NCBI RefSeq assembly: GCF_036711975.1
Contig: NC_091968.1
Coordinates: 7,378,001-7,442,000, forward strand
Source of the DNA: Onthophagus taurus
Taxonomy: Eukaryota > Arthropoda > Insecta > Coleoptera > Scarabaeidae
Direction of reading: 5' to 3'
Length of the DNA stretch: 64,000 bases
Shown piece by piece: positions 1 through 64,000 of the stretch. The translations under genes were made by a program, and so were the position numbers. Position 1 is the stretch's first letter; the number at the start of each line of letters is the position of its first letter. The notes under the pieces are model-generated. The model saw only the letters and a list, made by a program, of their open reading frames with translations, did no database searches and had not been told where the DNA came from.

Positions 1-56
1 CCTCACAATTTATATTACACAAAAAAATAACTTTCTTCTACAACAAAAAATAAAAG

Positions 57-1405
57 ATGACAAATTATTTTTCATTAAATTGGTTTATAATAAAAGGTGC
101 CGGATTGTATATTCCACCAAAATCTTCGAAACCGTCCACAAAAATGATTTATCTAATCCACAATTCATTCTGCTTAATTTACTCTTGCGTTATTTTCACT
201 TTGTGCGAAGTGTTAGAATTTGGAAAATTTTCGTCTAATTTGCCATCGATGATAAAAATCGCTAACATGGTGATGACAGATTTTTTGGGAGATTTAAAAG
301 CAATTTTATGGTTTTGGAATAAAAAGAGGATACAAAAAATTATGGAAACGTTAAATTCATATTCTCAAATTTACAAACCTTACAAAGATTTCATACCGGA
401 AAAAATAATCGAAAAGGAACGAAAAATCAAGGATTTGATTACAATTTCTTATTTGGTTATTGGAATTTCAGTTTCGCTGAGTGCGTGTGTTATGTCATTT
501 AAAGATTTAATTTTAAGTGATTATCAAAAAGAAAATTTTAATTTAAGTTTGCCTTACTCAAGTTTTATTCCTTTTAATTATAAAAAATCTAAAATTAATT
601 TTGGATTTGCTATTTTGTTTCAATTATTTCCGGTTTATAATTTTGCGTGGATTATTGTTGGTAAGTTGATCTCAATTACTGAAAATCTCATTTAGAAAGT
701 TATGTATTTATAGGTTTTGATACAACATATATGGGAATTATAAGTTATATATCAGCACATTTACAAATAATTCAAGGTGCTTTTAAAACTTTACGGGAAA
801 GATGTTTGATGGAATTAAATATTAAAGCTATAAATAATAAAGTTTTTAACAATCAATTAAAAAATCCATTAAAACTCCAAAGAGAAATGGACAAAGAAAT
901 CAATAAAATAACAAACCACCTTCAAGTTATTTTAGAAATCAGCAAAGAAATCGAATCGATTTATACTTTAGTCGTTTTATGTCAAACAATCGTTTCTTTA
1001 ATCGTTTTATGTACGTGTTTGTACATGATCTCTTTGGTTGAAGCTTTCAGTTTAGAATCGGCAAAAGAATTAGCTTACATGTCAGCAGTTGGTTGCCAAA
1101 CTTTTCTTTATTGTTATTTTGGAAATAAAGTTAGGATAAGTGTAATTAAAAAAAACTTTTTTATAATAAATTATTATACATTTTCTTTTTTGTAGAGTGA
1201 AATGTTGCCGTTGGCGATTTATTCAATGGATTGGTTATCAACCACCACATCATTTAAAAGAACGATGATTATTAATATGATAAGAATGCAAAAAGGGATT
1301 TATTTTACAATTGGTAAATTTACACCGTTAACTTTATCGACTTTTGTGCAAATTTTAAGAGGTTCTTATTCGGTTTTTGCTGTTTTAAAAAATTCTTCAT
1401 CGTAA
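57..1405 (+). CDS. Insect odorant receptor (7tm_6 family), three coding exons
   Basis: Exons 57-660, 714-1129 and 1196-1405 join in frame to 409 aa, the usual length for insect odorant receptors. The donor at 661 (GTAAGT) and the acceptors TAG at 711-713 and 1193-1195 support the model. The donor at 1130 (GTTAGG) is weaker; the next possible GT would create a stop. The start is the first ATG after an A-rich leader. The N-terminus has the 'WFIIKGAGLYIPP'-type opening, followed by several hydrophobic segments. The C-terminus shows family hallmarks: 'YCYFGNK', 'SEMLPLAIYSMDW' and 'TLSTFVQILRGSYSVFAVL'. Family knowledge: these receptors are plasma-membrane, inverted-topology subunits that pair with Orco to form odour-gated cation channels. 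No ligand can be inferred. The frame is open throughout, so it looks intact despite transposons beginning about 30 bp downstream. Confidence 0.92.
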
Positions 1406-1429
1406 ACACTAAATAGAAACACGATTAGT

Positions 1430-1705
1430 TGTAGTTGTAACAGCGTTTTAATTATTATTCAGCGTTAGATAGTTACATATTTTTATTGACCTAAAACTAG
1501 AACTAACACTAGACCTAGAACTAGAAATATTCCGATTGTTTTTAGTTCTAGATCTAGTATCAGTTCTAATACCAGTGTTATTTCTAGTTTTAATTGTTAT
1601 TCAGCTTTAGATTGTTGTATATTTTTTATTGACTTAAAACCAGAACTAACACCAGACCTAGAACTAGAAACACTCGGAGTTAGCCGTCTAAAGCGGTCTT
1701 AAGAA
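1430..1705. repeat. CTAG-rich hairpin repeat, cluster 1
   Basis: Two tandem half-units contain the words CTAGAACTAACACTAG, TAGACCTAGAACTAG and a diverged TTAGCCGTC core. The AT-rich spacer ATTGTTATTCAGC...TTGTTGTATATTTTTATTG is also present. It is the first of about twelve clusters of this family in the window (see 43885-44620 for the best copies) and abuts the odorant receptor 3' end. Confidence 0.8.
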
Positions 1706-1733
1706 AATGGGTCAGAAGAATAGTTAGTTTAAT

Positions 1734-2783
1734 ATGTCAGGTAAATATAAGGGACTTCAATCCAGAATAAAACAACATATTTTTTCTGCCCATTTTATAC
1801 CATGCGCAAATCATTCATTAAATTTAATTGGAAACGCTGTTGCAGAAAGTTGCATGGAAATGACCACCTTTTTTCAATACCATTCAGCAATTGTACGTAT
1901 TTTTTCAAGTGCTACACATAGGTGGAATGCATTACAAAAATGTTGTAAGAGCAAACACTGGTGTATCAAACCTATTTGTGACACCAGGTGGTCTGTTCGT
2001 TCCGATGCTGTGAAATCCTTAAAGGAAAATTATGAAGAAATTAAACATTGTTTACGTCATTTTTCCTCAAACAAAGATGAGAAACCATTAACAAGGTCCG
2101 AAGCTGCCGATTTACATAAAAAACTTGATACATTTGAGTATGTACTGTTACTTACTATATGGGAAAAGATTTTAGAGAGAATAGATGCTTCAAAGAAAAC
2201 TATACAGCAGTTTTAATATATGATTCATTGATAGATTTCATACAAACTGTTAGAGATGATTTTGACAATTTAGAAAGAGACACAGAAAAAGTTAAAACTA
2301 TTTCATGATGAAATTCCAGAACATGAAATAAGAGTCAGTGGGAAAGAACATTTTAAAGTTAATATTTTTTTTGTTGTATGCAATTCTTTAATTAGCAACA
2401 TTAAAAAAAGATCTGAGGGATAAAACTATTAATAATAAATTCAAAACAATTTTTCATGATAGTGATGTTGGTGACTCTTCAGTAGAGGAATTAAAATGTT
2501 ATGAACAAGATTTAAACCTAGCAGAACTGAAAAATGAAGTATTACAATTTAAGACTTTTATAAGTAAAGAAAATATTATTTCGCCTGTGTCCATGTGGTC
2601 ATTTATTCAGGAAAATAATATTATTGCAACATTCCCTAATTTAAACATAATTCTAAGAATTTATTTAACCCTTCCAATAAGCAATGCAAGCGGTGAAAGA
2701 TCATTCTCAGTAATGGCCTGAATAAAATTTTTTTTAAGATCCACATTAGGCCTACAAAAATTAAATAATTTATCATTACTTTG
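1734..2783 (+). pseudogene. hAT transposase remnant A (ZMYM1/DUF4371-like), split by later insertions
   Basis: An open segment at 1734-2216 contains 'FIPCANHSLNLIGNAVAES' and 'CDTRWSVRSDAVKSL', both typical of the RNase H-like core of hAT proteins of the ZMYM1/DUF4371 type. Further downstream 'LTLPISNASGERSFSVMA' is the hAT C-terminal dimerisation motif, followed immediately by a stop (TGA at 2719). Several frameshifts and stops separate the blocks, so the gene is dead. It breaks at 2783 inside 'NNLSLLC', and the same frame resumes at 8449 with 'IEKEILNNSINYDKL' and 'DEFAELKM' (to about 8519). The element at 2786-8448 therefore landed inside this gene. No terminal repeats were found. Confidence 0.85.
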
Positions 2784-4174
2784 TACAGTATGTCCCCGGA
2801 TTGAGTTACAAAGAGGAAAAAAATTTTTATTACTGATTTTTCAAACTTATTTCAGCATAAATAATGCGTCGGATATGTTCAAACCACTAAATCGCACGAA
2901 TTTTATACTTTAACTATAGAAGTTAACTAATTATTCCCATTTTTATGTAAAAATTGGACTTTTTTCTAAATTGAAAAATTTTCAAGTTCAATTTATGATA
3001 TGTAACCATAGAAACCATAAAAGTTACAACTTATGTTAGTGAAAAATATGGCTAAATAATTGAATACAATATTTTAAATGTAAATGTATGTAATAACACA
3101 CTATGTAATTTTGTAAGTGAATAAATCAACTATTCAGCACACATTTGAAGACAACTTCTAAATTCTTTGCAAGAATTACAAATTTCTGCCAGTGGTAGAG
3201 ATTCTATCTCATTAGTTATTCTTAGTTCTTTCAATCGTCTTTGGGGACGATTGAAATAGGGTGTCCAATTCCCGGGACCAAAAATGTTTTCGGGATTCGG
3301 GACTAAATTCTAATTCCCGGTACATGGACCAAAGGTCCCGAATTCCCGAAAATAGTCCCGAAATCAAAATACGTTTGCAAAAAAATATTTAAAAAACATT
3401 TAAAAACGTATTTTGTGTTTTTTACTTTAGTGTTACTGTAGGAGTTCACCAATTGAATAAAACAAATTTATATAGAATGAGAGAAACATAAAAAAAATCA
3501 CAAAATAGCAAATTAAAAAAAAATTTATTTTTTAAAATATGCTTTGAGTGCTACAAGTGCGTTTAAAGATTTATCTCCTAATACCGAGCGTATTTTCGTT
3601 GCAAAACAACCGGCAATAGAAAACGCCCTTTCCGATTGTATACTCGTGGGCGGTATGGTTAGCAAATACTCGTAGCATAGTTGAAGATTCTTGCCTCGAC
3701 AACCGCGTTTCTCGAAAAGGGCCATTTCGTTTTTGATTATTGTAATTAATGAATTTCTTGTTGATGTTCCAATTTGAGGTGGTGATATTGCTCTCGTGAT
3801 GGTGGACGTAGACATTGCATTTTCAAATATCCTATTTAATTTTTCTGCTAATGACAGTTTACCTTGTTGATTGTTTTTAAGACAAGATAGCGGAATATCG
3901 TCTTCCTCTTGCATTGTTGGCGACGACGACGATGTGGGTGAAAATCTTTGTATTAAGTTAAAAAAAAAGTGGGATATTTCCATAGTATCTGGATGATAAA
4001 AAAATAAATCATCCGATTTTTCTATATACCGTATTTTCTCGAATCTTATCCGCACCCCGATTTTAAAAATGCATAATGGTAAAAAAAATTTAGTTTGCGA
4101 ATGTAATCCGCATCTTTCTGTGAACAATTCGACAACAACAAAATGATGCGATGCTTGTTGTTAACCATAAATAT

Positions 4175-5700
4175 ATAATAATAATAATATATTTATGCAT
4201 AGTATATATACATAAAACTATTATAAATTAAGCAAGCACAAATTAGGCGGAGTTCAGGTGCAGCCGTAACAGCACCTGCTCTTCAAACCTAATAAAACTA
4301 ATTCTAAATATACAAGAGAGAAAAAAAAAAGAAAAACGAAAAGAAAAAGACCCGATGGTGAAATCATAATTAATTAGGTACTAAGCGTAAACTGCCCGAT
4401 CCCTGTCGCCCTACAATGCATTCTGAATTTGAGACAAGCGGCCCTTCACTCGGTGACGAAACAACCTTGAAGAAGTGCAACATTTTATAGTTGAAGGCAA
4501 ATCATTAAGAATATGTGTTGTTTGGTATGAAAAGCATTTCTTAAATAGCTGGTGATGATGTATCGGCGGGGTAAGAGTGCCCTTGAATCGAATATTCAAG
4601 GTATGAACATCGGTACGAAATTTTATTTTATTGAACAAGTATGGAGGTTTCTTCAAAGTAATTATATTAAAGAACAAAACCGCCGAATGAAGTATGCGCC
4701 TGTTTTTCATGTTGAGCCAACTCAAATCCTTTAATTTGTGCGAAACATGCTGACGTCCCCGTAACCCAAATATCAAGCGCAAGCAAGAATTTTGAATTTT
4801 CTGAATTTTTTTCGTATTACTATACGAAATACACATATCATACAATGTATCACAATAATTAAAATGCGCTAACACCAAGGCCTCGCACAAAAGCACCCTT
4901 GTTCTACGATTGAGGAACGACCGACCGCCATAAATCAGCTTAAGAGCAGCATACGCGGAAGCAGTGCACTTATTGATGTGTTTATTAAAGTTTAAATTTT
5001 CGTCCAACAAGACACCCAAGTTTTTCACACAATCCTTCAGTGGCAATACTTGATTGTTGACAACTATCTTGACCCGATCCCGAACAGAACTGTCACTTAT
5101 CACCTTTCTTGGCCCAAATAAAATCAGCTCTGTTTTAGCAGCTTTAAGACAAAGGCAGTGACGCCTATCATCGACATCCGATGGCAGAAAAGATATATAT
5201 AACTGGGTGTCATCCGCGTAGAAATGATGATTACAACTTTTTATGTATCTGTTAAAATGCGATGTGTAAAGTGAGTATAGCAGTGGACCCAAAATTGAAT
5301 CCTGAGGAACACCGGACGTTGTCGAAAGAAACGATGAAACGCGATCATTCACCTTCACGCACTGCATTCTGCCCGTCAAGTAACTGTGCAAGAACCCCGA
5401 TGCAACATCATCAAACCCAATGTAGCGAAGCATGGCATAAATCATGTCATGATTGATAGTATCAAAAGCCTTTGAATAATCTAAGAGACACATCAAAGTC
5501 AATTTTCTTTGGTCTGGGCTTCGTATGACATCGTCCACAATATTCGATAGAAGTGTATTACAGCCATAATGCTTTCTAAAACCTGACTGTGTAGGCGGTA
5601 AAAGGTTGTATTCTGTAACATAGTCCTTTAATTGTAATTCGATTACTCTTTCTGAAATTTTAATACTAGCAAAGGTTGGACGAATTACAATTTCCCAAAA
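4175..5700 (-). mobile_element. 5'-truncated LINE (CR1/Jockey superclade) with reverse transcriptase
   Basis: A minus-strand open frame (4411 to about 5695) encodes reverse transcriptase: 'PPTQSGFRKHYGCNTLL', 'CLLDYSKAFDTINHDMIYAM', 'TTSGVPQDSILGPLLYSLY' and catalytic 'YADDTQLY'. The CR1/Jockey-type C-terminal region follows ('KIQNSCLRLIFGLRGRQHVS', 'ILNDLPSTIK'). Just after YADD, about 25 residues of the palm look deleted ('SDVDDRRHCLCLKAAKTEL'). The frame stays open upstream to 5823, but that extension is antisense to the host pogo transposase and is not LINE sequence. The 3' UTR (4410-4190) ends in an (ATT)n-like tail at about 4175-4190. 5' truncation, a simple-repeat tail and the open frame suggest a fairly young copy. 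Confidence 0.85.
4255..4278 (-). other. Stem-loop in LINE 3' UTR
   Basis: CAGGTGC and GCACCTG pair across a 10-nt loop about 70 bp before the simple-repeat tail. Stem-loops at this position in CR1-like LINEs are known recognition sites for the reverse transcriptase. That role here is inference. Confidence 0.5.
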
Positions 5701-5734
5701 GCTCCTAATGATTTTCAAAAAAATTTCAATTTGT

Positions 5735-6120
5735 CTCAAACTGTGAATGCCGACGAAATGGCAGTATATCTGGATATGCCTCCCAATTTCCTTAGAAACG
5801 AGTAGTTGCGAAAAATTGTGCATAACATTAGTATGCTAGCAGTAACAAGTGATGGGGAAAAATTGCTGTCATTATTAATATTGAGAAAAAAACCATTCTG
5901 AAATCCGAAAGACTTCCCGAATGAAGTCTTAGTTAGGGCACAATAAAAGGATGAATAATGGAAAAGCTGATGATGGAATGGTTAAGACAAGTATGGAGTC
6001 GTAGACCAGGAATACACATGGAAAACGATCCCTGAAAACAATATTATAACATCATTTAAGAAGTTTTGTATAACCACTGCTTTGGACAGATCCGAAGATG
6101 ACGTAATATGGGCAGAAAAT
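5735..6120 (+). pseudogene. Tigger/pogo DDE transposase fragment
   Basis: The plus-strand translation shows 'NADEMAVYLDMPPNF' (first catalytic Asp block), 'MMEWLRQVWSRRPG' and 'SFKKFCITTALDRSEDDVIW' (C-terminal block), with several stops between. These follow the order of pogo/Tigger transposases. The CENP-B-like N-terminus and much of the catalytic core are absent, lost with or before the LINE insertion at about 5695. The fragment is dead. Confidence 0.78.
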
Positions 6121-8518
6121 GATACATAAAAATGTAAATATCGTTCTAAAACCCTTAACAGCGTTATTGTTATAATGCGATTTTATTTTACTATTTTCCA
6201 AATCGCAACTATACGACTGCGAATCTAATCCGCACTCGATTGTAATCCGCATTTGATTTTAGAGCATATAAAATTTGTAAAAAGGGTGCGGATTAGATTC
6301 GAGAAAATACGGTATTTAAGCGGATTACAGAGATAGCTCAGTGCACTTGATGTTACTGTTCTTCGTTCATTTATTCGCTGCTTTAATTCAGATTGCAAGG
6401 CTCTGCTAAATGAAGTATTACTTTTTGAAAGTTCTTGAAACATAAATCTAAAGCTGGCATCAGTCGTGTAATGATTGGCATCATATCTACATACCGCCAA
6501 CACAGTAAGTTTAATAGTTTCAAGACACTTTACAACTCCCTGTAGAACTTCAAAGTCATGGTCAGTCAGATTCATCGGCATGGATACATCAATCATAGCC
6601 TTCTGAATACAGTCCTTTAGAAAAACAAACCGTTCTAACATTTGAGCTAAGCTGTTCCATCGTGTTTTACAATCTAAAATAAGTTTTAACTCCTTGCAAT
6701 GTTTCCCTTTACATAGTTCTGCAGAACACTGTTTTTTAAAGCATATTTGGTCATCGTCTTCAATTAACTCAAAACCAGGGTCTTCATTATTGTCACTATT
6801 ATAGTCGTCCTCGCTACTACTCGTGTTGCCATCAGTTTCAGTGTTTCGGTTTGATAATTTTTGTTCATTTTTAGAATAAATAACGGCAATCACCGCAAGT
6901 TGAATGCCATGAGCAAAGCATAATTGCTGCAGTGGTTGTATTAAATTTCCTACTTTCACCATTACACTGGCTCCATCTGTTGTGATCGAAACAATGTCAT
7001 TTTTTAAGCTTAACTTAAATCGCTCGAGTTTTTTTTCAATAAGATCAATATATTTTTCTGCAGGCAAAGATCCTTTGATAGGTACTAATCCTATATTGCT
7101 ATATTCCATATTTTAAGACTTTGTCTTAATTGTCCATCCAAGTATCCGTGAATATTTATATATCGTTTGTTGGCTATGGACGTCCATTCATCGAATGTTA
7201 AGCTGAAACGACGACCTTTTTCTCGTAGACATTGTACTTCATCGGTGAAATTGTCAAATACCTTTTCGCAATACATTAAAATTCTATTTTGAATTGTTGA
7301 TGTAGAAGTTGGTAAATTCTGAAATCCCCTTGCCTCTAAACCTTTAAAACTCATTAAAACAACTTATATGACAGCTTATACCTAAAAAAATTTCATCACA
7401 ATGAATGAAAAGCTTTTATTTATAATACTTTCAAATTACCTGTATTTTTGTTTAATTTAGCTTTATTAATTTATCTCAAATTATTTGACGCGCACACAAA
7501 AACCCCCAGAGCACAGGTTAACCACCACTCACAGTGTCACACGACTATACCTATTAATTGGAGCACCGCCGGTATATAACACCGATTCTACAAATATTGC
7601 AAGTCATATCTCGTTTTAGCCGGTGATTCCCCTATCAATTTAGGTTTTTTACGAAGTCGGAGAACCGTTTCGTTAGATCACCCGTTAGCTAGTCGGAGTC
7701 TCGAGGTCAATATTTTTAACAGGTTGTAACCTGTTAGTTGTAGTCGTTCCGATATTTAAATTTTTTTCTTAATTTCGGGACTTTTAAAATCCCGGGACTT
7801 CTTAGTGGTCCCGGACCTACATTTTTTTCAAGAAATCCCGGGACGGAACCGGGACTAAATACCGGGACTGGACACCCTAGATTGAAACAATTTGTTTCAA
7901 TCGTCCCCAAAAATAAAAATCCATAATTGTAAGATCTATGTGCTGGTCATAAAATAGGACCATTCGGTCACAATGTGTGATGGTGAGCTAGGCAACCGTC
8001 TCGATGAAAGTACATTGACCGTATAAAATTTAAGGGTAATTCATCAAGTTGTTCATTAAAATAATTTATTTAACATATCCAAATATTTCTGTTGATTTAC
8101 ATTTCCGTCGAAGAAATATGGCCCAATTACCCCTTGATATGTTATAGCACACCACACATTTACTTTTTTGAAATGATGACTTCGTCTAGAGAGTGTAGAA
8201 TTTGGATTTACATCACTCTTCTATGGTTACATATCATAAATTAAACTTTGAAAAATTTTTAGTGTAGAAAAAAGATCAAATTTTTACATTAAAATGGCAA
8301 TAATTAGTTAACTTCTATAGTTAGAGTATAAAATTCGTGCAATTTAGTGGTTTGAACATATCCGACTCATTATTTATGCTGAGATAAGTTTGAAAATTCA
8401 GGAATAAAATTTTTTTTCCTCTTTGTAACTCGATCCGGGGACATACTGTATAGAAAAAGAGATATTAAATAATTCTATTAATTATGACAAACTAATTGAC
8501 GAGTTTGCAGAATTAAAA

Positions 8519-8686
8519 ATGGTATATTTGTTTAAGTATTATTGTTTGTTTTAATAACTTATGTTTATTTAATTTTTGTACATGTATATTTATTTTTCTT
8601 TTTTTTCTTGGAATCGGATAATTAAATAGAATTACATACTATATGCTTTAAAACCAAACTACCAAACGCAAAGTATGTGTCATGAC
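8519..8686. other. AT-rich remainder with no recognised gene
   Basis: This lies between the end of the split hAT-A reading frame (about 8519) and the next element. It is probably the 3' end of hAT-A, but no terminal repeat is visible. Confidence 0.4.
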
Positions 8687-9164
8687 CAGTGTTGTTAAAT
8701 ACCCGGGTATTTATTTTCAAGGGAAAATTCCCTGGATATACAGGTGTCTCACGTAACTGGTTCGTTAGAACTTTTTTAGGTTCCACTATTCATAGAGGTT
8801 TGAAATTTTGGTAGCATGGGTTGTTCATTCTAAACTTTCAATCTAAAATATTTTCAAGATGGCCACCACTTCCGGTCTACCGGAAGTAGACCACAACTTC
8901 GTTATTTTAAATGGAATGCTATAGTTTTTATTACACCTTTCAATTATACATAAAAAAATATGTTGACTTTGATAAAAGTTGTTGGTACCTACCATTTTTT
9001 GTTTTCGAGTTATTTTGATTTTAAGCTTTTTTTGGCAAATTTCACCATGCTCTTTAAAAGCATATATCTCAATTAACGTTCATTAAAAAAACCTCTAAAT
9101 TGGCACGATTACTCTTCAGATGTTGCCAAATAGATTGTCATTTCTTGTATCAGAGTATCTTATA

Positions 9165-10210
9165 CAGGGTGGTCAAAAATTGAATTACTGTTTCTCCATA
9201 TTCAATGGCTAGAAAGTCGAAAATTTTAAATGGAATATCCCGTATTTTTTTACCCTATCAGAAAGGGAATTTAATTCTCTACAAATTATCTATAAACATT
9301 CCTATACCTATTTATTGTAGTTTCCCTGATGTTGGGACATTAATCAAAGCATGCACGGAATGCGGGAATACGTTTGATTTTTTTATTAGAAGGCAATGGA
9401 ATTTTGACTGTTTTTGGTCCATATTTGTGTTATTGTTGTTGTTACTTACTTTTGATCACGAGTGAAAGTCATTGTATATCATGGCAAATTATTTCAACGC
9501 CGATATTTTAAATTTGTTTTATATTCATGGCAATGGCCTCCACGATCTCCAGATTTAACACCATTGGATTTTTATTTGTGGGGTCACTTAAAAAATCAAG
9601 TGTACAATTCACCGATCAACACACGACAAGAGTTGCGTGATAGAGTGATGCGTGCACTACGTACTATTGATGGCGACCAACTTCTACGGGCCACAACCGT
9701 AGAAGTCGAAAGAAGAGATGAAAAATGTTTAATGGTGAATGGTCAGCATATCGAACAGTTTTATTTTTTTTTAATTTTAAGTTTTTGTTTTTTATATGTT
9801 ATTTATTCTAATTTCTGTTATTAAATTGTTGTTTTTCATTGTTTCATTTATTGGTTTTTCTGTTGGTTATTTTTGGTAAATAAAAGCGAGCAAGCTAAAG
9901 GTTATTCAACCATAGTTAATTGTAGAAATAATACCAATAATAATTTAAATAAATTAAACGATGAACTGTCAAAATGTCTTGGCCTGCTAACAAAAACTCA
10001 AATGTGCTTTGGGATTCTATGTCTGATTTTGATTAATTTTCCAATATCAGGGAAACTACAATAAATAGGTATAGGAATGTTTATAGATAATTTGTAGAGA
10101 ATTAAATTCCCTTTCTGATAGGGTAAAGAAATATGGGGTGTTCCATTTAAAATTTTCGACTTTCTCGCAATTGAATATTGAGAAACGATAATTCAATTTT
10201 TGACCACCTG
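9165..10210 (+). mobile_element. Internally deleted mariner-like element
   Basis: Inverted repeats of about 165-170 bp run from 9165 to about 9335 and from 10045 to 10210, flanked by TA (9163-9164, 10211-10212). The body is about 0.7 kb and keeps only the end of the transposase. An AT-rich spacer with no recognisable coding sequence fills 9780-10045. Confidence 0.82.
9520..9735 (+). pseudogene. C-terminal fragment of a mariner-like transposase
   Basis: An open frame encodes 'WPPRSPDLTPLDFYLWGHLK' followed by 'NQVYNSPINTRQELRDRVMR'. This is the third catalytic acidic block and downstream helix of the mariner-like family often annotated as DDE superfamily endonuclease. The N-terminal DNA-binding domain and the first two catalytic blocks are missing, so it is inactive. 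Confidence 0.85.
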
Positions 10211-11189
10211 TATAAGATTCTCTGATACAACAAATGACAATCTATTTGGCAGCATCTGTAGAGTAGTCGTGCCAATGCAGAGCTTTTTTGAATGATCGTT
10301 AGCTGAGATATGGGCTTTTAAAGACCATGGTAAAATTTGTCAAAAAACACTTAAAATCAAATAACTCGAAAACAAAAAACGCCAGGTACCAACAACTTTT
10401 ATCAAAGTCAACATATTTTTTTACGTATAATTGAAAGGTATAATAAAAACTATAGCATTCCATTTAAAATAACGAAGTTGTGGTCTACTTCCGGTAGACC
10501 GGAAGGGGTGGCCATCTTGAAAATATTTTAGATCGAAAGTTTAGAATGAACAACCCATGCTCCAAAATTTCAAACCACTACGAATAGTGGAACCTTAAAA
10601 AGTTCTAACGAACCAGTTACGTGAGACACCCTGTATACCCGGGGTATTTACCCAAGATGGATATTTAGAGGTATTTATAAAATTTTATTCAAATTGAGTT
10701 GATGGCAGTTTTGCAACCACTTCAAGAATGTAGAGTCGATTATCGATACACCAAACATATTTATAGCATTTACAAGAATGCTACAATGACGGTAAAATTG
10801 CATAAAAGTACCATTGGTCGTGGGGTAAGATAAGGTGATACAATGTTGAACCCAATTTGTTCATCACAATCCTGGAGACAGCATTTAAACAACTGAATTG
10901 GACCCGAAAAGCATAAACATTGATGGCAAATACCTAAGTAATTCCTCGTCTTCAATGTCTATTTCATCATCTTGCTCTCGTTTTTTTCCGAATCTGTTAT
11001 ATTTTTACTTGTATCATTTTTATACATAGGTACTGTTTGGGTATTTATCCTGGGCTGGGGTAAATACCCGGATAAATACCCATTTTATAAATACCTACCC
11101 GCCGAGTATTTACAAACGCCCATTACTGATCATGACTGAAAAACCTGAAAAATAGGCCCGGAATTACAATGTTGCCTAGGGCCCGCTCA

Positions 11190-12050
11190 GACACATGGCT
11201 AAACCCGAGTATTTCTAGTTCTAGGTCTAATGTTAGTTCTAGTGACAGTGTTAAGTAGCATTGGTTAGCATATTTTTATTGAACTAAAAATAGAACTACC
11301 ACTAGACTGTCTTTTGAGACATCTGGCTAAATCCGAATGATTCTAGTTCTAGATCGAGTGTTAGTTCTAGTGACCGTGTTATGTAGCGCTATTAAACACT
11401 CGGTAGCGCTAGATTGTATATTGTTATTGAACTTTGAAGACGCACGGCTATACTCGTAACTTTCTTGTTCTAGGTCTAGTGTTAGTTCTAGTTTTAATTG
11501 TTATTCAGCAGTGATGTAACGAACGGGCCTTCGACCTTTGCATCTATTCCCGGAATGTATCAGTCCTCTCAGATTCTACCATCCTTGATTGTTTAAAGCC
11601 ATGTAAATTGAACGCAACGATGTAAATAATTATCCAAATTTGTGTGTATTAAATTCGGGCTAAACCGGAATGTTTGTAGTTTTAGGTTTAGTGTTAGTTC
11701 TATTGCTAGTGGTAGTAGTGGTAGACCTAGAACTAGAAACATTCAGGTTTAGCAGTACGTCTTTTAAGACGGCTTAACCCGAAGGTTTCTAGTTCTAAGT
11801 CTAGTGTTAGTTCTAATTTTAATTGTTATTCGGTGTTAAATTATTGTATATTCTTATACAACTAAAAGTAGAACTAATACTAGACCTAGAACTAGACACA
11901 TTTAGGTTTAGCCGTCTTAAGAGACGCAAGGCTAAACCCAAATGATTCTAGTTCTATGTCTAATGTTAGTTCTAGTTATAGTGTTAAGTTAATTCTAGTT
12001 TTAGTCGTTTCAGCACCAAGTTATTGTGTATTTAGAGCACTTGGAACTTA
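11190..12050. repeat. CTAG-rich hairpin repeat, cluster 2
   Basis: About five half-units show TTCTAGTTCTAGGTCTAGTG, the GGTTTAGCCGTC...GACG...GGCTAAACC hairpin core and the TTATTCAGC...TTGTATATT spacer, in alternating orientation. A different module sits inside at 11508-11650: the segment with GTGATGTAACGAACGGGCCT...GGTTTAAAGCCATG-like words, found inverted at 62255-62395. Confidence 0.85.
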
Positions 12051-12580
12051 TTTCTGAAGAAGGTTATAGTGCTAGTTGAATTTGCTGCATTTTAGTTCAA
12101 TATATTACATTAATAATAATAAAAGTAGTAAATCCGCTCCTATCTTGTTTATGATGCAAATGGGTTAAGTTATATGGATTTAATACAAAAAAATAAATTT
12201 TAAATTTAATAACTTCTAACTAGCGCCATCTTTTGCTCGGCGTTCGTTCCTATTCACAATAACTGCACAGAATAACAGTTATTCTTATTATAATTACAAA
12301 AGCTAAAATCTGGTTGATACTTTCACGTATAAACAATAATTACTTCTAATAAATTAATAATTTTAAAATAAATTTTTATTAAAAAGGGTTACATTTCATC
12401 AAATTTATCTTATACTTTTTAATTAATAATAATGTTAAAAAAAATAAGTTGACCTTTAATTTTATTTTATTAAGACTCAATATAAAAAGATTATTTATAA
12501 ATATTACAATAACATTTATAAATAAAACAACTAAATTTAAGTAAAAATTAGGTTGGTATTCAAAAAGTTACTAAAAATCC
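12050..12580. other. Gene-free AT-rich stretch upstream of rump
   Basis: No coding sequence, terminal repeat or recognised motif is visible. It precedes the likely rump first exon and may hold upstream regulatory sequence. Confidence 0.5.
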
Positions 12581-12589
12581 AACTTCAAA

Positions 12590-12727
12590 CCAAACCAAAA
12601 TAGACGCTATCCGCCATTAATTCCGCCATTTCATTCGCGTTACGCTTGGTGAAGACGTCGAAGTAGGAATAAAGTTACAAAAAGCCGTTTTTTCAACTTT
12701 AAAGCGCGAATTGAACGGATACCTGTG
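12590..12727 (+). promoter_or_regulatory. rump: Probable rump promoter and noncoding first exon
   Basis: A locally GC-richer patch carries two CCGCCATT motifs (about 12611 and 12623), resembling the GCCAT core bound by Pho/YY1-type factors at housekeeping promoters. The segment ends in a good donor, ACCTGTG|GTAAGT at 12727/12728. No ATG opens a long frame, so it would be 5' UTR. It is placed with rump because that is the next plus-strand gene, with a matching acceptor at 14757. The transcription start is not determined. Confidence 0.45.
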
Positions 12728-13689
12728 GTAAGTAATCAATTTTAAGCATATCTTATATAATAACATTTCGAGTAAGCATCCAATTTACCGGGAAAAATCC
12801 GATTGGTTTTTTGTTCTATTTCACCGCACGGTTTTAGAGGATTGAATAGAAGAAGATTTCGTTACAAAATAACTTATTCTCGATTAGTATACTTTGAAGT
12901 ATAAAATCCGTTAAAATTTTAAGGTTGAAAATTAACCTAAAACATTTTTTCGAACAAAATATTCACGGAGGCTTTTCATCAACAAGATGGAGTACAAATT
13001 GAAATGCTTTTGTTATCTTGATTTTTCCAGCACTTTGAGCCAGAAATTGGAAAGAATCTGTCTCGGGTCAAAATCGAGAGTTAAATTTAATACTTAAATA
13101 TATTTGTGTGTATATTGGAACATAAAACAAGAATGGAATTCAATTCATATAAACAAATATTAAAAATGGTTTAAACCATCATCTAATTTTAAGCGTTTTC
13201 CATCAATATTTATTGTTTTGGAAAGGTGTCCTCTACTTCGAAATGTTCCACGTTGATAATTCCACTCAAAATCACTTATACATTAATTGCGTATAAAATG
13301 CAAATCAAAATTATTCTGCTTTTTCGAGAGGATTATTATATTTTTAATTTAAAAAAAAGGGAACAATTCAAGAATCATCATGTGGCTTAAAAATCGCTGT
13401 TTTTTTTAATTAATGTGAAATGACCCAAAAAACACGTTAAAAATAAAAAGAAAGTCTGAAAAAGTGTAGAACATACCGAAAAATCACATTAAAGTTTTGA
13501 TGTAACATCACAAGCAATGTTAACCATGCATTTTCCTATTAAACCGGTCAACACCTAACCTACAAATTGTTTATTTTATAACCACACAAAATCAATCTGA
13601 TAAACTTTATAGTAAAGTTATTTTCAGTAAACTAGGTGAGATTACAACCTATATTTATGGATGAACAGAAGAATAGTTTTAGTAAATAG

Positions 13690-14455
13690 TGTTCAACCAG
13701 TAGTATTTTAATCTCCAAGCACATAGTAGTGTTTTGGCAGCGTTAAATAGTCTTTGCCAACAATATTTAGCATTCTGAAAGTAGTTAATAGTCTTTTGGA
13801 AACAATATCTTGTCTTTCCAGGCAGATAATAGTTTCTCCCAGCAATATTTAGTCTTCTCCAAGCAGGTCCTAATCTTTTCTATTAGTATATGGCGCTCTG
13901 AAAGCAGTAAGTAGTCTTATGGAACCAGTACCTCGTCTTTCCAATCAGTTTGTAGTTGTTTTTAGCACTATCTAGTCTTCTCCAAACAGATTGTAATCTT
14001 TTCCACCAGTATCTAGCCTTTTGGAAGCAGTAGGTACCTTTTTTGGAGAGCATATCTCTTTTTCCAAGTAGTTATTAATCTTTTCCAGCAGTATCTAACA
14101 TTCTGGAATCAGTTTCCACTCTTTTCCAAACAATTATTAAAGTCTTTGAAAGCAATAACTAGTCTTGGAAGCAGTATTTCGCCTGTCCAAGTAAGTCAAA
14201 ACCTTTAACAACAGTGTTCAGCGTTCTGGAAGCAATAGGTATTATTTTAAAAACAGTATCGAGTCTTTTCTAAGTAAGTTGTGGTCTTTTTCTTCAGTAT
14301 CTAGCATTTTAGAAGCAGTAGGTAACTTTTTAAAATAGTATTTCCTCTATCCAAGCAGTTTTTAGTCTTTTCCTAGCAGTATTTAATCTTCTAATAGCAA
14401 TAATTAGTATTTTGCCAAAAGTATCTAGCATTCAGGAACCAATAAGTTAAAGACA
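13690..14455. repeat. Degenerate minisatellite of ~20-bp units in the rump 5' intron
   Basis: Roughly 35-40 diverged units fit variants of the consensus CCAAGCAGTATCTAGTCTTT. Examples are CCAGCAGTATCTAACATTCT, GGAAGCAGTATTTCGCCTGT and CCAAACAGATTGTAATC. Alternate units begin GGAAGCAG or CCAAGCAG, hinting at a two-unit higher-order period. Confidence 0.8.
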
Positions 14456-14539
14456 TTTTAGTCGTTGTGCGTCGAAAACCTAAGAAACAACCGTATTTCA
14501 CCCGAAAATATGCGTTTTAACCAAAAATGCTGCGAAAAT

Positions 14540-14592
14540 ATATGGTCGATGACGTCACAAAAAACTTTAAAGTGATTTTCCGGTAAGTTTTA
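14540..14592 (+). promoter_or_regulatory. CRE motif and possible alternative first exon of rump
   Basis: A perfect TGACGTCA palindrome (about 14549) lies 45 bp before a good donor-like sequence (TTCCGGTAAGTTTTA, about 14580). It is some 220 bp upstream of the rump start codon. This could be an alternative promoter/first exon or an intronic enhancer; the sequence alone does not decide. Confidence 0.3.
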
Positions 14593-14774
14593 CACTTCTC
14601 CGCTTTTTTTTATTTGTAACTCTTTACTTGAGTGATTTCCCGTCGATTAAAAAAAATTGTCGATTTTTAAGCGACATGATGATTCTTGAATTATACCAAA
14701 AAAAAAAGATCAAAACATTTATTTAGTTTTCTTCCTTCGTTTTGTTTTTTTCAAAAGACTAGGAAAAAGTAATT

Positions 14775-17700
14775 ATGGTCGACATGGAAGATAAGGATAG
14801 AAGCAGTAGGGATCGTTCTCGTCGTGAAAGACCATCGCGTTTCTCCGAAGGCAGTCGTGACCGAAGTGCGGATCGCGGAAAAGATCGTGGTGGAATGAAA
14901 TCGTCGAATTGTCGCGTTTACGTCTCGAACATCCCATACGAATATCGCTGGCAAGATTTGAAAGATCTCTTCAGAAGTCAGGTAGGCGATGTTGCTTTCG
15001 TCGAACTCTTCGTCGATGAAAATGATAAACCGCGGGGTTGCGGTATCGTCGAATTTTCCGAGTCCGGTTCGGTGAAGAAGTGTTTGGAGGTGATGCATCG
15101 GTTCGAATTGAAGGGGCGCAAGATTGTTATTAAGGAAGATTTCGGAAATGCAAGGGATAAGTTTGGGAATTTAATTGGTACAAAACGAAATAGGGATCGA
15201 GATAATGATAGGGGGGACAGGTTTAGGGAAGAACGAAGGGGTGGTGGTGGAGGAGGAGGAGGTGGCGGCGGCGGCGGTGGCGGCTTCGATGGTGGACGTC
15301 AAGATGATAATAAATGGGGAAATACGTATGGGTTAAGTCCACAATTTTTGGATGGTTTGGGTATTCATTCCCCATTGACTAATCGAATTTTTGTTGCTAA
15401 TGTAAGTACACTTTGTTTAAAATTATATTTGGGGTAGTTCTTTTTTTTTGTGATCGTATTGTCCTAAATGTTTAAAATGGGATTTTATAATCAAAAAGTT
15501 TTTTTTCATTGTATGTAACATTACAATTTCTTCAACAATTAATTCAGGAAATTAGCGGCTTTCTTCAAATTTGTATAGAAAGAAAATGAAATTTTTTTAA
15601 GAGGTTGGATTAGTCTGCTCCTTATTTTTAATAACTAATTCGATTTGATTTTTTGAAACATGAAGTTTATACCGGGAATTTCATATAACTCGCAATATAT
15701 GAATGCAGTAACTTGCACTGTCTCACATAAAATGCAACATAGCTTAAGGGAGTAATCTCTTTTTTTCTATAAAATAAAGTGATATCTTTCGGAATTTTTC
15801 GCTGCCAAATTTATGTGCTCTTCCAATTTAATCTTTTGCCTAAGTTTATAACATATATTGAAAAATTGCATATGGTGATTTACCGTTAGCAACACAATTA
15901 GCAGCGAAAAGGTTTGGAGTCGGTATAAGCTCCGCCCATCTCTATGACGTCAAGGCTTAGGTTGTCTATTAGTGTTAAAATAAACTAATTATAAGTGACA
16001 TTTCAAATGACTTTTTTTTTTTGCGGTTTAAGCTCCGCCCATTTCTGTGACGTCAGACTTATGCAGTCTATTGCATATGGGGATTTTTCATTAGCAACTA
16101 AGATGTTTGGAGTCGATATAAGCTGCGCCCATCCCTGTGACGTCAAGGCTTAGGTTATCTATTCCATAATGACGCCATAATTTGGTTGTCGCTACGTCAA
16201 ATCTTTTTAAATAAAAGTTTCAATATCTCGTAAACTATGCAGTTTAAACCATTAAAACCTTATGGCATTTTGCAACACCTTGTCAAAAGGAATCCAAAAA
16301 CCTTAAAATATACAGGGTGTTCCATTTAAAAAACACACTCACCATGTCGTAACTCAGACTGCCGTCATCATTTTTATTTTATTTCTACGCCAAGATATGC
16401 GGAAAATAGTTTCAAGTAACTTTTATTTAAAACTTTTTTTAATATAAGTTTAAGTTTAGGCTGTAGAACTACTATTCGATACTTTTTGTACACCCTGTAT
16501 ATCTAACTATATTTTAAACGGCTTTTAAAGTTAATGAATGTCGCCATCGTTTTTAGGAACTTTCGTCGCGTTGCAGTACCAATCTGTGATATTGGTTGCA
16601 TACTTTGTAGGGTACGATAATTAATTAACACACTGAATATACATGTGATTATCGTCTGAACTAGAATTAAGCAAATTATTGACAACATTGCTCTTAAAAT
16701 CGGTAAGTTTATTACAAAAACTAAAACATATGTATATAATGTATCAGTTTCTCTGTAGGTCAAACAATAGAACGATGCTTTCCGAACGTACATATAAAAT
16801 TTCAGGTCAATCGATTGAGTAGTTATTTAGTCATTAAAATCTTCTTTTTCCTGTTCATTCATTCTTTGTTAGGTGCAAGCTTCTTTTGTCGCTTGAAGGC
16901 TGCGTCGAACCGATTGCTCCAAACGCTTTTCATCCCGATTGGCATAAATTTTAGTCTGCTCACCAATTTGAATTCCCATTGTTTTCATAACTTTTAAAAT
17001 AACAAGAACAGCCTTCATTCAAAAATGCTGGCTGCTATATAAGTGGATATTTCAACTGTTTTTAAGCCAAAGTGTAGATGTTTGGGGGCTAATCGCCAAA
17101 CAGTAGAATTGGAACTTGCATTATTATTTTTAGTTTCACCACCCAAACATCTTTCTAACAATTCTTTTGATGACAAATCTTCATATATTGGCTTTATAGC
17201 GATTGCACCATCTAGATGAAGTGTCGGTTCGTGGTCGAATTCATCCAGTTTTCTCTTGGCTTCAGCTTTACGCCATTTACACCAACTCTCTGGTCCGATT
17301 GGGCTGTACACATGTTGTATATTTTCCCCATACAGCATTATACATATCTTCAACAGAATTTGAATGTCTCCTTTTGAATGTCTGTCAACTTATTCTTTCC
17401 ACCAAGTTTTTTTTTATGTTTTTTCACGTTTATCAGTGATTTTTTTTGTAATGTAAAGTTATTGCAATAAAGATTCATAGCTAACAAGGCTTTAAAAGTT
17501 GCTGTGTCGCCATCGCCAATGTAATTTGTATACCTCACTTCATACCACTCATCTTTGAAACATCTCTTTTATAGCATGCACCGCCATCTCCGGCCGTTCT
17601 TTCATGATTGGCCGAACAATTCTCTTTATGTTCATCCATCCAAGTATTGTATTCCTCAGTCCCAGATCTTGATTTCCATAGTTGACCAGCCTGACAGTAC

Positions 17701-20700
17701 GACGATTTTGCTATAAGATCGATCACTTTTCCACTATACTTTCCGATAAGAGTCGCCATTCCAAATAATGAATTAAAGCCCCTCTTCTTCCACGTTTCAT
17801 CGCCGGACACAGTAATTTCTTGAAACGAAAATAGCATATTTAATAAAAGCAAGTTTTGAAGTAAAATTTTCGTTTAAATTATTCTGTACTTGTAACATGG
17901 ATCTCCTGGAATGACAGTAATTTCTGTTTCCGAATTGCCGTTTTCAGTATTTTTGATTTTCTCATCCTCTACTGCCTTTTTTTTCAATACATCAAATACT
18001 GCTTTTGATCCTATGTGTATATTTCCTTCTAAAGCAGCAAAGTATAATGTCAAACTAAATCCATGAGACCATAAAATAAATGTAACCTCTCTCTGTCAAC
18101 ACCTAATAATCTCATGATTAACACTAACCTTCTATAATATTTACGTCGTACGATTTGGAATCATAGGAGAAGAAAGTATATATTGAACACCACATTGACA
18201 TTCCATCGATATTTTAAATCCTAATCCACGAACACTGGTTGCACCATATCTGATTTCTTTTTTACATATTTTACAGATTACTAATTCCGAAATTGAGGTA
18301 AACATACAGTTAAAAATACAATAATTCTGGAACCATGACTTAGGTTCACTATAGTAGTTTCCGTCTCCTGCGTATATCTGTTCCCGACAAATTTTCTTTT
18401 TTTTTGTCTATCCGCGTGTTTAGAACTTCCCTTTGAATGTTTTCTATCCATTCTTTTCTTCGCAAACACGTCGAAATAATACAGATAAGTTCAATCTTGT
18501 TCTTAGAGCAGCCTTTAATAATCAAACCGAACCTCGAATTGTGACAGTTGCGACAGTGTACCACAATTTCAAACAACATCGGTTTTTATGACAGTCATAA
18601 ATAAAAGCCGGTCAGGCAAGGACAGGGTCGAATTTAAATTTGTTTAGACTAAAATTATTTTAAACCTACCGCCAAACTAGCTAGTTCTAGTTTTAGTGCA
18701 ATAACAAAATGCAACATAGTGATATTTTATGCTAACTAGCGATACCTGCCAAAACCTACCCTAAATGGAATGTTTCTAGGTTTAATGTTAGTTCTAGTGC
18801 TAGTGTTAGTCTAGTTTTACTTACACTGCGTAATGTCAAATTATATTGACATGTTGCATTTTATGTGGGACAAAGTAAATAGATACGCCCTGGTTTCTAT
18901 AGAATATATTTTTGTATATTACATCTTAAGTGAAATTCACTGTATAGAGTTTCCCTTTAATAATTTTTACTTCTTTTACTTATAAAAATAATTGCTCTGT
19001 ATACTTAGGTAAAGTAAATAATTCTGTATTTCTTAGATAATAAAAGTCTTATTTTAGAGCTGATATCATAGCTCATAATTGCAAAATCCTTTTGAGTTAA
19101 GCTTTGTACTCATAATGTATCAACTCCAGGGCTTCGCCGACAAGCGACCTCGGCAATGTAAGAAGTATCGTTCTTTTTGTTGCGCTGGATATGCAATTAT
19201 ATCAACATAAAGCTGATGTTAACTATCAGTTCTAGTAAAATTGTACAAAGCCCTCTGTAAGAACTCTAAAGAAATTTCATGTTTTCAAAAAAGAGAAATT
19301 TCTTTGGAATTGTCGTTGTTACAATATGCTACAATTAATTATAGAAGAAGTTTATCTAGGAGCATCATCCAACCTTCTAAAATATTTAGTTAAACCACAT
19401 CACTATTAAAGTTACCTCTTTATTCTTCCTCTCTTATTGTTAATTTACTCTTCATTTCCTAAAACACGTAATGGAATCTACCAAATCTGCGTATTACTGT
19501 TACTTTCTTTCTGGTTACTGAATAATACAATTTGGAAATATGGGGTTTTAAGAGATTGGATTAGCTCCTTTTATACTTCTTAACTTACTGTTGAGGTTGT
19601 GTTCGTAACGATAAAATGTTTAGGTTTAAGAATATATTTTGAAAGAAAGTCGAGGATTAAAGAAGATTCTTCACAAACTCTAAATTAATCCAACCTCCTA
19701 AAATGTCCGCCGTGAAAAAGAAATCTTTTCATTTTTAAATTTGTTTCTCAGGCTCCTATATTTGTTGTGTATATTCTCAAACCAGTATCTAAGTAAAACG
19801 TTTGGACTTTAGAAGGTGGAGTTTGTTCAAAATTTTAACTAATTCATTTTTAGCGAGACGAAACAAATTCAACCTCCTAAAACCTTTAATAATAATTAAA
19901 CCTTTATGTTACATAAAAAAGATTGAGTAGGTAGGGGTAGGTTACCTTCACTTTTCTCTTATTTTTATCTACTCCTTACAGTTGGACTACACGGTTGAAA
20001 AGAAGAAATTAAAAGAAGTTTTCCGTTTGGCGGGTAAGGTCCTATGGGTGGACATGCCCTTAGATAAAGATGGTCGTTGTCGTGGCTTCGCTGTTATTGA
20101 ATATGACCACCCAGTTGAATCGGTTCAAGCGATTTCAATGTTCCACAATCACGAATTGTTTGGTCGTCCATTGACGGTCCGAATGGATCGCATTCCGGAC
20201 AAAGAAAAACTTCCCGAAGGTCTTAAATCGATCGGTATGGGTTTGGGTGTGAACGGTCAAGCTTTGAAAGATGTTGCTCATAATTTGCCCTCTTCAAATT
20301 CGTCGAATAATAATCAATTGTCGAATTCTGGGCCTGGTATACTCGGTGCAGTTCCGAATTTGATGGGTATTAACGCCGGGGCTCCTCTAAATAATTTAAA
20401 TAGCGTCGCTTCGGCTTTGGGGAATTTGGGGACAACGTCTGCGGCGGTTCTTCAAGCGGCCAATTTGGCTAATTTACCAAATAATCTCCTCGGAGGTGGT
20501 GATTTAAGCGGTATTGCGGCTAATTTGGTTTCTAACCCTTTAGTACAGAGCCAGTCGTTAAGTAACTTGAACGCTTCTAATTTGAGTCAAGCGGGAGGCT
20601 TTAACAGAAACGATTCGTTCACGTCCCAGTCCTTGGGGGGTTTTCAAGGCAGCGGAGGAGGTGGTGGCAATAATCAAATGAGCACATTTAATTCCGGAGG

Positions 20701-21319
20701 AGGTGGTGGAGGCGGCGGCGGAAATAGAAACTTCCAAAATTTTGATGGGTCGAAAAATTCCGGTTTTGGAGGAGGAGGAGGAGGCGGTGGTGGTGGAGGT
20801 TTTAATCGGGGGAATGACCGCGAAAATAGTGGCGGAGGAAGTGGAGGGTTTAACGCGGGGATGCGTAGTCAAAATCAACAGAGCAAAACTGGGTATTCAA
20901 ATAAAATTCTTATCAGCAACGTAAGTTACATATTTTTAATAAGTTGGTCTTCGTTATAAAATCGTCAACGTTTTGGGTTCGTTTTCAATTTCCAGCTTCC
21001 GCACACCGCTGGGTATCAAATGTTAAGAGACAAATGTTGTGAGTTTGGCGAGGTCCAAAGGGTTGAGGATAAAGGAAACGGAAACGTTTTGGTCGGCTTT
21101 GCAAATGAGTGGGATGCAGAAAGAGCTATAAGTATCCTTAAGTAGATGTGGAGTAGTTTTTACTGATTTAAAATTTTGGGCTTTCATCGATTTCTTATTG
21201 TTGCAAAAAAGTTAATTTTGTTTTTCAGGTTATTTTTTTTCCTTAACGTTTTTTTAACAGAAAATATGGACAAGGCGAGAATTGATGGGAGAACTATCGA
21301 CGTCCGCTTCTACTTTTAA
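14775..21319 (+). CDS. rump: hnRNP M-like RNA-binding protein (rumpelstiltskin orthologue), four coding exons
   Basis: Exons 14775-15401, 19982-20920, 20996-21131 and 21261-21319 join in frame to 586 aa with consensus splice sites (GTAAGT at 15402 and 20921; acceptors CTTACAG, TTTCCAG, TTAACAG). The domains are an Arg/Ser/Asp-rich N-terminus (1-44), RRM1 (about 46-122, RNP1 'RGCGIVEF'), a run of 15 Gly, RRM2 (about 203-280, 'RGFAVIEY'), a long Asn/Ser/Gly-rich linker with Gly runs, and RRM3 ending the protein (about 516-586). The RRM2 region 'KLPEGLKSIGMGLGVNGQ' and 'DVAHNLP' closely match the Drosophila rump/hnRNP M family. That family binds G/U-rich RNA in splicing and, in flies, in localisation of nanos mRNA. 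Exon borders fall inside RRM2 and RRM3 as in the family. The start is the first ATG after the acceptor at 14757. It looks intact. Confidence 0.93.
15862..16175. repeat. CRE-bearing MITE copies in rump intron
   Basis: Two direct copies (15862-15990 and 16065-16170) and one inverted partial copy (16022-16075) share TATAAGCTCCGCCCATCTCT followed by ATGACGTCA(A/G). The intact foldback version is at 33567-33826 in the Fem-1 intron, where two halves form an inverted repeat. Confidence 0.75.
16311..16499. mobile_element. 185-bp mariner-type MITE
   Basis: The ends CAGGGTGTTCC (16313) and GTACACCCTG (to 16497) are inverted and flanked by TA on both sides. There is no coding capacity. Confidence 0.75.
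16840..18600 (-). pseudogene. Mutator-like transposase remnant in rump intron
   Basis: Read on the minus strand from 18580 to 16890, successive frames give 'KICKKEIRYGATSVRGLGFK', 'ITVSGDETWKKRGFNSLFG', 'GKYSGKVIDLIAKSSYC', 'NYIGDGDTATFKALLAMN', 'YEDLSSKELLERCLGGETKN' and 'STVWRLAPKHLHFGLKTVEI'. These match the arthropod/cnidarian proteins I know as the Mutator-like transposase domain family. 'GDxTW' and 'GDGD' carry conserved acidic residues. At least five frameshifts or stops break it. Terminal repeats and a 9-bp duplication were looked for and not found. Identification of the protein type is confident; the superfamily label is from memory. Confidence 0.8.
18665..18960. repeat. CTAG-rich hairpin repeat cluster 3 with associated module
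   Basis: 18665-18830 has GTTCTAGTTTTAGTGCAATA and related CTAG words. It runs into a module (18828-18960: GTAATGTCAAATTATATTGA...CGCCCTGGTTTCTATAG...AGTGAAATTCACTGTA) that recurs in the same orientation at 44655-44775 and partly inverted at 57365-57415. Confidence 0.75.
19360..19885. repeat. Scattered inverted GGTTGGATTAG motifs at rump intron end
   Basis: TCCAACCTTCTAAAA (19368), AAGAGATTGGATTAGCTCC (19545), AATCCAACCTCCTAAAAT (19688) and TTCAACCTCCTAAAA (19869) are related. A further copy, AAGAGGTTGGATTAGTCTGC, lies at 15598 near the intron start. They occur in both orientations and could pair in RNA. Confidence 0.5.
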
Positions 21320-21600
21320 TCAACGCCGAAATTCCAACAAAAAAATTGTTTATTATGAGAAATAAATTAATCTTAGTTTTTAGTTTGTGACCGGATCCGT
21401 CGGTAAGAGACATTCTTAGTTCATCCACGATTAGTAAGCGTTTTTCAACAAACGACAAAGAGTTTCTTTAAATGTTTTGTGTCATAGTGTGTTCGTTTTG
21501 ATGTTTATAATTTGTCTTTTCATATAAGTTTTAGTTTTATACTAAAATATTGCAAATAAATGGTACTTCTAATAAAAATGCAAGTTTAAGATATTGTTTA
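21320..21600 (+). other. rump 3' UTR with polyadenylation signals
   Basis: AATAAA occurs at about 21361, 21556 and 21570, the last two just before an AT-rich downstream region. The transcript probably ends near 21580-21600. Confidence 0.55.
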
Positions 21601-23590
21601 GTTTTTATTTCTTCTTCATAAATACATGTTGAAGCTAAAACTATGAAAAATGTGGATAAGTTTGGATTTGTATTAGGGAAAATAAAAGGATATAAATTTT
21701 ACAATTAAAGTTATATTTTTGTGTAAATAAATTATGAAATCTAAAATAGCATAACATCGAATAGATTTTTATTCAATTTTTTTTGTTCTATCCTTGATCG
21801 ATTTTAAAACATTTATTCCTGTAGAAAATCACCTTGGACTACGTAAAGAGAATTTAAAAATCGAGAAATGGGTTTGGTTACATGGGAGAAAAGTTTTGCA
21901 GCATGTTTCCTTAAAGTTCCTCTTTTTTCACACTATCCGTACTTAACCCCCCACTTCTTATTAGATTCTTCTATTTTGTCCATCGGCTTATTAATAGCAA
22001 CTCTACCTGCAAGGCACTTTCAACTTTTCAGTTGAAAAAGATATGATGAGCTGTAACTAGCCAAATCTAATTCCTAAGTATTTTTCCAACATGTTAAACC
22101 CTTGGTGTTAGGTTGGATTGTTATTGATGGGATTCATATAATTTTGCGTTTTGGTTGCAAGACTTTAAAATCGGTATGACCTCCACGAAAGGATTAGCGC
22201 TACTATGGTACAACAAAGGTGAGTGTTCGGCTCATGTATTACCCAGTTTTTTTTTTTGGTAGGTGTACATAAGGACAAGTTGTTAGAAAGTACAAATTTT
22301 CATACCTGAATTATTACAGGGGTTGGATACCTTAATTGCGAGTGCTTCACTATGTCTAATGTAATAAATTTTATTACATAAGTTTTATATCTAAAGGATC
22401 TGAGGACAAACGTGGTGTTTTACACCACCATAGCTGATGGCATGTTAAATAAGCATCCTTCTTATTATCATCCTTAGCTTATAATCCAAATTCCATCCTT
22501 TTGATTATATCTAATTAATTGGCTGTAAATATCCTCAGTGATATATTGTTTTCTGCTATTAATCATGCTAATGGCGCTTTTGAAACGAGCAGAACCATTA
22601 TGATGCATCGTATCTACAGCGGCCGTATTTCATAATTATTCCAGCCATCTTGCAACATCTAGACGATTGTTTGGTATTAACGCTGTTTTGAAAAATGTGG
22701 TTTGTTCCTGTTTTAGTTCAACCAAATCAAGTGTTTAAATTGCTTGGAAGCCCACATTCTGGTACCAACACGTTCCTCCATTATGCACAGCGCAGACTCT
22801 TCATCCACTGCTAATTCCTATCTATTTTTTTTCCACTGTCCACTACCATTGACAGCTTTCTTTAAGTGCACTTAATCAACTTAGATCTAGCATTATGTTC
22901 ATGTCACAGCGGAAGTCACTGCCGTACAACTGCATTCCTACTTTATTCAATTTGGTAGTAACTTATTCAGAACATGTTTGATATACAAGTTAATGTGGTT
23001 GTAAAAGTATAAACAAGAATGAAGGTTTTTTCAACATTGCACAGCGACTGTGGGTATCCATTATGTACGTAATATAATTCACAATTGAGATGGATATAAC
23101 AAATCCAACAAGAACAAAGCGGCGAATGCGAAATTTTTTTATTTATTTACAAATAAATTCGTATATCCGGGTGTCAATGTATGTTACTATTCGAATAACT
23201 ATTTAACGTTGTTTTTGTTATGGATGAACGGCTTAAGTGTAGTAATTTGAAGAAAAATAGGTTAGATGACGAAGAAACACTCTCAACAAGCAATGACGGA
23301 AATGTTAATGTAAATTCTCAACTACATTGTTGTAGACTTGAATTCAACTTAGATTGTTATTAGTTTCGACTTGCCGTTGTGAATACATAAAAAGTAAACT
23401 TAATACGGATACAAATGTCGAAAATTTAACTTGATTTTGACGAAGTTGTTTTGAAAGCGTCATCGGAAAACCTTCAAATTTGAGATACATGAGCCTCATT
23501 AAGATTACACGAAATGTTATTAAAGAAATAATTTTCTTTTTGTCTGATTATGTTTCATTTTTTGTTTGAATGCTATAAAAACAGCTTGAT
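21600..23590. other. Intergenic stretch with no recognised gene
   Basis: The sequence is AT-rich with stops in all frames. No terminal repeats, RNA gene or protein motif could be recognised. The minus strand at 22500-22950 looks faintly like old decayed coding sequence, but I could not assign it. Confidence 0.5.
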
Positions 23591-23875
23591 GTGCTTACAT
23601 AGAGCAGTGTTTCTCAACGTTTTTTGTGCCAGGCCCCCCACATACAGGATGTTTCTGTAAGTCGTGGCATAATTTTAATCACAATTACTAGAGTCAAAAT
23701 GATGACGATTCGTGTAGAAATTTTTAGTCTAAACTCATATTATAGTTATGAAATAAAGTTAAGAAATTTTTAAACATTTTCTTAAATATTTTCAATATGG
23801 TTTGTCTTAGAAAGACTAAATTTGGCAAACAGTACAATTTTATCATGATAAATTCTATAAGATCACTTTTGAAAA

Positions 23876-25152
23876 TACAGTGTGTCCATAAAGTAACGGA
23901 TATAGGCGATAAAATCATAATAAACGGTTTATGGAAAAATTGCTGAAACGGGTCTAAAGATTTAAATTTTTTTGGTGTAGATTTTAAATTTTTGGCGTCA
24001 TCGATATTTTTTTTAAATGGCAATCCCCATTTTTATTTCGGAATATGAAAGAGGATTTTTTCTGAATACAGTCAATATTAATATTGGTTAGATAAGAAAA
24101 TTTTCAAATTTGTATAATGATGAAAATAGCAGTAGCCATGAGTAACTATGGTAACCAATTCTAAACAATTCCCTGAGTGTCAAAAACTGATTTAGTAAAG
24201 CTTCTTGAAGTGTGGTGGCGCGCCATCTTGTTGGAATTGAGTTGTGTGAACATTATCGGGATGGAAGGAATGACATCGCTTTGAAAAAATTTAAACATCT
24301 CTTTCCACTTAAGGTTTCCTCAAATCTTTTGCGGATATTGGGTGTGCAACTTTCATGGCTAATTTGGATTTTGGGTAGCGCAATACCGACAACTTTGTCT
24401 ATTTGCTTGTCCACTCAATGTAAATGTCCCTTCGTCGAAAAAATTATGTTTTTGACAAAGTCTTCGTCATCGTTATAAAAACTACGATTCATTGCTCGTG
24501 AATCAGGTTTACTTTATAGGAATGATATTTTGAGGGTTTTAAAATTTTATGAACCGTTGATTTACTAATGTCGAAATTAGACCCAATACTCCTTACAGTA
24601 ACATGAGGGTTTTCTTGCCCAGCCAAAACCACGATTTGTTGAACTTCCCTTGCAACATATAGTAGGCCAGACTTCGAGAGATTGCCATGCTGTTTAAATT
24701 TAGTCACAGCTAGGCTCACCATATTTTGACTAATGAGTTGGTGATCAGGATATGTTGTATTAAAGAGGTCAACTACTTACTAAATCAGTTTTTGACACTT
24801 AGGAAATTGTTTAAAATAATTGGTTACCATAGTTAGTCATGGCTACTGCTATTTTCGTAGTTAAACTTTAAAGTAATTTTTCTCGAAAATTTTCTTATGC
24901 AAGCAATATTAATATTGACTGTATTAGATTCAGAAAAAAATCTTCTTTCATATTCCCTACTAAACATGGGGGATTGCCATTTGAAAAAATTCTGATGACG
25001 TCATAACTCGCTTAAAAATGGCGGAAGAAATTTAAAATCTGCACCAAACAATTGCAAAAAAATTAAATCTTTAGACCTATTTCAGGGATTTTTCCATAAA
25101 CCGTTTATAATGATTTTATCGCCTATATCCGTTACTTCACAGACACACTGTA
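23876..25152. mobile_element. mariner-like element nested in the previous one
   Basis: The left end CAGTGTGTCCATAAAGTAAC (23878) and right end GTTACTTCACAGACACACTG (to 25150) are flanked by TA. The inverted repeats are about 330 bp, interrupted by small indels. The interior carries an N-terminal transposase fragment. Confidence 0.82.
24489..24722 (-). pseudogene. mariner-like transposase N-terminal HTH fragment
   Basis: The 77-codon open segment contains 'VTKFKQHGNLSKSGLLYVAR' and 'TVRSIGSNFDISKSTVHKIL', ending 'KYHSYKVNLIHEQ'. This is the paired helix-turn-helix linker and second HTH of mariner-like transposases. The catalytic domain is deleted. Confidence 0.75.
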
Positions 25153-25689
25153 TGTAACCACGGGTTCAATTTTATACAGCCTGTTTACAAAGGTTATTTG
25201 GTTATTTCCTTAAAACTTTATTGTTATGTCATAAACCCTTAAATTTTACAACTGAATCTTAAAGCCTATTTCATTTAAAATTATTTTCACTCTTAGAAAT
25301 TTTTGTTTAGAGGCATCGTTTTCGGGTTATTCGCAAAAAGATACAATTTCGATTATGAAATGTTTTCATTAATCGTAGGTGTGTAATCGTGGCTTGTCTT
25401 AGAACCATACTGAAAATATTTAAGAAAATTTTTCAAATTTTTTTAACTTTAAAGGTCCATATCTTAAGCATTTATGGATTTCGACCAAAAATTTTTACAC
25501 GTCATCATTTTAACTCTAGTATTTGTGATTCAAATTATGCCACTATTTACAGAAACATCCTGTATACATAATTTTTAATATTCAAAAATTGAATTTTTTT
25601 ACTAAAGAAACTTAATGAGTTTTATGAAAATATCACAAGAAAATTTTCAAAACATAATTGAGAACTGAAATTAAAGTACAAAATAATTT

Positions 25690-27250
25690 TAATGATAGGT
25701 TTTTATATTCCTTTTTCAGATTTAGCGAAATCCTTGCGTTTGATGTTTACTGCAAAGACATTTTATGTCGGTTCCAATTTAATTTATTTCAGTCTCAACT
25801 CGCCTCGTTTTGTTATATCCAACGTTTTAGCAACAGATCGTTTTTGGCACTAAATCCGCATTCAACTAAATATGAAGATGGAAACGGCAACAATAGTTCT
25901 CTTGCGCATTTAATTGCATTTGGATATTTAATTTCGGTTTCGTCACAAAGCCATATCGCTCCTTTTATATCAAACAAAGGTTTATTAGACTCATCATTTC
26001 TGCGAGTTCTTCTTAATGCTGCATATTTGAAATGTCAGACAAATCTACCAACATTGGTTGCATCATCCAGATTTGAAAATGAATTGATTTTAAATCCGTC
26101 GATAAAATATTCAGATGATCGACAATAACATGTATGCGGTATCAGTCGCTTCGCATTTTTTGAGCAAATGAAAATTTTCAAAATTTTTGTTGTAAATTTG
26201 TGTCTGATATAATTCAACAAATGTAATGAAACCAAATATCTTGGCCTTTGCGTCGTCAAGAGTTTTATTTGTTGTTTGGAGTTGCTTATTTAAAACATTT
26301 CATGTTTCAAAGATATAGGCTAGGTAACTAACAAATGCCTTAGCATCGAACCTTACCAACCGTTAACAGATTTTTCATTGCAGGTTTGTCGCTTAAAAAT
26401 TCACTAAGGGTATCAAACGATTCCATAAATCTCTTCAAGCAAATTATAAGTCTCATATAGTCTTCATTTTGTTCTGCACAAAATAACTTGAAGAGATCTT
26501 CACGTTTAGTAACGATTTTATAACTGAATTTAATATTCCATTTTTTTTAAATGGAAATGCTTTTAGCTACCAACTTTGCTCTATTAATAACACAATGAAC
26601 AAAAAGCTTTTCTGGATTTCCATCAATTTTAGACAACCACTTTTCTTCCCCATCTAATGGGTTACAGTAGCATCAGTTGGCTACTTTGAAGTGGTTAAAC
26701 ATGCAGAGAAGAAGATCGCTACACACCTTCTATACTATAAAATAACGACCTTACAAAAACCTCCGTATCTGTCAAAAAAGTATGTTTTCATGCGGACATG
26801 CACTCGGCCAATGTTAGATTTAGGGGTAAATTATTCCCACCAATATTTTATACCATAAGTTTTAAAAGATGTTTTTCACACCAGTTATGCAAAGTAATAA
26901 ATGAACTTCCTCCTTGTTGTGCGTTAGCTGAGTGTGCGTCTTTAGCCATTTTCAGAAGCTGATTATTTGGGCAGCACTTTTTTTTTCTTTGGAGAACCCT
27001 TTCGAACACTTTTATTGGAGCTTCCGAAGAACTGTACTTGTAAGATTCGTGGAGCTTCTTTTGATCTGATCTTTTTTACCGCGTTAGTAATTAGCTTCTG
27101 TTTTTCACTTTTGTTCTATGGTGAGGTGGAAGATCAGTACATATTGAACCTCATCATAAGTTTGATCATCATAGTTATTTATTTTAGGTATTTGGTTGTT
27201 ACATTTGTAATTTTTTTTTATATACCTGGTGATCAATAAACCATCATTAT
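25690..27250 (-). pseudogene. hAT element C transposase, decayed
   Basis: The minus-strand translation around 25930-25830 reads 'CARELLLPFPSSYLVECGFS', the C-terminal dimerisation motif of Charlie/ZBED5-SCAND3-like hATs. Near 26620-26560 'KLFVHCVINRAKLVAKSIS' is the conserved HC.IHR block, and 26500-26400 gives 'NEDYMRLIICLKRFMESFDT' and 'LSEFLSDKPAM'. Stops occur every 20-60 codons. The N-terminal BED finger was not found with confidence. Confidence 0.8.
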
Positions 27251-27897
27251 TATCAAAGAAATTGTATATATAGTAGACTCCACGAACGCTGGCAGTAAAT
27301 CATCGTTTTCCGCTCTTACAAATGCCATACGTAGTTCACAAACCGCTAGAGAGTAATGTGTGTTAGAAAGAGATAGCATTAGTTTAATATGTCTGCTGTA
27401 CAATTCAAATGGCCACGTCGAAAAAGTACGTCTGTTCTTCTAAGGCTCGTTACTACCATCTTCTGGGTAAGCTATCTAAGGGATTATTACTACGGTTACG
27501 GCTATAATTGTTTATCTATAAGATAAATTTAACTAAATGATGGTAGTAATGGACCTTAGGGATGTAACTCTATAATTATAACCTCAAATCGAAACGTTTT
27601 GTCAGCGTTGTCATGAATCTGTTAGTGTTTTCACAAGCCGAAAATGTTTTAATAATATGTTTGACATATAACCTCCATTACTAACATAACTTACATTTAA
27701 ATGTATATGGTGAAATAATCTAAATCGTACGTCCATATCTTGATTCATACCATTTTTAAGCGATCTGTCACTGCCAGCTCTCGTGGTTTCTACTATACCA
27801 TATACAATATGGTATATACAATATATTGTTCTACCATTGGTATAGAAGCAGTTGTAAACACTAAAAATTTAAGGCACTCAACACGCGGTTTGTTTAC

Positions 27898-28159
27898 TAA
27901 AGGTGCATACACATCAAGCGAACTCCAAACAACGAACGTTTGTTGTTCGTTTGTTCAACATTTGGAAGTTTGTACACACTAAGCACACGAATAACAAATC
28001 CGGCCACACCAAAAACCGATTTTCTTTGATGTACCGCTCTCGGAGCGAACGTATGCGAAGGCGAACCAAACGTTTGATTCGCCTGTGTATTAACGAACAC
28101 ATTGGTGGAATTCGCTTTTGGTGTTCGGTGTTCGTTCGGTTGATGTGTATACACCTTTA
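27898..28159. mobile_element. Small MITE with AGGTG...TACACA ends (Harbinger-like?)
   Basis: The 256-bp element 27901-28156 begins AGGTGCATACACATCAAGCG and ends CGGTTGATGTGTATACACCT, with flanking TAA/TTA. It is GC-richer than its surroundings and contains CGAAC/GTTCG words in both orientations, which create spurious overlapping open frames. It resembles the 60023-60735 element in its ends. Confidence 0.6.
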
Positions 28160-28664
28160 CAACCTTTGTCGAAACCAGTTGAAGCAATAAATGTGCACAG
28201 ATCGGACCAGCGGCCGATTATCGCCGAACATTCCCGAATATTATTACCCCTAGAATAAAGCTAAGGCTACACTAAAATAAACAAACCTATTTGCGAATCA
28301 ATAAATGATTCGTTTTTCTTCATTTTTATTTATTTATATGTTTTTTCCCGATTTAGCGATGAGTAATGAAATTTGATAACTATAGCCTCAAGGGTACGAT
28401 GCACAACAATGAGATCTTTTATGAAGAAAAGAAAAAAATAGCATTTAGTAACACTTTTTATTAAACTGTCTAATAAAAATGTGGTTAATTATTAAACCCT
28501 TAACAATCGAATTGCCCCCCTGTGGGGCGTGGACCCCACGTTGGGAAACACTGCTCTAGAGTGTTTAGTACACAAATTTATTAAAAAAATTTAATGATCA
28601 AAGCTAAATTTGATGAGGAGAGGAATAACTAATGTTATATTGGTTGCATAAATTCTGGTTATCT

Positions 28665-28890
28665 AATTTAGCCGTATTGAGAGTTCTAGTGGTGGCGTTA
28701 GTTAGAGTCTTAGTTGTTAATCAGCGTTAGGTTGTTGTATATTTTTCTTGAACTAAAAGTAGAACCAACACTAGAACTAGAATCATTCAGGTTTAGCCGT
28801 ACCTCTTAAGACGGCTAAACCCGAGTATTTCTAGGTCTAATGTTAGTTATAGTGATAGTGTTAAGTAGAATTGGTTAGCACTAGATAACA
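28665..28890. repeat. CTAG-rich hairpin repeat, cluster 4
   Basis: One core (TTTAGCCGTACCTCTTAAGA...GGCTAAACCCG) has flanking CTAGAACTAGAATCATTC and the TTGTTGTATATTTTT spacer. Confidence 0.8.
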
Positions 28891-28894
28891 TCGT

Positions 28895-29300
28895 CGGCAT
28901 ACAAGAAAGTAATATATCTCAAAAATTGATATTTTGTAGGAGAACGGTTTGAAAGTTTATTGCTCACGTGTATGTAAAAAAAAACCAAAATGTATGCGAA
29001 TTTTTCCAAGTATCTTTGTTTGTAACGATTTCATAATAATATAAGGGGCTACGAAAAAAATTATTATCTAGACAGAGTTTATAAAGCTGCCCTTAATATT
29101 GAACCCTTATTTGAATTGTGAGACTGTTCTGTGTATTCGATGTATTTGGATTTTAATCATTAAAGAGACTGTTCTTGTAAAATGTGGTTGAAGTTAAAAG
29201 ACAAAATTATAGCATAAATCAAATAAAAACTATTATCTTCTTAAATTACAAATTTTTGAAATAATTAAAGTAATACTGCGGAATAACAGATTTGTTCTGA
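28895..29300. other. Gene-free AT-rich stretch
   Basis: No coding sequence or element ends could be recognised. Confidence 0.4.
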
Positions 29301-29304
29301 GAAA

Positions 29305-29986
29305 ACAAACTTAATATACTTTTTTTGTTTTTTCACTTAATCCAGGTTTGGTGTTATACAATCTCTTCAATTCTACAACAGTGTCACTAACGGTATTTTC
29401 TGATCTTCTGTTACTTGAGTTTCTTGGTTGCTTTAAATGAATGATATGAAATTGCTCTTTACCATAAGACGTTTTGTAGAATAGTTTATCTGGTTGTTCT
29501 TCTTCAGCGTTAATGATTTTAATGTTAGATACCTTAACTGACTCATTGTACTGATTTTAAAGCACGTTTTATTTGACACTCAATAACAGAGTGAACGCTA
29601 TCACCCTCGTTCTGCGTAAGCCCTTTTATTAAAAAATTGTGCGCTATGGAATTTATATGATCGTAAAGATACATTGCAAACAAAAACTGATTTTTCTGCT
29701 GACCAGAACACTTATCCGAATAAAATATCACTTCCAACTTCTTGGTATTAGCTCTATCTTTTAGAGATTCCAAATAATTCAAAACACATGTTCCGATTTC
29801 CTGGGTGACCCATTTTGAGAGGCCACAACCAGCAGGAGGACGCCTCTGTTTTAATGGACAACACATATCGTAAAAATACATGAACATTTCTGAAAACTCA
29901 CGATACAGATCGTCAACATCGGGGTCACTGGATGACAATACTGAGTTCCAGTCTATCATATTAATTTTAGATCTAAGTAAAGCCAA
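29305..29986 (-). pseudogene. Chimera of LINE endonuclease fragment and DUF7869-type mobile-element protein
   Basis: The 147-codon minus-strand frame 29986-29543 has two parts. The first, 'LLRSKINMIDWNSVLSSSDP' through 'GLSKWVTQ', looks like the endonuclease-to-RT linker of a non-LTR retrotransposon. The second, 'LEVIFYSDKCSGQQKNQFLF' and 'FLIKGLTQNEGDSVHSVIE', matches the insect protein family with the DUF7869 domain, seen in many repetitive insect genes. That family continues after the stop, in another frame, from about 29540 to 29305: 'KLFYKTSYGKEQFHIIHLKQ'. The DUF7869 N-terminus is absent. The join lies near 29790. Confidence 0.7.
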
Positions 29987-30034
29987 GCGAGGAACACCAA
30001 TCGCTTGGATAGCCGTGCGTAGAACACACTATAC

Positions 30035-30455
30035 CTAATTTGTTTTAATTGTTATTTAGTGCTACATTGTTGCATATTTTTATTGAAAAATAGTATTAGT
30101 TCTACATAGTAATAGTGCTAGTGTAAAACTAGAACTAACACTAGATCTAGAAGTAGAAAGCTGCGGGTTTAAACCCGAAACTTTCTAGTTCTAGGTCTAG
30201 TGTTAATTCTAGTCTTAATTCTTATTTAGTGCTTGATATATATTTTTATCGAACTAAAAGTAGAACTAACACTATTCCTAAAACTAGAGACATTTAGGTT
30301 TAGCCGTCTTATGAGACGAACGGCTAAACCAGAATGTTTATAGTTCTAGTGACAGTGTTAAGTAGTGTTGGTTAGCACTAGATATCACTATGTTGCATAT
30401 TTTTATTGAACTAATACTAAAACTAGAAAGTTTCGGATTTAGCAGTGCGTCTTCA
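30035..30455. repeat. CTAG-rich hairpin repeat, cluster 5
   Basis: Three half-units have CTAGAACTAACACTAGATC, TTAGCCGTCTTATGAGACG and ATTTTTATTGAACTAA spacers. Confidence 0.8.
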
Positions 30456-30639
30456 GACTTGAATTTTTCCCGCAAGAAAATTATAATTGATTTGGCAAAT
30501 TAAATGATAATCACACAACTTTTTAATAATTTATATTGTTATCTAATGTTGCTAAATAATGATTAGGTTAAAAAGAAAAGACGATTTTAGTCGATACTTT
30601 CAGGTTTTTATTTATTCTTCTTCAGTACTTCTTAAAACA

Positions 30640-31331
30640 AAAACGACGAAGAAAAAATTGGGTAATATACGGACTATCTTTTTTTTTTATTATCTAACAC
30701 AATGTGGCTAATATCAATGGTTTATTTTTAATTTTATAATAATTATTTTTTTAATTTTAAATCGGTATCACAATCATTTTTCGTTCGATTCTTCGCTTCG
30801 TTTCGGCTCTTGTTCTTCGATTGTCCCTCGAAAAAGAAAAAAAAACATTCCACTCCTTTCGCAACATTTCTTTTAAAGACGCTACTCTATTCTTTACATA
30901 TTATAATATATTCTTTAGATAAAAATCTAATTTTTGATAAAACTCTATAGGTTGTTTTCTGTGGAAATCTAGGTTCTTTTCTTTCTAAATAGAAAGGAGC
31001 ATGCATTTTTTTAAATTTATAATCTTCGAACACGACCGAAAAGAATGAAAAGAAAGACACTAATAGTAAAAAGAAAACCTTAGGGTTATTACACACTTTC
31101 GACCGGATCATGGGCGAGAAGTCGATAGTGCGTAGTACCCCTTAAAGAAGACACGAAGTAAACAAACGTTTTTTTTTCTTCTTGAATTTAATTTAAAACC
31201 TCACTCACAACTCTGTTATTATTATTTTTTTTTGTAATCTATCTCCCTCTTATTCCGCCACACAATCACGCATAATTCGAAGACACAACAAAAAACTTGT
31301 TAAAAAAAAATTAAATAAATACAAATAAAAC
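30640..31331 (-). other. Probable Fem-1 3' UTR
   Basis: The region downstream of the Fem-1 stop on the minus strand is AT-rich, with TTTATT (AATAAA on the minus strand) at about 30721, 31267 and 31315. It shows no coding sequence. Confidence 0.45.
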
Positions 31332-45736
<14,405 letters not shown>

Positions 45737-45739
45737 CTG

Positions 45740-46690
45740 TAATAAAGCAATAATAAACTTTAATTTATTTTCATAGAAATTAAATTGGTTTCAATGGAAA
45801 TGAAAACACACGTTTTGTCTATAAACGTTAGAGAAAAGGTATAAAATGGTTAAATCTAGAAAATGAAAATAAACAATTAAGATTTATTTCCAATAACATA
45901 GGAATAATAAATGATAAAATCAACGAACTTTAAAATGAAATATCTTAATAACATTTTAATAACACTTTCGAGAAGAACCGGTAAACAATTTAGGTTTTGA
46001 AGACCTTGACTGGTATTCAACAGGGTCGTTATTAGAAAGTTTTTTAGGTCCAGTTTTGTATGATAATCACGTATCAAAACTTAATTATTGAAACAACAAA
46101 AAATAAATAAAATAAATGGATAATAATTAATCAAATATCGTTTATTTTTTTTTATAAGCAGGATGTCTTTAGCGTTATTGAAATAAAAAAACTAGTAAAC
46201 AACTGACCTTATTTGATGATATATCAATTGAAAATGATAACCGACTTTCCTGACAAACCGTTTTATACAGTATTTCCACATTTTTTTTTGAATTAATGAG
46301 CTCTAAATCTAAATTTACTCGAAACAATAGCGGTTGTTGCATTTGCATTCGAATACAAAAGCAATTTTACCTACTTTTTATACCGAGTTCTAAAACGGTT
46401 ATAAAAAGTATAGTTTTTACGATATATAACAAAATTGGAAGAAAAAATAAATATTGTTAAAAAAAAATTATTTTTAAATAAACACACTCGAGTAATAATC
46501 AAAATGTTTATTTTTGAAAGTAATGCTTTTGCTTTTAAACGTAAAATTAGAACAATTTTGGTAGCCAACTGGTTTCATATCTGTAAATTAGTTTTATTTA
46601 ATCGTTATTCACTTCATAAGAGAGGCCATGAGCCAACCAGATGTTTGCACACTTTGTATAGTATACGGCGCGCCAGATCTTAAGGCAACT
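45740..46690. other. Upstream Fem-1 intron, no recognised feature
   Basis: AT-rich sequence searched on the minus strand for the missing first Fem-1 exon; none was recognised. Confidence 0.4.
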
Positions 46691-47982
46691 ATTTATATAA
46701 TAATAATGTCTTAATAGGGATGATGAAAGAAATTAATCTGGAAAACTAACACCTGTCCAAAAACATATGGAAAAATTTATTTTAGACATCCAAGATACTG
46801 AGGAGTTAACAATCCAAATATGTTTGGATTTTCTTTTTCTACCTGGAATTTCCAGATGGAATAAAGATATCTCGAAGATATCATTTCCAGATAATACCGG
46901 GTTTTCTAAAGTTTTGCAATGATATCCAAGAATATCCAATTTTGTCCAGAGACATTAAGAGGATTTCCAGAATGATAAAAGTTTTTAGAGGTATCCCAAG
47001 ACTTTTCGAAGCTCCTCTAAAAATTTTCAAGAATATACCGGGTTTTCTAAGGTTTGACAATTTCGTTGTTAGACATCGAAACAATTTTCTAAGGATATAG
47101 AGAATTTTCAAAGTTGTCAAAGTATTCTCAGATGATTTCTGCAGCTTTTATAAGGATTTCCTACGACATTAAAAATTTCTAAAGATTACCTAAGAGTTCC
47201 AGAAAATTTCCAGAATGATAAAAGTTTTTAGAGGTATCCCAAGACTTTTCAGAGCTTCTCTAAAAATTTTCAAGAATACGCGGTTTCTTCTAAGATTTGG
47301 CAATGATATCTAAGAATATCCAATTTTGTTCTAAGACATCCAGACGATTTTGTAAGCTTTTAGAAGATTTTCAAAGTTGTCAAAGGATTCTCAGACGATA
47401 TCCGCAGCTTTTATAAGGATTTGTAACGACATCAAACATTTCTAAAGATTACCAGAGGATTTCCAAAATGATGAAAGTTTTTAGAAGTTTCCCAAGTCTT
47501 TTCAGAACTCCTCTAAAAATTTTCAAGAATATACTGGGTTTTCTATAGTTTGGCAATGGTAGCCAAGAATATCCAATTTTGTCCAGAGAAATCAAGACGA
47601 TTTTCTAAGCTTTTGGAGGATTTTCAAAGTTGTTCAAAGTTCCCCAAGGATTCTCAGACGATTTTTGCAGCTTTTATAAGGATTTCCAAGAACATCAAAA
47701 ATTTCACAAAGATTACCTGAGTGTTCCAGAGGATTTCCAAAATGATAAAAGTTTTTTTGTAATTCGCGACGGTAATGAAAGCACTAACAGTACTCAAACG
47801 GGTGCTGTAATGAGAGCTTAGTAACATTTTATGGAGCCAGTTCAAGTTGGTGACATTGCGTCATTAATTTTTCTAGTTGTCAATGTGACAATTTTTGTCT
47901 ATGGATGTTTAAACACGCTCTTAGCATCGAATACAAGGTGAGGACATTGAACACTGAGCAATTTCTCTTATTTCGGGAGGTG

Positions 47983-48484
47983 TACAGGGTGTCCAAATTT
48001 CGATGGGTTTGCAGGGTATCTCAGTTATTATGAAAGATAGAAAGTTGCGGCTTTCGCGAACCTGAGCTACTTTTTTGTGAAACTTACAATGATGCAAACC
48101 AAATTTTCATAGCCCTCTTCGTTTTTGATATACATATATATGAGTTATAAAGAGTTAAGTATTTAGTATTTGAGTTGTGTTTATAACTCAAAAACCGTGA
48201 TGACTAGAAAAATTCTACGTGCACCATTGGATTCCACGTGAAAAAATCTATTAGAACCGGTTTTTACTTTTTTACTAAGTTTCCGGATAGCCGAGATACA
48301 GGAGGTGTCTGAAAATCGTAAATTTCAAACACTCCCTGTATATCAAAAATGAAAAGGGCTATGAAAATTTGGTTTGCGCCATTGTAAGTTTCACAAAAAA
48401 GTAGCTCAGGTTCGCGAAAGCCGCAACATTCTATCTTTCATAATAACTGAGATACCCTGCAAACCCATCGAAATTTGGACATGA
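47983..48484. mobile_element. Palindromic mariner-type MITE inside the tandem array
   Basis: The left end ACAGGGTGTCCAAATTTCGA is at 47984. The inverted right arm ends CATCGAAATTTGGACATGAA at about 48485, where the terminal CCCTGTA is lost. The arms are about 190 bp. The flanks 47750-47980 and 48490-48790 are unidentified, non-array sequence. Confidence 0.75.
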
Positions 48485-49377
48485 AACATTTTTTCAGGTG
48501 AATACATTTTGTGTTTTGACAGCTTCTAATTGTCAATTCAAATTTCTATTTTCAAGTATTACGGTGTTACCAACTGCTGCATACCTATTTCCCTACATTG
48601 TCAAAATTTATTTTATTTTTGTTTAAAAAAAAGGATAAAAACGCGAATTACAAAAAATAGCATAAAAAACACGTTTCGTAAGACTAAAGCACTCATTCAT
48701 TAAAAAACTCGTGGCTTCGCCACTCGTTTTTCAACTTGAATTCGTGCATTTCAAGCGTGTCTTTCGAAACTTGTTTTTTAATATACTATTAGAGGTTTCT
48801 CAAGACTTTTTACAGCTTCTCTAAAAATTTTCAAGAATATACCGGGTTTTCTAAGGTTTGGCAATGATATTCAAAAATATCGAATTTTGAGCTGAAACAT
48901 CAAGACGATTTTCTAAGCTTTTGGAGGAGTTTCAAAGTGCTCCAAGGATTCTCAGATAATTTCTGCAGCTTTTATAAGGATTTCCAACAACATCAAAAAT
49001 TTCATAAAGATTACCTGAGAGTTCCAGGGGATTTCCAGAATGATAAAAGTTTTTAGAGGTTTGGAAATGATAGCCAAGAATATCAAATTTCATCCTGTCC
49101 AAGGATTCTCAGACGGTTTTTGCAGCTTTTATAAGGATTTCTAACGACATCAAAAATGTCTAAAGATTACCTGAGAGTTCCAGAGGATTTTCAGAATGAT
49201 AAAAGTTTGTAGATGTTACCCAAGACTTTTTAGAACTCCTCTAAACATTTTCAAGAATTATACCGGCTTTTCTAAGGTTTGGCAATGATATCCAAGAATA
49301 TCCAATTTTGTCCAGAGACATCAAGACGATTTTCTAAGCTTTTAAAGGATTTCCAAAATTGGCCAAAGATTCTCAGA

Positions 49378-49548
49378 AGGTCAAGCGATTCTTGCTGACA
49401 ACGGGTTTTTACTCCTCTTCGGAATTCTGGACCGCGACCTCTCAGAGGAAGATTTTGATTTTGTCAGACATGGTAGTATCAGCTGTAATGAATTGTAGTG
49501 TATCGCTACCAACAAATTTGTAATTGCACGAATAAATTCTATTCTATT
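49378..49548 (+). mobile_element. Short 3' fragment of a LINE
   Basis: This non-array insert of about 170 bp ends AATAAATTCTATTCTATT, a tail typical of CR1/Kiri-like insect LINEs. The conceptual end 'DLSEEDFDFVRHGSISCN' fits a C-terminal remnant. It interrupts a monomer within GATTCTCAGA...GATTTCCGCAG. Confidence 0.5.
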
Positions 49549-50084
49549 GAGATGATTTCCGCAGCTTTTATAAGGATTTCCAAAGACATCAAAAAATTCT
49601 AAAGATTACCTGAGAATTCCAGAGGATTTCCAGAAGGATAAAAGTTTCCCAAAGCTTATCAGAGCTTCTTTAAAAATTTTCAAGAATATACTTAGCTTTC
49701 TAAGGTTTGGCAATGATATCCAAGAATACCTAATTTTGTCCAGAGACATCAAGTCGACTTTCTAAGCTTTTAGATCATTTTCAAAGTTGTCCAAGGATTT
49801 TCAGACGATTTCTGCAGCTTTTATAAGGATTTGTAATGACATCAAAAATGTCTAAAGATTACCTGAGAATTCCAGAGGATTTCCAGAATTATAAAAGTTT
49901 TTAGAGGTTTTCTCAAAACTTTTCAGAGCTCCTCTAAAAATTTTTATGAATATTTCTCAGGTTTGGCAAGAATATCCAATTTTGTCCTGAGACTTGCATA
50001 GACATTAAAAGATTCTCTGAAGATTTCTGTAGGTTTTCAATGATACAGAATTTCTAAAGATGTCTTTGGAAGTCCACCATAAGT

Positions 50085-51410
50085 ATCGAAGTCGGCCGCC
50101 ACAGAGTAGAATTATTGCTTTAATCTTAACCCGAAGAGACACCTTTAAGAATTATTATAAAATGCCACTTTATAATCTTACAATAGATAACACTTAATTA
50201 TTAGTATCTCTGCTAACATAATCAAGCTACAGATTTTTGAAAATAAAGTTCAAAAGCAGAAACTATATAAATATGTTGAAACATTTACTGATAATCATTA
50301 AAGTTACCCAAGTTATTTTTTTGTTATGCAATTTAAAGTTTATTGCAAATTCCAAATTGGAAACGATTACGTTGGGTTGGCATTAATTTTCGTTTTTGCA
50401 GTGATTAAGCAAATACAAATAATTTTTAAATTCAAAAACGATAAATTTTCAAGGTTGATACAAAATTGAATCAGTAGGGTATTCCCGCAGAGTGTCCATC
50501 ACAATTTCCGCTATCACAATTAACCTTGAATTTAAAATATACAGTGAACTTTTTAAATTGGAATGTAGTGATGAATTGAAGGTATTTAAGCAAATATTTT
50601 AAAAATAAAAAAGTTAATTACTCTAAAGTGTCACTTTTTGTACATAAAATATCGTTTTATTGAGAAAATAAAAAAGTAACCAGAACAAAGACATAAATTT
50701 ATAAAAAAACACATCAACAATAACAGAAGAATTAATGAAAATAGAATTAGATGCTATTATTAAATTAACCCGTTATTATCGTTAATCAATTAAGATTATT
50801 AATAGAAAATGCAACGGAGATTTTAATTATACAGAATGTAAATTAGCTTATAATACAAATATGCATATAAATAGACATTAGTGAAACAATCAAATACGTT
50901 AAGAAATCTTTTAAGTCAATCTGATTGGTTTTTTTGTAACGTTGTGATTTACAATCAGGAACTACTATGAACAAAGGTCGTACCATATTGGAATTTAAAG
51001 GTAAATAAATACCACCATGAACTTTCTACGTGTACGTTATTGAAATGACTAAAATAACAAATTAAAAACGTATACAAATACGGCTCGAACATACAAGGTA
51101 ATAAATCTATACTGTCATTTAAATTTATTGAACGCAAATTTTGTTCGCGTCTTTATTTATTTAAAACGAAACTAAACAAAGAAAGGTGCGTGCATTCTAC
51201 GCAAAGGTATGTGCTCGTTACACACCAACTGAATGCAAATTAGAGTCGTTTTAACGAAAACTAGTAAAACTAGTTAGTTCTAAAAAATTAACTTTAACTT
51301 GCAGAAATTTTTCCCAAGAAATTTTAACCTAATTAGTTTTTAAATCTTCAAAGAAGAAAATTTGTAATGAATAGATGTGATGCGTAAAATTCGGAGAAAA
51401 GGATGTACTT
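50085..51410. other. AT-rich stretch without recognised genes
   Basis: No coding sequence, RNA gene or repeat ends were recognised. If the exon at 51413-51650 is correct, this is Fem-1 first-intron sequence. Confidence 0.45.
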
Positions 51411-51412
51411 AC

Positions 51413-51650
51413 ACAAAGAGGTCCAAACTACCTGAAGTAGAGGTCTATGGCCACATGAAGCACTATGGTAGAAGTGTGGAACACTGAACAGGGAACTGGT
51501 TTCGAAGAATGGGCTGTATTTTCTCTATATTTGGACCGCGCAAGGTCCTGTAAGGACGACGGATGCATAATTGATATTCGCGAAAGCGCCGCTTTAACGA
51601 GAACGAAAGAAAAAAAGAACGGCCCCTGAGTCACACTTCCTCGTTTTTGC
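51413..51650 (-). other. Candidate Fem-1 noncoding first exon
   Basis: On the minus strand this GC-richer patch (AAAGCGGCGCTTTCGCG near 51595) ends in the strong donor CTTTGT|GTAAGTAC at 51413/51412. It has no long frame compatible with the next exon, so it would be 5' UTR. It is the best first-exon-like sequence upstream of Fem-1 on that strand. A short exon with the start codon must still lie between here and 45736. Confidence 0.3.
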
Positions 51651-51654
51651 TACA

Positions 51655-52015
51655 AAGAAACCTCTTCCTTATTTCTTCAATAAAAAAGATTATCTTCATT
51701 GAAATCGATGAAGCAATAAGAATCAATATTGCACGATTTTAATATGCTAATTTCCTTGTCGAACTCTATTTAGTTCTATTCAATTAAGTACAAAATATAC
51801 TGTAGTAACAATTACCTCGCCAGAGGCGAGTTCTTTAACACTAACTCAATTAGAAAAAACAATAACACCGAGTAATTTACTAAGAATTAAGTTCCTTGTA
51901 TTACGGCGATGACTAATCTATTAAATACGAATTGTGCTGTGATGGTTCCTTGTTCTAAATTAACTTGAATCATCGTAAGAATCTTTTTAAAACGTCTTGA
52001 AGTAATTTTAATTAT
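51655..52015. other. Gene-free AT-rich stretch
   Basis: No coding sequence or recognised repeats are visible. It would hold the Fem-1 promoter if the exon call at 51413-51650 is right. Confidence 0.35.
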
Positions 52016-52019
52016 TGTA

Positions 52020-52288
52020 ACTCTCTCTAAATGTGTTATCGCAACATTTCCGAGTATTCATTAAATGAAATTATATAACGTAACAAACCACAAATCTAAT
52101 ATTCTGATAAACAGCGAAATCAACACGATAAAGAAACTTTTAAAACTAAGTAACAAATACACAAACTAATCTAATTGAACATTTCGCAATTCTATGTTGG
52201 GGTATTATACTTTGATAATAACCCAAAAATATTCCTGCATTCTTTATGCATAAGATGGAAGAAGAGAAGGAAGTGTTGAAGAGATCAT
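52020..52288. repeat. Left copy of a ~250-bp direct duplication
   Basis: From TCTCTCTAAATGTGTTATCG to GCATTCTTTATGCATAAGAT the sequence matches 56969-57215 at roughly 95% by eye, in the same orientation. Confidence 0.88.
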
Positions 52289-52289
52289 T

Positions 52290-52448
52290 CGTCTTTAGCC
52301 GTCTTATGAGACGCAAGCCTAAACCCGAATATTTCTAGTTCTAGATCTAATGTTATTTCTAGTGATAGTGCAAGTGTAAAGCTAGAACTAACACTATACC
52401 TAGAGCCGTCTTTAGAGACGTGCGGCTAAACCCAAATGATTCTAGTTC
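52290..52448. repeat. CTAG-rich hairpin repeat, cluster 7, host of the foldback element
   Basis: Cores TTTAGCCGTCTTATGAGACG and GCCGTCTTTAGAGACGTGCG are present. It stops at TTCTAGTTC (52440-52448), where the foldback element begins. Confidence 0.85.
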
Positions 52449-52699
52449 ATGTGGCTGAAGTTAGATTCATATTCGAATCTGTACCAGATTCAGATTCATA
52501 AAATTACAGTTGACCAGACAAGTATTGAACATATCAATTGAAAAATCGTTTTCTGAAACTACAGAAGTTGTAGCAATCTGCGACTACCCTGGATAATTCG
52601 AATAGACCCTCTAGTATGTTCCCTGTCTACCCTCACCCTCAGATTTGCCGTAGGGGCCGAGGGGTTCCTCGTTTTCAATAGCATACTTAGATATTATTT

Positions 52700-54212
52700 T
52701 CTCAATAACTAGAGACTGCAGCACCCTGATACTAGTCTAGATTATTGCATTAGGTCCTCTGGTATCTTTCTAGCCCACCAGCACCCCCAGATTTGCCGTA
52801 ATGGCCGAGGGGTGAATTTTTTAATATTACTCGTTTTCAATATCAAATGTAAACATTATTTTCTCAATAATTAGAGACTGCAGCACCCTGATACTAGTCT
52901 AGATTATTGCATTAGGTCCTCTGGTATCTTTCTAGCATACCAGCACCCCCAGATTTGCCGTAGGGGCCGAGGGGTGAATTTTTTAATATTACTCGTTTTC
53001 AATATCAAATTTAAACTTTATTTTCTCAATAACTAGAGACTGCAGCACCCTGGGACTAGTTTAGATTATTGCATTAGGTCCTCTGGTATCCTTCTAGCCC
53101 ATCAGCACCCCCAGATTTGCCGTAGGAGCCGAAGGGTGAATTTTTCAATATTCCTCGTTTTTAATATCAAATGTAAAAATTATTTTCTCAATAACTAGAA
53201 ACTGCAGCACCCTGGGACTAGTCTAGATTATTGCATTAGGTCCTCTGGTATCCTTGTAGCCCATCAGCACCCCCAGATTTGCCGTAGGGGCTGAAGGGTG
53301 AATTTTTCAATATTCCTCGTTTTCAATAGCAAAGTTAAAAATTATTTTCTCAATTACTAGAGACTGCAGCACCCTGGGACTAGTCTAGATAATTGTATTA
53401 GGTCCTCTGGTATCTTTCTAGCCCATCAGCACCCCCAGATTTGCCGTAGGAGCCGAAGGGTGAATTTTTCAATATTCCTCGTTTTCAATATCAAATGTAA
53501 ACATTATTTTCTCAATAATTAGAGACTGCAGCACCCTGATACTAGTCTAGATTATTGCATTAGGTCCTCTGGTATCTTTCTAGCATACCAGCACCCCCAG
53601 ATTTGCCGTAGGGGCCGAGGGGTGAATTTTTTAATATTACTCGTTTTCAATATCAAATTTAAACTTTATTTTCTCAATAACTAGAGACTGCAGCTCCCTG
53701 GGACTAGTTTAGATTATTGCATTAGGTCCTCTGGTATCCTTCTAGCCCATCAGCACCCCCAGATTTGCCGTAGGAGCCGAAGGGTGAATTTTTCTATATT
53801 CCTCGTTTTCAATAGCAAAGTTAAAAATTATTTTCTCAATAACTAGAAACTGCAGCACCCTGGGACTAGTCTAGATTATTGCATTAGGTCCTCTGGTATC
53901 CTTGTAGCCCATCAGCACCCCCAAATTTGCCGTAGGGGCCGAAGGGTGAATTTTTCAATATTTCTCGTTTTCAGTATCAAATGTAAAAATTATTTTCTCA
54001 ATAACTAGAAACTGCAGCACCCTGGGACTAGTCTATATTATTGCATTATGTCCTCTAGTATCCTTCTAGTCCACTCGCACCCCCAGATTTGCCGTAGGAG
54101 CCGAAGGGTGAATTTTTTAAAATTCCTCGTTTTCAATAGCAAAATTAAAAATTATTTTCTAGACTAGACTAAAAGAACTAAAGACTACAGCGCCCTGGGA
54201 CTGGTCTAGATT
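52700..54212 (+). repeat. Left arm array: ten 162-bp units
   Basis: AGACTGCAG (or AAACTGCAG) recurs exactly every 162 bp: 52712, 52874, 53036, 53198, 53360, 53522, 53684, 53846 and 54008, with a diverged tenth unit at about 54178. Each unit has GTCTAGATTATTGCATTAGG, TCCTCTGGTATC, CAGCACCCCCAGATTTGCCG and TATTTTCTCAATAA. Confidence 0.95.
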
Positions 54213-54213
54213 A

Positions 54214-54704
54214 TTATATTCAAAACTTATTCAATATTTAGTTTGATTTGAAAGTATAATTTTCATATGGCTTTTACTTCTTTATTAATGAAACTTGAAC
54301 GACACTTTTCAAAATTTTTAGACACATTAAAGCATTTAAATTAATTTTTTATATTGTTTTTTGTATTTGTTTTTTATATTATATGTTTTTTATATTGACA
54401 CGGCTCTACCTGTAACGTCGGTAGCTGTGCCTTACTTATAAAGGTTTCATTATCAGTAGAGGGTTCTGATAAATGTTCTTCATCTAATCTATCATGAATA
54501 TTACTAAATAATGAAACGTTAGAAACAAGTAGCTGCGATATAGTTGGCGACGAACGTTTTAGAATGGGGCTGTTACTATTTAGTATTATAGTTTCATTTG
54601 CATTAGTAGATCTTTCTTTTATGTCAATGTTATTATATAGAAGTAAAAGCAATACGAAATTATAATATCAAACTAAATATTACATCAATTTTAAATATAA
54701 TAAT
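54214..54704. other. Unique AT-rich centre of the foldback element
   Basis: About 490 bp with no unit similarity. The minus strand has a 92-codon open frame (54652-54374) rich in Ser, Thr and Asn ('SPILKRSSPTISQLLVSN', 'DRLDEEHLSEPSTDNETF') that I do not recognise. It could be a fragment of a lost mobile-element protein or chance. Confidence 0.6.
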
Positions 54705-56560
54705 GTAGACTAGTATCAGGGTGCTGCAGTCTCTAATTATTGAGAAAATAATGTTTACATTTGATATTGAAAACGAGTAATATTAAAAAATTCACCCCTC
54801 GGCCCCTACGGCAAATCGGGGGGTGCTGGTGGGCTAGAAAGATACCAGAGGACCTAATGCAATAATCTAGACTAGTATCAGGGTGCTGCAGTCTCTAATT
54901 ATTGAGAAAATAATGTTTACATTTGATATTGAAAACGAGTAATATTAAAAAATTCACCCCTCGGCCCCTACGGCAAATCTGGGGGTGCTGGTGGGCTAGA
55001 AAGATACCAGAGAACCTAATGCAATAATCTAGACTAGTATCAGGGTGCTGCAGTCTCTAATTATTGAGAAAATAATTTTTACATTTGATATTGAAAACGA
55101 GGAATATTGAAAAATTCACCCTTCGGCTCCTACGGCAAATCTGGGGGTGCTGATGGGCTAGAAGGATACCAGAGGACCTAATGCAATAATCTAGACTAGT
55201 TCCAGGGTGCTGCAGTCTCTAGTAATTGAGAAAATTATGTTTAAATTTGCTATTGAAAACAAGGAATATTAAAAAATTCACCCCTCGGCCCCTACGGCAA
55301 ATCTGGGATTGCTGGTGTGCTAGAAGGATACCAGAGGAACTAATGCAATAATCTAGACTATTCCCAGGGTGCTGCAGTCTCTAGTTATTGAGAAAATAAT
55401 GTTTACATTTGATATTGAAAACGAGGAATATTGAAAAATTCACCCTTCGGCCCCTACGGCAAATCTGGGGATGCTGATGGGCTAGAAGGATACCAGAGGA
55501 CCTAATGCAATAATCTAGACTAGTATCAGGGTGCTGCAGTCTCTAATTATTGAGAAAATAATGTTTACATTTGATATTGAAAACGAGTAATATTAAAAAA
55601 TTCACCCCTCGGCCCCTACGGCAAATCTGGGGGTGCTGGTGGGCTAGAAAGATACCAGAGGACCTAATGCAATAATCTAGACTAGTATCAGGGTGCTGCA
55701 GTCTCTAATTATTGAGAAAATAATGTTTACATTTGATATTGAAAACGAGTAATATTAAAAAATTCACCCCTCGGCCCCTACGGCAAATCTGGGGGAGCTG
55801 GTGAGCTAGAAAGATATCAGAGGACCTAATGCAATAATCTAGACTAGTATCAGGGTGCTGCAGTCTCTAATTATTGAGAAAATAATGTTTACATTTGATA
55901 TTGAAAACGAGTAATATTAAAAAATTCACCCCTCGGCCCCTACGGCAAATCTGGGGCTGCTGGTGGGCTAGAAAGATACCAGAGGACCTAATGCAATAAT
56001 CTAGACTAGTATCAGGGTGCTGCAGTCTCTAATTATTGAGAAAATAATGTTTACATTTGATATTGAAAACGAGTAATATTAAAAAATTCACCCCTCGGCC
56101 CCTACGGCAAATCTGGGGGAGCTGGTGAGCTAGAAAGATACCAGAGGACCTAATGCAATAATCTAGACTAGTATCAGGGTGCTGCAGTCTCTAATTATTG
56201 AGAAAATAATGTTTACATTTGATATTGAAAACGAGTAATATTAAAAAATTCACCCCTCGGCCCCTACGGCAAATCTGGGGGTGCTGGTATGCTAGAAAGA
56301 TACCAGAGGACCTAATGCAATAATCTAGACTAGTATCAGGGTGCTGCAGTCTCTAATTATTGAGAAAATAATGTTTACATTTGATATTGAAAACGAATAA
56401 TATAAAAAAATTCACCCCTTGGCCCCTACGGCAAATCTGGGGGTGCTGGTGGGCTAGAAAGATACCAGAGGACCTAATGCAATAATCTGAACTAGTCCCA
56501 GGGTGCTGCAGTCTCTAGTTATTGAGAAAATAATATCTAAGTATGCTATTGAAAACGGTG
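54705..56560 (-). repeat. Right arm array: twelve 162-bp units, inverted
   Basis: CTGCAGTCTCT recurs exactly every 162 bp at 54724, 54886, 55048, 55210, 55372, 55534, 55696, 55858, 56020, 56182, 56344 and 56506, in inverse orientation to the left arm. Units around 54724-55040 and 55534-56344 are more alike than those between, suggesting local amplification. Confidence 0.95.
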
Positions 56561-56778
56561 AACCGCTCGGCCCCTACGGCAAATCTGAGGGTGAGGATAG
56601 ACAGGGAACATACTAGAGGGTCTATTCGAATTATCCAGGGTAGTCGCAGATTGCTACAACTTCTGTAATTTCAGAAAACTATTTTTCAATTGATATGTTC
56701 AATACTTGTCTGGTCAACTGTAATTTTATGAATCTGAATCTGGTACAGATTCGAATATGAATCTAACTTCAGCCACAT

Positions 56779-56965
56779 TTCTAGTTCTAGGTATAGTGTT
56801 AGTTCTAGTTTTAATTGTTATGTAGTAGCGGTAGATTGTTGTATGTTTTTATTAAAGTAAAAGTAGAATTAACACTAGACCAAGAACTAGAATCATTCGG
56901 CTTTAGCCGTCTTATGAGACTCACGGCTAAACCCGAATGTTTCTAGTTCTAGGTCTAATGTTATG
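56779..56965. repeat. CTAG-rich hairpin repeat, cluster 8
   Basis: This is a continuation of cluster 7 after the foldback insertion: TTCTAGTTCTAGGTATAGTG, the AATTGTTATGTAGTAGCGGT spacer and the core CTTTAGCCGTCTTATGAGAC...CACGGCTAAACCCG. Confidence 0.85.
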
Positions 56966-56968
56966 TTT

Positions 56969-57215
56969 TTTCTCTCTAAATGCGTTATCGCAATATTTCC
57001 GAGTATTCATTAAATGAAATTAAATAACGTAAAAAACCACAAATCTAATATTCTGATAAACAGCGAAATCAACACGATAAAGAAACTTTGTAAACTAAGT
57101 AACAAATACACAAACTAATCTAATTGGATATTTCGCAATTCTATGTTGGGGTATACTTTGATAATAACCCAAAAATATTCGTGCATTCTTTATGCATAAG
57201 ATGCAAAAAGAGAGG
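56969..57215. repeat. Right copy of the ~250-bp direct duplication
   Basis: From TCTCTCTAAATGCGTTATCG to GCATTCTTTATGCATAAGAT it parallels 52020-52272. The two copies bracket CTAG-rich repeat clusters and the foldback element. Confidence 0.88.
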
Positions 57216-57404
57216 AAATCATAAAGAGATGGGAAAGATATTTCTCGGAACTGCGGAATGTTGAGAATGCTAGAGGTAGTAATACAGAAAGAATGACAAT
57301 ACAAAAGTGCTGAACCAAACATGGAACTGCCATCTTTTGACGAGATGAAACTTGTCAAGATGGCATATACGGTGAATTTCACTTAAGATACAATATACAA
57401 AAAT

Positions 57405-57757
57405 ATATTTGTCTAGTGTTAGTTCTGGTTTTAATTGTTATGCAGCGCTATAGACCAAGAACTAGAATCATTGGGCTTTAGCCGTCTTATGAAACGCAAG
57501 GCTAAACCCGAATATTTATAGTTCTAGATCTAATGTTATATCTAGTGACAGTGAAAGTGTAAAACTAGATCTAACACTATACCTAGAACTAGAATCATTA
57601 GGGTTTAGCCGTCTTTAGAGACGTGCGGCTAAACCCAAATGATTCTAGTTCTAGGTATAGTGTTAGTTCTACATAGAAACAGTGTTAGTGTGAAACTAGA
57701 ACTAACACTAGATCTAGAACTAGAAACATTTCTAGTTCTAGGTCTAATGTTATTTCT
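57405..57757. repeat. CTAG-rich hairpin repeat, cluster 9
   Basis: Three cores, for example GGTTTAGCCGTCTTTAGAGA then CGTGCGGCTAAACCC at 57601-57636. It ends where the piggyBac begins. Confidence 0.85.
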
Positions 57758-58009
57758 AGTAACACTTTGCTGACCGGTGACAAGTTAACTCGTCATTGCA
57801 CTTCCATTATCTATTTCAATTTATGACACCCAGGGCGATATAGAATATTGCAAAACTTTGGCGTATCGTTTTCAGTCGTGTCCACTTTATAACAAAAAAG
57901 TTACTTTTCTTGGCATTTCGATTTTTATCACAAGTTTAGCATAATTGCAAAAATTTCATGAATTATACGCGAATAGTTTATCTGGTTGTCCGAGTGATTT
58001 TGAAATAAA

Positions 58010-59290
58010 TTGTACCTAATGATTCCGAAAGTGATGAATCTGACATTATACCACGAAAACGGCAAAAAAAGAAATGTTATAAAATCCGATAGCGAAAGTG
58101 ATTTTGAAGATTGGAATGAAAATGACATTACACCTTCTTTGGACGATTATTCAAACATTTCGGGTGTAACTGTAGAATTAAGTGATTTAACCATCAATAA
58201 AGTAACGGATTTATTTTTCGATAACGACTTTTTTCATTTAGTTGTTTCTCAAATCAATTTGTACCACTTCCAAATGAAAAAATTGCATAATTCTGCTAAA
58301 ACTTTACCATAACCCTTGGGTTATTGATATTGTTGGGACAAACTAAAAATGCTTGTTGGAGAGATTACTGGTCAACGGACCCTTTGGTTGAAGCACCAAT
58401 ATTCCCTAAAACTATGAGCAGGATGAGGTTCGAGCAAATCCTTACATTTTTCCATCTCAGTGATAATGTACAAAATGCACCTAGTAGAGGCAGACTTTGT
58501 AAAATTAGACCTTTATTGGATTACCTTATTCCAAAAATTCAATCTATGGATGTACTGAAACAGCAATTATCATTTGTTGAAGCAATGATACCATGGAGAA
58601 GACGTCTCAGCTTCAAAACATATAATCCGGCAAAGATTACAAAATACGGTATTTTACTGAGAATGATTCGTGAAAGTTAGTCTGGGTACATTTGCAACTA
58701 TTAGATTTATTCGGGTGGAGGACCAAAACTACAAGAAACTATATTATCAGTCTTGCAACCGTATTTTGGTTATTGGCGTGATGTATATCAAGATAATGAC
58801 TACAACGTTTTTACAGCTGGTATATTATTATACTTGCCAAATGTACTAATAGAAAAGTCCAAGAATCTTCATAGAGGGCAAATGACTTTGTTACGAAAAG
58901 GACTCAATCTTCTTCCAACAGGGAAATATAAACGGTTGGTGCGCATAATATCAACTATTCATGATATGTCTATGATATTAACTGAAAAGCGGAATAAACA
59001 TTACACAAATGATAAAGCGGCACCTTCGTGCATATACAATGCAATAAAGACATGAAAGGAGTCGACCACTGCAGATCAGTATTTGGCGAGCAGCAGTATC
59101 TATCAAAAAAGTATAAAGTGGTTCTCTTTAATCACAAAATAAACTAAGATACAAAAAACTTCTACTATAAGTAGCTAAGAAATGGATTTCTGTAGATTCA
59201 GATGAATGCAGCACACTACTTGGCAGCTCTTCTCGTACTTCTAACAGGACTTTCTACAAAGGTCCACCTTCCAGGCTTTCAGGAAAACTA
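58010..59290 (+). pseudogene. piggyBac transposase (DDE_Tnp_1_7), broken
   Basis: Segments in order: acidic N-terminus ('SDSESDFEDWNENDITP'); 'WRDYWSTDPLVEAPIFPKTM' and 'RFEQILTFFHLSDN'; 'SFVEAMIPWRRRLSFKTYNP'; 'QPYFGYWRDVYQDNDYN'; 'RLVRIISTIHDMSM'; then a shifted tail ending 'SNRTFYKGPPSRLSGKLS'. The first catalytic Asp (normally 'DEAM') is Val, and the third block (normally 'GVDxxDQ') is unrecognisable. At least four frameshifts or stops. Only the second Asp ('QDNDYN') is kept. Confidence 0.9.
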
Positions 59291-59314
59291 AGTTAAATAG
59301 TCACTATTGTAAAA

Positions 59315-59632
59315 ACACCCTGTATAAGATACTCTGATACAACAAATGACAATCTATTTGATATCATCTGAAGAATAATCGTGCCAAGTTAGAGGTTTCT
59401 TGAATGAATATTGGCTGAGATATGGGATTTTAAATAGCATGGTGAAATATGCCAAAAAAAAACTTAAAATCAAAATAACTCAAAAGCGACAAGTGCTAGG
59501 TACCACTACCTTTTATCAAAGTCAACATATTTTTTCGCATATAATTAAAAGGTGCAATAAAAACTATAGCATTCCATTTAAAATAACGAAGTTGTGGTCT
59601 ACTTCCGGTGGACCGGAAGTAACGTAAAAAAC
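59315..59632. repeat. Half copy of the palindromic MITE of 8741-10633
   Basis: CACCCTG|TATAAGATACTCTGATACAA leads into the MITE half from its centre outward to GTCTACTTCCGGTGGACCGG. It matches about 10211-10510 and lies inside the piggyBac 3' region. Confidence 0.75.
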
Positions 59633-59823
59633 GTAGATGTAATGGAATAGAAAAAAAAAACGGGTGTTGCTAACTTTTGGACGGACAGTGTATAAAAAAT
59701 ATATTCAAAGATTAATTTCATTTCATTCAGTATAAATAAAATTTATTAGAGTTTATTTAAAACTTAGATAGCTGGTGACATGACATAGTTTTTGTGTAAA
59801 ATTGCCGGTCAGCAAAGTGTTAA

Positions 59824-60022
59824 GACTGCTGGTAGATAGTAGCTAGGGCTAGTTAGCATAAAATATCACTATGTTGCATATTATTCGGGTTTAGCCGTCT
59901 TTAGAGACGTGCGGCTAAACCCAAATTGTTCTGGTTCTAGGTCTAGTGTTAGTTCTAGTTTTAATTGTTATGCAGCGTTAGATTGTTGTATATTATTATT
60001 GAACTAAAAGAACTAACACTAA
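59824..60022. repeat. CTAG-rich hairpin repeat, cluster 10
   Basis: The core GGGTTTAGCCGTCTTTAGAG then ACGTGCGGCTAAACCC lies at 59888-59923. The cluster is cut at 60022 by a MITE. Confidence 0.85.
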
Positions 60023-60738
60023 AGGTGGCTACACACGTAACTGTAAACTTAACAAGTATGCATGATCAATCTTTTTGTACAAATATGCTTTAGCGTTTGT
60101 AGGATAATTTTGCACAAACATTTTGCTTGTGCAATCCGCTTGATGATGGATTGAATTTTAATCATGCAAGCTTGCGCAAGCGAAACCGCACGTGTGCACC
60201 AAGCACACTGCTTGACGTGTGGCCAGATGTAGAGATTTCTCCCTAAAAAAATTTTTCAGCCTAAAAATGGCTTAGAGAGGTTTTCTTTAATTTATGAAAT
60301 ATGTAGGGATATTTGCCAATAATAGTAGGGGTCGCAATCCGAGACCCCGCACTGAGGGTCATTATTTTTGACTTTCAAGAAAAATTTATTCTTGAATGTA
60401 TTTCTTAAAATATTTTTTTTTTAAGAATAGAAGTATTATAGAATAATGTATATCATATTCTTAACATCGAAGAAGGTTAGGTTAGGTTTTTCTTTTCAAT
60501 AACCACTCTTTACACCATATATTACGTTTCTTCTTCCGCGTTTTCCTCTTATGGGCAAGGCAAAAAGCAGCCAGTACGAGCGTATAGTCGTCCGAGCTCG
60601 ACATAGTCCAAGCGCAAACCGCCGCTTGTTCAGGCATACTTGTATCGTGTGGTGTCGAAGGGAAATTTTACATGCTTCTACAAGAAGATTGATCATGTAT
60701 ACTTGTCAAGTTTGCAGTTATGTGTGTAGCCACCTTAA
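60020..60738. mobile_element. Harbinger-like element, nonautonomous
   Basis: The 713-bp element 60023-60735 starts AGGTGGCTACACACGTAACT and ends AGTTATGTGTGTAGCCACCT, with TAA on both sides. The arms continue with ACTTGACAAGTATACATGAT-like words (CTTAACAAGTATGCATGATC left). The minus strand at 60690-60500 reads 'ALGLCRARTTIRSYW' and 'LPIRGKRGRRNVIYGVKSG', reminiscent of the N-terminal region of PIF/Harbinger transposases. Superfamily assignment is tentative. Confidence 0.6.
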
Positions 60739-61130
60739 GCCACAAATTAGAATCATTCGGCTTTAGCCGTCTTATGAGATGTAAGGCTACATCCAAATGT
60801 TTCTAGTTCTAGGTCTAATGTTATTTCTAGTGACAGTGCAAATGTAAAATTAGAACTAACACTATACCTAGAACTAGAATCATTTGAGTTTAGCCGCACG
60901 TCTCTAAAGACGGCACTAACACTATGTATAGTGTTAGTTCTACATAGTAAAAAAGCTAGTATAAAACTAGTACTAACGCTGTACCTAGAACTAGAATCGT
61001 CTATAGAGATGTGCGGCTAAACCCAAATGATTCTAGTTCTAGATATAGTATTAGTTCTGGATATAGTGTTAGTTCTAGATAGTAACAGTGTTAGTGTAAA
61101 ACTAGGACTAACACTAGACCTAGAACCAGA
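60739..61130. repeat. CTAG-rich hairpin repeat, cluster 11
   Basis: Continuation of cluster 10, with cores such as GTTTAGCCGCACGTCTCTAA then AGACGGC. Confidence 0.85.
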
Positions 61131-61134
61131 CAGA

Positions 61135-62200
61135 ATATTCATAAACAATTCAAATTAGAGTTAATTCAACTGAATCAAATTTTTTTAATAATATTTTAAA
61201 CGAATCTTTTTAATAGAATAAAAACAAGTTTAACAACAAAATTACAGTGTTGAAGAATTTGTTAACCATCTACAGAAGTCCATCAATTGGACCGCATTCT
61301 ACTGAGAGAAACCAAACCTTGTTTTTCCTTTCTGTAAAATCTCGGCCAATTAGAAAATGGTTGAAATAATTCATTAATAATAAATAAGAGAGCAAAAAAT
61401 AATAATATAAAAAATAATTTGGATGAAGTATATTATATTATACAAAATAAAAAGTTATTACTTAATTATAATTCTAAATACAAAGAGAGGACTGACCTAC
61501 GCCTGATTGAAATTTGTTGGGCAACCACCATAGGAGGCTTTTTTCTTTTTTCGAAAGGAGCCGCAAAGAGTGAAAGCTTTCGATTACATAAGAATCCCCC
61601 ATCGAACGTTTAATATATTCGGTCTCTAAAGACTTAAGACACTTGCTTAAGATAAGTTTCGTAATCGATTCGGGACGTAAATTTGAAACGTAATGTGAGT
61701 AGATAAAAGCGATAAAAGTTATATGAGGAAATGTTTAAGTTATAAAGAGATAATAAGAAAAAAATGGGGAATTACAAAATTTGAAGAACGTAATGCATTT
61801 ATAAGAAACTAATTAAATGAACGGAGAAAATAAGAAAACTACAAAAAGTGAATAAATCCTCGAACAATTAGCACGCTTTGCAGGTATACATAAAAGTGAG
61901 TGCTGATTCTAATTAGTTGCTCTACGTTTGCTGCTGTTGTTCAAAGAAATAGCACGCTGCACTTTGGACCCGTGGTCTGATCGATTTTATACGGGTTTGT
62001 GTCTCACGATTATAAGATTAAATGTGTAAAAAAAAATAACAAACCCACTTTTTATATACAAAAAGAAAAACATCTTATCAACACAATATAAAAGTATATA
62101 AGACTTCTTATTCTTTTATTTTTTTTTTTTCTAAAAATATATAGATATAAATTTAGCTATTTAGATTTATTTTTGCTAAAATATTGAGAAAATTATTATT
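61135..62200. other. Gene-free AT-rich stretch
   Basis: Short open frames only. GC-richer patches at 61490-61610 and 61860-61985 show no recognisable coding or RNA signature. Confidence 0.45.
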
Positions 62201-62204
62201 GTAA

Positions 62205-62397
62205 AAACTCGATTATAACGGATTAATACCGGGAAGGAAGTGTCCGTTACATAAATAATTTAAATGCACACAAATTCGGATGCGTTGCGTTCAGTCTACA
62301 TGGCTTTATTTTTATACCAAGGATGGTAGAATCTAAGAGGACTGATACATCCCGGGAATAAGTAGAAAGCTCGAAGGCCCGCTCGTGACGTCAGCTG
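62205..62397. repeat. Inverted copy of the 11508-11650 module
   Basis: CACAAATTCGGATGCGTTGC, GATGGTAGAATCTAAGAGGA and TCGAAGGCCCGCTCGTGACG correspond in inverse to 11508-11650. Both abut a TTATTCAGC-type end of the CTAG-rich repeat, so module and repeat share a junction. Confidence 0.75.
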
Positions 62398-63240
62398 AAT
62401 AACAATAAAACTAGAACTAACACTATTCATAGAACTAGAACCACCTTTAGAGACATTAGAGACGTGCGGCTCTAAAGTATAGTGTTAGTTCTAGCTTTAC
62501 ACTAGTATTATTATTATGTTGAACTAACACTATACCTGGAACTATAATCATTTGGGTTTAGCCGCACGTCTCTCAAGACGGCTAAACCCGAATGTTTCTA
62601 GTTCTAGGTATAGTGTTAGTTGTAGATTGACTAGTGTAAAACTAGAACTAACACTAGACCTAGATCTAGAACTTTAATCATTCTAGAAAAAAAACTAAAA
62701 CTAGAACTAACACTAGACCTAGATCTAGAACTAGAATCATTCGGTTTTAGCCGTCTTTAGAGACGTGTGGCTAAACCCAAATGATTCTAGTTCTAGGTAT
62801 AGTGTTAGTCGTAGATAGTAACAGTGTTAGTGTAAAACTAGAACTAACACTAGACCTAAAACTAGAAAATTTCGGGTTTAGCCGTGCGTTACAGAGTAGT
62901 TTTACACTAGACTATTACTATGTAGAACTGACACTATACATAACTCTATACAATAGTGCTGCTTTAAAACTAGAACTAACACTAGACCTAGAACTAGAAT
63001 CATTTGGATTTAGCCGCACGTCTCTCAAGACGGCTAAACCCAAATGATTCTAGTTCTAGGTCTAGCGTTAGTTCTAGGTCTAGCGTTAGTTCTAGGTCTA
63101 GTGTTAGTTCTAGTTTTAATTGCTATTCAGTGCTATATTGTTGTATATTATTGTTGAACTAAAAGTAGAACTAACACTATTCATAGAACTAGAAACAATC
63201 GGGTTTAGCTGTCTTATGGTTAAATCCGAATATTTTGAGT
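62398..63240. repeat. CTAG-rich hairpin repeat, cluster 12
   Basis: At least six units, including TTTAGCCGCACGTCTCTCAA then GACGGCTAAACCC (62557-62588 and 63009-63039). A short tandem TCTAGCGTTAGTTCTAGG occurs near 63061-63110. The repeat creates an 88-codon low-complexity open frame ('KLELTLDLELESFGFSR') that is not a gene. Confidence 0.88.
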
Positions 63241-63244
63241 CTTC

Positions 63245-64000
63245 ACACGCACGATAATGTAAACAAAGAAAAGTTAATTTAATATCTTAACCTAAAAAAA
63301 AAGTCAAAAATTGAAATGACAAAATTAAAACGCAAATTGAATTTTTAAGAAAAATTACTTAAAATTATTTGAGGCATCAATCAAATTTCAATAAAATGAA
63401 ATAATTATAAAGTTTATTGAAAAGAAATGCTTATTTACATCGTAAAATTTTTAAACAGAAAAAAGTTTTGACATATTTTAAGGTGTTATTACTAAATTAT
63501 TTGAAGGTTATGAATTATTACCATATTAATTTAATTATTGACTTATAATTCATACATAAATCTTACATAACATGATTTTTAAAATATGTGACTCAGTTCC
63601 TCCAATTGCTGAGGTTAATTAATTTTTTTGTACCCATGTGAAATTGGTTGTAACAGTTTTTAATTTGATCTCTATAGAATCGGTTTCTTCATCTCTTTTT
63701 GCAGCAATAATAATTTATTAATTCAATAGAGTTAGAAAGAGATCAAATTCTAATTCTGTCTGTCTATGCTTTCAGGTTTAAATAAATTTCGGTGGCGACC
63801 TTATCAAATAAAGTCAAGGTCACTCACCGAGGCTCAATGATTTATTTTATGAACCTAAAACTGGTCATCATATTATAACGTCTCGATTAACTAAGCCGAG
63901 GCAGTACAATTAACATCATATATATTCAAAACTGTTGAAAACATTATTACTAACAACACATTGTAACGCCTCGGGAGCGATTAATTCTGGCTATATCAGA
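63245..64000. other. AT-rich end of window, nothing recognised
   Basis: No coding sequence, RNA gene or repeat ends could be supported. AGAGATCAAATTCTAATT near 63738 is an inverse of AATTTGATCTCT near 63663, suggesting a small hairpin. Confidence 0.4.

Follow-up and report, generated by a model that had tools for sequence, protein, structure and literature searches.

A foldback transposon with 162-bp tandem-unit arms in Onthophagus taurus: probable Rehavkus-type affinity and origin by internal deletion

Introduction

The first description of foldback elements dates from 1980 (cited in PMC4079207), and several characterized systems resemble the locus studied here. The closest description that we found is that of Rehavkus-1_TC from Tribolium castaneum, a 9.5-kb element whose inverted termini contain a 164-bp unit (PMC10218199). 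Rehavkus elements, recorded from Repbase only and occurring in arthropods and annelids, are flanked by 9-bp duplications, carry one ORF and a PHD finger, and show a minisatellite ahead of the 3′ terminal inverted repeat (TIR); tabulated TIRs are 26–400 bp long, and the PHD finger is listed there as well (PMC6446971). The same source gives 8–11 bp as the range of target-site duplications for Mutator/MULE elements. In Drosophila, FB4 has 9–10 bp duplications and TIRs of ~700 bp, and its transposase was called unknown in a 2021 paper (PMC8277862). Tetris of Drosophila virilis is non-autonomous, with long TIRs built of a tandem ~220-bp unit, 8–10 bp duplications and a unit number that varies between allelic copies; three structurally complete copies were described, with no autonomous partner found (PMC4079207). 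Tm1 of root-knot nematodes is Mutator-related, with composite foldback TIRs, 9-bp duplications and both transposase-bearing and non-autonomous members; its transposase is a 496-aa FLYWCH-MULE protein, and 'Ulp' is absent as a term from its description (PMC3169594). The Galileo element of Drosophila has long, internally repetitive TIRs with transposase-binding sites within their tandem repeats (PMC3688188).

The Onthophagus taurus element described here shares its foldback architecture and duplication size with FB, FB4 and FB-NOF, its tandem-unit TIRs and non-autonomy with Tetris, its composite TIRs and two kinds of family member with Tm1, and its internally repetitive arms with Galileo. It differs from FB4 and Tetris in that a transposase-bearing relative was found in the same genome, from Tetris also in unit length, from Tm1 in the type of transposase, and from Galileo, whose P-superfamily transposase has a THAP domain, in superfamily.

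Structure of the element and its insertion site

The window (the whole 64,000-nt stretch of DNA that was analysed) contains an element of 4,330 bp at positions 52449–56778, flanked by 9-bp duplications TTCTAGTTC. Its parts are as follows.

52440–52448, no strand: left 9-bp target-site duplication TTCTAGTTC; the joined flanks align to unbroken host-repeat copies
52449–52664, + strand: left terminus, the common 20-bp end followed by a diverged outermost unit
52665–54160, + strand: left arm, 162-bp unit in tandem array, 9 full units, the innermost diverged
54173–54342, − strand: remnant of the transposase gene 3′ end, mostly downstream of the stop, 97.6% to copy B
54385–54638, − strand: transposase gene remnant, N-terminal coding part, 90.9% identical to copy B
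54699–56557, − strand: right arm, 162-bp unit in a tandem array opposed to that of the left arm, with 11 full units
56558–56778, − strand: right terminus, a diverged outermost unit and the common 20-bp end
56779–56787, no strand: right 9-bp target-site duplication TTCTAGTTC

Both arrays were assigned a period of 162 bp and 0% indels by TRF, with 9.2 copies on the left (52665–54160) and 11.5 on the right (54699–56557). The 9 full units of the left arm and the 11 of the right are in opposed orientation, and all 18 of 18 steps between neighbours measure 162 bp. Units are 88–99% identical to one another (17 of 20 compared); the innermost full unit on the left is diverged (87% to the reference unit), a 43-bp partial unit lies on the centre's right side, and the outermost unit at either end is diverged. 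Positions 1–1767 of the element pair with 4330–2575 at 92.6% identity and with one gap, which gives a stem of ~1.77 kb and leaves a loop of ~0.8 kb between the paired arms.

The first-pass annotation, made from the sequence alone, had described terminal inverted repeats, the TTCTAGTTC duplication and two opposed arrays, all of which are present at 52440–56787. The unit that it called exact is exact in spacing but not in sequence. Its count of nine units plus a diverged tenth on the left and twelve on the right compares with 9 and 11 full units in our analysis, the outcome depending on how partial units are counted, and the arms of its hairpin of about 2 kb do pair, but over a shorter stem.

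The host site is a dispersed TTCTAG-type repeat. When the flanks are joined with one copy of the duplication retained, they align unbroken across the junction to other copies of this repeat, for example C1:3164136–3164243 (91% over query 31–141, junction at 72/73). The restored empty site that had been proposed is thereby recovered and, together with the duplications, supports a single insertion of foldback type.

Other copies in the genome

With up to 2 mismatches, the 20-bp terminus is found 67 times on each strand of the 291-Mb genome, against 0 and 1 matches for the reversed control; with up to 3 mismatches the counts are 72 and 73, against 1 and 6. Among the 100 termini listed there are at least 35 inward-facing pairs closer than 12 kb (794–10,664 bp), each at a separate site. 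For comparison we took 23 family copies together with element A and the remainder of copy B, two gene-bearing loci treated below. After removal of L028, which is without the last 20 bp, perfect 9-bp duplications flank 21 of the 24 two-ended copies (window element and A included), the three exceptions being L012 (8 bp), B (unequal) and L031 (inverted flank). The annotation had named beforehand, as one of the findings on which its reading would fall, the absence of other copies with these termini and 9-bp duplications; such copies exist.

These data bear directly on the suggestion that the locus consists of two inverted satellite arrays, or of an assembly artefact, with no transposon involved. 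Tandem arrays of a satellite-sized unit would fit it, and inverted arms are a recognised assembly hazard. This reading is nevertheless already contradicted by the inward-facing terminus pairs at separate sites, the perfect duplications and the uninterrupted paralogous sites, and we give it practically no credence.

Constant spacing also extends beyond the window element. Over 22 elements (the window element, L009–L027, L030 and B, with A, L028 and L031 excluded), 248 of 265 steps are exactly 162 bp and the remainder 148–170 bp.

Array dynamics

The 15 short copies contain 255 units, which group into 50 clusters. Identical centres are found with different arrays, as in L018 (4 and 1 units) and L023 (11 and 9), or L019 (5 and 9) and L021 (12 and 4). 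L023 and L024 are identical at the centre and agree in the order of their unit clusters, yet carry different duplications, and arms can therefore travel intact. The right arm of L012 has 35 units, in which a nine-unit block recurs three times, and includes unit types B, F and J, otherwise seen only in left arms. Among 242 units from 18 elements with at least 2 full units per arm, the nearest neighbour of a unit lies in the same arm in 66% of cases, compared with 53% for shuffled labels; the maximum of 200 shuffles was 60%, and the arms are therefore partly distinct. One third of best unit matches fall in the opposite arm. We infer that whole-unit blocks are duplicated and transferred between arms faster than point mutations accumulate, and nearly always in register.

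Centre of the element and origin by internal deletion

A centre of ~544 bp is common to 15 copies, the window element included, which differ pairwise at 0–8 positions (mean 3.7); the centre of L031, at 94%, was excluded from this set. Centre positions 13–182 (170 columns) are 97.6% identical, and positions 225–478 (254 columns) 90.9% identical, to copy B in reverse orientation. Copy B (C2:27744656–27755319) is gene-bearing, with its gene broken across several frames, and the two centre segments correspond to the gene end and to the N-terminal coding part, which in B are separated by other sequence. Most of the gene is gone from the window copy and from at least 14 others. Larger pieces are kept elsewhere: L027 and L030 have later transposase and Ulp1 frames (Peptidase_C48 in L027, 6.7e-14), and L025 retains a Ulp1 piece with a PHD-like end. 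Since the centre is made of transposase-gene remnants of which other copies keep larger pieces, the window element is an internal-deletion derivative.

Transposase of the relatives and classification

Element A (C11:12818268–12828883; 10,616 bp) has the same 20-bp terminus and a 9-bp duplication, GGAAGTAAA. Its open frame of 1,094 aa, counted from the first likely Met, contains DDE residues and a Ulp1 protease domain (Pfam Peptidase_C48, 9.5e-11). The proteins of A and B are 66% identical over a 299-aa stretch, and silent-site differences are far above those at replacement sites (pS 0.81, pN 0.19; 0.77 and 0.28 in the Ulp1 part), a pattern as expected for a gene under constraint. B and L034, both copies of the window-element type (W), show no sign of constraint between them (dS 0.047, dN 0.059), and among the 126 of 491 candidates scored there was no intact transposase from the subfamily of the window element itself.

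In an alignment of seven proteins (A, lineage C, described below, and five public homologues), D340, D414, C459, H462 and E636 of A are invariant. The first D lies in D-A/S-T-G and is followed by the second D, C-x2-H and an E in V-E-x-W; in lineage E the cysteine of C-x2-H was not seen. We take D, D, C-x2-H, E to be the canonical Mutator/MULE catalytic pattern. It would suit a canonical Mutator/Phantom foldback such as Tm1, as would the 9-bp duplications, which lie within the 8–11 bp known for the group, and a weak profile alignment in the expected register. In that alignment, against this genome's canonical MULEs, the second D and C..H are in register, with a score of 26.8 (P 0.025, HH-suite probability 1.9%); the reversed control scored 17.4 (P 0.39), a single other MULE gave P 0.1 and a hAT-like protein 0.49. 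Kinship of the profiles is a hint, not proof. Pfam MULE (PF10551), however, has no match in the four proteins scanned, and its 16 matches genome-wide all fall outside the gene-bearing loci B, A, C, D and E. FLYWCH is likewise unmatched in the proteins scanned, which have a C-terminal Ulp1 domain instead. A canonical Mutator/Phantom element is, in our judgement, improbable here. The annotation had advised a search for a larger relative with a MULE-type transposase. Larger relatives with a transposase exist and its D-D-C..H-E residues fit, but with Pfam MULE unmatched and the profile weak the transposase is MULE-like only in a wider sense.

Among solved structures, the family profile matched only Ulp1/SENP-type and related cysteine proteases, in its C-terminal part; the predicted fold of homologue P0002 (five sequences) was too poor for use (pLDDT 38.6); and of 52 pattern matches in viral contigs, 0 were confirmed as relatives.

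Comparison with the described groups favours Rehavkus. The 9-bp duplication is found in 21 of 24 copies, tandem arrays lie on both sides in W, A, C, D and E (termini read in W and A), and a single transposase ORF is present in A (1,094 aa) and lineage C (1,436 aa). Likened by description, the element is probably a Rehavkus-type, Mutator-related transposon. It departs from Rehavkus as described in its arms of up to 35 units (L012) and in the coexistence of five lineages. The PHD signal is weak here: PF00628 reaches 5.3e-4, below the cut-off, in the L025 remnant, has no match in A, is below the cut-off in P0001 and above it in homologue P0002 (6.1e-7). THAP, the DNA-binding domain of Galileo and the P superfamily, has no match in the proteins scanned. 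The element could also be a Drosophila-type foldback proper, a member of the FB/FB-NOF family moved by the FB transposase. Inverted repeats that are long and internally tandem are common to both, and the 9-bp duplications here compare with 9–10 bp in FB4 (PMC8277862), but Rehavkus-1_TC, with its 164-bp unit and 9.5-kb length, is nearer by description, and we consider membership of the FB family unlikely.

Copies with common termini and 9-bp duplications, a centre made of gene remnants, and gene-bearing relatives of the same architecture are the observations behind our preferred explanation, that the window element is very probably a non-autonomous cut-and-paste transposon derived by internal deletion from a transposase-bearing parent with array TIRs, most likely of the Rehavkus group. 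The parent's TIRs would already have been opposed tandem arrays before the deletion. A related copy would supply the DDE transposase in trans; by analogy with Galileo, this protein may bind repeated sites within the arms as well as the 20-bp ends, and insertion would occur with a 9-bp stagger. Whole-unit exchange, between arms as well, would alter array length, and binding, complex assembly or chromatin could hold unit length fixed. Within a single genome there are non-autonomous foldbacks, a remnant gene that establishes where they came from, and relatives that share the arm design and have open transposase–Ulp1 frames.

Unit length in five lineages

The arms of element A (1–3079 and 10616–7550; ~3.1 kb) are 95.9% identical and comprise 18.0 and 17.7 copies of a diverged 162-bp unit. 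Alignment of this unit with that of the window gives a local score of 34, the best of 1,000 dinucleotide shuffles reaching 23, which indicates that the two are homologous; in a circular end-to-end alignment there is one single-base gap per side, and length is therefore unchanged. Three further lineages have open frames beside arrays. Lineage C (C1:19.76 Mb) has a frame of 1,436 aa and 141-bp units, at least 18.6 + 14.2 on the left in two adjoining pieces and at least 11.7 on the right, and further copies of it have opposed arrays. Lineage D (C3:1.64 Mb; 977 aa) has at least 6.5 and 16.1 copies of a 142-bp unit, and lineage E (C7:19.74 Mb; 917 aa) at least 4.2 and 4.1 copies of a 162-bp unit, the two arrays being opposed in both lineages. 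At four other transposase-like loci, arrays were seen beside 0 of 4 (one side each, 701 bp, at positions chosen by guesswork beside seemingly old copies).

Unit periods are therefore 162 bp in W, A and E, 141 bp in C and 142 bp in D, beside the 164 bp published for the Tribolium element. Of the ten possible unit pairs only W–A exceeds shuffles, the best of the other nine being reached by 38 of 400. In a transposase tree of 137 columns, W, A and C form one side of a split with support 89, and the other side comprises D, E and the public homologues; D was placed by 200 residues and E by 146, and E's position on its side is unsupported (at most 42). The E transposase is 25–28% identical to those of W, A, C and D. 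Because the 141-bp lineage C groups with W and A while the 162-bp lineage E is distant, period does not follow descent.

Constant spacing had been taken in the annotation to imply homogenisation or recent amplification. Unit turnover by block duplication and transfer between arms does occur, but the implication is not supported in that form: window units differ by up to 12% with spacing fixed, and the 162-bp period is also found where units are diverged (A) or not alignable (E). Since spacing is fixed despite unit divergence, a further cause is needed. With W and A counted once, four random draws would form two pairs within 1 bp with a probability of 0.0026 (100–200 bp) or 0.0007 (100–300 bp), a post-hoc estimate from few lineages. 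We regard a constraint on unit length as a new lead. Unit length might be selected independently of sequence, with discrete values about two DNA turns apart and the arms acting as a phased docking array, a proposal that we hold tentatively and consider rather doubtful. Such an array would dock a transposase or nucleosome complex that requires sites on a fixed helix face.

Two candidate sequence features of the units were rejected. AT-dinucleotide periodicity, as in nucleosome positioning, was not clearly above shuffles in any unit (reached by 44 of 500 for C and by 211 to 471 of 500 for W, A, D and E). For a G/C-run core as common binding site, 19 of 100 shuffles reached the observed score at k = 7 and 29 of 100 at k = 8; at k = 10 the best word was AT-rich (2 of 100), and the candidate was dropped.

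In the literature searched we met no account of a period common to several lineages, though one may exist. The five lineages, with units of 141–142 and 162 bp, allow a direct test of spacing versus sequence as the conserved feature of the arms.

Elsewhere in the window, an ORF at positions 683–1192 matches the odorant receptor family 7tm_6 (5.4e-18), an insect family.

Movement and length of the arm arrays

Two genomic copies of the foldback element, L023 and L024, are 4,342 bp each. Their centres are identical and their unit clusters follow in the same sequence along the arms, and their 9-bp duplications differ from each other. This pair is a transposition in which the arrays were moved along intact. 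Further foldback loci are:

C6:23282750-23292650, copy L012, right arm of 35 units
G000:C5:11614254-11620028, one-strand copy, bounded by the shared terminus
C15:4150010-4159000, foldback locus L031, inverted segments at L031 440-1229 and 7950-8767

The right arm of L012 is the longest among the copies examined and contains a nine-unit block three times over. In the one-strand copy, units of the kind found in A, the gene-bearing relative on C11, all lie on one strand among the matches listed, as if one arm were absent. At L031, the reverse complement of the left flank matches the right flank (92.9% over 819 columns, about 168 bp of flank included), and the arms may have driven an inverted duplication. 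The same locus adjoins a frame that we take to be Tc1-mariner-like.

Coding repeat in lineage C

In lineage C, the relative with 141-bp units, the coding sequence for the N-terminal part of the protein contains a tandem repeat whose 168-bp unit stays in frame and encodes 56 aa (L037-L043, L040). TRF listed 2 to 4 copies in seven of the eight lineage C copies examined and none in the remaining one, L036.

Sequence surroundings of the element

The element is inserted in one TTCTAG/CTAGAA repeat, and its flanks carry an inverted GTTTAGCCGTC..GACGGCTAAAC-like motif. These repeats and other features of the window are:

43963-44279, 61034-61081, 62637-62867, 63048-63115 and element flanks, TTCTAG/CTAGAA repeats, dispersed and tandem
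4411-5835 (-), reverse-transcriptase frame
13751-14097, short tandem array, period 123 bp
35386-36936 (-), Tc5-like transposase frame
47058-47721, short tandem array, period 263/253 bp
58300-58680 (+), DDE_Tnp_1_7 frame of piggyBac type
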